Source of the DNA: Bryobacterales bacterium
GTDB lineage: Bacteria; Acidobacteriota; Terriglobia; Bryobacterales; Bryobacteraceae
DNA: 46,697 nucleotides
Assembly (NCBI GenBank): GCA_003167255.1
Contig: PMTR01000165.1
Coordinates: 1,168 to 47,864 of the forward strand
Direction of reading: 5' to 3'
Part shown: positions 1 through 46,697 of the stretch, piece by piece
Numbering within the stretch: the first letter of the stretch is position 1
Layout: the number at the start of each line of letters is the position of its first letter
The notes under the pieces: generated by a model
Databases searched by the model: none
What the model was told of the DNA's origin: nothing
Seen by the model: only the letters and a program-made list of their open reading frames with translations
Program-made: the position numbers and the translations under genes

Positions 1-1186
1 GTCGACGGGCGGGCTGGGCAGCACCGGAGGCCGGCTGAAGCCGGCTGCGGCCAGAATTGGCCGCCCCACTCGACCCCGGCAGGCTGGCGCGTTCCATGGC
101 GTCGAGCAACTCCTGGTGGTAGCGATCCAAGGTGAACTTACGGCGCCAGGTGAGGCGCGCGGCGCGAGAAACCTCGGACAGGCGGGAAGGGTCGCCGGTG
201 AGAAGTTCGATGGCCAGGCCGGCCATCTCTTCGGTGGAGCCGGCCAGCCATCCGTCGCGGCCCTCTTCGATGACTTCGGGAATGCCGCCGGAACGAAAAG
301 CGATAACGGGAACTCCGGCGGCGTGGGCTTCGAGGATGACGCGGGTGGTGGCTTCGTGGCCGGCCGAAGGCACCAGCAACAGGTCAACCGAACGGAACGC
401 GGCGTAGATGTCGGTGACCCAGCCGGCGAACTCGACGCCCAACGGGGCCGCGGCCGCGCGCACTTCGGCATCATAGCGTAGCGCGCCGGCCTCTCCAAAC
501 AAAGCGGCGCCATAGACCACGAGACGGCAGCCGGGCAGTGCGCGGCGGATGATGGCGGCGGCGGCCACAAATTCCCGCTGCCCTTTTTCGGGAGCGATGC
601 GGCCGATCAAAGCCACGGTGGGTGGATGCGATGGCGTGCCTGCGGGCGGCGGCGACTCTGGCCCCGCAACACCGTTGTAGATGACACTGATGCGATCGGG
701 CCGGGCGAAGGGGCGCCACGGGTCGGCGACGAAGCGGCAGGCGCCGACCACCCACGCGCCGCACTTCCGCAGGGAAAGGCCCGCCAGTCGCCGCGCGACG
801 CCGGGAAACAGGTAGCTGTGAGAATGGAAAAGTACGGGCGTGCGCAGACGGGCCCAGGCAACGCCAGGGAGCAGGCGGGGACCGTTGACGTAGACCAGAT
901 CGGGAGAGAAGCGGCCAGCGAGACGGCGGATCTGCCGTGCGAGCACCGGAGTGCCGGTGACGAAACGGGCGGCGTCCATGAGCGACTTGCTACCGGAGGT
1001 ATAGGGACCGCAGCGGATGCGGACGGCTTCGAAACCGGCTTCGCGGACGCGGGGGAACAATTCGCCGTCGCCAGGCAGGCCGGCCACCGCTTCCCAGCCC
1101 CGGGCGCGGATGGAGGGAAGCAGTTCCAAGAGACTCTGCTGCGCGCCGCCGGGATCGCTGAACTGATCGAGGAGAAGAAGCTTCAT
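1..1186 (-). CDS. GT4-family glycosyltransferase, 3' end outside window
   Basis: The minus-strand frame is open from the ATG at 1186 to the window edge (395 codons, no stop). The product starts MKLLLLDQFSDPGGAQQSL, a typical GT-B N-terminus. Near the C-terminus are VALIGRIAPEKGQ and GHEATTRVILEAHAAGVPVIA-like segments, the usual GT4 nucleotide-sugar site with an E-x7-E arrangement (here E-A-T-T-R-V-I-L-E). It probably adds a sugar to a lipid-linked repeat unit on the cytoplasmic face. Its ATG overlaps the TGA of the upstream polymerase gene (ATGA), so the two are translationally coupled. The last codons read into a palindromic repeat (31-69), so the C-terminus may be repeat-derived. Donor and acceptor sugars cannot be told. 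Confidence 0.85.
   Translation of the reverse strand, partial: MKLLLLDQFSDPGGAQQSLLELLPSIRARGWEAVAGLPGDGELFPRVREAGFEAVRIRCGPYTSGSKSLMDAARFVTGTPVLARQIRRLAGRFSPDLVYVNGPRLLPGVAWARLRTPVLFHSHSYLFPGVARRLAGLSLRKCGAWVVGACRFVADPWRPFARPDRISVIYNGVAGPESPPPAGTPSHPPTVALIGRIAPEKGQREFVAAAAIIRRALPGCRLVVYGAALFGEAGALRYDAEVRAAAAPLGVEFAGWVTDIYAAFRSVDLLLVPSAGHEATTRVILEAHAAGVPVIAFRSGGIPEVIEEGRDGWLAGSTEEMAGLAIELLTGDPSRLSEVSRAARLTWRRKFTLDRYHQELLDAMERASLPGSSGAANSGRSRLQPASGAAQPARR
31..69. repeat. Half copy of the GTGGGGC-ended palindromic element
   Basis: It contains CCGGCTGAAGCCGG and GGCCAGAATTGGCC and ends GCCCCAC. It matches the right half of the elements at 25587-25706 and 44630-44748. It lies inside the open reading frame of the glycosyltransferase. 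Confidence 0.7.
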
Positions 1187-2571
1187 ACGCGGACGGCGAC
1201 GGCCAGCACACAGAAATAGACGGGCAGGACACGCCAGTAGGTGAGCAGGTCGCCGGAGAGCATCTGGACCATCTGGCCGCACCAGAAGCACAACATCCAG
1301 ACGCCGCAGAAGGAGGCGCGCGCGTCGGGAGAGCGGGTGGCGCGGGCGGCGGCGCGCAGGATGGCGATGTTGAGCCACACCAGGGCGGCCAACCCGAGGA
1401 TGCCGGTTTCGACCAGCAGGCTCAGATACATGTTGTCGGCGACCACCGGCCCGCCGAGATAGCTGCTATAGGGCAGGGTCTTGTAACCGATCCCGAAGAG
1501 GGCCTGCCATGGATTGCCGGCCAGCCAGGCGGCTAGAGTACGCCAACTGGCGACGCGGCCGGAGAGCACGCCCTCCGTAGCAGTGAAAAAATACTCCGCG
1601 GAATTCGACAGGCGCAGCCAATACATTTCGGCGAAGGCCGGAAAGATGCGCCAGACCAGCAAGGCGGCGAGCGAGATGGCGATACTCACGCGGCCGAGCG
1701 GCACGCGGCGGCGATTGCGCCAGGCGAGCACGACGAGCGCGACCAGCACGCACAGCAGAGACGCACGCGAATAAGAGAGCACCAGCGCGGCGAAGAATAC
1801 GGCGCCCGCGGCCAACAGCGCCTTGCGCGATACGGGCGATTCGGCGCGGGGCCGCGAGAAGGCCACGGCGATCATCACCAGGAAGAAGGCACAGAAATTT
1901 CCGAGCGTGCTGGCTTCATAGAACAGGCCTTGGGCGCGGCGGTAGACGCCGGAATCGAGCCAGACGAATTGGGGGCCGTAACCGGCCGGCGCGGGGAACT
2001 GAAAATAGAAGTCGACGCAGGCAAACAGGGCGGCGGCCGCGGCGATCCAAAACAGGCATCTCAGGCTGACGGGCGAGTGACGTCCGGGGCCGTAGGCGGT
2101 ATAGAAGAAGACGTAAACCGAGAGTCCAAACAGCGCCACGCGGGCGAGACTTCCGGCGGCGGCTTCGGCGCCGGAGTGAAAAGCGGCCGGCGCCACACTG
2201 ACGAGCAGAGCGCCCAAGAGCGCCACGAAGGCCGAGGCCAGCCCCGACGGAATGAAACGCCACGCGGGCAGCCACAGCAGCCCGGCGAAGATGCCGAGCG
2301 AGGCGATCACCAGGCAGAGATGCGGCCCGGAATCACCGATGGGGATGGGGAGCGGCGGCGTCAGTAGCGCCACCGCTAGAAACACAGTGAGCCAGCGCGC
2401 GGGCGTGGCGAGCATCCACCAAACGAGCGGCAGCAGCGCGGCCGGCGCGGCCAGCACGGCTTTGGCGGGAAGACCGGGAGCCAGCGCAATGGCGGCGGCC
2501 CACACACCCAGGACGATGGGAGCGAGCAGCCGGCCGCGAGCCCCGGCGGTTACGGCGCTGGCGTTATCCAT
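1183..2571 (-). CDS. O-antigen ligase/polymerase-like membrane protein
   Basis: An integral membrane protein of about 462 residues, with about a dozen hydrophobic segments. A long periplasmic loop lies before a VVADNMYLSLLVETGILGL segment, the usual Wzy_C/O-antigen ligase signature (D-N-x-Y-L, G-I-x-G-L). It probably polymerises or ligates lipid-linked glycan in the periplasm. I chose the ATG at 2571 (MDNASAVTAG), which overlaps the end of the chain-length gene by 8 bases after an AAAGG-like site; an in-frame start at 2619 would overlap by 56 bases. It is followed by the GT4 gene with an ATGA overlap. Ligase and polymerase cannot be separated from sequence alone. Confidence 0.8.
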   Translation of the reverse strand: MDNASAVTAGARGRLLAPIVLGVWAAAIALAPGLPAKAVLAAPAALLPLVWWMLATPARWLTVFLAVALLTPPLPIPIGDSGPHLCLVIASLGIFAGLLWLPAWRFIPSGLASAFVALLGALLVSVAPAAFHSGAEAAAGSLARVALFGLSVYVFFYTAYGPGRHSPVSLRCLFWIAAAAALFACVDFYFQFPAPAGYGPQFVWLDSGVYRRAQGLFYEASTLGNFCAFFLVMIAVAFSRPRAESPVSRKALLAAGAVFFAALVLSYSRASLLCVLVALVVLAWRNRRRVPLGRVSIAISLAALLVWRIFPAFAEMYWLRLSNSAEYFFTATEGVLSGRVASWRTLAAWLAGNPWQALFGIGYKTLPYSSYLGGPVVADNMYLSLLVETGILGLAALVWLNIAILRAAARATRSPDARASFCGVWMLCFWCGQMVQMLSGDLLTYWRVLPVYFCVLAVAVRV

Positions 2572-3691
2572 CCCGGCCTTTCGCGACAGAGTGGAACTCC
2601 GTGCGGCGCCCGCCGGCACGCTGCTCCTGGTAGCTCAAGGCGAAAGTGAGATACAAAATCGGCAGCACCAGACCGAGCAGCAACGCGGCGGCGACGTTGA
2701 GCGGCAGGTTGGGAGAGGAAGGCCGCTCGGGCACGACGCCGGGATCAATGATCTTCAAACGATCTCCGCGGTAGCCGGCCTCGCCGCGCGTCTCGCGAAG
2801 ACGCGTTTCGAGAGAGCCGAGCGCGGCCTGCGCGTCTTTGCGATCGGCTTCCATTTTGTCGCGGTGGGCCATGCGAAGCGCCAGGAGTTTTTCGCGTTCG
2901 GCATTCTGGCGGTCGATGGCCTGCAACTGCTTGCGCATTTCTTCGAGGCGGGCGGAGGCGTCGGCGGCTTCCTGGCGGGCATCGGTCTGCTGAGCGTCGG
3001 TGAGGTGCTTCTGGCGCTCGGCGGAATCGGCGATCTCGAGCTCGGTGGACTGCATCTGCTGCTGGACGGTGGAGCGCAGATTCCCGGCCTGGCTCATGGC
3101 ACCCTGGAGGGCGTCCACCGGTTCTTCGGCGAGCAAGTGGGCCCAGGCGGCGTCGACGGCGGTCAGGCTGGCGCGCGCGTCGCGCTCCTGGCGGGCGATG
3201 CCTTCCACCAGATCCTGGTCGCCTTCGACCACCATGGTACGGTTGATGTCGACGGTAGCCTGAGCCAGATAGCGGGCGATAGCCAGGGCCTTGGCGGCAT
3301 CGGGCAAAGTGACGGCGATCTCGAGGATGCGGGTATTGCGCACGATACCGACGCGCAGGACGCGCTTCTTGATGGTTTCGATGGGGCGCGTGCCGAATAG
3401 CGCGCGGAGCTGGAACTGGCCGATGGCTCTCTGAAAAAGCTGATCGCCGGCGGCGAAATGTTCGTAAGTCTTGAGGGATTCCAGATAGATGGGGGAGACG
3501 GTCATGGCGGCGCGGAGGTCGGAGCCCGCCGGCGGCTCTATGACGATTTGAGTGACGGCGGTGTATTGACGCTCCATCGCCAGGCTGACTGCCAGTGCGA
3601 GAGCAACGGCGACCACGCAACTGATGGCGATCCACTGCCAGTGAGAGCGGATGTAACTGGTGTAACGAAGGACGTCGAATGACTCGGACAT
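2564..3691 (-). CDS. Wzz/GumC-type polysaccharide chain-length protein
   Basis: 375 residues. An N-terminal membrane segment (about 19-39, WIAISCVVAVALALAVSLAM) precedes a periplasmic region with an IVIEPP strand. A long Gln/Glu/Arg-rich coiled coil spans about 170-300, and a second membrane segment (NVAAALLLGLVLPILYLTF) follows a P-rich motif (RPSSPNLPLN). This is the Wzz/PCP layout, without a fused tyrosine-kinase domain. It would set glycan chain length with the adjoining polymerase. An AGGA site sits just upstream of the ATG at 3691. First gene of the minus-strand operon; only 26 bases separate it from the divergent gene at 3718. Confidence 0.82.
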   Translation of the reverse strand: MSESFDVLRYTSYIRSHWQWIAISCVVAVALALAVSLAMERQYTAVTQIVIEPPAGSDLRAAMTVSPIYLESLKTYEHFAAGDQLFQRAIGQFQLRALFGTRPIETIKKRVLRVGIVRNTRILEIAVTLPDAAKALAIARYLAQATVDINRTMVVEGDQDLVEGIARQERDARASLTAVDAAWAHLLAEEPVDALQGAMSQAGNLRSTVQQQMQSTELEIADSAERQKHLTDAQQTDARQEAADASARLEEMRKQLQAIDRQNAEREKLLALRMAHRDKMEADRKDAQAALGSLETRLRETRGEAGYRGDRLKIIDPGVVPERPSSPNLPLNVAAALLLGLVLPILYLTFALSYQEQRAGGRRTEFHSVAKGRDG

Positions 3692-3717
3692 CGAATTCCT
3701 GAGATAGTGTAACCGAT

Positions 3718-5535
3718 ATGGGTTTGTTACAGGCCGCCTTAGTAGGTGTGATTGCGTTAATTATTACGCCCGGCCGGATGTTTTACTTCGATGTAGCGCC
3801 CAAGGTGGCCATCCTGCTGGTGGGAACCGCCGCGCTCCTTATCGGAAGCACGCGGCAGCGATCGATTCCCCGCCCTTACACCTTTTGGGTTTGGCTGGCG
3901 GCGAGCCTGGTGTCACTGGGAGTATCGACGGCTTTCTCGGCAAATCGGGCGCTATCGGTATTTGGCAGCACGTGGCGGGAATACGGCGCGGTGACGCAGA
4001 CGGCGGTGCTGCTGTTCGCGGCGATGGTGGCTTGGAACGCGGCGGGCCGCGAGGATCGAGTGAAGACGATGCTCCGCGCGGTGGCTGCGGCGGCGCTGGC
4101 GAGCGGGGCGTACGGCATTGCACAGTACTTCGGATGGGACCCGTTCCAACCGGCGGCAGCGTACCACGTGGGCGAGGGAATCTGGACGATTGTGCGGCCG
4201 CCGGGAACCATGGGCTACGCCAGCTATTTCGCGACGTGGCTGTTGATGGCGGTGTTCCTGAGCCTGGCTTTGGCGCAATGGGAGACGCGCGCGCCGTGGA
4301 GGCGGATGGCGGCGGCCGCGGCGGCGGTGGCGCTTGTGGCGATGCTTCTGACGGGCACGCGCGCGGCGGTGCTGGGCCTGGGGGCGGGCGGCGCGCTGTG
4401 GGTGTGGTGGAGCGGGTACCGGATCCCGCGCCGGGTGGTGGCGGCGGCGGCGATGCTGGCGGTGTGCGGCGTGGGTTTCTACGTTTCTCGACCGGGACGG
4501 CAACTGCGCAGCCGGGTGCGGTGGTTCGTGGAGGATCCCTGGGGCGGCGCGCGGCCGCTGCTGTGGCGCGACAGTTTGCGGATGGGGATCGCGCGGCCGG
4601 TGGCGGGCTACGGGCCGGAAGTTTTCAGCGGCACTTTCCCGCACTTCGAATCGAAGGAACTCGCCGAGGCCTACCCGAACTTCGCGCACGAATCGCCGCA
4701 CAACATGTTTCTGGACGCGCTGGTTGCGCAGGGAATTCCGGGGCTCGTGGTGTTGTTCGGGTTGTGCGGCGCGGGCTTCGCGGCCGCATGGCGGCTGAGG
4801 CGGCGGAACCCGCAGGTGGCGGCGTGCCTGGCGGCGGCTCTGGCGGCGGGAATCGTGAGCCAGCAGTTCACGGCCATGACCGTGCCCACGGCGGTCCTTT
4901 TTTTCACCACGATCGCGTTGGCGGTGGGGCTCGCGAGCGATCGATCGCCGTCGCGCCCGAACATCGCGTGGGTGGCGGCGGCGCCGGTGATCGGGCTGGC
5001 GCTGGCTTACTTAGCTTTTCGCCTGGTGGCCGCGGACCTTGCGCTGGAGGAGACCAAGCGCAGCCTGGATGCCGCCGATCTGCGCGCGGCCTCCGCGGCG
5101 TATGAGAGCTACGGGCGCTGGCGGCTGCCGGGAGCGGGCGCCGACCTGTGGTACTCCCGGGCGTTGATGGACCTGGCGCGGAAGAGCAGCGACATGGCGC
5201 TGATCGAGCGGGCTTTTGTGCAGTCCGAAGGTGCCGCCGAGCGCGCCATCCAAGGAGCCGAGGAGCCGTTCAACGCGTGGTACAACGCGGCGCAACTGAC
5301 GGCGCTCGAAAACAACTACGCGGGCACGGAGCGGTGTTTGCGGGCGGCTATCCTGGCGCATCCTTACTGGTTCAAACCGCATTGGATGCTGGCGCAAGTG
5401 CTGGCCCTGCAAACGCGCGGGGAAGAGGCCGAGCGGGAAGCGAGGCTGGCCGTCGACCTCGACGGCGGCAAGGATCGGGAAGTGGTGGAAACCTTGCGGC
5501 AGATCCGCGAGCGGGTGAGTTCGCACGCGCCGTAA
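3718..5535 (+). CDS. O-antigen ligase-like membrane protein with TPR-like tail
   Basis: 605 residues. The first 430 hold many membrane segments and the Wzy_C motif region (HESPHNMFLDALVAQGIPGL). The last ~150 are soluble and helical (ALEETKRSLDAADLRAASAA, then AWYNAAQLTALENNYAGTE and HPYWFKPHWMLAQVLALQTR), reading as degenerate TPR repeats. Proteins of this shape are annotated as O-antigen ligase family or tetratricopeptide membrane proteins. It may polymerise the same glycan as the divergent operon. No clear ribosome site precedes the ATG; a later in-frame ATG at 3778 would lose the first hydrophobic segment. Confidence 0.75.
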   Translation: MGLLQAALVGVIALIITPGRMFYFDVAPKVAILLVGTAALLIGSTRQRSIPRPYTFWVWLAASLVSLGVSTAFSANRALSVFGSTWREYGAVTQTAVLLFAAMVAWNAAGREDRVKTMLRAVAAAALASGAYGIAQYFGWDPFQPAAAYHVGEGIWTIVRPPGTMGYASYFATWLLMAVFLSLALAQWETRAPWRRMAAAAAAVALVAMLLTGTRAAVLGLGAGGALWVWWSGYRIPRRVVAAAAMLAVCGVGFYVSRPGRQLRSRVRWFVEDPWGGARPLLWRDSLRMGIARPVAGYGPEVFSGTFPHFESKELAEAYPNFAHESPHNMFLDALVAQGIPGLVVLFGLCGAGFAAAWRLRRRNPQVAACLAAALAAGIVSQQFTAMTVPTAVLFFTTIALAVGLASDRSPSRPNIAWVAAAPVIGLALAYLAFRLVAADLALEETKRSLDAADLRAASAAYESYGRWRLPGAGADLWYSRALMDLARKSSDMALIERAFVQSEGAAERAIQGAEEPFNAWYNAAQLTALENNYAGTERCLRAAILAHPYWFKPHWMLAQVLALQTRGEEAEREARLAVDLDGGKDREVVETLRQIRERVSSHAP

Positions 5536-5537
5536 TC

Positions 5538-5635
5538 GTGGGGCAGGCGCTTTCGCCTGCCAACCGCCGCACTCGACCAGGAGAGTTTTCTACGGCAGAA
5601 CACCTGGAGTTGGCAGGCGAAAGCGCCGGCCCCAC
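5538..5635. repeat. 98-bp MITE-like element with 27-bp inverted ends
   Basis: The left end (5538-5564) and right end (5609-5635) are inverted copies differing at one base. Each starts GTGGGGC and holds an inner hairpin AGGCG-CTTT-CGCCT. There is no coding capacity. It follows directly on the stop codon of the upstream gene. The same arm recurs alone at 6861-6887 and, diverged, at 23695-23721. Confidence 0.8.
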
Positions 5636-5860
5636 AGAGCAGCAAAGCCGCAACCGAACGAACGAAGAAAAGACTTCACCGCGGAGGCGCCGAGGCGCGG
5701 AGAAAGGCAAAGAACAAGAGCCAAAACCGGGAGTGAGGAGGTAGCAGCACTTGCGCCTTCCCGTGGTGGAGCGCGGAGGAAGCAGAGAACGCGGAGGAAG
5801 CGGAGAACCGAATTGCCGCGAGCGTGATGAATTCGTCGCAAGGAAAAAAGAAACTGAGAG
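5636..5860. other. Purine-rich, gene-free stretch with an 18-bp tandem repeat
   Basis: No gene is visible. It is G/A-rich and contains GCGGAGGAAGCAGAGAAC at 5773-5790, followed at once by a one-mismatch copy at 5791-5808. Similar CGCGGAG-type stretches lie at 5680-5710. It resembles intergenic repeat debris; no function is proposed. Confidence 0.5.
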
Positions 5861-5888
5861 TTGTAATTGTACTTAGCAATCGTAAATT
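5861..5888 (+). promoter_or_regulatory. Candidate sigma-70-like promoter of the TIGR03437 gene
   Basis: TTGTAA (5861-5866), a 16-base spacer and TAAATT (5883-5888) stand out in an AT-rich patch within GC-rich DNA. The start codon lies about 60 bases downstream, with GAGGGG just before it. Confidence 0.4.
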
Positions 5889-5949
5889 CTAGAGCCGATT
5901 GGTTGTAAGGCCCGCGGCCGCAGCTTAGAATTGAACCAGCGAGGGGCTC

Positions 5950-6819
5950 ATGAAATCGACTTTGATCTCAGCAGTACTGCTATTGGCGGGCGCGGCCGCC
6001 GGATTTGCCCAGGCGCCGCAGCATCCGCTGGCCTCGGTCTTCGGACCGAGGATTGCAGCGTCTTTGACGTTCACGGATAGCGCGCCGGTATCCACCCAGA
6101 TTCTGAACGCCACCGGCGAGGCGGCCACGATTTCGCAGAATACCTGGGTGGAGATCAAAGGGAGCAATCTCTCGCAGACCACGCGCATCTGGGGCGGCGG
6201 CGACTTCGTGAATGGGCAGATGCCCACGTCTCTCGATGGTGTGAGCGCCACGGTCAACAACAAGCCGGCGTACATTTACTTCATCAGCCCGGCGCAGGTC
6301 AACATCCTGACGCCGCTCGATTCCTCCGCCGGAACCGTACCGGTGCAGGTGAAGACGGCGTCCGGCACGAGCTCAATCACGAACGTGACAATGCAGCAGA
6401 ACTCGCTGGGCTTCTTCGCATTCAATAGCGACAAGTACGCTGCGGCGCTCCACGGCGCCGGGGATTGCGTGAACGTGAACGCGGGCACCTGTTACCTGGG
6501 CCCGACGAGCCTCTATCCCGGCCTCACGACGCCGGCCAAGCCGGGTGAGACCCTGGTGCTCTACGCCAACGGGTTCGGCCTGACGGACACAGCGATCGCG
6601 CCGGGAGCGGCGAGCCAGAGCGGCAACCTTACTACAAAGCCAGTGGTCACCATCGGCGGCCTTCCCTGCCAGGTGGTTTTCGCCGGCCTGGTGGCGGTGG
6701 GCCAGTTCCAGTTCAACGTGGTGGTTCCGGCTGCCGCGCCCGACGGCAATAATGCGCTCTCCGCGACGTACAACGGCTCCACGACACATCCCGGCGTGTT
6801 TGTCACGGTGCAGCACTAA
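5950..6819 (+). CDS. Secreted TIGR03437-family protein
   Basis: 289 residues with a clear signal peptide (MKSTLISAVLLLAGAAAGFA, cut near A-Q). The mature part has two related beta-rich halves. The first includes NTWVEIKGSNLSQTTRIW, INILTPLD-like and VQVKTASGTS segments. The second includes KPGETLVLYANGFGLTDTAI and FQFNVVVPAAAPDGNNALS. This is the paralogous domain TIGR03437, known from Solibacter usitatus and relatives, where it usually forms the C-terminus of larger extracellular proteins. Here it is almost the whole protein. The function of the family is unknown; a role in cell-surface adhesion or scaffolding is a guess. A GAGGGG ribosome site sits seven bases before the ATG. Confidence 0.85.
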   Translation: MKSTLISAVLLLAGAAAGFAQAPQHPLASVFGPRIAASLTFTDSAPVSTQILNATGEAATISQNTWVEIKGSNLSQTTRIWGGGDFVNGQMPTSLDGVSATVNNKPAYIYFISPAQVNILTPLDSSAGTVPVQVKTASGTSSITNVTMQQNSLGFFAFNSDKYAAALHGAGDCVNVNAGTCYLGPTSLYPGLTTPAKPGETLVLYANGFGLTDTAIAPGAASQSGNLTTKPVVTIGGLPCQVVFAGLVAVGQFQFNVVVPAAAPDGNNALSATYNGSTTHPGVFVTVQH

Positions 6820-6860
6820 GTACACCGTTTCATCAATACACTCTCGTATTCTGCGAAGAT

Positions 6861-6887
6861 GTTGGCAGGCGAAAGCGCCTGCCCCAC
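6861..6887. repeat. 27-bp solo arm of the GTGGGGC repeat
   Basis: The perfect hairpin GGCAGGCG-AAAG-CGCCTGCC followed by CCAC is the right arm of the element at 5538-5635. It lies between two convergent genes and could act as a bidirectional terminator hairpin, though it has no T-tract. Confidence 0.7.
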
Positions 6888-6896
6888 AAAACGCAA

Positions 6897-8543
6897 TCAA
6901 CTCGCCTTACTTACCGGCTCCTTCTCGGTCAGCTTGTCAAGTGCGGATTGCATTTGGTGTACCCATCCGGCGGTTTCCGACTCCAGGGTCTTCTCGGTTT
7001 GATCCACCAGCAGGTCGATATTGCTCAGCCTGCCCTTTTCCCACCGGGAGAGGGCCGTCCACCATGTTTCGATGTTCCTCAAACTGGCCAGCGTTTGATT
7101 GTACTGGACCAGCGACGTCTCCACCTGGTCGACCTGCAGCTTGGTGGTAAGTCCAGTGACAACGGCCGTTGCCAGCGCTACCCAGATGTCAAACTTGATA
7201 GCGGCCAGCAAGGTCCCCGTCCCGCCTGCCACATAGATCAGCACTTGCATCCAGGTGAGCTGCACCGCTAACTGCCGGGTCTTCCCGATGTAGAAAGCGG
7301 TCTGATCGCGAAGTCGAACCGATACATACTCATCAGGCGCAAGAAATGTCTCGCGCTTTGTATCTCGCGTGGGACGCAACTCCAGATGGGTTTTATTGAC
7401 CTCGCTCTGCTCCAGCGCGGCAGTAATATCCTTCACTTTCGCCGCCAACTTCGATTCTCGTGAGTCCTGCAGGCACTGCGCATCGCCATACACGCCGGCC
7501 CGCGCCCGGAACCGGAAGATCTCACGCTTGAGCGCCTCAGCGGATCCGCGCAGCAGAATCCATTTGGTTCCGTCGCGAAAGTGGCTGTTGTAGGCGCCAA
7601 TGATTGAGATGGCAATTGGCGTCAGAATCATCAGGAAATGCAAGCTTCCTTTCGGGATATACCAGGTGTGAAGATAAGCCGCCAGCCGCGGGGGCGCCGT
7701 TACCGTCAGGATCGCCAAGAGCGCCGCCTGCACGGCCAGGAGAATGAGCGTCATTTCCAGGCTTCGGAAACGCCTCTGCCGCACCCGCGCTGCCATATCC
7801 ATTTCGTCGAGCCGCGCCCAGGCTACCTGAAGCGTGGCGCCGACCGTTTCGGGACGGGCGTCGATCCGGCCAAACACAATCCGGGTTAAATCGTCGGTGG
7901 GGGCGTCGATCGAAGAGGGATAGACGATTGCGGTTTCTACGATCTCGCGGAGCTCGGGATCCACCGGCGCCGCCGGCAGGGTACCGTCGGCACGGCGGGT
8001 GATCGCGTCCGTAATCTGGTCCGCAAGGCCGCCCGTCTCACTGATCACCAACACCGGCCAGCCACGCCGCGCGCACCGGACGGCGGCTTTCTTTTCGGCG
8101 TCTTTGCCCCCGAAGAGCACCACTAGAACCGGTTTCTCACCCGATCCGTCCTTGACCAGTTGCTCGGCAATCTGAAAGGTCCACTTACAGCCATCAGACC
8201 ACGCAGCAGGTAAGCGCAATACGACATCGTGGTTCGCCTCCACGTCGGTTTCAGCCCGGTCGTGGGGAATGACCCCGAGTACCGGCGGCATCTGATCCTG
8301 ATCCAGCGCCGCCCGCCCCAGGAGCGCCGCACAGCCGGAAGATCTCGCGTCATCCAGCACCAGCGCACCCGGATCGAGCGCCCCGGGAACGATGACGCGG
8401 CTCATGATGGATAACACTTGATCGTCCAGGGCCGGATCGTAGTCCCCCAGCAGGATGATCAAGGAGCGCGGCGGGAACTGCAGTTCGCCTACCGTGATTT
8501 CGATGGGCTTCGTCGGGTCAAGATCAATAATCTTTTGTGGCAT
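6897..8543 (-). CDS. LSDAT (TRPM-like SLOG) domain fused to SLATT/DUF4231 membrane module
   Basis: 548 residues. The N-terminal ~225 form a Rossmann-type domain. It has VLVVLFGGKDAEKKAAVRC (139-157) and WPVLVISETGGLADQITDAI (162-181). The T-G-G-x-A-D segment is the hallmark of the prokaryotic LSDAT branch of SLOG, homologous to the nucleotide-sensing N-terminus of TRPM channels. Two hydrophobic hairpins follow (about 262-317 and 430-468). Between them is GSAEALKREIFRFRARAG (333-350), characteristic of DUF4231/SLATT, a predicted pore-forming effector family. Inferred role: binding a nucleotide signal opens or assembles a membrane pore. It is the second gene of an operon, 49 bases after the TIR gene, which could supply the signal. 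No clear ribosome site is seen before the ATG. Confidence 0.8.
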   Translation of the reverse strand: MPQKIIDLDPTKPIEITVGELQFPPRSLIILLGDYDPALDDQVLSIMSRVIVPGALDPGALVLDDARSSGCAALLGRAALDQDQMPPVLGVIPHDRAETDVEANHDVVLRLPAAWSDGCKWTFQIAEQLVKDGSGEKPVLVVLFGGKDAEKKAAVRCARRGWPVLVISETGGLADQITDAITRRADGTLPAAPVDPELREIVETAIVYPSSIDAPTDDLTRIVFGRIDARPETVGATLQVAWARLDEMDMAARVRQRRFRSLEMTLILLAVQAALLAILTVTAPPRLAAYLHTWYIPKGSLHFLMILTPIAISIIGAYNSHFRDGTKWILLRGSAEALKREIFRFRARAGVYGDAQCLQDSRESKLAAKVKDITAALEQSEVNKTHLELRPTRDTKRETFLAPDEYVSVRLRDQTAFYIGKTRQLAVQLTWMQVLIYVAGGTGTLLAAIKFDIWVALATAVVTGLTTKLQVDQVETSLVQYNQTLASLRNIETWWTALSRWEKGRLSNIDLLVDQTEKTLESETAGWVHQMQSALDKLTEKEPVSKAS

Positions 8544-8592
8544 GCGGGTTCGCCGATATGGCGGATATCATACTATAAGAATTGCGGTTCGC

Positions 8593-9927
8593 TCAGATGT
8601 GATCATTCGCACATCGGAACCCGACTATCGGCTCGGCATCGTCATTCGGATACGCGGCCCTGTGGGAAACACGAATGGTTGCCGCATCGCCGTCCCAGAA
8701 TCCTCCCCGAGCCACCGCGGATGCATTTGAAGCAAGCGGTTGTTCTACGCCTGCGCCGGCCGCCGGAGACGTCAGGTCATACTTGTTGTAGTAGCGGTCC
8801 AGCACCCACTCGGAAACGTTTCCAAGCATGTCGAAGAGTCCGTACGCATTCGGCCTCTTGGTACCGGCCGCGTGCGGGGCACCGCCGCTATTGTCCGCGT
8901 ACCAGGCGATCGCCGGCACTACTCCGTAATAGGCGCCGGTTTGGCCTCCGCGGGCGGCGTATTCCCACTCCGCCTCGGACGGCAACCGCCCGCCAACGGC
9001 GGCACAGTACGCCTTTGCTTCCACCCACGTTACGCTGCTGACCGGCAGCTTGGCGTCACCCTGCGGGGCCTTGACTCTGTTTCGCCCAGCGAACTTCCGA
9101 TATGCACCGATCGTGGTTTCGGTGCGAGCCAGCCAAAAGCCCTTCTCGATTTCGACCGGGTGCGCCGGTTTTTCATCATCCGCGCACTGGCTATCTCCCG
9201 CGGAGCAGCCCATGGTGAACGTACCCGAAGGTATCCAAACATACTCCTCGCCATCTGCCGGGTTGAGCCACATCTTTCCGACATGGTCCGGCGCCTCTAC
9301 TTTCCCGACAGTATCTGTTTTCGCCGTGCTGTCTGTCTTCGAAGTGCCTTCCACTTTGTCCGTGCTATCTTTCGTACTGTTCGTAATCCTCGTGGTTACC
9401 GCCGGCGATTGCGGCCACTTCCAGTAAGCCACGGCCCCCAGACCGAGCAGCGCCAACGCAGCCAGCGTAAGGAGCCTGGCATTCCGGCCTGGCAGTTGAC
9501 GCGGCGCCGGCTTCACGGGCACTTCGCCTTGAAGCGCCGACTTGACCGCGCCCACAAGCCGTTTCAAATTCTCGTCTGTGCAGCCATCCCGCGCGTCCAG
9601 CCACTGAGCCATCGACAGGAAATAGTCCAGATCCTTCGACAGAGGAACGGATGCAATTCGAAAGGGCACAATTCGCTTCCTGTCATTGAAGGCATGGCCG
9701 ATCTCAGTGAGGATGTGTGGAGACGCCACGGCGTGCCCGGTCAGAACCAGCACCACCACGATTGACGAAGCCAGGGCATCCACAATCGCGGCGGGATAGT
9801 CCGTGCCCGGCTGGACGTCCCTGGGCGCGATCCAGCAGCTAATGTCAGCGGACTCCAGAGCCGCGCACATGGGTTCGGCGATGGCCGCGTCAACCGACGA
9901 GTAACTGATGAAGACCTGATGCGCCAT
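8593..9927 (-). CDS. TIR domain - membrane segment - FGE/SUMF1-fold protein
   Basis: 444 residues. The TIR domain (1-~130) starts HQVFISYSSVDA and has CWIAPRDVQPGTDY. E75 in SPHILTEIGHAF sits at the catalytic glutamate position of NAD-cleaving TIRs. A single membrane helix follows (about 151-169) and then a Thr/Ser/Lys/Asp-rich linker (180-210). An FGE-sulfatase domain (about 218-440) has WIPSGTFTMG, LPSEAEWEYAARGG, GLFDMLGNVSEW and a C-terminal GFRC. The paired cysteines of active formylglycine-generating enzyme (G-S-F-x-C-x4-C) are absent (GGFWDGDAATIRVSHRAAYP), so the C-type-lectin fold is probably a binding module, likely outside the cell. First gene of the operon with the LSDAT-SLATT gene. 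Confidence 0.85.
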   Translation of the reverse strand: MAHQVFISYSSVDAAIAEPMCAALESADISCWIAPRDVQPGTDYPAAIVDALASSIVVVLVLTGHAVASPHILTEIGHAFNDRKRIVPFRIASVPLSKDLDYFLSMAQWLDARDGCTDENLKRLVGAVKSALQGEVPVKPAPRQLPGRNARLLTLAALALLGLGAVAYWKWPQSPAVTTRITNSTKDSTDKVEGTSKTDSTAKTDTVGKVEAPDHVGKMWLNPADGEEYVWIPSGTFTMGCSAGDSQCADDEKPAHPVEIEKGFWLARTETTIGAYRKFAGRNRVKAPQGDAKLPVSSVTWVEAKAYCAAVGGRLPSEAEWEYAARGGQTGAYYGVVPAIAWYADNSGGAPHAAGTKRPNAYGLFDMLGNVSEWVLDRYYNKYDLTSPAAGAGVEQPLASNASAVARGGFWDGDAATIRVSHRAAYPNDDAEPIVGFRCANDHI

Positions 9928-9969
9928 TTGTGCGTTCTTGATTATGCAAGCATATCCTGGAGTCCCGGC

Positions 9970-9983
9970 GTGCGTTTGCGCAC
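9970..9983. promoter_or_regulatory. Perfect inverted repeat in a divergent promoter region
   Basis: GTGCG-TTTG-CGCAC lies between the divergent TIR and flavoenzyme genes, next to minus-strand GATAAT- and CATAAT-like -10 boxes. A plus-strand -10-like TACAAT is at 10025-10030. It is a candidate operator; no regulator gene is nearby. Confidence 0.3.
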
Positions 9984-10066
9984 ATTATCCCATATCGCCG
10001 CGCTCCAAAAGCTCCTGTCTGGGATACAATACTACCCACTGCGACCCCTGGCGGAGGAGGGACTTC

Positions 10067-11422
10067 TTGCCTGAAACGACTGTTACCAATTGGTTTGGGG
10101 ATATAGTGACGCACCCGCAAGTGGTGGTGGAAGCGGCGTCGGTTGACGATATCGTCTCGGTTCTGAAGAACCCGAATCAGTATCCATCCCCGGTTCGGGC
10201 GGTCGGCTCCTATCATTCCACCTCACCCTGCGGTTCCGCCGATGGCGGCACCATCATCAAGATGTCCAAGATGAACCGGATTCTGGAGATCACCCCGGAC
10301 ACCGTCACGGTGGAGGCGGGAGCGATCTACATCGATATTGCGGCGGCCCTCGCGGAAAAGCGGCTGCAGTTTCACGTCAACACGGAAATCGGTAGTCTGT
10401 CGGCGGGCAGTGCGGCCTGCGCCGGGACCAAGGACGCTTCCATGCCGGGCGAGTTTGGGCAGGTCGGCTCGTACGTCTGCGGCATCAAGATGGTCCTCGC
10501 GTCGGGCGATCTTTTGGAGATCACCGACAGTCAGCCGGAACTGATGCGGACGGTGCGATCCAGTTATGGCACTTTCGGAATCGTCTACCAGGTGACCTTC
10601 CGCGTGCGCCCCGTCGCGCCCCTGTCCGTGCGGCATGAGAATTATTCGTTACAGGACTTCACCGCCAATCTACCGGCGCTCAAGGCCGGAGGCGAATCCT
10701 TGATGTTTTACATCTTCCCCTTCGATGGCCAGATCACCGTGGAGTTTCGGCACTACAACCCGGGCGCCGATGGGGACCCGAATCGCGCCCTATGGCCGCT
10801 CCGGAACTATTTGTGGGCTACGGCCGGCCCCGCCGTCTGCGCCCAGGCGGGACGAGACATCGCGGATCTGACCATTCGCTACCAGGTGATCGACGCGTTC
10901 AATGCCCTGTGGCGGCTCAAACTCACGGTGCTGATGAAAAGCGACAATACCGTGGCGGCCGACCAGATTATCCGATACCCCGCGGTGGCAGGCGCCAGCC
11001 GTTACACCTTCAGTCTGTGGGCGTTTCCCGAGGAGGCTTACCCCCAGGTGATGTCGGATTGTTTTGATTTCTGCCGCAAGTATTACACCGACACGGGCTA
11101 CCGCAGTGACATGCTGTTCGTCGGATACCGTGTCACTCAGGACCAGAATTCCCTGCTGTCCTATTCGTACGACGGCAACGCCATGACCATCGATCCGGTT
11201 TCCACGGCAAATCCCGGATGGGAGGCCTTCCTCATCGCGTACAACCAGTTTTGCAGCGATCACGGCGGAACTCCGCTGTTGAATCAAACCAAGGGCGTCA
11301 CCCGGCCGCAAGTGGAAAAGGCTCTGGGCAGTCGATGGCAGACTTTCGCGGACGCGCGCAAAACCTACGACCCCCAAGGCCGCCTCCTGAACGCGTTCTT
11401 CCGCGATCTGCTGGGCGAATAA
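10067..11422 (+). CDS. FAD-linked oxidoreductase, D-arabinono-lactone oxidase-like
   Basis: About 451 residues. I chose the TTG at 10067 because GGAGGAGGG ends five bases before it; upstream in-frame codons lack a site and homology. The N-terminal FAD_binding_4 (PP-loop) domain has PVRAVGSYHSTSPCGSADGG, where H in G-S-x-H-S matches the histidine that binds FAD covalently in aldonolactone oxidases, then VEAGAIYIDIAAALAEKR. The C-terminus ends ADARKTYDPQGRLLNAFFRD, like the F-D-P-x-G-x-x-L-N end of ALO proteins. It would oxidise a sugar lactone or similar alcohol and pass electrons to oxygen or a carrier. It lies 25 bases upstream of the GMC oxidoreductase, in one operon; together they suggest oxidation of a polyol, sugar or sterol-like compound. 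Confidence 0.75.
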   Translation: MPETTVTNWFGDIVTHPQVVVEAASVDDIVSVLKNPNQYPSPVRAVGSYHSTSPCGSADGGTIIKMSKMNRILEITPDTVTVEAGAIYIDIAAALAEKRLQFHVNTEIGSLSAGSAACAGTKDASMPGEFGQVGSYVCGIKMVLASGDLLEITDSQPELMRTVRSSYGTFGIVYQVTFRVRPVAPLSVRHENYSLQDFTANLPALKAGGESLMFYIFPFDGQITVEFRHYNPGADGDPNRALWPLRNYLWATAGPAVCAQAGRDIADLTIRYQVIDAFNALWRLKLTVLMKSDNTVAADQIIRYPAVAGASRYTFSLWAFPEEAYPQVMSDCFDFCRKYYTDTGYRSDMLFVGYRVTQDQNSLLSYSYDGNAMTIDPVSTANPGWEAFLIAYNQFCSDHGGTPLLNQTKGVTRPQVEKALGSRWQTFADARKTYDPQGRLLNAFFRDLLGE

Positions 11423-11447
11423 GAAGTCGAGAGCAATTGGAGGACTC

Positions 11448-14400
11448 ATGCTATCCACCCCGTGGGAACAACGGAAGAGCTCGTACGGCATCGTCATCAT
11501 CGGTTCGGGATACGGAGGCGCAATCGCGGCAGCCCGCCTGGCGGGCGCCACTCTGAATCCCAAGCCTTCTGTCTGCATTCTGGAGCGTGGCAAGGAGTGG
11601 AAACCGGGAGACTATCCCGAGTCGCTCCCCGACGTTCTGGCAGCCACCCGTGGCGATACCAACCCGCTGGGTCTTTACGAGCTCCTGAACTATGCCGATA
11701 TCTCCGTGATCAAGGGTTCCGGTTTAGGCGGAACGTCGCTGATCAACGCCAACGTCGCGATTGTGCCCGATCGCGAAGTCTTCGACCAGTTCAACTGGCC
11801 CACCACCATCAACTATGACGTGTTGCAGCCTTACTACCAGCGCGCCAGCCAGGTGCTCGCCTGCAATCCTCATCCGCGGGCGATGCAACTGGCGAAGATC
11901 CAGGCGCTCAGCCGCCGCGCCCAGGAACTGGGTGTGCCGCTGGAGGCACTGAACATCAACGTCAATTTCACCATTGATGGCCCAAACCCTTACGGAGTAC
12001 AGCAGAAGCCGTGCATCGACTGCGGCAATTGCGTGACCGGTTGCAACGTCGGGGCAAAGAACACGCTGTACATGAACTACCTCCCCATGGCCTGCCATGC
12101 CGGGGTCACGGTACACACGCAAACCAAGGTCGAATGGCTGGAGAAGCTCGCCACGGGCGGCTGGCGCATTCACTTAAAGCACGTGAATGACGATGGCGGC
12201 GGCAAGGAATCTACCCTGGACGCCGGCGAGGTGATCCTCTCCGCCGGTTCCTTGAACTCCACCGAAATCCTGCTGCGCTCGGAAATGCACGGGCTCTCCG
12301 TCTCTCCCGCGCTGGGCACCAAATTCAGTGGCAACGGCGATTTCTTCGGCCTTGCCTACAACGGAGACTACGAAACTGACGTGCTGGGCTACCCTGCCAG
12401 CCAGCCGCCCGCCGGAGGAGACTCTCCGGAACCCGGACCCAATATCGTCGGTCTGGTACATTACACCGCCGACCTGCCCGAATCCCAGCGTATTGCGGTG
12501 GAGGACTTTTCCATCCCCAGCTCATTTGTGCAGGCCTCCAAAGCGGCCTTCGGGCTGATTCGCGGCCAGAGCACCGTAGCCGGCAACCAACAGGCACAGG
12601 CCGCCCGCATGGCGAATGACATGAACCCATTGGATGCGCTGCACGATCCGAATGGAGCCATGAACCACTCCATGCTGTACCTGGTGATGGGCCACGATAA
12701 CGCGCGCGGCGTGATCCTCTTCGAAGCGCCGTTGACTGAGCCCGATGGCCGCATTCGCGTTTCGTGGGACAAGGCGGGGCAGCAGCAGATCTTCACCCGC
12801 ATGAACGAAGAGTTGCGCCGTCACGCGCGCTCGCTCGGCGCCAACTTCATCTCCAACCCCACCTGGAGCATGCTCAAGCTGGGCCACTTGATCACCGCGC
12901 ATCCCTTGGGGGGCTGCCCCATGGGAGACGATTACTGGCAGGGCGCCGTGGATCCGTTCCATCGCGTGTTCTCGGGCGACGGCAGCGTGCATCAGGGGCT
13001 GTACGTTACGGACGGCTCGGTAATTCCAAGCGCGCTCGGAGTGAACCCGCTCATGACCATTTCCGCATTGTCGGAGCGGTTCGTGGAGCGCAAGATCCAG
13101 CAGCTCGGCGGCACAGCCTACCCCGCACCCACCGTTTCCGTCGGCGCGGGCGCCATCGACGCCCTGGATGTTGCCGGCTATGACGAAGGCCAGCTCGAAG
13201 CGCTATTCCGCCGATGCCCTTCCATGGACATCGGGGTTCTCGTGAACCAGGGCGGCGCGCCGGTAATCGACATCGCCAGCCAGACCATTCGCAATGACCG
13301 CTACTGGAAGGGATTCTTCCCCCAAGGTCACGTCCTCAACGCGATGTCGTCGGCGATTTTCACCGGTTTCAAGAAAGAGTTTCACCAGCAGGGCAGCCAG
13401 TACACCGGCCTGACGAGCGACACCGACGGCCGCATTCAGGCGCGCAACAGCCTGGAGGTGGTGGATGCCGGTCATGGCGGCACGCTCGAAGCCGGCCGCT
13501 ACATCCTGCTGCGCTACCTCGATCCCCCATGGCAAGGCTTCTACGACGTGTTCAAGGTGATCAATCAGGACCTGCTGATTGGCCGCGTGTACCTCGGCGA
13601 ATATCCCAATGGCGCGCGGGTATTCACTTTTCCCATGACGCGCCGCTACAGTTTCGCGGCGATGACCGCCGACGATCACGCACAGTTGTTCGCGAGCGCA
13701 GCCGTTCCCACACCGGCCGGAGTGGATGGAGTCTGGCGCATGGACGTGATTTCCAACGCCAACCAGGCCGCCGGAATCGCCTATTTGCAGTTCTCCAACA
13801 AACCCGACGGAACTTTTACGGCGCGCTACCAACTGATGGGGCTGATGGAAGGACTGGTGGCCCCGACTTTCTTCAACGACCATTTCCAGTTGAACGACTT
13901 TACGCCCTTTCACGATGAAATCCGCCAGGTCACCGCGAATTTTATGGTTGGCAAGTATGTGACCACGGCGCCGCCGGCCCTGGCTATGATGCTGGGGAAC
14001 TCCTCGCTGGGCCTGTTCCACACCGAGGCCGGCGGAAATTTCGGTTTCTATTACTTGCTCACCCGCATGGCCGGCGGGCAACTGCCCACCAATTCCCTGT
14101 GGCAACCGCTTCTGGATGTACAGCTTCCCGACGGCGTCGGCCTGACCTTCGACGAGCAAATGACCGGCTGGTATTTCCCGGGCAAGAGCACGCCCTCCGC
14201 CGGCCGTGACGGAGATCTCACGATAGCCAGCCTGATTCCCGCTTCCGGCGCTCCAGCAGGCGCGGTGGACTGCAGCTTTCAGGCGCACATGAGCGTGGAC
14301 GACGTGAATGACTTCATCGACGGCTATGAGCACGAGGCGGACCTTAGCGGGACCATCACCTTCGGCCAATTCGAAGGCAGCGGACCTTCGACCTTTGCTA

Positions 14401-14834
14401 TCGACGGATCTAACAGCCAGTTCCATTACCTGCGGATCAACCCGCAAACCGGCGAAGCCCAGATGGTGTATCACATCGAATTCCTCAACCCAGGTGGCCA
14501 GCGATACGCCCTGGATGGCGTCAAGTATATGCAGCGGGACAGCAGCGGAGGCCTTCGAAACATCGCCGAGATTCTGCAGGACTACACCACGCTTTATTGC
14601 CATGTGCACGAGTTGCTCCCCGGCGGAGCGACACGGGAACTCGGAATCGCGTACCTGAAGTTCCGGACCTTCGAAGACCTCGCCGCGGCGGCGAACCTCG
14701 CGGGATTCCTGGCTTCGTTTGAAGTCGCCGGAACCGACGATCCAGTTACGCAACTGCAAGCGCGGCTGCGATTCCTGTCGTTTACGGCGCAATTCGTCGA
14801 GCGCGAGTACGATCCGCTGGGCTTCGGAGTTTAG
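11448..14834 (+). CDS. GMC oxidoreductase (cholesterol-oxidase-like) with a large extra C-terminal region
   Basis: 1128 residues, about twice the family length. Residues 1-~560 are a GMC flavoenzyme. They have the FAD-binding VIIGSGYGGAIAAARLAG, GSGLGGTSLINANV, a cysteine cluster CIDCGNCVTGCNVGAKNTL (C-x2-C-x2-C-x3-C), HPLGGCPMG, and VTDGSVIPSALGVNPLMTI near the active-site end. The Cys-rich GAKN motif also occurs in cholesterol-oxidase relatives. Residues ~585-1128 have no domain I recognise. They look beta-rich, with two similar-looking stretches (YLQFSNKPDGTFTARYQLMG and AYLKFRTFEDLAAAANLAGF), and may be a lipocalin-like substrate domain. No signal peptide is visible. A GGAGG site lies five bases before the ATG. 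Substrate unknown. Confidence 0.8.
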   Translation: MLSTPWEQRKSSYGIVIIGSGYGGAIAAARLAGATLNPKPSVCILERGKEWKPGDYPESLPDVLAATRGDTNPLGLYELLNYADISVIKGSGLGGTSLINANVAIVPDREVFDQFNWPTTINYDVLQPYYQRASQVLACNPHPRAMQLAKIQALSRRAQELGVPLEALNINVNFTIDGPNPYGVQQKPCIDCGNCVTGCNVGAKNTLYMNYLPMACHAGVTVHTQTKVEWLEKLATGGWRIHLKHVNDDGGGKESTLDAGEVILSAGSLNSTEILLRSEMHGLSVSPALGTKFSGNGDFFGLAYNGDYETDVLGYPASQPPAGGDSPEPGPNIVGLVHYTADLPESQRIAVEDFSIPSSFVQASKAAFGLIRGQSTVAGNQQAQAARMANDMNPLDALHDPNGAMNHSMLYLVMGHDNARGVILFEAPLTEPDGRIRVSWDKAGQQQIFTRMNEELRRHARSLGANFISNPTWSMLKLGHLITAHPLGGCPMGDDYWQGAVDPFHRVFSGDGSVHQGLYVTDGSVIPSALGVNPLMTISALSERFVERKIQQLGGTAYPAPTVSVGAGAIDALDVAGYDEGQLEALFRRCPSMDIGVLVNQGGAPVIDIASQTIRNDRYWKGFFPQGHVLNAMSSAIFTGFKKEFHQQGSQYTGLTSDTDGRIQARNSLEVVDAGHGGTLEAGRYILLRYLDPPWQGFYDVFKVINQDLLIGRVYLGEYPNGARVFTFPMTRRYSFAAMTADDHAQLFASAAVPTPAGVDGVWRMDVISNANQAAGIAYLQFSNKPDGTFTARYQLMGLMEGLVAPTFFNDHFQLNDFTPFHDEIRQVTANFMVGKYVTTAPPALAMMLGNSSLGLFHTEAGGNFGFYYLLTRMAGGQLPTNSLWQPLLDVQLPDGVGLTFDEQMTGWYFPGKSTPSAGRDGDLTIASLIPASGAPAGAVDCSFQAHMSVDDVNDFIDGYEHEADLSGTITFGQFEGSGPSTFAIDGSNSQFHYLRINPQTGEAQMVYHIEFLNPGGQRYALDGVKYMQRDSSGGLRNIAEILQDYTTLYCHVHELLPGGATRELGIAYLKFRTFEDLAAAANLAGFLASFEVAGTDDPVTQLQARLRFLSFTAQFVEREYDPLGFGV

Positions 14835-14882
14835 CCGACGCAGACTTTACGCCCCGCTGTTTTCCGATTGGATAAGCGCGAG

Positions 14883-14907
14883 CCGTCGCTGAAAACAACA
14901 GCGACGG
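14883..14907. terminator. Strong hairpin after the GMC gene
   Basis: CCGTCGCTG-AAAACAA-CAGCGACGG forms a perfect 9-bp stem 48 bases after the GMC stop codon. It lies between convergent genes. It has no T-tract, so it is a likely but not certain terminator. Confidence 0.5.
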
Positions 14908-15057
14908 TGAAGCCGCGGACCCGCATCGAGCCTCATGCGCCGTGCCTTCTTCTCCGCGCTCCGGCTCCGCCGACACGTTGACGACCACGATCTCCGGCGA
15001 GCGTGATAGCAGCGGGGCAGCAACATAGTCGCGCCTCCAACGGAGCGCCACTTCCGA

Positions 15058-15791
15058 TCACGCCCCCTGGTACGGGCGGCGGAAATGGCCCCGTCGACTG
15101 CAAGGGCCGAACCGCAGCAGGACCAAGTCTCTGGCTACCTGAAACGGCGTAGTCACGCCGATCTTGGACGAACCTCCGGTGCGTTCAATCAGGCTGATGG
15201 GGACTTCGACGACCCGGGCGCCGCGGTCTTGCAGGGTCCAAACAACTCGGTTTCAAAGGTCCAGCCCCGGGAGTAAAACTCGACGCCTTCCACCAGCCGC
15301 CGGCGGATCAGCTTAAACGCGGCATTCACGCAGCGCACCCGCAATCCAAACAGCAGTTTGACAGACTGGTTGAAGACCGCCGATTGAAGCCGCCGCAGGC
15401 GGTTGCGCGATCCATTTACACGATAGCTGAGAACGGCGTCGTACTGGTCGAGCGGCAAGGCGAGCGCCGCATGCAGGGTTTCGAGCGCAAACGGCAGGTC
15501 GGGCGTCATAAGCCAGATCCAGTCCATCCTGGCGGCCCGATATCCCAACTGAATGGCGGCGCCGAAGCCGTTTCTGCGGCCTTCGTGAATCACGCGGACG
15601 CAGGGCAACTGTTCGGCCAGGCGATCGGCGATCCGGGCGGACCCGTCGGTGCTTCCACTCTCGATCACCAAAATCTCGAAAGCTGGCAGGCCACATCCCT
15701 CCAAGAAAACCGCCAGTGTTCGGAGCCCTTGTTCGAGGATAGCCTCCTCGTTGGAGACTGGGAAGACGACGGAGATCGAGGGGTGTTCCAT
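15058..15791 (-). pseudogene. GT2 glycosyltransferase with a one-base frameshift
   Basis: From the ATG at 15791 the frame encodes a dolichol-phosphate-mannose-synthase-like GT2: ISVVFPVSNEEAIL, LVIESGSTDGSARIADRLAE, RRNGFGAAIQLGYRAA, WIWLMTPDLPF and FKLIRRRLVEGVEF. After SRGWTFETEL the reading runs out of frame and stops at 15189. Skipping one frame near 15238-15246 restores WTLQDRGARVVEVPISLIER, TGGSSKIGVTTPFQVARDL and a stop at 15058, the expected family C-terminus. A single base appears to be missing, either a true mutation or a sequence error. The ATG overlaps the stop of the acetyltransferase (ATGA). It probably transferred the sugar made by the two upstream genes. Confidence 0.8.
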
Positions 15792-16285
15792 CAGGCCCCC
15801 GCGGAGGGCTGCCGCGCGCTAATGTACTCCGCCAATTCCTGGGCGGTAGAAAACCGCCGCAACACCCGAGCGGGGTTTCCCGCGACCACGGAAAGATCCG
15901 GAACATCTTTGGTGACCACCGCGCCGGCGCCGATGATCGCATGCGCGCCAATGGTGACACCTCCGACGATGGTCGCATTCGAACCGATGCTGGCAAACTG
16001 CCGCACCAGGGTCTTCCGGTAGACTACGTGCCGATCGGTACGGGGGTACAGATCGTTGGTGAACATCGCGCCATGCCCGACGAAGACGCTGTCTTCGAGC
16101 GTCACGGAGTGGCAGATGAACGAATGGCTTTCGATTACGCAGTGTTTTCCCACCACCACTCCCCGGGTGATCTCCACGAAGGGTCCGATGAAGCTGTCGT
16201 CGCCAATCTGGCAGCCAAACACGTTGACCAGGTCGCAATTGAAAATCCTCACGTTCCGGCCGAGCACTACGTCGGGATCCACCAT
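15791..16285 (-). CDS. Sugar N-acetyltransferase, left-handed beta-helix (WbpD/FdtC-like)
   Basis: 164 residues, nearly all hexapeptide repeats (VTLEDSVFVGHGAMFTND, IGSNATIVGGVTIGAHAIIG, AGAVVTKDVPDLSVVAGNPA). The family acetylates the amino group of a nucleotide-linked 3-amino sugar with acetyl-CoA. The motif GHGAMFTNDLYPR matches the G-x-x-x-x-F-T-N-x-x-x-P-R stretch of WbpD/FdtC-type enzymes. It is preceded by GGAGAGG. It follows the aminotransferase by 16 bases and overlaps the GT2 start, fitting a pathway of amination, N-acetylation and transfer. Confidence 0.8.
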   Translation of the reverse strand: MVDPDVVLGRNVRIFNCDLVNVFGCQIGDDSFIGPFVEITRGVVVGKHCVIESHSFICHSVTLEDSVFVGHGAMFTNDLYPRTDRHVVYRKTLVRQFASIGSNATIVGGVTIGAHAIIGAGAVVTKDVPDLSVVAGNPARVLRRFSTAQELAEYISARQPSAGA

Positions 16286-16301
16286 GGCAACCTCTCCACC
16301 T

Positions 16302-17333
16302 CTAGAAGGAATTGATCACCGAAATGATTTGCGTCACAACCGCTGATTCTAATTCAGGGTACATCGGCAGCGCGATCACTTCGCGGCAAAGCGCCTCTAC
16401 GTTGGCGAGGTGCAGGCCGCGGCAATCGCCAGCCAGCGGCTCCTGCCGATACAGGGGCAGCGGATAGTATATATTCGTCTGAATCCGGTGCTTATCCAGG
16501 TATTCCACCATGCGGTCGCGGTCTCGCGTCATCCGCGCCACAAAAACGTGATAGTTGGGGACGCCATCCGGAGGGATCGCCTGATGGGTGAAAAGGTCGC
16601 TGCGCAGTTCCGCCCGATAGCGAGCCGCTATGGAGCGGCGGACCTCATTCTGGCGGTCCAGGTATGGCAACTTACAGCGCAGAATCGCCGCCTGGAGCTC
16701 ATCCAACCGGCTGTTCACGCCGTGCACCACCATGTGGTCCTTATCCACCATGCCGTATGTGCGCCGCAGCCGGACGTTGCGGGCATATTTCGCATTGCTG
16801 GTGGCGACAGCGCCGCCGTCTCCATAGCCGCCGAGATTCTTGGTGGGGTAAAAGCTGAAGACACCAAGATCTCCCATGGCGCCGCACATCCGGCCTCCGG
16901 ACGAACTGCCGTGCGCCTGGGCGGCGTCTTCCACGATGGCGATGCGGCTGGGGATCAAAGACCGGAGGCGCCGGATGTCGACGGGATTCCCGAAAATGTG
17001 CACCGGCATCACAGCTTTGGTTCGCTCCGTCACCGCCGCCGCCACCCGGCCGATGTCCATGAGAAAGGTGTCGGCGCAAATATCGACAAACACCGGCCGG
17101 GCGCCGGCATCGACAATGGCCGCCACTGTGGGAATCGCCGTAAAGGGAGTGGTAATAACCTCGTCGCCGGACCCGACCCCGGCAGCCTGGAGCGCGAGGG
17201 TCAGCCCATCGGTGCCGTTGGCCACCCCGATGACGTGGTCCGCTCCAAGATAGCTGGCGAAAGCATCCTCGAATTGCTGCAGTTCTTCGGCAAGGATATA
17301 GCGGCAGGACCACCTCCGCCAAGTGCGACCCAA
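16302..17333 (-). CDS. DegT/DnrJ/EryC1/StrS sugar aminotransferase, N-terminus lost
   Basis: The protein from about R-Y-I-L-A-E-E-L on is a good DegT-family PLP enzyme: ANGTDGLTLALQAAGVGSGD, VMPVHIFGNP, IVEDAAQAHGS and FSFYPTKNLGGYGDGGA, where K is the PLP lysine. It would transaminate a dTDP- or UDP-4/3-keto sugar. The usual first ~35 residues, up to S-G-x-Y-I-L, are missing. In their place the DNA encodes, in another frame, the start of an SDR epimerase (17308-17400). The start at 17333 (TTG) is only the longest frame; a real start, if any, is unclear. A deletion seems to have joined two neighbouring genes, so activity is doubtful. Confidence 0.75.
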   Translation of the reverse strand: MGRTWRRWSCRYILAEELQQFEDAFASYLGADHVIGVANGTDGLTLALQAAGVGSGDEVITTPFTAIPTVAAIVDAGARPVFVDICADTFLMDIGRVAAAVTERTKAVMPVHIFGNPVDIRRLRSLIPSRIAIVEDAAQAHGSSSGGRMCGAMGDLGVFSFYPTKNLGGYGDGGAVATSNAKYARNVRLRRTYGMVDKDHMVVHGVNSRLDELQAAILRCKLPYLDRQNEVRRSIAARYRAELRSDLFTHQAIPPDGVPNYHVFVARMTRDRDRMVEYLDKHRIQTNIYYPLPLYRQEPLAGDCRGLHLANVEALCREVIALPMYPELESAVVTQIISVINSF

Positions 17334-17400
17334 TGAATCCCGCCGCCCCGGTCACCAACACACGGCCCAGGCGCGGCGCTGATGGGTAGGTTCTCTCCAT
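17308..17400 (-). pseudogene. N-terminal stump of an NAD-dependent sugar epimerase/dehydratase
   Basis: From the ATG at 17400 the first 31 codons read LGRVLVTGAAGFIGSHLAE. This is the G-x-x-G-x-x-G NAD-binding motif of extended SDR nucleotide-sugar enzymes. Homology stops at V-V, where aminotransferase sequence begins in another frame. It looks like a deletion junction inside a sugar-biosynthesis cluster. Confidence 0.75.
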
Positions 17401-17824
17401 TCCGGATTCTCACTATAGCAAGCGGTTCAGTAGACGCGCCACAGTTCGAAGTTCGAACTGGTCGAGTGGGCCGCGGGCCCAAACCCACAGCAGGTTTCCG
17501 AGTCCGTTGCTATATAGTCCAGCCCCGGCGTGCCCAAAAATCATCGAGCGCAGCAAGGCCTTTCTCACGCAAAGCCAGAGAAAGCCGACGCATGGTCGGA
17601 CTCTCGTAGCTCGAATATAACCAATCATCTCACTTCACGAGCTTGCCGCCGGCACTTCCACGGCAATCGACATGAGGACCTCCGGCTCCAGCCGTAGCAT
17701 AGCGCCGCAAGCTTTTCGGGCCCTGGATCAGGCCGTGAACTAAATACATATGAGGCAGTTTCCCTCCCCGTGCGCGATAATGAGCGACGGGTGATCTTGC
17801 CGATTTCCGTTTTGGAGGTGGTGC
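17401..17824. other. Gene-poor stretch, possible decayed sequence
   Basis: No convincing gene is present. Minus-strand frames show short protein-like pieces (SPTMRRLSLALREKGLAALD, and GLYSNGLGNLLWVWARGP in another frame), as if an old gene had been broken by frameshifts. The first piece is faintly like the N-terminus of some esterases. The assignment is weak. Confidence 0.25.
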
Positions 17825-18328
17825 TTGCCGCAAGTTCCGACCGGTGTCCTGCTCGGGGACTTCTTTCTAGCTACTCAGGCTTTTCCCGGATCTTTCGTGA
17901 TCCAGGTTGGCAAACGGTGTTCGAACTGGAGCGAATCCAAGCGCACGAGCTTCTGGAACATGGTGATCCTCGGTGCCTCGATTGGTGCGATTGACTCCCG
18001 CCTGGGCGCCATGTCCAACCCAGCCGATCCTTCCAAGCCCCCCGATCCATTGGAAATGCAACGGGCTCTCAACGTTGCCGGCCTGGACGGAGCGATGAAA
18101 CAGATGATGATGACGATCATCGGCGTATACAATGGCGCCGCCATGACCCTGGTGAGCGCCGGAGCCGACAAACTTGTTCAGTATGGCGGGATTGCCGTCG
18201 GGGCATTGGCATGGGGCGGCGAGCAACTGGCTGCCGACAAGGTCCCGGCGGCCGTCAAAGCACTCCTGGCCCGCCATTGGTTCAACAAGCTCCAGAACAC
18301 TGTAATCGATTTCGAGAATTTACTCTAA
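17825..18328 (+). CDS. Small unrecognised protein
   Basis: 167 residues, family not recognised. The TTG at 17825 is preceded by GGAGGT at a spacing of five, which favours it over the in-frame ATG at 18011 that has no site. The first ~60 residues have no recognisable pattern. The C-terminal part (MSNPADPSKPPDPLEMQRAL then AMKQMMMTIIGVYNGAAMTL) is better behaved, with a Met-rich amphipathic stretch and a weakly hydrophobic Gly/Ala-rich stretch, but no clear membrane helix. It faces the 724-residue gene convergently, with an inverted-repeat element between. Confidence 0.5.
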   Translation: MPQVPTGVLLGDFFLATQAFPGSFVIQVGKRCSNWSESKRTSFWNMVILGASIGAIDSRLGAMSNPADPSKPPDPLEMQRALNVAGLDGAMKQMMMTIIGVYNGAAMTLVSAGADKLVQYGGIAVGALAWGGEQLAADKVPAAVKALLARHWFNKLQNTVIDFENLL

Positions 18329-18355
18329 GATATTGAGTCTAGGCCGCTTCTCAGT

Positions 18356-18484
18356 TGGAGGGCGGACCCCCTGGTGCGCGCGGGACGCCCTCGTCCCGCA
18401 ATCGCATCAGCGATATTAGCCTCATGCAAACGGCAGCAGGCCGACGGGGGCGTCGGCCGCGGACCCCGGGGGGTCCGCCCTCCA
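18356..18484. repeat. 129-bp inverted-repeat element between convergent genes
   Basis: TGGAGGGCGGACCCCC (18356-18371) is matched exactly in inverse at 18469-18484. Inside are hairpins GGGACG-CCCT-CGTCCC and GCCGACG-GGGG-CGTCGGC. A further inverted pair, TCGCATCAGC (18402-18411) and GCTGATGCGA (18491-18500), overlaps the right end. There is no coding capacity. It may also end transcription from both sides. Confidence 0.7.
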
Positions 18485-18503
18485 GCTTGTGCTGATGCGA
18501 GGT

Positions 18504-20678
18504 CTAGGGCTTGGCAACGGCCGCCAGGGGCCGCTCTTTCATCCGAACCAGACTCGGACCGGCGATCAGAATGGTCGCGCCGGGCCGGTGATTCGCGGCC
18601 TCGTTCATCGCCAGCAGGCCCCACGGCTGTCCGAACTCCTCTGTGGTGTTGGCAGCCACCTGCTTGAGATGATCGGCTAGGCCGCTGCGCAGTTTTTGGA
18701 ACGTGGCGTCGTCGAGTGATGCTGTGGGCCTGGCATCAAACCATTGGCGAATCGCCGCCAGGCGTTGGGCGGCGCCGGCCATGGCATCCGCCCACCAGAC
18801 GATGGTCGAATAATCGGCCGTGATTGCCCCCAGCAGCGGCGCGGACACAAAAGGAAACAGTAGGGCGAAACCGGGCTGGCCTTGTTCTTTCATTTGCGCC
18901 CACAGAGTGTCGTCGATTGCGGGCCGGAGCCTCACCGCGTCCACGTCGCCGTCCTTCACCAGGTACTGCACCGCGTTCCGGCCCATCTGTTCGTAAAACT
19001 CTTGTGCCAACGGCGCGCCGTTCGGGTCGAGAAAGACCGCCGTGGCTAATTCGTCATCGTATTCCGTGGTGGCGTGGATCATGGTCCGGCCGAAATCCTG
19101 AATGTCCTGGGGCGCATCAGCCTCTTGCGCGGAAAGCAGCCCAAGCGCCAGACCGGTTCGCAGCATCTGCAGCATCTGGCCGTGGCCGGTTTGATTTTGC
19201 AGATCGAAATAGCTATGGCTGAACCGCAGCACGGGGCCGCCTGTTTGCCGCTGTGCGCCTTGGTAGACGGCCGTGATGAGGAACGATTCCGACATCACCT
19301 GGCGCAACTTCTGTGTGTCAGCTCCGAAGTTCACCTGGGTGGACTGGATTCGCGCCGCGGTCACCTGGTCCGTGATCACGAGTGCTCCCGTGACCGGCTC
19401 GTACATCACCTTTCCGCTCCTAGTCAGGGTGGCGATGGAGCTCACGTTCAAAATGCCCAACAGGTTTACATGGAAACTGACTCCGGTTGTGCGTACCGCC
19501 TCCCAGACGCTGTGCACGCAGGAAATGCCCGGCAAAGAGGATGCGTGCAGTGAGCTCAGGTCGCCGCGCAGCGCCTGTTCCAGGGCCTGGCGCGATTCCA
19601 CGGTTAGGGCTGCCAGGTCGATCTCATACAAAAAAGCCGCGCTTCCGGATTGCGTCGCGGAAAGTTCCATGGAGAGCGCCAGTTCGAGCTTACGTTGCAC
19701 TGCCGCCTTAACCGCGGCGCGTATGGCCGCGATCTGGTTGTCAGATAGCTTTGCCTGGGACAATTCGTTCAGGTCGGCGGCGGGATCGGCACTGATCCTG
19801 CCCACGATGGCGGAAAACAAATCGGTAGACCCGAAAGCGGCACTCACGCCTTCGCTGACCGTGGCCCCCACCTGAATCTCCGAAGACTGTTCGCGGTACC
19901 AGCCCAGACGGACTTTGCCGGTATCCAGCTTGTGGGCGCAAATCTGGTAGCTGCACGCGACTTCATAAGACGCATCCACTGTCACGCTCCCGCCGGCACT
20001 CACGGCGAGCGCGGGCAGCGGAGCGGGCAGGCTGACGGACGCCAGCGGATTGGAGATCGCCAAAAGGTCCGCGGTTACGGAGAGCTTCAGCGATCCGGTT
20101 CCCGTGACGGTGGTCAGGCCGCCTTGGGGCAAGGCAGCCAGATCATCGGTGCGCGCCGGAATCAGGTAACCGCCCACGGTTTCCCGCACTGCGTCCAATA
20201 GCGTGACGCCCTGGTTCAGCGGGAAGTTGCGGTAGTTGACAATCGTTATGGTTGCGCCCGGCGCCACTCCGAATGTGAGCGCGCCGGAGCCGGCTTCGAT
20301 GCCGGCGCCCACGGAAGCATCGATACCGAAGGAGACGTAGCACGCATTCTCCGGGATATCGATATCGTCGGCCAAAACATCGGGCAGACTCGCCGTGCCG
20401 GGGGCGCGTTTGATCAGAGCAAATGACCCATGCACCCAGGCCTGAACCGAGAGGTCCGGCGCGCCGGCGCCAATCGGGATGGGCTGCTCGAAGGAGATTC
20501 CGGTGCTCAGTGCGGTTAGCGCCGGTTGGTCGAGCGTCAGCCCACCCAATTTGGCGAGATTGAGACTGTCGAGCCGCAGCGACGGCACTTGCTGGAAATA
20601 CTGAAGCAGCGCGGAAGACGGCGCGAGGGTAACATCTTCATCCAGCCCAAGCTGGTCGGTCAGTTTGATGGTCGTCAT
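18504..20678 (-). CDS. Large unrecognised protein (724 residues)
   Basis: I do not recognise a family. There is no signal peptide or clear membrane segment. Residues ~1-330 are rich in Gly/Ser/Val/Ala beta-like stretches (VSFGIDASVGAGIEAGSGAL, SVSLPAPLPALAVSAGGSVT). The middle is more helical (NQIAAIRAAVKAAVQRKLEL). The last ~150 residues are helical with acidic patches. It starts nine bases after a 49-residue gene, so the two are probably co-translated, and no independent ribosome site is evident. The neighbours are a SLOG-like protein and a metallophosphoesterase, which hints at an accessory island but gives no function. Confidence 0.6.
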   Translation of the reverse strand: MTTIKLTDQLGLDEDVTLAPSSALLQYFQQVPSLRLDSLNLAKLGGLTLDQPALTALSTGISFEQPIPIGAGAPDLSVQAWVHGSFALIKRAPGTASLPDVLADDIDIPENACYVSFGIDASVGAGIEAGSGALTFGVAPGATITIVNYRNFPLNQGVTLLDAVRETVGGYLIPARTDDLAALPQGGLTTVTGTGSLKLSVTADLLAISNPLASVSLPAPLPALAVSAGGSVTVDASYEVACSYQICAHKLDTGKVRLGWYREQSSEIQVGATVSEGVSAAFGSTDLFSAIVGRISADPAADLNELSQAKLSDNQIAAIRAAVKAAVQRKLELALSMELSATQSGSAAFLYEIDLAALTVESRQALEQALRGDLSSLHASSLPGISCVHSVWEAVRTTGVSFHVNLLGILNVSSIATLTRSGKVMYEPVTGALVITDQVTAARIQSTQVNFGADTQKLRQVMSESFLITAVYQGAQRQTGGPVLRFSHSYFDLQNQTGHGQMLQMLRTGLALGLLSAQEADAPQDIQDFGRTMIHATTEYDDELATAVFLDPNGAPLAQEFYEQMGRNAVQYLVKDGDVDAVRLRPAIDDTLWAQMKEQGQPGFALLFPFVSAPLLGAITADYSTIVWWADAMAGAAQRLAAIRQWFDARPTASLDDATFQKLRSGLADHLKQVAANTTEEFGQPWGLLAMNEAANHRPGATILIAGPSLVRMKERPLAAVAKP

Positions 20679-20687
20679 GGCGGTTCG

Positions 20688-20837
20688 TCAATCCAGCAAG
20701 TAAGGCGGCACGTCGTTCTGGTTGCCGTCGCGAAGCGTCAGCAGGACTTCAGTTCCCGCCGGTAGCGGGATCCGCTCTCCCAAAAACAGGTTGATAGTAA
20801 TCGCGCATGGCCGAAGGCCAGTAGCAGGTGCTGCCAT
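20688..20837 (-). CDS. Small protein (49 residues) ahead of the 724-residue gene
   Basis: An ATG at 20837 follows GGAAGGGG at a spacing of four. The product reads AITINLFLGERIPLPAGTEV then LLTLRDGNQNDVPPYLLD and stops nine bases before the next start. The strong ribosome site, tight spacing and protein-like composition support a real gene. It could also be the detached N-terminus of a longer protein. No family recognised. Confidence 0.5.
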   Translation of the reverse strand: MAAPATGLRPCAITINLFLGERIPLPAGTEVLLTLRDGNQNDVPPYLLD

Positions 20838-20903
20838 ATATCCCCTTCCCGGCTCCGAGGAGCGTGTTCAAAATCGTACCTGAATATGCAGAGAAAGGAA
20901 AGG

Positions 20904-20934
20904 GGTTCAAAGAGGTAGTGGTTCAAAGAGGTAG
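20904..20934 (+). promoter_or_regulatory. Duplicated ribosome-binding segment
   Basis: GGTTCAAAGAGGTAG occurs twice (20904-20918 and 20920-20934) with one base between. The second AGAGG is the ribosome site of the SLOG-like gene, whose ATG lies five bases further on; the first copy is a duplicate with no start codon of its own. Confidence 0.55.
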
Positions 20935-20939
20935 AATCG

Positions 20940-21488
20940 ATGCAAATGGTGTTTGCGGCGGCGGGCCGGCGTATCGATCCTTCAGATTCGAATCCCGCGC
21001 GTTTTCCCTTGAGCAAGGTTGCACTCGTGACGGAGCGGATCCGCGGCTTCTTCCAGGCCCACCCAGCGACGATTATTGTCACTTCCGCCGCGTGCGGCGC
21101 CGATTTGATCGTGCTTGATGAGGCCGGACGTCTGGGTATCCGGCGCCGTGTGATTCTGCCGTTCGATCGCGATCGTTTCCGCGCCACGTCGGTGAGCGAC
21201 CGGCCCGGGGATTGGGGACCGCTCTATGACCGCCTCATAAATGAGATCTCCCTCCGGAATGACGTCATCATTTCAACCGGAGCAACCGATGAGCTCGCCG
21301 CCTACGCGGCGGTCAACCATCTGATCCTGGAACAGGCGGAATCTCTGGCACGGGAGTCTGGCGAATGCGCTGCCGCCGTCCTGATCTGGGAAGGCCGCCC
21401 CCGAAAGACAGGTGATCTTACCCAGGCCTTCGGTGAACGCGCCAGAGAACGCGGCATGAAGGTGCTCGGCATCAGCACGCTCGATTGA
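20940..21488 (+). CDS. Stand-alone SLOG-like Rossmann protein
   Basis: 182 residues. The order of motifs follows the SLOG (LOG/Smf/DprA-type) nucleotide-binding fold: an N-terminal VFAAAGRRID strand-turn, a helix, IIVTSAACGADLIVLDEAGR (45-64, with the conserved G-A-D), then RVILPFDRDRFRATSV. A C-terminal Rossmann strand-helix pair (AAAVLIWEGRP) follows. Relatives occur with TIR, caspase-like and cyclase domains in nucleotide-signalling and conflict systems. It probably binds or processes a nucleotide; no catalytic residue can be assigned. It is divergent from the 49/724-residue operon and convergent with the phosphoesterase, and has no partner in its own operon. Confidence 0.65.
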   Translation: MQMVFAAAGRRIDPSDSNPARFPLSKVALVTERIRGFFQAHPATIIVTSAACGADLIVLDEAGRLGIRRRVILPFDRDRFRATSVSDRPGDWGPLYDRLINEISLRNDVIISTGATDELAAYAAVNHLILEQAESLARESGECAAAVLIWEGRPRKTGDLTQAFGERARERGMKVLGISTLD

Positions 21489-21619
21489 GTGATCCATCCC
21501 ACTTCAGACTGCTTGCGAGCTTCTGCTGGCCGCCCGGGGAATACACCAGCAGGCCGGAATCGAAAAATGAGTAGCCGGCGCGGAACACACAGCCTGCCGA
21601 ACTCCGTCAACCACCTTCT

Positions 21620-22945
21620 TTAGAGCTGAGCCTTGAGGAGGCCAATGTTATTCGGCACGCGATAGGTTTCCCACACCGTGTCGCCGTCGAAATCGAGTAC
21701 CACGTAGCCGTGAGGGCTGAATCCCTCCGGCTCCTGCGGAACCCAGAAATTCGGACCGTCCAGAAGCTGTGCCTTGGGCGCTTGCGGCTGCGCGGGAAGT
21801 ATGAGCCATTGGTAGAGGTTTCCGTGCGCGTCGGGAAGATCGTCTCGAAACCCGGGAAAGCCGCCGTGCCCGATACAACGTCCCTTGAACCCCCAGATGG
21901 GGTGCGGATCGTACAGGACCAGGCGGTGCTCATGGCCCCAGAACCAGGCGTGGATCCGCTGGGTGTTCAAAAGATCGGCCAAGGCGATCTGCAGGTTGGG
22001 GCCTTGATCGTCAAGTTGGGAGAACGGCTGGTGGTGGGAAAACAGAATCAGCTTCCGATTTCCCGCGGCATTCACAATCGACTTCAGCCACTCCACTTGC
22101 TTGCCATCCAGATTGAAATCCTGGTAGGCCGTGTCCAGGCAGACCAGTATCCACCCGGCGTTTTGCAGAGCGAAGCAACTGGCGGGCTGCTGGAAGAAGC
22201 TGCTCAAAGCCTGGAAATAGGCTTTGCCGCCGGAGTACATCTCGTGGTTGCCGTTCAGGGCACGGTTAATGGTGCCGGCGGGCCGGCCAGGCCAGTTGCC
22301 GACCAGGCGATCCCGGATTTCGTCGCTTTCACCCGAATAGTAGGTGTCGCCCAGATGCAGCACGACGTCGCAGCGATCCAGGCCCTCGATACACTTGCTG
22401 ACGGCCGGCGCGCCGTAAAGCCCCGTTCCCCAGTCGGCAAAAACGGCGATTCGCGCATTGTCGGGTATGCTCTGCGGTACTGGTGGAGGGTCGATCCAGT
22501 CGGCTCTCGGGGGCTTGAAGATCAGCTCGGGCGCCATTTGCAACCAGCCGGCAATGTCGTCGCTGTCGAACCTCACCGACAGCACCCCGAGTGTGAAGCT
22601 GTCCCCGGTGGGGATTGCGATGGTCTGTGGCTGCTGGATGGTCTGCGCCTGGCCAGCAGCAGTTGCCTGCTTCGCTAAGAGCGTTTGCAATCGGGAAGCC
22701 AGGCCGTTCTGCGGTGTGTGCAGGATGGCGTTGCCTTGGTCCCCCCTTTTCAGAACAGGCTTGGCGTCCTGCGACAGGACGCCGATGGCGTTGTGCCATG
22801 CTGCAATCATGCATTGTTTCTGATCCGGATCGCCTCCCGCGGCCTGGGTGGCAGCCGCTTGCACAGCGTCGTTCATCTGGGCGGGGTTGCTCTGGAATGC
22901 TTCTTGAAAAGTGGCGTACGGTACGACGGTTTGTCCAATGGGCAC
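21620..22945 (-). CDS. Calcineurin-like metallophosphoesterase with an N-terminal extension
   Basis: 441 residues. The metal-binding motifs are in order: VFADWGTG (D171), LHLGDTYYSG (D200), NGNHE (232-234), LFSHHQPF and FWGHEHR. This supports a dinuclear metal-dependent phosphoesterase. The first ~160 residues (including NAIGVLSQDAKPVLKRGDQG) are an extension I do not recognise. Substrate unknown; nucleotides are possible given the SLOG-like neighbour. The start is GTG at 22945 with GGAGGTG five bases upstream. No signal peptide, so probably cytoplasmic. Confidence 0.8.
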   Translation of the reverse strand: MPIGQTVVPYATFQEAFQSNPAQMNDAVQAAATQAAGGDPDQKQCMIAAWHNAIGVLSQDAKPVLKRGDQGNAILHTPQNGLASRLQTLLAKQATAAGQAQTIQQPQTIAIPTGDSFTLGVLSVRFDSDDIAGWLQMAPELIFKPPRADWIDPPPVPQSIPDNARIAVFADWGTGLYGAPAVSKCIEGLDRCDVVLHLGDTYYSGESDEIRDRLVGNWPGRPAGTINRALNGNHEMYSGGKAYFQALSSFFQQPASCFALQNAGWILVCLDTAYQDFNLDGKQVEWLKSIVNAAGNRKLILFSHHQPFSQLDDQGPNLQIALADLLNTQRIHAWFWGHEHRLVLYDPHPIWGFKGRCIGHGGFPGFRDDLPDAHGNLYQWLILPAQPQAPKAQLLDGPNFWVPQEPEGFSPHGYVVLDFDGDTVWETYRVPNNIGLLKAQL

Positions 22946-23103
22946 GAATCACCTCCATGCGATCGATACCCGGGTAATCAACAACTGCTCTATGCCGCGA
23001 TTTGCATTTGAGCCCCGAGTGCCAATCAGTATACATCCAACTACCTCAGGTAAGTGAGTTGCGGTCCTTGCTGTTGTGGTCCTGCTGCGTCAAGGTCGAG
23101 TTC

Positions 23104-25560
23104 TTACGCTTTCTCACTGACGCGGCGCAGCAGGAAGCGGAAAAGCCCGGCGGCAACCACCGCCAACCCAGTGGCGGCGGCCAGCACCGCGGCGTAACCG
23201 AAACGGTCGAGGCAGCGGCCCGAGACAAACGACGCGAGGGCCTGGGCCGAGAAAAACACAAGCATATTCAGAGACGACGCCCCGCCACGCTCGCGCTCCG
23301 CGACATGGTTCATGAGCAGCGTGTTCATGCCGGGCTCGCTCATCCACTGGAAGGACATGTAGGCGATGAAGACCAGCGGCGCGAGGCCGGAAGGCTGTGC
23401 GGCCAGACCGCCGAGCGCGGCCGCGGCGGCCATCATCATCAGGGCGATGCCGGTCACCAGCCCAACCTTGCGAAACACCCATGGCGCCAGCAGCACGATG
23501 GCGGCCTGCGGCACCTGCGCCCGGGAGAAGATGGCGCCGATCTGGCCAGCGGAGTACCCCAGCCGGGCAAAATAGGCGTTGGCAAAGGGATTGAAGGCGC
23601 CAACGGCGGCGCTCCAGACCGCGAGCGATGCCAGGTAGCGCCGCAGGAAGGGGCCGCGCGGATAGATCCGCTCGCCTTCGGGCGCAGCGGGCGGGTTGAC
23701 AGACGAAAGCGTCTGTCCCACTTTGGCGCGCAAGGGCCCGCGTTTGAGCCGGGATGCGGGCACCAGCGCCAGGGTCACCATGGCGGCGGCCACCAGCAGC
23801 GCGATGCGCTTGCTGTGGACCAGGCGGGGCAATTGACCGCCGGCCCAGTACCCGGCGATCCCAAGCGCGAACATCACCGCGAAAAAAATACTGAAGGCCC
23901 GCGGCCTGCGTTTCTCTTCGACGGCGCCAGCGACGGCCGGCGCCATGATCACGGCCCAAACCGAAAAAACCGCACCAAACAGAAACGCCAGCGCGGCCAG
24001 CGGCAGCCGGGTGGAGGCCAGCGCACGCAGCGCCATCACGGTGGCGGCAGCGGCCAGCGTTCCGAGAACCGTGTTGCGCAATCCGAAGCGTCGCGCTACC
24101 AGGGCCGCGGGAAGAATGCCGGCGGCGCTGCCAATGGTGGACGCGGTAGCCACCAGGCCGAGTGAGTCTTCATGGAAGCCAAGATCCAACAGATACAGGT
24201 TGTAGAGCAGCGAGAAAATGAACAGGCCCAGGTTGAGAAGGACCGCGGCGGCGAGAAAAATCCAAAATTGTTTTCCCAGGCGATTGGTGCGCCACCACCA
24301 GCGGACACCGGAACTCGCCGTAGCAGGCAGAGCGACGGCGTGATGGCGCAGCCGCGACGCGACATGGGCGGCGTAGCGGACGCGCCCCAGGGCGCGACGC
24401 CGCCGGGAAATCTCACCAACCTGGTGAGCGGCGTCCACGGGGCTTGGCATGTTCCCGGGCAGGAGCCGTCGGCGGGCCACACGCCAGCCGTCGCGGCGGG
24501 AGCCGAGCAGGCTCAGGTGCAGCCAGAGCTCATCTTTGCGCGACTCAAACAGGCGCCGGGCCGGAGAGAGCGCGAACTCCTCAAACCAGGCCTGGGTGGA
24601 GGCCGGCAGTTGTTCGATTTCTTCCTGCGCCGCACCGGTCCGGCAGCCAAACCATTCCGCCGCGAAGCGGAAGACCACGGCTTGCAAGCGGCGCAACTCG
24701 GGAGAATGCAGCGCGCGCCATTCGACCCAGAAGACATCGTCGGCGGAGTGGGAATCCAGGAAGCAGGCCACTTCATAAGCGTGAAAGGGACGGCCGCTGC
24801 CGCGCAGAATGTGTTTGAGGTAGTGCAGCGACGCGAATCCGAGCGCGTCGGTAGGCGAGAGGCGCGGAAGATCGAGCTCCGTCGAGGGGACGCGCGCCAC
24901 CGTGCGGCGCTGCCAGAACTCCTCGACGCCCGGCGCGGGAAGGCCTTCCCGGACGCCGTTCCAGAACTGGAAATGGATCTCGATGGGCAGGGGCATTTCG
25001 GGATCGAAGAAATCGCCGCGGAAATCCCATCCGGTCTTGCGGATGAGCGCTGGGATGTGATCGGTGGGAAGGTGTTCGACGCCTTCGAGCGACTGGTAAC
25101 CGGCAGCCAGCAGGAGATCGCGCGCTGCGCCGATGGTTTCGCGCGGAATGAAGAGGTCCACGTCATATTGCGGCCGGTCCTCGGGCTGAGAGCCGAACAG
25201 AGGGCATTGGGTAAGACCCTTGAGGGCCACGAATTCGATGGCCTGGGCGGCTAATGTCTGGGCGAGCCAGCGATACAGCTCCACCAGCCTTTGCAAGCGC
25301 TCGCGGTTCTGCGAGAGATTGGTGTCGGTGACTTCGCGCACCCACTCCGGCATGGAATCGCGAGCGCGCCGGCGCAGGGCCAGCGTAATCTGCGACTTGT
25401 TCGAAAACAGCAGCGCCTGGCGCCAGTCGCGTTGGTCGAGCCGGGCGAGCGATTCCGGCTGCGCATCGCCCAGGTGCAGCGCCGCCAGCACCGCCGCGGG
25501 ACCGCGTGGAAGCCCGGGCGCATTCGGCCACGGATTGTGCAATCTAGTGTAGTGCGGCAT
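23104..25560 (-). CDS. Nucleotidyltransferase (NTP_transf_5-like) fused to an MFS transporter
   Basis: About 818 residues from the ATG at 25560; a longer TTG frame to 25599 would read into a repeat. Residues 1-~400 match the 'uncharacterised nucleotidyltransferase' family: IEFVALKGLTQCPLFG, RPQYDVDLFIPRE (D-V-D as metal site), PIEIHFQFWN and FASLHYLKHILRG. Residues ~430-818 form about 12 membrane helices of an MFS carrier. A cytoplasmic loop contains the nine codons VGQTLSSVN, which come from a palindromic repeat (23695-23721). NTP_transf_5 proteins are often near exopolysaccharide loci. The joint role is unknown, and fusion to a transporter is unusual. Confidence 0.75.
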   Translation of the reverse strand: MPHYTRLHNPWPNAPGLPRGPAAVLAALHLGDAQPESLARLDQRDWRQALLFSNKSQITLALRRRARDSMPEWVREVTDTNLSQNRERLQRLVELYRWLAQTLAAQAIEFVALKGLTQCPLFGSQPEDRPQYDVDLFIPRETIGAARDLLLAAGYQSLEGVEHLPTDHIPALIRKTGWDFRGDFFDPEMPLPIEIHFQFWNGVREGLPAPGVEEFWQRRTVARVPSTELDLPRLSPTDALGFASLHYLKHILRGSGRPFHAYEVACFLDSHSADDVFWVEWRALHSPELRRLQAVVFRFAAEWFGCRTGAAQEEIEQLPASTQAWFEEFALSPARRLFESRKDELWLHLSLLGSRRDGWRVARRRLLPGNMPSPVDAAHQVGEISRRRRALGRVRYAAHVASRLRHHAVALPATASSGVRWWWRTNRLGKQFWIFLAAAVLLNLGLFIFSLLYNLYLLDLGFHEDSLGLVATASTIGSAAGILPAALVARRFGLRNTVLGTLAAAATVMALRALASTRLPLAALAFLFGAVFSVWAVIMAPAVAGAVEEKRRPRAFSIFFAVMFALGIAGYWAGGQLPRLVHSKRIALLVAAAMVTLALVPASRLKRGPLRAKVGQTLSSVNPPAAPEGERIYPRGPFLRRYLASLAVWSAAVGAFNPFANAYFARLGYSAGQIGAIFSRAQVPQAAIVLLAPWVFRKVGLVTGIALMMMAAAAALGGLAAQPSGLAPLVFIAYMSFQWMSEPGMNTLLMNHVAERERGGASSLNMLVFFSAQALASFVSGRCLDRFGYAAVLAAATGLAVVAAGLFRFLLRRVSEKA
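23695..23721. repeat. Repeat arm inserted in frame in the MFS gene
   Basis: A 27-bp copy of the solo arm seen at 6861-6887 (hairpin GACAGACG-AAAG-CGTCTGTC, then CCAC). Its length is exactly nine codons and the reading frame is kept. Confidence 0.75.
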
Positions 25561-25586
25561 GCAGAACAACGAGTATGCATTTTGCC

Positions 25587-25706
25587 GTGGGGCAGCCAAT
25601 CCTGGCTGCCGCCGGCTTTCAGCCGGCGTTTACCGGTGCGACAACTTGCGCATCGGCGCGAAAGAGCCGCCTGAAAGGCGGCTGCGGGCAAGATTGCCCG
25701 CCCCAC
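25587..25706. repeat. 120-bp MITE-like palindromic element
   Basis: The ends are GTGGGGCAGCCAATCCTGGC and an inverted counterpart ending GCCCGCCCCAC. Inside are the hairpins GCCGGC-TTTCA-GCCGGC and GAGCCGCC-TGAAA-GGCGGC. It is the inverse-orientation partner of 44630-44748. It has no coding capacity. Confidence 0.8.
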
Positions 25707-25733
25707 AAGACCGGCAAGACTTCGGACGCAGAC

Positions 25734-25857
25734 CTAAACAAAACTACTTCGACGATTCCTCGGTCTTGACACGTAAAGACCCAGTCGCCGTTGCACTCCT
25801 AACTCCTAATCTAACTCCCAAATCCCGCAGGGATTTCAAGGGCGCAGCCCTCGGTTA
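25734..25857. repeat. Double-hairpin/heptamer repeat, copy 1
   Basis: Read on the minus strand, it begins with the TAA of the TonB receptor. Then come the hairpin GAGGGC-TGC-GCCCTT, the hairpin AAATCCC-TGC-GGGATTT, imperfect GAGTTAG-type heptamers, and a tail ending at TTTTGTTTAG. It is homologous to 31351-31496. The hairpins could terminate transcription. Confidence 0.75.
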
Positions 25858-28800
25858 GAAATCGTACCGCACAACGAACTGCATGCGGCGCGGCTGCCCG
25901 GTGGTGAGGATTCTGCCGAAGAAGGAGCCGAAATCGGGATTGTTTACGGGGATGCCCCAGTTCGGATGGTTGAACAAGTTGAAGCTCTCGGCGCGAAATT
26001 CGATGGTGTGGCCTTCATGCACGGCGAAGCGGCGGCTGATGGCGAGATCGAAGATGTTGTTGCCGGGGCCGATGATGGTGTCGCGGCCGGCGTTGCCGAA
26101 AGTGTAATGCGCGGGAGCGCTGAAGGCCGCGGTGTTGAAGAAGTGTTCGACGGTGCGCTGGCTGCGCGGCAGAGCAATGCTTTGGCCGGGCACGAGGTTG
26201 GGACGATTGGGCGTGCCGGAGTTGGCGTAATCGACGGCGAAGAAATAAGGATTCTCGGGCGTGCCATCCTGCAACGTGACGGTGCCGGAGAGCTGCCAGC
26301 GGCGCAGCAGCGGGCCGGCGATTCCCAATTCGGGCAGCCGCCAGACGTAGCCCCCGCTGATGCGGCGGCCCACGTTGAAGAACGAAAGGCCGCGCTCCAG
26401 GCGCAGGTTGCGTTCGTCCTGCGCGCCGACGCTATCGTAGAGCCCCGGAATTACGCTGTCGGAATCGTCCAGCGACTTGGCCCAAACGAAGCTGGCCAGC
26501 ACGGAGACGCGGCTCGAGAGGCTCTTCTCGACCTTCACCTGGAGCGATTCGTACGACGAGTTGGCAATGTGCTGGCGTTGGATGATGGGGCCGAGCGAGG
26601 GGAAGGATCGCAAGGACTGGAGATCGCCCGGACGCGGCGCGAGATCCTGGCCGAGTTCCACGTGCGCCGGGGTATTGTACTGGCGATAGCGCCCGAGGTG
26701 CGTGCCTTTGGAGCCGACGTAGGCCAACTCCAGGAGCACGCGCTTGGGAAGCTCGTGCTGGAGACTGGCGGTCCATTGTTGGACGTAAGGCGTGGGGACG
26801 TTGGGATCGACTCCGAAATAGCTGGGGAATCCGCTGACGGAGGTTTTGGCGAATCCGTTCTGAGTGGTGAGCACGGGGAGCTGGTTCCCTTGCGTCTCAT
26901 TGCTCACGTTGGAGAGGCCGTTGAGCAGCAGATCATAACTCTCCACGGCGATTTCCGGGCTGAAATAGACGCCATAGCCCGCGCGAAAAACCGTGAGGCC
27001 GCCGGGGATCGGCAACTTGGGAAGCTGCCAGGCGAGCCCCAGGCGCGGCGCGAAATTGAGGTGCTGCGGCAGGGTCCCGGACTTCACGCGGACCAGCAAA
27101 GGCGGTTTTGGCAGAGAGGAGTAATCCAGGTTCAGAAAGTTGTTGCGCGCTTCGGTGTAGGGCGAGGCGTAGCTATAGCGCACGCCGAAATTGAGAGTGA
27201 GCCGGGAATCGATTCGCCAATCGTCCTGCGCATAGGCGCCGGCGACATTCTGGCGCATATATGCCTGCCCGGAACCGGCGGTGCGATTGGTGTCCTGCGG
27301 GTAGCCGAGCAGGAAGTCCGCGAAGGGATTTCCCGAATTGGTGCCCAGGCCATCGACGCTGGTGAAGACGCCGCTATAAACATAGGTGCCGCGGGCGTTG
27401 TTGCTTTGGAGATAATTCAGTTGAGAGTGAATCCAATCGCCGCCGAACTTGAGGGTGTGCCGGCCGCGCACCAGGGACAAGCCGTTCGAAACCTGCCAGA
27501 GGTTGTCGCGTTGCACCTGCGGCAGCGTGGGCGAATCCGTGACGATGGAATAGTTGGTGACGTTGAAGTAGGGCAGGCCGAAATAGAACGGGTCGGTGGG
27601 CGGATCGGCCAGGCCGAGCTGCTGTTCCACGTTGGTCTTGAAGGCCGTCTCGGGAACGTCGTAGAGGCGCAGGCGGGTGAAGGCGGCGCGCGCCTCATTA
27701 ATCCAGGAGTTGCCGCTGGCGATATAAGCGACAGTGGCCTGCTGGGCGCGCACCTGCTCCGACAGAGGCAGCAGCGGAAACGAGCCGGCCACGGTGTTGC
27801 CTTCGCCATTGAAGGTGTAGCGTCCGTTCAGGACGCTGTGATTGGCGAACTGGTGGTCGATGCGCGCCGACGCACTATCGGTGTCGGTAACATTGGGAAC
27901 GGAATCCAGATAGTTGCCGCCGGCGCCGCTGCTATTAGGCAGGGGCTGATAGGTATTCAGAAAGGTGGTGGCGATTTTGTCGATCTGGTTTTGGGGAACA
28001 CGGTCCAGCGGGAAGGGCGTCCTGGTGCCTGCGGCGTTCAAGCTGAGGGGATCGTAAATCACCGAGCCGCCGCCGCTGAAATCGCCGTTGCGGGTGGCCT
28101 GGTCCGGCACCAGGCTGGAGCGCGAGCCACCCTGCTTCTGCCGGAAGCCTTCATAGCTGCCGTAAAAGAAGGTGTTCCTGAGGCCGGGGACGGGACCGCC
28201 CAGCGAAGCGCCGAACTGATTCTGCCGGAAGATGGCGCGCGGGAGGGCGGGGTTTTCGAAATAATTGTGGGCGTCGGCGGCTTCGTTTCCGAAATACTCG
28301 AAACCGCTGCCGTGGAACTGGCGGGTGCCGGATTTAGTGATGACGTCGATCGAGCCGCCGCCCGATTCGGGAAACTCGGCGTGCGCCAGCGAAGACTGAA
28401 TGCGGAATTCCTCCACCGAATCCATGGGCGGATAAACGGCGATGGCAAAGGTGTTGCGGTCGGTGTCGTATGCGCCGTCCAGGAGGAACGAATTCATGGT
28501 GGAGCGGCCGCCGTTGATGGGCGCGTTCAGACCGACGGAGCCGCGGCTGCCTTCCTGCACGTCGTTGTTGACGTCGTGCGTGAAGCCGCTGAGCTGCCGC
28601 GGGATGGCTCCGGGGCCGAGTGTGACCAGCGACACCACGTTACGCGAGGCCAGCGGAAGATCGGCGATCTTGGAGCGATCCAGCAGGTAGCCAACGGACG
28701 CGCCTTCGGTATCGACGGGGGAAACCACAGCGGTGACGGTAAGCCGGTCCTGGGAGGCTCCCACGGTGAGCCGGACGTCATGGCGGGCGCCCTGAGCAAG

Positions 28801-29073
28801 CTCAATGGCGACACTGGAGGCCTGGTATTCGCGGAAGCCCTGCTTGACGGCGGTGAGGGTGTAGACGCCGGGCGCCAGTTGATCGAAAACATAATCGCCA
28901 TGGGCATCGGTGGTGGTGGAGCGGACAAAGCCGGTAGCGGTTTGCGCCGCGGTGACGACGGCGCCCGCAACCACCGCCGAAGACTGGTCGCGCACGGTAC
29001 CAGCAAGACTGGAAGATGCCACCTGGGCCTGCGCCGCGGCGGCGGCGAGAAACGTGAGGAGCGCGAGTTTCAT
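25855..29073 (-). CDS. Oar-like TonB-dependent receptor with carboxypeptidase-regulatory domain
   Basis: 1072 residues. A signal peptide (MKLALLTFLAAAAAQAQ) is followed by a CarboxypepD_reg-like Ig domain (SLAGTVRDQSSAVVAGAVVT ... GDYVFDQLAPGVYTLTAVKQ, 24-82). A plug region follows (SGGGSIDVITKSGTRQFHG), then a large beta-barrel ending FVVRYDF with a C-terminal Phe, as outer-membrane proteins do. This type is greatly expanded in Acidobacteriota and is thought to import large or scarce substrates or serve in surface functions; the ligand is unknown. No TonB box was identified. The ATG overlaps the TGA of the HprK-like kinase upstream (ATGA). Confidence 0.85.
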   Translation of the reverse strand: MKLALLTFLAAAAAQAQVASSSLAGTVRDQSSAVVAGAVVTAAQTATGFVRSTTTDAHGDYVFDQLAPGVYTLTAVKQGFREYQASSVAIELAQGARHDVRLTVGASQDRLTVTAVVSPVDTEGASVGYLLDRSKIADLPLASRNVVSLVTLGPGAIPRQLSGFTHDVNNDVQEGSRGSVGLNAPINGGRSTMNSFLLDGAYDTDRNTFAIAVYPPMDSVEEFRIQSSLAHAEFPESGGGSIDVITKSGTRQFHGSGFEYFGNEAADAHNYFENPALPRAIFRQNQFGASLGGPVPGLRNTFFYGSYEGFRQKQGGSRSSLVPDQATRNGDFSGGGSVIYDPLSLNAAGTRTPFPLDRVPQNQIDKIATTFLNTYQPLPNSSGAGGNYLDSVPNVTDTDSASARIDHQFANHSVLNGRYTFNGEGNTVAGSFPLLPLSEQVRAQQATVAYIASGNSWINEARAAFTRLRLYDVPETAFKTNVEQQLGLADPPTDPFYFGLPYFNVTNYSIVTDSPTLPQVQRDNLWQVSNGLSLVRGRHTLKFGGDWIHSQLNYLQSNNARGTYVYSGVFTSVDGLGTNSGNPFADFLLGYPQDTNRTAGSGQAYMRQNVAGAYAQDDWRIDSRLTLNFGVRYSYASPYTEARNNFLNLDYSSLPKPPLLVRVKSGTLPQHLNFAPRLGLAWQLPKLPIPGGLTVFRAGYGVYFSPEIAVESYDLLLNGLSNVSNETQGNQLPVLTTQNGFAKTSVSGFPSYFGVDPNVPTPYVQQWTASLQHELPKRVLLELAYVGSKGTHLGRYRQYNTPAHVELGQDLAPRPGDLQSLRSFPSLGPIIQRQHIANSSYESLQVKVEKSLSSRVSVLASFVWAKSLDDSDSVIPGLYDSVGAQDERNLRLERGLSFFNVGRRISGGYVWRLPELGIAGPLLRRWQLSGTVTLQDGTPENPYFFAVDYANSGTPNRPNLVPGQSIALPRSQRTVEHFFNTAAFSAPAHYTFGNAGRDTIIGPGNNIFDLAISRRFAVHEGHTIEFRAESFNLFNHPNWGIPVNNPDFGSFFGRILTTGQPRRMQFVVRYDF

Positions 29074-30038
29074 AGGTTCGATAGAAGGGCGACAGCCTGG
29101 TCCAGGTTTTCGTAGGTCAAGCGGTAGGCCGGCACTTCCAGTAGCCTCCGCGCGGTTCTCTCATACATGGCGCGAACGTCATCGCCGTACCACGGCATAT
29201 CGCGAAGCAGCAGCTCGATGGCTTCAGCCGCTGGAACCGGTTTCGCGCTGGCTGGGACGCCGTCGCGGCGATCGAGAAGGATCACCGAACCCACCCGGCA
29301 GCGCGACGAGGTGCGAATGTGCGGAAACGCGTCGAGAGGAACCTCGAGGGAGATTTTCCCGTTGGGGCGCGCGAGAGAGATGTAATCCTGGAGTTCGGGA
29401 AAGAGGCGCGGCGCATCCTCGCGGAAACGGATGGAGCGGCAGCGGCCCAGCACGGTTCGGTCTTCGACGCCAGTCAGCAGCCACGTGCCATCGTCGGTGA
29501 CGTAGGTCCAGCCGGCGCGCGCGCAGGCCCACGCCAGCGTGCTCTTGCCCGCGCCGGATAAGCCGCACAGCAGCACACCGGTCTCGTCGCGCGCGACGCA
29601 GGCGGCGTGTACCGGCATCACCCACCGCTGCGCTAATAGCATGTGAGCCATGGCTTCCAAAAAATAAAAACGGAACCAGGCGTGATCGGCGACGGTTTTT
29701 TGGCTCACGAAGCAGCAACCGAAGAGGCTGCCGGATTCGTAGAAAGCGAAGTTGTCGCGGTCGGAGACAATCGAAAAGAGCCGCCGCTGGTTCCGGAAGA
29801 CGGGCTCGGGGGCCAAGCCGCCGGCGGGCTGAACCACCACCCGAAGCTCGACCGGCGGGTAGGGATATTCGGGCGCGTACCCGCCCCAGCTTGCGGCGGC
29901 GGCTTCCATCACGTCGCGCGAGTTGGTGGCGATTTCCACGCGGAAGCCGAGTGGGAAAAAAGACCCGGTGAGGGGAAGATCGATGCGGTGAAGCAGCGGG
30001 TCGTACGGAGCGGTTTCCAATGCTTTGGCTAGGCCCAC
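29070..30038 (-). CDS. HprK-like ATP-binding protein
   Basis: 322 residues. A P-loop GLSGAGKST (159-167) lies in the setting HAACVARDETGVLLCGLSGA and is followed by WTYVTDDGTWLL. This resembles HPr kinase/phosphorylase C-terminal domains, where the Asp pair after the P-loop is catalytic. The N-terminal ~140 residues are not HprK-like, and the C-terminal HprK signature is absent. Proteins of this class occur in lasso-peptide, exopolysaccharide and unrelated clusters. It is coupled by ATGA overlap to a TonB receptor gene, which is unusual and suggests joint expression. Substrate unknown. Confidence 0.7.
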   Translation of the reverse strand: MGLAKALETAPYDPLLHRIDLPLTGSFFPLGFRVEIATNSRDVMEAAAASWGGYAPEYPYPPVELRVVVQPAGGLAPEPVFRNQRRLFSIVSDRDNFAFYESGSLFGCCFVSQKTVADHAWFRFYFLEAMAHMLLAQRWVMPVHAACVARDETGVLLCGLSGAGKSTLAWACARAGWTYVTDDGTWLLTGVEDRTVLGRCRSIRFREDAPRLFPELQDYISLARPNGKISLEVPLDAFPHIRTSSRCRVGSVILLDRRDGVPASAKPVPAAEAIELLLRDMPWYGDDVRAMYERTARRLLEVPAYRLTYENLDQAVALLSNL

Positions 30039-30129
30039 AACACACTGATAACACGAGAATTAGCTTTACATGCGTAAAACTAGCGGCATTGCGCCGCGCG
30101 GTCCCTCGGCGGCCTGTAAGCTGGTGAGG

Positions 30130-31215
30130 ATGCGTGCGGCGATTGTGCACTACTGGTTGCTCAACCAGCGTGGCGGAGAGAAGGTGCTGGACGCGATCTG
30201 CCGCCTGCTGCCCGAAGCCGACATCTTCACGTTGTTCTGCGAACCCGATACGCTCAGCGCGGAGGTGCGTCGCCACCGGATCACGACCTCTTTTCTCAAC
30301 CCCTTGCGCCACTGGCACCGGTCGCTGCTGCCGCTGATGCCGATGGCGCTCGAAAGCTTCGACCTGCGGGGCTACGATCTGGTGGTGAGCAGCGAATCGG
30401 GGCCGGCCAAAGGAGTGATCACCTCCTCCGGCACGCGCCATCTGTGCTACTGCCACACGCCCATGCGGTATCTGTGGGATCTGTACCCGGCGTATCGGAA
30501 TGAGTGGACGCGGTCGCGCTGGAAGCGCGCGGCCATGACGCCGCTGAGCAGTTATCTGCGACAGTGGGATTTCTCGAGCGCGGCGCGGGTGGACCGCTTC
30601 ATCGCGAATAGCGAAAACGTGCGTGGGCGCATCTGGAAGACCTATCGGCGGGACGCCCAAGTAGTGCATCCGCCGGTGGACGTGGAGAGTTTCGCGTGGA
30701 AGCCGGCGGAGGATTATTTCCTGATTGTCTCCGAGTTGGTTCCCTATAAGCAGGTGGACACGGCGGTGGGGTTATTCGCAAAAACCGGGCGGCGGCTGAA
30801 GATCGCGGGCGGCGGGCCGGAACTGCGCCGGCTGCGCAAGATGGCGGCGCCCGGCGTGGAGTTTCTAGGGCGCGTCTCCGACGTCGAATTGCGCAATCTG
30901 TATGCGCGGTCGCGCGCGCTGCTGCTGCCGGGCGAAGAGGATTTCGGCATCACGGCGGTAGAAGCGCTGGCGAGCGGCAAGCCGGTGATCGCACTGGGGC
31001 GCGGCGGTGCGCTCGAAACGGTTCCTCCCTGCGGCGGCATTTTCTATGACGATGCGTCGGCAGAGGGCCTCGCTGAGGCGCTTCAGCGCTTCGAAAAGCT
31101 GGAGCCGCGGATGTGCCCCTCGGAATTGCAAGAGCATGCCCGGCGCTTTTCAGAGCCCGAGTTCACGCGGAAAATGGCGGCGGCCCTCGAGGAATTGCGG
31201 CTGGGAGGCCGTTAG
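30130..31215 (+). CDS. GT4-family glycosyltransferase
   Basis: 361 residues from the ATG at 30130, preceded by GGTGAGG; an in-frame ATG at 30070 would add 20 unlikely residues. It has MRAAIVHYWLLNQRGGEKVL, YDLVVSSESGPAKGV, CYCHTPMRYLWDLYP, FLIVSELVPYKQVDTAV, and GEEDFGITAVEALASGKPVI, with the E-x7-E nucleotide-sugar site (E-D-F-G-I-T-A-V-E). It matches the WbaZ-like mannosyl/rhamnosyltransferase type. It is divergent from the HprK-like gene, with 91 bases between starts. Exact sugars unknown. Confidence 0.85.
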   Translation: MRAAIVHYWLLNQRGGEKVLDAICRLLPEADIFTLFCEPDTLSAEVRRHRITTSFLNPLRHWHRSLLPLMPMALESFDLRGYDLVVSSESGPAKGVITSSGTRHLCYCHTPMRYLWDLYPAYRNEWTRSRWKRAAMTPLSSYLRQWDFSSAARVDRFIANSENVRGRIWKTYRRDAQVVHPPVDVESFAWKPAEDYFLIVSELVPYKQVDTAVGLFAKTGRRLKIAGGGPELRRLRKMAAPGVEFLGRVSDVELRNLYARSRALLLPGEEDFGITAVEALASGKPVIALGRGGALETVPPCGGIFYDDASAEGLAEALQRFEKLEPRMCPSELQEHARRFSEPEFTRKMAAALEELRLGGR

Positions 31216-31234
31216 CCCCGGACGAAAATGGCTT

Positions 31235-31310
31235 AGCCGCCGATGAACGCAGATTAACGCAGATTGAAAACCCAAAACTTATCCGCGTTCATCGGTGTTC
31301 ATCGGCGGCT
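31235..31310. repeat. Inverted repeat with 14-bp arms
   Basis: AGCCGCCGATGAAC (31235-31248) and GTTCATCGGCGGCT (31297-31310) are exact inverses. CAGATTAACGCAGATT lies between, and a second GCGTTCATCGG precedes the right arm. Intergenic, non-coding. Confidence 0.65.
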
Positions 31311-31350
31311 GAAATTGGGAGCTTGTCCGCTTTCCATTTGCCGGCCATTC

Positions 31351-31496
31351 CTAAACAAGACTACTTCAATAATTCCCCAGTCCGCGATGTGAAGACTCCG
31401 CCGCCGTTGCGCTTCTGACTTCTGACTTCTAGCTTCTAACTTCTGCCCCCCGACTTCCAAATCCCGCAGGGATTTCAAGGGCGAAGCCCTTGCTTA
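31351..31496. repeat. Double-hairpin/heptamer repeat, copy 2
   Basis: It is homologous to 25734-25857, and its minus strand begins with the TAA of glcF. Hairpins AAGGGC-TTCG-CCCTT and AAATCCC-TGC-GGGATTT come first. On the plus strand five heptamers of the form CTTCTGA/CTTCTAG/CTTCTAA lie at about 31410-31445. Confidence 0.75.
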
Positions 31497-32789
31497 GCCT
31501 TTGTAGGCTTCGTCCAGCAGTTCCACCACGTGCATCACGCGCTGGCGGTTGCCGTGCAGACGGACGCCGGCTTCGAGTTGCAGCATGCACCCGGGATTGG
31601 CGGTCGAGATGATGCCGGCGCCGGTCGCATTCACGGCTTCCATTTTGCTTGCGAGAATCTGCATGGACATCTGATTTTCAACCACGTTGTAGATACCGGC
31701 GCTGCCGCAGCAGATGTCGGCCGAGCGCATCTCGCGAAATTGCAATCCGGGAATGGCGGCGAGCAGCGTGCGGGGAGCGGTGCGGACGCGCTGTCCGTGC
31801 GCCAAGTGGCAGGAGTCCTGATATGTGACGATGCGATCGATCGGGGCCATCTCGCGGTTCAGCTCGATGGAGGCGAGGAACTCCGTCACGTCGCGCATCA
31901 ATGCGGAGAACTCGCGCGCCTTGGCGGCGTATGAGGGATCGTCATCCAGCAGGTCGCCATATTCTTTGAGCGTGGAACCGCATCCGGCGGCGTTGGTGAT
32001 GATGGCTTCAAAGCCGCCTCGCAGGACGGCGTCGATATTTTGGCGCGCCAGCCTGCGGGCATCTTCGCGCAGGCCGGAGTGCAGGTGAAGGGCGCCACAG
32101 CAGCCCTGCCCGGCGGGCACCACCACTTCGCAGCCGTTCTTCTGCAGCACGCGCACGGTGGCTTCGTTCAGGCGCGCGAAGGAAATGTTGGCAATGCACC
32201 CGGCGAGAAACGCGACGCGATGGCGGGTCGCGCCCTTCGCCGGGAAAGTGCTGCCGATCTGGCTGAAGAAAAACGGCGGTTCCGCGGATGGCGCCAGTTG
32301 CGCGAGATCGCCCAGAGTGCCGGCCAACCGGAGTGAGCCCACGACCCGCATCAGAGCTTTGAGGCCGCTCACCTGGTAGATATAGACCAGCGTGCCGGCC
32401 ACCGTCAGGGCGGTGCGGGATTCCAGCAGATGATTAAAAAAGAAGCGGCGGACGCGCTGCGCCATGCGGCCGCGTGGAACCCGGGCTTCGATTTCAGCCC
32501 GTGCCTCTTCCACCATTCTTCCGTAGCGCACACCGGAAGGACAGGCCGATTCGCAACCGCGGCAGGCGAGGCACAAGCCGATGTGCTGAATATAGGAAGA
32601 CGTAATGGGCGCGCCCTCGGCCACTTGCACCATCTGGTACACGCGGCCGCGCGGCGAATCCATCTCGAGGCCCAGCTCGCGGTAGGTGGGGCAGGCGTTG
32701 AGGCACAGACCGCAGTGGATGCAGCGGTCGAGATCGAACTGCCGGGGGCCCAGACGGGTTGTCTCAGATACGACGATAGAGTCGGCCAC
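31494..32789 (-). CDS. glcF: Glycolate oxidase iron-sulfur subunit
   Basis: 431 residues. Two ferredoxin-type 4Fe-4S motifs (CIHCGLCLNACP and CLACRGCESACP) precede two CCG domains (AGQGCCGALHLHSG and DICCGSAGIYN). This is the GlcF layout, carrying electrons from the FAD subunits that oxidise glycolate (or D-lactate) to the quinone pool. It starts with GTG at 32789 and overlaps glcE by 26 bases, so it is co-translated. The catalytic GlcD subunit is not in the window. The 3' end touches a repeat element. Confidence 0.85.
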   Translation of the reverse strand: MADSIVVSETTRLGPRQFDLDRCIHCGLCLNACPTYRELGLEMDSPRGRVYQMVQVAEGAPITSSYIQHIGLCLACRGCESACPSGVRYGRMVEEARAEIEARVPRGRMAQRVRRFFFNHLLESRTALTVAGTLVYIYQVSGLKALMRVVGSLRLAGTLGDLAQLAPSAEPPFFFSQIGSTFPAKGATRHRVAFLAGCIANISFARLNEATVRVLQKNGCEVVVPAGQGCCGALHLHSGLREDARRLARQNIDAVLRGGFEAIITNAAGCGSTLKEYGDLLDDDPSYAAKAREFSALMRDVTEFLASIELNREMAPIDRIVTYQDSCHLAHGQRVRTAPRTLLAAIPGLQFREMRSADICCGSAGIYNVVENQMSMQILASKMEAVNATGAGIISTANPGCMLQLEAGVRLHGNRQRVMHVVELLDEAYKG

Positions 32790-33912
32790 GATTCAACAGG
32801 TTCGACGGGTCAAATAGATTCTTGACCCGCCGCATGATTTCAAAGTCGCCGCCGGGTGCGGGCCACAGTTCCAGGGAATGCTTGCATTCCTGGGGTGAAA
32901 ATTCGATCACGGTCTTAAAACCGCGCGCCACCGCGCCCGAGACCCAGCTTGCGGCGGCCTCATTCCGCTCGAAATAACCGTAACAGACACCCGACCCGGC
33001 GCGCGCCACGGCCGTCACTTCGAAGGCCGCCATGACGCCTTCCAGATCCTTCAGGGTACATGAGACGCGGACGACGGCGCCATCCGCGTTCTCGCGGAGG
33101 AATCGGGGGGTAAAGGATTCCAGATCGCTCCACAGCGTCTCGGGGCATGCATTCTCGACGGCCAGGCGGCTGGTGATGTGCGCCAACTCGCGCTCGTAGC
33201 GCTGGACGGATGCGGCGTTGCCCGCGGCGCGCACGGCCAGCAGCCAGCGGTCGCCCCCGAAGGACCGCGCCGCCGCCGGGTTGAGCAAGTCGATGGCAAC
33301 CGGTTGGAGAGGACTGGCGAGTACCTGGTTACGCGCGGCCATAGCCTCACCCAGCGAACGGAACGGTAGGAGGAAACTTTGTTCGGCTTCGGGAGCCGGC
33401 ACCAGTTTGAAATTGACCACCGCGACGGCGGCCAGGGTGCCGAAGGAGCCGATCATAAGCTTGGCCATATCGAGCCCGGCCACGTTCTTGACCACCATGC
33501 CGCCGGACTGAACCAGTTTGCCTTCGAGCGTGGCGAAGCGCATGCCGATGATGAGGTCGCGGGCGGTTCCGTAAAGCCGGCGCCGCGGCCCGCTGCAATT
33601 GCAGGCGATCACGCCGCCCACCGTGGCGCTCTCGGCGAAGGGCGGATCGAGCGGAACCATCTGGCGGTTGGCGGCCAGCAGGCTGGTGAGCGAGCGCCAG
33701 GCGAGGCCGGCTTCCACGCTGATGGTGAGATCGTGCGGCTCGTACTCCAGCACTCGATGGAGCGCGGTGGTGGAGATGACCACGTCGGCGGGTTCGCTGG
33801 GCCCGGCCATCAAGCGCTTGCTCGAATTGCCTCCAAGCGCGATGGTGCGTCCGTGCGCGGCGGCATCGCCGAGCGCCTGCGCCAGGTCCGTCGGGCTTTC
33901 CGGCGCGAGCAC
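32764..33912 (-). CDS. glcE: Glycolate oxidase FAD-binding subunit
   Basis: 382 residues from the GTG at 33912, which overlaps the TAG of the upstream gene (TAGTG). The frame stays open further upstream, but that part is antisense to other genes. PP-loop FAD-domain motifs are ALGGNSSKRLMAG, PHDLTISVEAGLAW, ATVGGVIACNCSGPRR and GGMVVKNVAGLDMAKL, as in E. coli GlcE. The C-terminus ends LFDPSNLLNRGRLY. It partners GlcF directly downstream; glycolate rather than lactate as substrate is inferred from subunit type. Confidence 0.85.
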   Translation of the reverse strand: MLAPESPTDLAQALGDAAAHGRTIALGGNSSKRLMAGPSEPADVVISTTALHRVLEYEPHDLTISVEAGLAWRSLTSLLAANRQMVPLDPPFAESATVGGVIACNCSGPRRRLYGTARDLIIGMRFATLEGKLVQSGGMVVKNVAGLDMAKLMIGSFGTLAAVAVVNFKLVPAPEAEQSFLLPFRSLGEAMAARNQVLASPLQPVAIDLLNPAAARSFGGDRWLLAVRAAGNAASVQRYERELAHITSRLAVENACPETLWSDLESFTPRFLRENADGAVVRVSCTLKDLEGVMAAFEVTAVARAGSGVCYGYFERNEAAASWVSGAVARGFKTVIEFSPQECKHSLELWPAPGGDFEIMRRVKNLFDPSNLLNRGRLYRRI

Positions 33913-34256
33913 TAGAACACCAGTTGGCGCAGCAAGAGGGTGAGAATGGTCAGCACCAAAGATCCCAATACGGCATTCAGGATCCCCCGCATTTTGAAGC
34001 CTGGCGTGAACAACGACGCCACTTTCAACAGGAAGGCGTTCACCGCCAGTTGAAAAAGTCCGAACGTCAGGATGGTGAGCGGCAGGACCACAATCTGCAC
34101 CAGCCAGCCAATCGTGAAGTCGACGATGGCGATCATGGCGGTCGCCACCAGGGCGGTCCAAAAGTTGCGGACTTCGATGCCCGGAATGATGCGCGCCACA
34201 ATCCACAACGCCAGCGCGCTCACAAACCAGGCCAACATCAGGTGCAGCAGCGGCAT
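33912..34256 (-). CDS. Small membrane protein, phage_holin_4_2 family
   Basis: 114 residues with four hydrophobic segments: LMLAWFVSALALWIVARIIP, ALVATAMIAIVDFTIGWLVQ, LPLTILTFGLFQLAVNAFLL and LNAVLGSLVLTILTLL. P-G-I-E-V and P-G-F-K-M sit at equivalent places in each half, the pattern of PF04020 proteins. These are common chromosomal proteins of unknown function, not evidence of a prophage. I chose the ATG at 34256, preceded by GGAGGT; two upstream in-frame starts lack a site. It is coupled to glcE by overlap. Confidence 0.75.
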   Translation of the reverse strand: MPLLHLMLAWFVSALALWIVARIIPGIEVRNFWTALVATAMIAIVDFTIGWLVQIVVLPLTILTFGLFQLAVNAFLLKVASLFTPGFKMRGILNAVLGSLVLTILTLLLRQLVF

Positions 34257-34287
34257 AAAGACCTCCGGCCAGAGATAATGATATTCC

Positions 34288-34989
34288 ATGGCAACTTTGT
34301 ATGCTGGCACGTCCGGTTTCGCATATCCGGCCTGGAAGCCGGTCTTCTACCCGGCCAAGCTTCCGGCCAAACAATTCCTGCACCACTATGCTCAACGCTT
34401 GAACTGCGTGGAGATCAATTACACGTTCCGGCGCCTGCCCTCGGCGTCGACGTTGCAGAGCTGGGTGGAGGCCACGCCGCCGGGCTTCGTTTTCGCGGTG
34501 AAGGCCAACCAGCGCATCACTCATATTTTGCGGCTAAAGAACGCCGCCGAAGCCACCGCACTCTTTCTGAAGATGATCGACCCGCTGCGCAGCGCCCGCC
34601 GCCTGGGCCCGATCCTGTTCCAATTGCCGCCGCATTTGAAATGCGACGAAGCGCTGCTTCGCGACTTCCTGGAGTTATTGCCGCCGGATCTGCGCTACGC
34701 ATTCGAATTCCGGCACACTTCGTGGCTGGCCGAGCCGGTGTACGAGCAGTTACGCCGGCGGAACGTGGCGCTCTGCCTGGCGGAATCGGAGAAGCTGGAA
34801 GTGCCGAAGGTGATCACGGCGGACTTTGTCTATTACCGCTTGCGCAAGCCGGAGTACACCGAGGCCGACGTGGATGCCATCGGCGCCGGCGCACGGGAGT
34901 TGCTAGCGACCGGGCGGGATTTGTACCTGATGTTCAAGCACGGAGAGACGCCGGAGGGGGCGATCCACGCCGAGCGCTTGCTGCGCTGA
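34288..34989 (+). CDS. DUF72 (YecE-like) protein
   Basis: 233 residues with the DUF72 TIM-barrel marks: LYAGTSGFAYPAWKPVFYP at the N-terminus, LNCVEINYTFRRLPSA, FVFAVKANQRITHI, LFQLPPHLKCD and YAFEFRHTSW. C-terminal DFVYYRLRKPEY and FKHGETPEGA complete it. The family is widespread and its biochemical role unknown. It is divergent from the holin-like gene with only 31 bases between starts. Confidence 0.85.
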   Translation: MATLYAGTSGFAYPAWKPVFYPAKLPAKQFLHHYAQRLNCVEINYTFRRLPSASTLQSWVEATPPGFVFAVKANQRITHILRLKNAAEATALFLKMIDPLRSARRLGPILFQLPPHLKCDEALLRDFLELLPPDLRYAFEFRHTSWLAEPVYEQLRRRNVALCLAESEKLEVPKVITADFVYYRLRKPEYTEADVDAIGAGARELLATGRDLYLMFKHGETPEGAIHAERLLR

Positions 34990-35044
34990 GGGCGAGCCTG
35001 GGCTGTTGAGGCTCGCGGATTAAGATTACACGCGGCGGGCTTTC

Positions 35045-35135
35045 GTGGGGCAGGTGGTATCCTGCGCGCCGGTTGGCAACCCGCGCTGGGCGGCCATTGG
35101 CAAAGGTCGGCAGGCGGGTTGCCAACCTGCCCCAC
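35045..35135. repeat. 91-bp GTGGGGC-ended inverted-repeat element
   Basis: The left end is GTGGGGCAGGTGGTATCCTG and the right end, inverted, GTGGGGCAGGTTGGCAACCC. The inner GGTTGGCAACCCGC is matched by a GCGGGTTGCCAACC stretch. It is related in its termini to the elements at 5538 and 44630. It occupies most of the otherwise gene-free 34990-35343. Confidence 0.75.
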
Positions 35136-35229
35136 AGGCCGGCGCCTTCCGTCACCGTATTTTGCGAGCCTCAATAAGTACGTGGTTTTAGAAGTTCGTT
35201 TACGTATTGCCAGACCGCTTGCTGACGCG

Positions 35230-35268
35230 CGCGGCTCCGATCGGAGCCGCGACCGTGAGGGAGCGGTC
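35230..35268. repeat. 22-bp perfect palindrome plus hairpin
   Basis: CGCGGCTCCGA and its exact inverse lie at 35230-35251, followed at once by GACCG-TGAGGGAG-CGGTC (35251-35268). This type of sequence looks like a dispersed acidobacterial repeat; only one copy is in the window. Confidence 0.6.
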
Positions 35269-35343
35269 TTCGCGGAATATGAGAAGGTATTGATGAAACC
35301 GTGTACCAGGCCCAATACGGTTCAGCAACCCGGGCGAATTCAC

Positions 35344-35916
35344 TCAATTGCCGGCGGCGGCGCGCAGCACCTTGGCCTCTTGCGTATTGAAATGCAGGAA
35401 GCCGATCGCGGCATCATGGAGATCGTGGCGGTTGAAGTTTGACTTCATGATCCCGGACGGGCTGTGCTTCAACCCCAACAGATGGCCGATCTCGTGGGCC
35501 ATGACGTACGCCAGGACCAGGGAAACGGGTTGGCCGGTGCTCTGTGCGAGCTCCTTTACGGGGCCATAGAAGGCGTAGGAGACGACTCCCCGCTCGCCCC
35601 TGGGAATCAATGCATAGCCCATAGCCTCGTACGACTTCAAGCCTTCCCAGGCGCGCGGCACGACTTTCGCCTCCAGGTACGTTCCGGCCGGCGGAAGAGT
35701 GCAGTGTTCATCGGGGTCCATGGAAACTCGGCATATGCTCCAGTCGGTCTCCATGCCGGCCGTCCGCAACGCCTTGCGCGCCGTCTCCGCCGAGGCCTCG
35801 AGTGTGGTTCCAGGCGTTCCCGCGTAATCGAAGATCACTACCACGACTTTGGGCTCGGCGCCGAAGCAAGCCGCCGCCATCCAGACCGTCGCAACCGCCA
35901 GTTTCCGAGTGCTCAT
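35344..35916 (-). CDS. Secreted metzincin-type zinc peptidase
   Basis: 190 residues. A probable signal peptide (MSTRKLAVATVWMAAACFGA) precedes a compact domain with the zinc motif HEIGHLLGLKH (141-151; H-E-x-x-H-x-x-G-x-x-H) and a nearby Met-turn, S-G-I-M (M157). This makes it a metzincin of matrixin type, and small for one. It probably cleaves proteins outside the cytoplasm. A strong GGAGGGGG site precedes the ATG. No propeptide or inhibitor gene is seen; target unknown. Confidence 0.75.
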   Translation of the reverse strand: MSTRKLAVATVWMAAACFGAEPKVVVVIFDYAGTPGTTLEASAETARKALRTAGMETDWSICRVSMDPDEHCTLPPAGTYLEAKVVPRAWEGLKSYEAMGYALIPRGERGVVSYAFYGPVKELAQSTGQPVSLVLAYVMAHEIGHLLGLKHSPSGIMKSNFNRHDLHDAAIGFLHFNTQEAKVLRAAAGN

Positions 35917-36002
35917 TTTCCCCCTCCTTGGCCGGAACGCGAGAGAAGCGCGAAATCGGGGCCACGAAACGGAAAATCAGGGGCTACAATGGTCTGGCGA
36001 TC

Positions 36003-36017
36003 AGGAACGGGGTTCCT
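36003..36017 (+). promoter_or_regulatory. Hairpin over the sigma-factor start
   Basis: AGGAAC-GGG-GTTCCT, a perfect 6-bp inverted repeat, ends one base before the ATG of the ECF sigma gene and contains its only Shine-Dalgarno-like bases. TACAAT at 35985-35990 is a possible -10 box. Confidence 0.35.
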
Positions 36018-36018
36018 A

Positions 36019-36582
36019 ATGACGGATTCTCGCGGTGAGGTCACCGCGCTCTTGGGAGAACTGAAGCTCGGGCGCAAGGATGCCCTGGAGCGGCTGATGC
36101 CGCTGGTTTACAGGGAGTTGCGCCGCGTGGCGGGCCGGTGCATGCGCGACGAGCGGCCCGGCCACACCCTCCAGCCCACCGCCCTGGTCCACGAGGCTTT
36201 CCTGCGGCTGGTGGGCCAGGACCACGCCGATTGGCAGAACCGCGCCCAGTTCGTGGGCGTGGCGGGCCAGCTCATGCGCCGCCTGCTGGTGGACCACGCC
36301 CGCGGGCGCCACGCTCTGAAACGCGGCATCCCCGTGACCCTGAACGAAGAGATATGCAATCGGGCCGCCGGCGCCGACCAAACCGAGGAAATCCTGGCGG
36401 TTGATGAAATCCTGGCCCGCTTGGCGGAGCTCGACCCGCAACAGGCCCGCATCGTCGAACTCCGCTATTTCGGCGGCCTATCGGTGGAGGAAACCGCCGA
36501 GGCCATGGCGATCTCGCCGCGCACCGTCAAGCGCGACTGGGCCATGGCCAAGGGCTGGATGAAGGGCCAATTGCAACGTTGA
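36019..36582 (+). CDS. ECF-type RNA polymerase sigma factor
   Basis: 187 residues, sigma-70 family of the acidobacterial ECF type (TIGR02999-like). Region 2 has RLMPLVYRELRRVAGRCMRD and LVHEAFLRLVGQ; region 4 has VELRYFGGLSVEETAEAMAI then SPRTVKRDWAMAKGWM. I chose the ATG at 36019; the frame stays open upstream, but that part is antisense to the peptidase. No anti-sigma factor adjoins. In these genomes such sigma genes usually sit next to a PD40 Ser/Thr kinase, as here, with a HicB-like gene in between. The kinase may control the sigma factor. Confidence 0.85.
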   Translation: MTDSRGEVTALLGELKLGRKDALERLMPLVYRELRRVAGRCMRDERPGHTLQPTALVHEAFLRLVGQDHADWQNRAQFVGVAGQLMRRLLVDHARGRHALKRGIPVTLNEEICNRAAGADQTEEILAVDEILARLAELDPQQARIVELRYFGGLSVEETAEAMAISPRTVKRDWAMAKGWMKGQLQR

Positions 36583-36610
36583 ACGCTATACTCAAGAAGG
36601 CAGGGCTGAA

Positions 36611-36832
36611 ATGAACGCGAGACGTTATCCGGTAGTCATCGAAGAGACGGGGACCGGCTACTCGGCTTACTCGCCGGACGTTTCCGGATGTGCGGCCGTT
36701 GGCGACACTGAGGAAGAGACGCGCCGGAATTTCCAGGATGCCCTGGGTGCGCATTTCCAGGCCATGCGCGAGGTGGGCGAGCCGATTCCGGAACCACACA
36801 CATCCGTCGATTACGTGGAAGTCGCCGCGTAG
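36611..36832 (+). CDS. HicB-like protein
   Basis: 73 residues, MNARRYPVVIEETGTGYSAY then SPDVSGCAAVGDTEEETRRN. This is the partial RNase-H fold of HicB antitoxins (Y-x-A-x-x-P-D-x-x-G-C). No C-terminal DNA-binding domain is present and no HicA toxin gene is nearby. It sits between the sigma and kinase genes in the same direction, 28 and 51 bases from each. It may be an orphan antitoxin or a domesticated regulator of this module. Confidence 0.75.
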   Translation: MNARRYPVVIEETGTGYSAYSPDVSGCAAVGDTEEETRRNFQDALGAHFQAMREVGEPIPEPHTSVDYVEVAA

Positions 36833-36883
36833 TCCCCGGCGGTATCATAGCTAAGAGCCGATGATCGCGCCAGAGAACCAGCG

Positions 36884-39700
36884 ATGACGCCGCAGCGTTG
36901 GGCCCGCATCAAGGAAATCTTCGGCGCCGCGTTCGAGCAGCCCGAAGGGAAGCGCGCCGCCTTCCTCGATACCGCCTGCTCGGGTGATGCCGAATTGCGT
37001 GCCGAAGTGGAGCGACTGCTGGCGGACGGCGACGGCGACAGCCTGCACAGTCCCGCCAGTGGGATCCTGAACGCGGCCTCTGAATTGGCGCCCGGCGACA
37101 CCGTGGCGCATTACCGCATCGAAGCCCGGCTGGGCGAAGGCGGCATGGGCGTGGTCTACAAGGCCAAGGACACCCGCCTGGGCCGCAACGTGGCCCTCAA
37201 ATTCATCAAGGCCAACTTCAGCCGCCATTGGGAGCGCGAGGCGCGGGCCGTGGCGGCGTTGAACCATCCCCACATCGCCACGCTCTACGAGGTCGGCCAG
37301 CACGAGGGTGTGCCCTACCTGGCCATGGAGTTGGTGCAGGGAAGTCCGCTCAAACGTCATCTGCCCGTAGCGGAGGCGGTAGCCTGCGGCATCCAAATCG
37401 CGGATGCCTTGGCCGCCGCGCATGCGGCGGGCATCGTGCACCGGGACCTCAAGCCCGGCAACATCCTGGTGACGAAGGCGGGCGTCAAACTGCTCGATTT
37501 CGGCGTGGCCCAGATGAGGCCGCGGCCGGGCGCCGACAGCGGCGCAAGTTCCATCCAAACCCTCACGGCATCGGGCGTGGTTGTCGGAACGCCGCAGTAC
37601 ATGGCCCCGGAGCAGATCGAGGGCAAACCGGTCGATACCCGCGCGGACATCTTCGCGTTCGGCGCGGTGTTTTACGAGATGCTGGCCGGCTGCCGGGCGT
37701 TTGCAGGGGAGAGCCAAGCCGGCGTGATGGCGGCCATCCTGGAACGGCAGCCGCCGGATTTGCCTGAGACGGTGCCGCCGGCGCTTCGGCAGCTCGTCGC
37801 CGGCTGCCTCGAGAAGGACCCGGCGGCGCGGTTTGAGTCGGCCCGCGATCTGGTGTTCGCGCTGCGTGCTCTTTCGGCGGGCTCCGGTCTCCGTACCGCC
37901 CTTCCAGGGGTCGGCCCGTCCGCCGGCGTGCCCGGAAGGGGTTGGCTCCTGCCGGCGCTGGCGGCGGCGGTGGTCGCACTGGCGGCGCTTTCGGCCGCTT
38001 TGTACCTCACGCGTCCCGAACCGCTCGATCTCTCGGCTTACAAGTTCACACCGGTCGCGACGGATGCCGAAGTTCAGGGAAGGGGCTCGTGGTCGCCGGA
38101 CGGGAAGAGCGTTGTGTACCTGAAGACCATGGACGCCGTGTGGCAGGTGATGGCTCGGAACCTGACTAACCCATCGCCCACGCAGCTAACCAGGCTCAAG
38201 GACGGCGCGTATCGCTCCATGCCGTTCTTTTCGCCGGATGGCGAGCGCGTGTACTTCATTGCCTCCGGGGCTCTGTGGTCCATCGCCGCAGTGGGCGGAG
38301 AGCCGCGGGAGGTGCTGAAGGCTCCGATGCAGGCCGCGGCGCTTTCGCCCGACGGGAAGACGCTGGCATTTTGGCAACGGTACGAAGAAGCCGGGACGCG
38401 ATACGCCACCGTGTGGATTTCATCGCCGCCCGGGGCCCCGCCGAGAAAGTACGAACCGGCGCCGTTCCGCGTGAACGTCGGCTACGACCCTGATTTCTTG
38501 CGCTTTTCGCCCGATGGCTCTCAAATCGGCCTGGCGACTTACCCGGGTGAGACGGGGCTGTGGATCCTGCCGTGGCCGGACGGGCCGAAGGCACGGCCTC
38601 GCCAGCCGTTCGCGATCCCTTCCTTTGGAGTTGGCTTCGACTGGATGCCGGACTCCCGCCACATGTGTCTCTTCTGGGGTGGCGGTCTTTCGCTTGGCGA
38701 CAGCCGCACGGGGAAACTCGAGCAGTTGACAGCGTCGACCAATGGACAGGCTTGGGAGCCCTCGGTTTCGCCCGAAGGGAAGCGGCTGTTGTGCACCGTC
38801 GAGGATGCGGACCACGACATTATTGAGCTTCCGCTGGACGGTTCCGCGTCGAGACCCGTGCTGGCGACGGCCATGGACGAATATTCACCGTCGTGGTCTG
38901 CCAGCGGCGACCAGATGGCCTTCATCACCAACCGCTCGGGTGAGTCCGCGATCTGGTTACGAAGCGCAAGCGGCGACTGGGAACGGCCCGCTGTTCGGCA
39001 AAGCGACTTCCCCAATGACCCGCATCAACCTTTCAACTCCGTCTCTTTGTCGCCGGACGGCAGGCGGCTCACTTTCCACCGGCACCAAAGGCTGTGGATA
39101 TCGCCGGTATCGGGTGGGCGCGGATCGCCGGCAGTGGTGGGGGGCGAGGGCGAAACTTCGGCGCCCTCATGGTCGCCCGACAGTTCCTCGATCACGTACA
39201 TCGGTCACAGCGGCGGTAAACCGTATGTGGCAGTGATGCGGGTCGGGAGCCAGCAACCGCAATTCCTGATCCCCGACACGGCAGGTTTGTGCCTTTCTGC
39301 CCCTGTCTGGTCGCCGGACGGACTTTGGATAGCCTGCGGCGCGAATGAAAAGACCGTGCTGCTGGTGTCGCCGGATGGAAAGCAGCGCCGCAGCTTGCAG
39401 AGCCCCGTGCCCGTGTCCAACGAGGGATTCGTTCTAGTCTGGTCGCGGAACGCGGACACGATCTATGTGGCTTCGTCGACGACCGCAAAGTCGAGACTGG
39501 ACGCAATCGATGTCCGGTTCGGAAGATCACGCAGTATTGCCGAATACCCGGGGCGGCTGATCTTTCATCAACAGATTTTTAATACGCTTTCTGGCAGCCT
39601 GTCGCACGATGGCAAGAGCTTCGCGACTACGGTCCGCAACGATAGAGCCAACTTGTGGATACTGGAGGGCTTTCCGCGATATCTGCGCCGCTGGTTCTGA
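36884..39700 (+). CDS. Ser/Thr protein kinase with PD40 beta-propeller, copy 1
   Basis: 938 residues. An N-terminal helical region (MTPQRWARIKEIFGAAFEQP) is shared with copy 2. The kinase domain (~77-330) has LGEGGMGVVYKAKD, VALKF (K106), VHRDLKPGNIL (D188) and LLDFGVA (205-207), followed by MAPEQ. Eight or so residues usual after K106 are missing. A membrane helix lies at about 350-370. An extracytoplasmic PD40/WD40-like propeller follows with many SPDG repeats. It probably senses an extracytoplasmic signal and phosphorylates cytoplasmic targets, perhaps the sigma factor two genes upstream. Confidence 0.88.
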   Translation: MTPQRWARIKEIFGAAFEQPEGKRAAFLDTACSGDAELRAEVERLLADGDGDSLHSPASGILNAASELAPGDTVAHYRIEARLGEGGMGVVYKAKDTRLGRNVALKFIKANFSRHWEREARAVAALNHPHIATLYEVGQHEGVPYLAMELVQGSPLKRHLPVAEAVACGIQIADALAAAHAAGIVHRDLKPGNILVTKAGVKLLDFGVAQMRPRPGADSGASSIQTLTASGVVVGTPQYMAPEQIEGKPVDTRADIFAFGAVFYEMLAGCRAFAGESQAGVMAAILERQPPDLPETVPPALRQLVAGCLEKDPAARFESARDLVFALRALSAGSGLRTALPGVGPSAGVPGRGWLLPALAAAVVALAALSAALYLTRPEPLDLSAYKFTPVATDAEVQGRGSWSPDGKSVVYLKTMDAVWQVMARNLTNPSPTQLTRLKDGAYRSMPFFSPDGERVYFIASGALWSIAAVGGEPREVLKAPMQAAALSPDGKTLAFWQRYEEAGTRYATVWISSPPGAPPRKYEPAPFRVNVGYDPDFLRFSPDGSQIGLATYPGETGLWILPWPDGPKARPRQPFAIPSFGVGFDWMPDSRHMCLFWGGGLSLGDSRTGKLEQLTASTNGQAWEPSVSPEGKRLLCTVEDADHDIIELPLDGSASRPVLATAMDEYSPSWSASGDQMAFITNRSGESAIWLRSASGDWERPAVRQSDFPNDPHQPFNSVSLSPDGRRLTFHRHQRLWISPVSGGRGSPAVVGGEGETSAPSWSPDSSSITYIGHSGGKPYVAVMRVGSQQPQFLIPDTAGLCLSAPVWSPDGLWIACGANEKTVLLVSPDGKQRRSLQSPVPVSNEGFVLVWSRNADTIYVASSTTAKSRLDAIDVRFGRSRSIAEYPGRLIFHQQIFNTLSGSLSHDGKSFATTVRNDRANLWILEGFPRYLRRWF

Positions 39701-39934
39701 CGCATAGCTATCGCTTCAGCGCGTCAAAGAACATCTTGAATGCCAGATATTCTTGACCGGGACACACGCGTCGCCTCGCCGAGTTACTCCTGGTAAAAGG
39801 GCTCAAGCAGGCGAGACCCACCTGGGAGCCTCGACCTCCCGTGCCGCCCAAGGAACGTCCTCGAAAGAGGCTGTTTCCGGTGCCCAAAATGATTGCGCCA
39901 ACGTGCTATCGGAAGCGGCCCCCGCATCCCGCCC

Positions 39935-39970
39935 CTTGCCATCATTACCGGGTACGTCCCGGGAACCTAG
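39935..39970 (+). pseudogene. C-terminal fragment of a DUF4258 gene
   Basis: Reads LAIITGYVPGT then stop. It matches LAIITAYVPET in the DUF4258 gene at 40249-40569. Only 12 codons are left. Confidence 0.5.
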
Positions 39971-39975
39971 TGATT

Positions 39976-40087
39976 GCAATGCTATCATTGCTGTATGGCC
40001 AGCATCACGATTCGCAAGCTGGATGATGCGGGAATTTCGGGGGAATTTCGGGGACGGGCTACGAAATTCCCGGACCCAAGCGGCTGA
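39976..40087 (+). pseudogene. Truncated FitA-like antitoxin gene with its operator
   Basis: The palindrome GCAATG-CTAT-CATTGC (39976-39991) and the following ATG (39995) with MASITIRKLDDA are nearly identical to 43933-43990. After 12 codons the sequence changes into a repeat (GISGEFRGRATKF...) and stops at 40087. It is a 5' duplicate of the antitoxin downstream. Confidence 0.75.
40030..40071. repeat. Direct plus inverted repeat, REP-like
   Basis: GGGAATTTCGG occurs twice in tandem (40030-40040, 40041-40051), and CGAAATTCCC at 40062-40071 inverts it with GGGACGGGCTA in the loop. The composition recalls IS200/RAYT-associated ends, but no transposase is present. It is the likely cause of the antitoxin truncation. 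Confidence 0.5.
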
Positions 40088-40156
40088 GCGATTTGGGGGT
40101 TGCGTAGCCTCGAAACCGTAGTGTGGCCGTTGCGCTTCCGGCGGCACACCGGAACC

Positions 40157-40187
40157 TTGACTCGCGCGCGCCTGCTTCGCGTACAAT
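40157..40187 (+). promoter_or_regulatory. Promoter-like sequence ahead of the DUF4258 gene
   Basis: TTGACT (40157-40162) and TACAAT (40182-40187) with a 19-base spacer, slightly long. The DUF4258 ATG lies about 60 bases downstream. Confidence 0.4.
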
Positions 40188-40248
40188 CAAATTCAGCACG
40201 CCGTGTCCTTCACGAGTGGATGCCGGCTACCATAAAAGCTCCTGCCTT

Positions 40249-40569
40249 ATGAGCGAAATCGCGCCTCTGGTCAAAGCTGCGGCTCGGAAGCAACTGCTCT
40301 TCCTTCCCCACTCCGTGAGGCAAATGTCTCGCCCGGATAGAATGATTAGTGTGCAAGAAGTGCGGCGCGTTGTCTTGCGGGGAGAAATCATAGAGGGCTA
40401 TCCGGAGGACGCGCGCGGCCATAGCTGCCTGATATTGTGAACGGGTGAGGCCGGCCGGAAGATTCACGTGGTCTGCGCTCCTCAGGGGGAATACCTTGCC
40501 ATCATCACCGCGTACGTCCCGGAAACGGACGAATGGGACTCGGGGTTCAGAATCAGGAGGCCTTCATGA
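40249..40569 (+). pseudogene. DUF4258 toxin-like gene with an in-frame TGA
   Basis: The first part, from the ATG at 40249, reads PHSVRQMSRPDRMISVQEVR then GEIIEGYPEDARGHSCLIL and meets TGA at 40438-40440. The same frame continues TGEAGRKIHVVCAPQGEYLA and IITAYVPETDEWDSGFRIRR to a stop at 40567. Both halves belong to one DUF4258 protein, in which Gly commonly follows L-I-L, so one change (GGA to TGA) explains the break. It precedes the YgiT-type zinc protein with ATGA overlap, a typical toxin-antitoxin layout. The toxin is probably inactive. Confidence 0.75.
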
Positions 40570-40778
40570 AATGCACGTACTGCCAAGGGAAAATGAGGAA
40601 AGGTCAGGCGCCTTTTCAGATCGACCGCAAGGGGTATCATCTGTCATTGGAAGCGGTTCCCGCCTGGGTATGCAGCCAATGCGGCGAGACGTATTTCGAG
40701 GAGCACGAGGTAAAGACCATTCAGCGTCTCCTGCACCAGTTGGACAGGCAAACCGCGAATCTAGCTTCAGTTGCATGA
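40566..40778 (+). CDS. YgiT-type zinc-finger protein (MqsA-like antitoxin N-domain)
   Basis: 70 residues, MKCTYCQGKM ... WVCSQCGETYFE. The two C-x2-C pairs (C3, C6, C36, C39) form the zinc site seen in YgiT/MqsA N-terminal domains. No helix-turn-helix follows. Start chosen at 40566, overlapping the DUF4258 stop; AGGAGG lies about nine bases upstream. It would be the antitoxin of the DUF4258 protein, now without a whole partner. Confidence 0.75.
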   Translation: MKCTYCQGKMRKGQAPFQIDRKGYHLSLEAVPAWVCSQCGETYFEEHEVKTIQRLLHQLDRQTANLASVA

Positions 40779-40802
40779 TACGCATCCGGAGCCCCATGAC
40801 TC

Positions 40803-40914
40803 GTCGACCCGTTCTCCGCCTGCCTGGCTCCGGGCATCTGCCAGCCCACCTGGAAGTCCCTCAAACAGTACGAGCCACCCGGCTGGTTCCGCAACGCCAA
40901 GTTCGGCGCCTGGG
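40803..40914 (+). pseudogene. N-terminal fragment of an alpha-L-fucosidase (GH29) gene
   Basis: The frame reads FSACLAPGICQPTWKSLKQY then EPPGWFRNAKFGAWAQ. This is close to the conserved start of GH29 enzymes (W-x-S-L-K-Q-Y-x-x-P-x-W-F-R-x-A-K-F-G). It then switches abruptly to sigma-factor sequence. No further part of the gene is present. Confidence 0.6.
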
Positions 40915-40918
40915 CCCA

Positions 40919-40978
40919 AAGCGCGACTGGGCCATGGCCAAGGGCTGGATGAAGGGCCAGTTGGAGACGCGGCCATGA
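40919..40978 (+). pseudogene. 3' remnant of an ECF sigma-factor gene
   Basis: Encodes KRDWAMAKGWMKGQLETRP and stops. It is nearly identical to the end of the sigma factor at 36019-36582 (KRDWAMAKGWMKGQLQR). Its TGA overlaps the kinase ATG (ATGA), the usual sigma-kinase coupling. The rest of the sigma gene has been replaced by other fragments. Confidence 0.8.
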
Positions 40979-43809
40979 CGCCGCAGCGCTGGGCGCGCAT
41001 CAAGGAGATCTTCGGGGCCACGTTCGAGCAGCCCGAAGGGAAGCGCGCCGCGTTCCTCGATTCCGCCTGCGATGGCGACGCGGAATTGCGCGCGGAGGTG
41101 GAGCGGATGCTGGCGGGGAACGCAGAGCCGAGCTGGCAAAGTCCGGCCGCGAAATTGTTCACCGTCTCCGCCGAGTTGGCGCCCGGTGACACGGTAGCGC
41201 AGTACCGCATAGAGGCCAAGCTCGGCGAAGGCGGCATGGGGGCTGTGTACCGTGCTTACGACACGCAACTCAGCCGGCCGGTAGCGCTCAAGGTCCTCCC
41301 GCCGGAGTACGCCTCCGACCCTGAACGGCGGGAGCGACTGCTCCGCGAAGCCCGCGCCGCTTCCGCGCTGAATCACCCGAACATTGTTGGCATTCATGAG
41401 GTCGGCTCCGACAATGGAGTGGATTTCATCGTCATGGACTTCATCGAGGGGAAGTCCCTGGGTGAGATCATCCCTGACAAGGGCTTGCCGCTGGGGAAGG
41501 CCCTGGACTACGCCGTGCAGATCGCCGGCGGGCTGGCCAAGGCCCACTCGTCCGGCGTGATCCATCGCGATCTCAAACCCGGCAACATCATGCTGACCGG
41601 CGATGGCCTGGTGAAGCTGTTGGATTTCGGTCTGGCCCGGCGCGTGGAACTGGCGGAGGTACACGACACCACCCTGACGGTGGAAGGCGCGATCCTGGGC
41701 ACGCCTGCGTACATGTCTCCGGAGCAGGCCCAGGGCAAACCGGTGGATGCCCGCTCGGACGTCTTCAGTTTCGGTTCGGTGCTCTACCAGATGGTCACGG
41801 GACACCAGGCATTTGAGAAAGCCTCGCTCATTTCCACCCTGGCGGCGGTGGTCGAACAGGAACCCCGGCCGCTGCCGCCCGGCGTGCCCCGCGATCTCGC
41901 AAAAGTCATCGGGCGCTGCCTGCGCAAAGACCCCGCGCGCCGCTTCCAGCACATGGACGACGTGAAGGTGGAGATGGAGGATCTGAAGGCGGAATCGGAT
42001 CCCCGGTTCCAGGGCAGCTCGCCACCCGAGCCGCGCCGCTCGCGGCGAAAGCTCTGGTTGGCCGCCGTCGCAGCCGCGGCGCTGCTGCTGTTAGCCGCCG
42101 GGCTGGTCTGGCTCGCGCCCAAGCATCACGGCATCGAGAACTACCGTTACACGCCTATCGAAATCTCGCGGGAGAGCCCGAGAGACCCTACATGGGCTCC
42201 CGATGGGAAGGCGTTCTCCTATTCCGCTCTCGTGGATGGTAAGGCGCAGGCCTTCGTCCGATACGTGAATTCGTCCACGGCGTCTCAGGTCACGCATGAG
42301 GCAGGCGGAGCACAGCCGGCCGGATGGTCGCCGGACAGCAAGCGTATATTCATTGCCGGGAAGAACCCCCAGGGCGATAAACCGCCGTTGGCGTTGTTTT
42401 CCCTCTCCGTCACCGGCGGCGAACCCGAGTTGGTTATGCCGGTCGATGCCGTGACGGCAAGCATTTCCCCGGATGGCAGGGTTCAGACGGTGATGCGAAA
42501 GGAAGAGGACGGCACCTATTCCGTTGCCACTTCGTCGCCGGTCGATTCTCCTCTGAGACGCTATTCACCCGCGCCTTTCGAGACCAAGCATTTTGCCAAC
42601 TACCCGAGCCTCGGGCTATCGCCCGATGGCTCCCGAATCCTATACTTCTTGAAGCGAGACGGCCAGGAGCAGGCGTGGAGCATTCCTTTTCCGGCGGGAA
42701 GTGGGATTCCGAAGCAGGTCCTGAAAGACCTCCCGCATTATGGCGGTACGCCGGAATTCTCCTGGTTTCCCGACAGCCGGCACATCGCGATTTCGCTCCA
42801 ACAGCACCAGGGAGATGCTTCCCACCTCTGGATCGCCGACACCGTCACTGGCAGCCGCACGCCGCTGACCACGGGTTTATCCGATGAGCTCGTGGTGGCA
42901 GTCTCTCCCAGCGGCAAGCAGGTCCTGTTCGGGGAATTGACCGCTGATTACAAACTCGTCTCCGCGTCGTTGGCGGACGCTTCTGTCCGCACGTTAATCT
43001 CGTCGCAACGGCCTGTGGGGATGCCTTTATGGGCGCGAAAATCGGAAAAGTTCGCCTACCAGACGGATCGCACCGGCGAGCCGGAGATCTGGCTGCACGA
43101 GGGCGATGGATCCGAGCGTCCGCTCGTAACTCCAGCCATGTTTCCAGCCGGGACCACCATCTGGTGGATGAACCCTGCGCTTTCCCCCGCGGGCGACCGC
43201 CTGGCATACACATGGCTTTCCACCAAAGGCGAGAATGACATCTGGATCTCCTCCCTGGCGGGTGGTCCTCCCGTTCGCCTCACGACCACGAGCGAGACGG
43301 AGAAGATGGCTTCCTGGTCGCCAGACGGCGGACGCATTGTCTATCTCCGAGCTTCCAAGGACGGAACCACTTCTATCATGCTCTGCAAGACCAGCGGCCA
43401 GGCCACCCCCATTGAGCTCCGTTCAAAAGTCACTCAATATCTGCCCGACTGGTCCCCCACCGGCGAGTGGATTTCCTTTGCTGACCCTTCGGGCTGGAAT
43501 CTCATCTCCCCCGACGGCAAGTCCACGCGCGCTCTCGGGAAAATCGCAACTCCACACCTGACCTTTTCAAAAGGCGGCCAGACCCTCTACGGAATCCGCG
43601 CCGAAAAGGATCATCAGTACCTCTTCTCCCTCAGCCTCGCCGGAGACCGGATGAAAACCATCGGGGATGTGGGAACCGAGTTCGTGCCTCGCAGCTATTT
43701 GACTCCTGGCATTCGCCTCAGCCTCTCTCCCGACGGCAAGAGCATTCTCTATCCCAGTTACTCCATGAAAACCAGCCTCTGGATGCTGGAAGGCTTCGAC
43801 CCACCCTAA
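40975..43809 (+). CDS. Ser/Thr protein kinase with PD40 beta-propeller, copy 2
   Basis: 944 residues from the ATG at 40975; the open frame further upstream runs through the fragments. The first ~48 residues nearly equal copy 1. The kinase domain has LGEGGMGAVYRAYD, VALKVLPPEYASDPERR (K106), IHRDLKPGNIM (D199), LLDFGLA (217-219) and YMSPEQAQGKP. It keeps the stretch lost in copy 1. One membrane helix follows (LAAVAAAALLLLAAGLVWLA), then a PD40 propeller with many SPDG motifs, ending SLWMLEGFDPP. Probably a membrane sensor kinase. Its sigma partner upstream is destroyed, so it may act alone or with the sigma factor at 36 kb. Confidence 0.88.
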   Translation: MTPQRWARIKEIFGATFEQPEGKRAAFLDSACDGDAELRAEVERMLAGNAEPSWQSPAAKLFTVSAELAPGDTVAQYRIEAKLGEGGMGAVYRAYDTQLSRPVALKVLPPEYASDPERRERLLREARAASALNHPNIVGIHEVGSDNGVDFIVMDFIEGKSLGEIIPDKGLPLGKALDYAVQIAGGLAKAHSSGVIHRDLKPGNIMLTGDGLVKLLDFGLARRVELAEVHDTTLTVEGAILGTPAYMSPEQAQGKPVDARSDVFSFGSVLYQMVTGHQAFEKASLISTLAAVVEQEPRPLPPGVPRDLAKVIGRCLRKDPARRFQHMDDVKVEMEDLKAESDPRFQGSSPPEPRRSRRKLWLAAVAAAALLLLAAGLVWLAPKHHGIENYRYTPIEISRESPRDPTWAPDGKAFSYSALVDGKAQAFVRYVNSSTASQVTHEAGGAQPAGWSPDSKRIFIAGKNPQGDKPPLALFSLSVTGGEPELVMPVDAVTASISPDGRVQTVMRKEEDGTYSVATSSPVDSPLRRYSPAPFETKHFANYPSLGLSPDGSRILYFLKRDGQEQAWSIPFPAGSGIPKQVLKDLPHYGGTPEFSWFPDSRHIAISLQQHQGDASHLWIADTVTGSRTPLTTGLSDELVVAVSPSGKQVLFGELTADYKLVSASLADASVRTLISSQRPVGMPLWARKSEKFAYQTDRTGEPEIWLHEGDGSERPLVTPAMFPAGTTIWWMNPALSPAGDRLAYTWLSTKGENDIWISSLAGGPPVRLTTTSETEKMASWSPDGGRIVYLRASKDGTTSIMLCKTSGQATPIELRSKVTQYLPDWSPTGEWISFADPSGWNLISPDGKSTRALGKIATPHLTFSKGGQTLYGIRAEKDHQYLFSLSLAGDRMKTIGDVGTEFVPRSYLTPGIRLSLSPDGKSILYPSYSMKTSLWMLEGFDPP

Positions 43810-43916
43810 CGGCCGCAAAAGGGGACGGACGCATTTCTTGCCAGACCCGTAGAACACGCTCCATGCCAAGCTCTTGCTGGGTTGAGGGCTGGTCCCCCAT
43901 AGAGGAGTTAGATAGC

Positions 43917-43948
43917 TTCGGTCTTTGTGCTTGCAATGCTATCATTGC
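43917..43948 (+). promoter_or_regulatory. Antitoxin promoter and operator palindrome
   Basis: The perfect palindrome GCAATG-CTAT-CATTGC (43933-43948) ends three bases before the FitA-like ATG. It contains the extended -10 TGCTATCAT (TATCAT at 43940-43945). A weak -35 (TTCGGT) is at 43917-43922. Transcription would start at about the ATG, so the message may be leaderless. FitAB/VapBC complexes are known to bind such palindromes. A second copy lies at 39976-39991. Confidence 0.6.
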
Positions 43949-43951
43949 TGT

Positions 43952-44200
43952 ATGGCCAGCATCACGATTCGCAAGTTGGATGACGCAGTGAAGTCGCGGT
44001 TGCGCATCCGTGCAGCCCGCCACGGCCGCTCCATGGAAGAAGAGGCGCGGGAAATCCTCAAGGTTGCGGTGACAAAGAAAGCATCACAAACGCTGAATCT
44101 GGCGGAATCGATCCGCCGGCATATCGTCCCGCTCGGGGGCGTGGATCTCGCCCTTCCTTCACGCCAAGCAGTCCGGCGGCCTCCCGCACTCACCAGATGA
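43952..44200 (+). CDS. FitA/VapB-like ribbon-helix-helix antitoxin
   Basis: 82 residues, MASITIRKLDDAVKSRLRIR then AARHGRSMEEEAREIL. This is the Arc/MetJ-type ribbon-helix-helix of FitA-like 'plasmid stability' antitoxins; the C-terminal part would block the toxin. The start is the ATG at 43952; a longer GTG frame from 43925 runs through the operator. It overlaps the toxin start by four bases. It probably represses its own promoter with the toxin. Confidence 0.85.
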   Translation: MASITIRKLDDAVKSRLRIRAARHGRSMEEEAREILKVAVTKKASQTLNLAESIRRHIVPLGGVDLALPSRQAVRRPPALTR

Positions 44201-44616
44201 TCGTCATCGATACGAATGTCTTGTCTGAAACTCTGAAGCCTGTGCCCTCAGGCGTCGTCCTCGGTTGGCTGGCATTCCAGGAGCCCATGTCGGTTTTCAT
44301 CACGGCGATCACTCAGGCGGAAGTGCTCTACGGAGTCGAAGTGCTGCCCGCGGGCAAACGCCGTACGCGCCTGCACACCGCGATCGAGAATCTGTTCGCG
44401 AGGGAATTTCAAGGCCGAATCCTCTCGTTCGACGAGGACTCCGCGCGCGTGTTCCCGAAGATCGTAGCCCATCGAGAGGCCATGGGCCGTCCCATCTCGC
44501 AATTCGACGCCATGATCGCATCGATCTGCCGTTCCCGCCGTGCCGCCATCGCAACGCGCGACGTCGATGACTTCGAGCATTGTGGAGTTCCCATCATCAA
44601 TCCCTGGAAGGAATAA
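44197..44616 (+). CDS. FitB/VapC-like PIN-domain toxin
   Basis: 139 residues. PIN-domain acidic residues are in place: MIVIDTNVLSE (D5), ITQAEVLYGVEVLP (E42), PISQFDAMIASICR and AAIATRDVDDFEHCGVPIIN. It is a predicted Mg-dependent RNase, kept inactive by the antitoxin encoded just upstream. The ATGA overlap ensures balanced synthesis. All expected residues are present, so the pair looks functional. Confidence 0.87.
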   Translation: MIVIDTNVLSETLKPVPSGVVLGWLAFQEPMSVFITAITQAEVLYGVEVLPAGKRRTRLHTAIENLFAREFQGRILSFDEDSARVFPKIVAHREAMGRPISQFDAMIASICRSRRAAIATRDVDDFEHCGVPIINPWKE

Positions 44617-44629
44617 GGTGAGTCTCTTT

Positions 44630-44748
44630 GTGGGGCGGGCAATCCTGCCCGCAGCCGCCTTTTAGGCGGCTTTTTCGCGCGGTGCGCGAGTCTTTGGAGC
44701 CGCAGTCGCCGGCTGAAAGCCGGCGGCAGCCAGGATTGGCTGCCCCAC
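44630..44748. repeat. 119-bp MITE-like palindromic element
   Basis: Ends GTGGGGCGGGCAATCCTGCC and, inverted, GTGGGGCAGCCAATCCTGGC. Inside are the hairpins GCCGCC-TTTTA-GGCGGC and GCCGGC-TGAAA-GCCGGC. CTTT on the left and AAAG on the right extend the symmetry. It is homologous to 25587-25706 in the opposite orientation. Confidence 0.8.
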
Positions 44749-44791
44749 AAAGCGGCGGAGCCGCAACCAATGATGAGATAACGCCAAGCGT

Positions 44792-44828
44792 CGACACGAG
44801 TGTCGCCGCGGCACGCACGAGTGCGTGC
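44792..44828. repeat. Two adjacent hairpins with GA loops
   Basis: CGACAC-GA-GTGTCG (44792-44805) and GCACGCAC-GA-GTGCGTGC (44811-44828). They lie downstream of both convergent genes and may act in termination or be another repeat family. Confidence 0.5.
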
Positions 44829-44885
44829 GCCACGGGAGCCACGAAATCTTCGCAGCGTTCGAAGGAATTGAAGAGGTGTAATACC

Positions 44886-45524
44886 CTACGCCGGCTTCAA
44901 ACACTCCGCGATTTCTTTTTCTTCGATGGCCCCGGTCTTGATGACGCGCCAGAAGGGCTCGGTGATATCGACGGTGGTCGAGCCCGGGCCGTTGCAGATG
45001 CCGCCATCCACTACCAGGTCGACGCGGCCGTCCATCATGCCGAAGACATCGATGCCGCTATGGCACGTGGGATGGCCGGAGATGTTGGCGCTGGTGGCGA
45101 TGAGCGGCTGGTTCACCATCTCGATGAGTTTGTTGGCGATTACGGAGCGCGAGCGGCGGAGTGCCAGGCGGCCGGTGTTGCCGGTCACCTTGAGCGGGAT
45201 TTTAGCCGCAGCCGGCACGATGATGGTGAGCGGGCCGGGCCAGAAGCGCCGCGCCAGCAGGTAGAAACGGTTGTTCAACTCCCCGGCCAGTTCTTCGGCC
45301 GCGACGGTGCCCCCGATCAGGATCGGCAGCGAACGGTGCGGCTCGCGGCCTTTGGCGGTGAAAACCTGCGTGACGGCGCGAAGGTTGAACGGATCGGCCA
45401 CCAGGGTGTAGAGAGCGTCGGTGGGGATGGCGACAACATTGCCGCGGCGTACGGCGGCGGCGGCACGTTCCAGCACTTCAGGCTGCGGGTTTTCGGGATT
45501 GATCTCGACCAGGTCGGTAGCCAT
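44886..45524 (-). CDS. tsaC: L-threonylcarbamoyladenylate synthase (TsaC/Sua5/YrdC)
   Basis: 212 residues. The YrdC-domain marks are NVVAIPTDALYTLVADPFNL, FTAKGREPHRSLPILI, FWPGPLTIIVP and LIATSANISGHP. The enzyme makes threonylcarbamoyl-AMP from threonine, bicarbonate and ATP for the t6A modification of tRNAs reading ANN codons. The usual K-R sequence reads K-G-R here. It follows the methionine-cycle gene by 16 bases in the same direction. Confidence 0.88.
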   Translation of the reverse strand: MATDLVEINPENPQPEVLERAAAAVRRGNVVAIPTDALYTLVADPFNLRAVTQVFTAKGREPHRSLPILIGGTVAAEELAGELNNRFYLLARRFWPGPLTIIVPAAAKIPLKVTGNTGRLALRRSRSVIANKLIEMVNQPLIATSANISGHPTCHSGIDVFGMMDGRVDLVVDGGICNGPGSTTVDITEPFWRVIKTGAIEEKEIAECLKPA

Positions 45525-45540
45525 GCTTTGGGTCTCGGCT

Positions 45541-46697
45541 TCAGCGTGGGCCTATGGCCTCGGCAACGTCCAGCGCCATCTGGTAGCGGCCGAACGGCGC
45601 ACTTAATTGTACGCCCTGGACCATGCCGCGGACACGCGTCACCATTTCGCGGGCGATATTGACGCCTTCTTCCCGGGCTTTTTCGGCGTTGTCGACGCGG
45701 CGCATCCGCTCCATGAAATACTCGGGCACGGGCACGCGCAGCTCGTTGACCATGAATTCGGCGTTGCGGTAGCTGGTGAGCGGCCAGATACCGCAGATCA
45801 CCGGGATCTTGACGTGAGCGATGCGCTTGAGGAAGGCCTCCAGAAGATCCAGGTCAAAGACCGGCTGCGTGACCACATATTCGGCGCCGGCTTCCACTTT
45901 CCAATCGAAGCGGCGGATCTCTTCGTCCATGTTCATCGCGCCGGGGTTGGCTCCCACCCCGATCAACAGGGCAGTCTGCGAGCCCATCGGGTTGCCGCCG
46001 ATATCCAGGCCGTGGTTGAGGTTGTTGACGATGTTGACCAGGCCGATGGCGTCCACGTCGAAGACCGCCGTCGCGTCGGGATAGAGGCCCATGCGGGGCG
46101 GGTCGCCGGTGATGCAGATGAGGTTGTGGACGCCGGCAGCGTGCGTTCCCAATAGTTCCGATTGAATGCCGAGAATGTTGCGGTCTCGGCAGCAGAAGTG
46201 GTTGACAGCCTCGATGCCGGCGTGCTGCTGGATGAGCTGGCAGGTGACCTGGGCACTCATCCGCGCGCTGGCGCGGGGTCCGTCGGGAACGTTGATGCAG
46301 TCGATGCCGGCTTCGGCGCAGCGGCGCGCGCCGGCGATTTCGAGCGACGCGTCCACGCCGCGCGGCGGCAGAATCTCCACGAACGAGACGAACTTCCCTT
46401 CCGCCAACCGGGCGCCGAGCTTCGATTTCCGCGCCGCCGGAACGGGAGCCAGCGCGTGCACTTTGGCTTGCGGCTCTTCTACGGTGACCGCCAGCTTTTT
46501 TTGCAACGGCTGCAGCGAACGCGTCTCCGAGCGAATCAGCTTGATGTGATCGGGCGTGGTGCCGCAGCATCCGCCGATGATCTTGACGCCGGCCCACAGC
46601 AGGCGGCGGGCGTATTGCGCCATGTACTCCGGCGAGCAGAGATAAATGTTGCGGCCTTCCACGCGCGTGGGCAGCCCGGCGTTGGGCATGGCGCTCA
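45541..46697 (-). CDS. Homocysteine S-methyltransferase / methylenetetrahydrofolate reductase, partial
   Basis: The 5' end lies beyond the window; S-A precedes M-P-N-A-G in the same frame, so the ATG at 46689 is not the start. The visible N-terminal part (GLPTRVEGRNIYLCSPEYMA, IIGGCCGTTPDHIKLI) is the end of a homocysteine S-methyltransferase domain with its zinc Cys-Cys. The rest is MetF-like: FVEILPPRGVDASLE, DGPRASARMSAQVTC, NLICITGDPPRMGLYPDATA and EYVVTQPVFDLDLLEAFLKR. This is the YitJ type of bifunctional enzyme, making methyl-THF and possibly methionine. Confidence 0.88.
   Translation of the reverse strand, partial: SAMPNAGLPTRVEGRNIYLCSPEYMAQYARRLLWAGVKIIGGCCGTTPDHIKLIRSETRSLQPLQKKLAVTVEEPQAKVHALAPVPAARKSKLGARLAEGKFVSFVEILPPRGVDASLEIAGARRCAEAGIDCINVPDGPRASARMSAQVTCQLIQQHAGIEAVNHFCCRDRNILGIQSELLGTHAAGVHNLICITGDPPRMGLYPDATAVFDVDAIGLVNIVNNLNHGLDIGGNPMGSQTALLIGVGANPGAMNMDEEIRRFDWKVEAGAEYVVTQPVFDLDLLEAFLKRIAHVKIPVICGIWPLTSYRNAEFMVNELRVPVPEYFMERMRRVDNAEKAREEGVNIAREMVTRVRGMVQGVQLSAPFGRYQMALDVAEAIGPR

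Follow-up and report, generated by a model that had tools for sequence, protein, structure and literature searches.

The window, a stretch of 46,697 nt from a Bryobacterales bacterium (genome G000; G001 is a congener and G061 belongs to another genus), carries two copies of a double-hairpin repeat, one behind a TonB-dependent receptor-like gene and one behind a glcF-like gene (Table 1). The initial annotation had placed them on the minus strand at 25734-25857 and 31351-31496, each opening with the TAA of the preceding gene; positions and strand proved correct, as did the two stop codons (25857-25855 and 31496-31494) and the unequal number of heptamers. Both hairpins had been described as perfect, which holds for hairpin 2, identical in the two copies (25820-25836 and 31459-31475) with a match count reached by 0 of 100 shuffles, and fails for hairpin 1 of the TonB copy, where one G-T wobble is present. 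The conserved tail is also there, although its right edge had been drawn too early: the glcF copy remains conserved for about 14 nt more, to about 31337, where it is truncated within a conserved 3' extension that finishes in GAATCTAR in complete copies. For the TonB copy, the BLAST match to the query covered the head only, and the tail was compared by eye. A search of Rfam over 25000-32500 gave three matches, all far under the gathering scores and none at threshold, and a literature search at the level of listings recognised no published repeat as this element.

Table 1. Positions of the two element copies and their parts within the window.
Feature	Positions	Strand	Description
CTAA foot, copy 1	25855..25858	-	TAA = stop of TonB-dependent receptor-like gene (25855-29073)
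Hairpin 1, copy 1	25837..25853	-	CGAGGGC-TGC-GCCCTTG, one G-T wobble; family covariation
Hairpin 2, copy 1	25820..25836	-	AAATCCC-TGC-GGGATTT
Degenerate heptamers, copy 1	25795..25819	-	GAGTTAG type
Conserved tail, copy 1	25734..25794	-	ends at TTGTTTAG; compared by eye
Whole 308-nt stretch, element + block of other REPs	25548..25855	-	missing at orthologous place in G001 and G002
CTAA foot, copy 2	31494..31497	-	TAA = stop of glcF-like gene (31494-32789)
Hairpin 1, copy 2	31476..31492	-	CAAGGGC-TTC-GCCCTTG
Hairpin 2, copy 2	31459..31475	-	AAATCCC-TGC-GGGATTT
Heptamers, copy 2	31413..31458	-	GAAGTCA/GAAGTTA type
Conserved tail, copy 2	31351..31412	-	ends at CTTGTTTAG
Continuation GAATGGCCGGCAAA, copy 2	31337..31350	-	start of conserved 3' extension, truncated here

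A profile model search returned 56 strong copies in G000 (E <= 4.4e-9; 56 of 123 model matches, with 8 weaker ones inspected and left uncounted), a draft of 200 contigs; for 7 of the 56 copies the examined stretch ends no more than 300 nt away. The family consists of two covarying hairpins, GAAGTCA-type heptamers and a variable tail; 53 double-change cells across both hairpins compare with 16 expected, and 0 of 500 shuffles gave as many. Across the 56 copies, overlap between the 60-nt head and a predicted gene never exceeds 25 nt, and the element is a dispersed, high-copy, extragenic palindrome. As to terminal inverted repeats of the MITE kind, CTAAGCAAG pairs with CTTGTTTAG in the predicted fold of the glcF copy, and related ends recur in 11 tail-bearing copies; beyond these paired ends, the mobile unit runs 21 nt more, to CTAR. 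A second, unrelated double-hairpin head (B, the first being A) abuts a stop in 8 of 11 examined copies, always TAG. The head-B pattern matched 28 times; the 11 examined are C82:12180 and the 10 matches that have no more than 2 mismatches, and the remaining 17, each with 3 mismatches, were deemed mostly chance (a control pattern gave 4), one of them representing the opposite strand of a copy already counted. Separately, headless heptamer arrays share heptamers with heads A and B (19 heptamer loci examined, chosen among the matches listed).

When every strong G000 copy was scored for distance and orientation to stop codons, the check that the initial annotation had proposed, the placement proved to be far above chance. 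The hairpin unit starts 0-5 nt behind a same-strand stop in 32 of the 56 copies (57%), 19 of which (34%) lie directly behind it, and the upstream gene has a good coding score in 30 of the 32; genes were called by a dicodon predictor trained on the same loci, in which stops are firmer than starts. It is conceivable, if rather unlikely in our estimation, that insertion is blind to stops and that copies merely survive in tiny intergenic gaps, which begin at stops. Co-directional gaps without the element are indeed short (medians 19 and 41 nt), and other REPs are reported near ORF 3' ends (PMC3733652). At the TonB site, the two genes were probably separated by 0-1 nt in the ancestral state: in G001 the TAG abuts a TTG that is in frame with the downstream ORF, so that any tolerated insertion there had to touch the stop. 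However, even the most lenient null, uniform within gaps, predicts only 11% of copies directly at a stop (p 5.1e-6) and 17.6% within 5 nt (p 3.5e-11), p-values that assume independent copies. Under the same filter, 0 of 51 control hairpins and 0 of 20 members of a resident REP family fall 0-5 nt behind a same-strand stop. The orientation is skewed as well, since between co-directional genes 26 copies read with both neighbours and 6 against (p 5e-4).

With stricter filters, the head was detected in 26 of 101 family genomes including G000. The bias recurs in G061, where 15 of 32 copies are near a stop. Copies lying at random relative to genes had been named as the observation that would speak against a link to gene ends; this is partly what is seen where the bias is weak, 3 of 20 copies in G030 and 2 of 8 in G073 being within 5 nt of a stop despite CTAG being common there.

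Part of the coincidence with stops is supplied by the element itself, because it carries stops of its own in the CTAR foot and in the TGA of stem 1. CTAR is enriched as the 5' foot, preceding 15 of the 56 G000 copies and 29 of the 82 listed copies from 10 relatives, against a background of 246 in 87,762 intergenic 4-mers (0.28%). Feet among the G000 copies include CTAG (8), CTAA (7), CTGA (3) and GTAG (1), and a C precedes the abutted stop in 14 of 19 copies vs 122 of 380 genes. The stem 1 TGA is the stop codon used at 5 of 56 copies in G000 and at 11 of 82 in relatives; together, foot and TGA provide stops in two frames, and the third frame stays open. CTAR is present in just 12 of the 32 near-stop copies of G000 and 5 of the 15 of G061, and a strict CTAR-target model, which we considered, breaks down at 20 and 10 of them, respectively.

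Comparison with the congener provides snapshots of sites before insertion. G001 is without the element at 7 of the 8 copies for which both flanks were comparable (flank matches kept at >=84% identity); C22, C47, C195 and C134, matched by one flank, were left out of the set of empty sites, while at glcF and C57 the upstream flank alone was comparable. At some sites the insertion took place at a native stop. The TonB copy is part of the 308-nt insert, which entered precisely at the native TAG, the codons reading TTC TAG in G001, TTT TAG in G002 and TAA in G000; where the native sequence was CTAG, the left side now reads CTAA and the right side CTAG; at C16:74384, likewise, the native TAG became TAA in the same codon. 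The glcF orthologue in G001, on the other hand, has no stop at the element position and is 7 codons longer, and from this alignment the glcF stop is one that arrived with the element or with the breakpoint. At C45:57492, a unit of ~147 nt with ends CTAA and CTAT is missing in G001, where the native sequence is CTCG; the left CTAR at this site and at glcF appears to be element-borne rather than target-derived. Orthologues differ at their C-termini, through losses of 7 codons at glcF and 14 at C76 and a gain of 5 at C107:141. Some copies are old, since those at C11 and C57 are common to G000 and G001, and the slightly head-like G001 sequence at C76 and C75:51140 could be a decayed copy.

The empty sites compared revealed no target-site duplication of constant length, only a possible TGGGGA repeat once and a 39-nt duplication flanking one copy; a simple duplication model finds no support in C45:57492 or in the unlike left and right feet. 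A rearrangement at glcF by recombination between copies was considered and not adopted, the G001 ABC gene that follows glcF having a best match of 72% over 98 nt among the G000 loci containing the 56 strong copies. Of the two explanations first offered for the placement, insertion targeted to gene ends draws support from the gene-end bias and from the empty sites at native stops, and is tempered by the stops that the element itself supplies. The stop-hugging probably reflects both insertion at gene ends and the stop codons in the element's own front end.

Could the hairpins instead be kept for what they do in RNA? A hairpin at the stop might slow the terminating ribosome, or protect or process the mRNA 3' end, and be retained for this reason, which on the sequences at hand strikes us as improbable. 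The covarying hairpins would suit such a role, as would one gene end at which G000 (C175) and G061 (C344) carry heads with differing, still paired stems; moreover, ribosome stalling has been reported for E. coli REPs <=15 nt from a stop (earlier studies cited in PMC12306157). Against this, the absence of seven of eight comparable copies from the congener means that the supposed function would be dispensable, and mismatches interrupt hairpin 1 of the G001 copy at C57. Selection as an intrinsic transcription terminator, the other explanation first offered, is more doubtful by far, to the point that we give it hardly any weight. GC-containing hairpins do occur at gene ends, in sense orientation, and convergent gene pairs flank 13 of the 56 copies. 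Yet neither hairpin of either window copy is followed by a T-run, and the terminator-like matches in 25500-31700 (4 vs 5.8 expected in shuffles) all fall outside the element; the reading was rejected for want of a T-run or consensus match. In addition, a terminating ribosome would be expected to cover a hairpin starting 1 nt past the stop, and the 26 copies (of 56) that read with both co-directional neighbours include 14 whose 60-nt head is <=100 nt from the next predicted start.

The search for a mobilising enzyme covered 45 Y1 transposase (Y1_Tnp) loci, 16 in G000 and 29 in six relatives, extended at most ~1.5 kb to either side. The hairpin model had no match in any of them, and linkage to RAYT/IS200 was dropped for this reason. 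The two best G000 Y1 genes bear their own, different palindromes, and G013 has two head copies without any Y1 match. A scan downstream of 138 copies, reaching as far as 3 kb (>=2.4 kb of sequence for 121 of them), found no autonomous copy combining the same ends with a transposase; right-end motifs were found within ~290 nt of the head.

Taken together, we lean towards regarding the repeat as an Acidobacteriota mobile element of the REP-like, non-autonomous kind, whose insertions fall at gene ends and which is able to terminate a reading frame on its own. A complete element would measure ~130-155 nt, typically with a CTAR foot and two hairpins, followed by heptamers rich in purines and a tail of one of several types, two of which likewise finish in CTAR. 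Insertion would take place at a gene end or next to one, the hairpins facing the upstream gene. At a native stop, an in-register landing would preserve or rebuild the stop codon; where the element lands a few codons inside, or the stop is destroyed, its own end would close the frame, by TAA/TAG in one frame and the stem 1 TGA in a second, leaving the third open. Should the element influence translation of the upstream gene or the decay of its mRNA, we would regard this as secondary. We infer that insertion itself favours TAR or stop-like targets, beyond mere survival there, and an enzyme acting in trans on a folded single strand presumably moves the element. More speculatively, heads A and B and the headless heptamer arrays might form one 'stop-codon-homing' repeat class, inserted in register with TAR stops by a putative recombinase or transposase, which would leave the host gene with its frame and stop intact, a proposal that we make tentatively. 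If insertion does aim at stops, such DNA could spread through dense genomes almost cost-free, re-supplying the stop as it goes. This would go some way towards accounting for the clustering of REP-like repeats at ORF 3' ends, a long-standing question that would become testable with target choice separable from survival, and would explain the small C-terminal differences between orthologues at glcF, C76 and C107:141.

Tandem 7-mers between genes are known from the STRRs of cyanobacteria. The TAACTGA heptamers of a Guaymas Beggiatoaceae genome, most sets of which are described as pointing at nearby start codons (PMC4679880), resemble the present ones as intergenic tandem 7-mers, whereas here the heptamer is GAAGTCA and is placed after stops. 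Like the E. coli REPs described as slowing termination (as cited in PMC12306157), the element sets a hairpin close to the stop; in that study just 446 of 4,072 E. coli REPs are so placed, at <=15 nt, whereas 32 of 56 copies here are within 5 nt. Class 3 TnpA-Y1 associated structures, reported at ~600 copies with a CnGA foot in Solibacter usitatus (PMC6006769), come from the same phylum and are likewise dispersed, atypical secondary structures; CTGA, however, precedes just 3 of our 56 copies, and the examined locus of the G002 gene L318, which has a class-3-like motif, contains no head copy. Elements of the IS200/IS605 type are described as having subterminal hairpins, the left of which is accompanied by a conserved tetranucleotide, with a similar tetranucleotide at the right end (PMC6006769). 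Miniature derivatives of these would share with our element both the subterminal hairpins and the tetranucleotides at the two ends, but no autonomous relative was found and the left CTAR is apparently element-borne at glcF and C45:57492. A parallel is also offered by the GTAG-tagged REPs of the RAYT (TnpA-REP) system, described as short, high-copy extragenic palindromes with a foot 5' of the hairpin, near ORF 3' ends, whose GTAG termini often give flanking ORFs their TAG stop (PMC3733652). As far as that description goes, the element agrees in being a dispersed extragenic palindrome with a foot before the hairpin, close to ORF 3' ends; it differs in its foot, mostly CTAR rather than GT[AG]G (GTAG in 1 of 56), in its two serial hairpins, heptamers and tails, and in the absence of a head from all 45 Y1 loci. 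Because its foot is not GTAG and no Y1 transposase lies next to it, the element is a new variant that stands outside the named families.

Each window copy of the element carries, on the minus strand, CTAA and a single base ahead of hairpin 1 (CAAGGGC-TTC-GCCCTTG type); hairpin 2 (AAATCCC-TGC-GGGATTT), imperfect heptamers and a conserved tail follow in that order. The initial annotation's observation that each lies at a gene stop is borne out. The gene names, TonB receptor and glcF, come from that first reading; separate domain searches identify the first product as a TonB-receptor-like outer-membrane protein and the second as a glcF-like iron-sulphur protein. Searched with a covariance model based on 32 copies, the genome that contains the window, G000 (7.35 Mb, 200 contigs, 98.85% complete), yielded 123 matches, of which 56 were counted as copies (E <= 4.4e-9). 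Within G000, AAATCCC/GGGATTT is exchanged for ATATCCC/GGGATAT, a compensatory change, and a G-C pair is replaced by U-A. Across 81 distinct heads (10 relatives), 95.9% of pairing cells were paired, six pairs were altered on both sides (matched by 2/500 shuffles) and double-change cells numbered 53 versus 16 expected (as many in 0/500 shuffles), in an alignment fitted to the structure and hence biased in favour of pairing; the signal was lost when the partner was shifted by 1-3 columns. Against shuffles, the window double hairpins folded with z of -2.8 and -3.4, and the whole TonB element also folded better (z -2.4), whereas the whole glcF element did not (z -0.09). Judged from sequence, both hairpins are real.

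Features of the window, with related loci elsewhere (contig:position)
Feature	Position	Strand	Remarks
Element, TonB copy	25734-25857	minus	
Element, glcF copy	31351-31496	minus	
Second REP-like palindrome family (GTGGGGCAGGCG..CGCCTGCCAAC type)	5538-5635, 6861-6887, 25683-25712, 44725-44754		as control pattern, within 5 nt of same-strand stop in 0/20
Compound REP block, two inverted copies	25587-25708, 44628-44748		94% and 84% alike; within 308-nt stretch absent from G001 and G002
Dispersed repeat, GATGAACGCGGATTAACGC type	31235-31310		inverted arms; further copies in G000, several in G001
Tandem duplicated gene segments	36529-37703/40919-41815, 39970-40042/43927-43999		72-98% alike; spacing ~4.1-4.4 kb; second pair 3957 nt apart
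Y1 transposase genes L119, L120	G000 C45:50513, C75:17348		YIAAQQ motif; own double-palindrome flanks
Same gene end with head in two genera, L094, L191	G000 C175:15801, G061 C344:12426		stems differ yet pair

Placement was scored on calls from a gene predictor trained on these same loci. A same-strand upstream gene was present for 44 of the 56 copies; in 19 the hairpin unit abuts the stop, a single base separating the stop from stem 1, and in 32 it begins 0-5 nt downstream of the stop, the upstream gene having a good coding score in 30 of the latter. In five further copies a TGA within stem 1 serves as the stop. Under null models, drawing element-free gaps evenly puts 11% immediately after a stop and 17.6% no more than 5 nt from one; drawing bases evenly, 0.35% and 1.7%. 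As controls, the first perfect hairpin after the stop in other gaps fell within 5 nt in 0/51 cases (within 10 nt in 3/51), and for the resident REP GGCAGGCG..CGCCTGCC the distance to a same-strand stop was 5 nt or less in 0/20, the nearest lying at 6 nt. Of the copies flanked by co-directional genes, 26 share the direction of both neighbours and 6 are opposed to it; convergent genes flank 13 copies and divergent genes 3, and 8 have no neighbour call. In no copy does the head extend more than 25 nt into a predicted gene.

Among 101 genomes of the family, 26, one of them G000, have matches to the model; 38 matches lie in G061, of another genus, and 27 in the relative G030. Of 82 copies scored from 10 relatives, 29 lay 0-5 nt behind a same-strand stop (G061, 15/32; G033, 5/8; G030, 3/20; G073, 2/8; few in others), so that a strict stop bias is present in some genomes and loose in others. 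Placement at gene ends is supported in G000 and some relatives; the terminator reading in the earlier proposal is not. All 38 exact pattern matches in a named genome collection carry acidobacterial record titles (13 Bryobacterales/Bryobacteraceae/Solibacter, 12 'gp2', 10 one Acidobacteriia bin, 3 others). The head shared by L094 and L191 is either an old common copy or one site hit twice.

The four bases that precede the unit (the foot) are CTAR (R = A or G) in 15/56 copies in G000 and 29/82 in relatives, against 246 of 87,762 intergenic 4-mers. It occurs in 11/19 abutting but 12/32 near-stop copies, so most remaining near-stop copies lack it; in G030, G073, G013, G002 and G021 the left flank is frequently CTAACTAG or AACTAG, many of these far from a predicted stop. 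Complete copies tend to end in CTAR as well, with two tail types, GAATCTAR and AACGGSAACTAR. Of the frames entering CTAR-N-CAAGGGC, one is closed immediately by TAA/TAG and another by TGA 18 nt on, and the last remains open; the element can thus provide stops for two frames out of three. The base before an abutted stop is C in 14/19 copies versus 122/380 genes.

Empty sites were sought in G001, a congener, and in G002, as far as two targeted searches or a set of contigs totalling 0.55 Mb covered the flanks. Eight copies can be compared with G001 on both sides, and G001 lacks seven of them (the TonB copy, C75:51140, C75:55666, C76, C45:57492, C107:141 and C16:74384). The eighth, C11, is common to both, its hairpins partly decayed in G001, as is C57, comparable upstream only, with mismatches in G001's hairpin 1. 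The TonB site reads TTC TAG TTGCACAATCC in G001, and TTT TAG C TTGCCC in G002; in G000, TTC TAA is followed by a stretch of 308 nt and then by CTAG A TTGCAC. Since the TTG after TAG is in frame with the downstream ORF, the ancestral gap was probably 0-1 nt. At C16:74384, GTG TAG (G001) became GTC TAA plus insert at the same codon. At C107:141, GAG TAA became GAA CAA GGG CTG CGC CCT TGA, lengthening the protein by five residues; unlike other sites compared, a 39-nt direct duplication of the end of the gene brackets this element (L079, near base 141-200). The stem TGA at C76 closes the frame 14 codons earlier than in G001, the TGA at C75:51140 is kept, and at C45:57492 a ~147-nt unit between divergent genes is absent in G001. 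G001 sequence at C76 and C75:51140 is slightly head-like, so decay of an older copy is possible there. At the glcF site, comparable upstream only, identity stops at GGCT, and the G001 orthologue continues seven codons (WVAPRTS) into a convergent ABC gene; the glcF TAA thus came with the element or the breakpoint. From presence and absence between congeners, we infer that the element is mobile.

The heptamers also accompany a second, unrelated double-hairpin head (GCGCCnnnGGCGCC-AACATCGAC..GTCGATGTT), which abuts a stop in 8 of 11 copies examined, two overlapping it by one base; the adjacent stop is TAG in 9/9 (the eight plus one at 6 nt), against 108/380 genes. Heptamer arrays gave 217 pattern matches versus 0 for the control. 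Without the first head, 10 of 23 array rows (19 chosen loci) begin 16 nt or less from a same-strand stop, and several form inverted pairs that fill an intergenic gap. Heads and tails appear to be modules that can be swapped around the heptamers.

Part of the placement is accounted for by copies surviving only in gaps, as the TonB site illustrates. No head lay in any of 45 loci with a Y1 transposase (16 G000, 29 relatives), G013 lacks a Y1 match although it carries two heads, and no gene-bearing copy was found in the loci examined. TnpA-REP/IS200 substrates, as described in PMC6006769, have a similar foot-plus-hairpin layout, from which we would guess at an HUH enzyme acting in trans as candidate mover; a preference for TAR/stop targets would account for the register, for the orientation and for the C that precedes an abutted stop. 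The same source describes class 3 structures with a CnGA foot as numerous in Solibacter, whose genome paper, in the text examined, reports many short repeats and names no such element (PMC3174227). Other papers report that ORFs frequently obtain their TAG from GTAG REPs and that convergent REPs lie mostly <20 bp from ORF 3' ends in the two genomes shown (PMC3733652), cite E. coli REPs within 15 nt of the stop as stalling ribosomes (PMC12306157) and describe heptamers of Beggiatoaceae (PMC4679880). We regard the element as REP/MITE-like, and as a form new among them.
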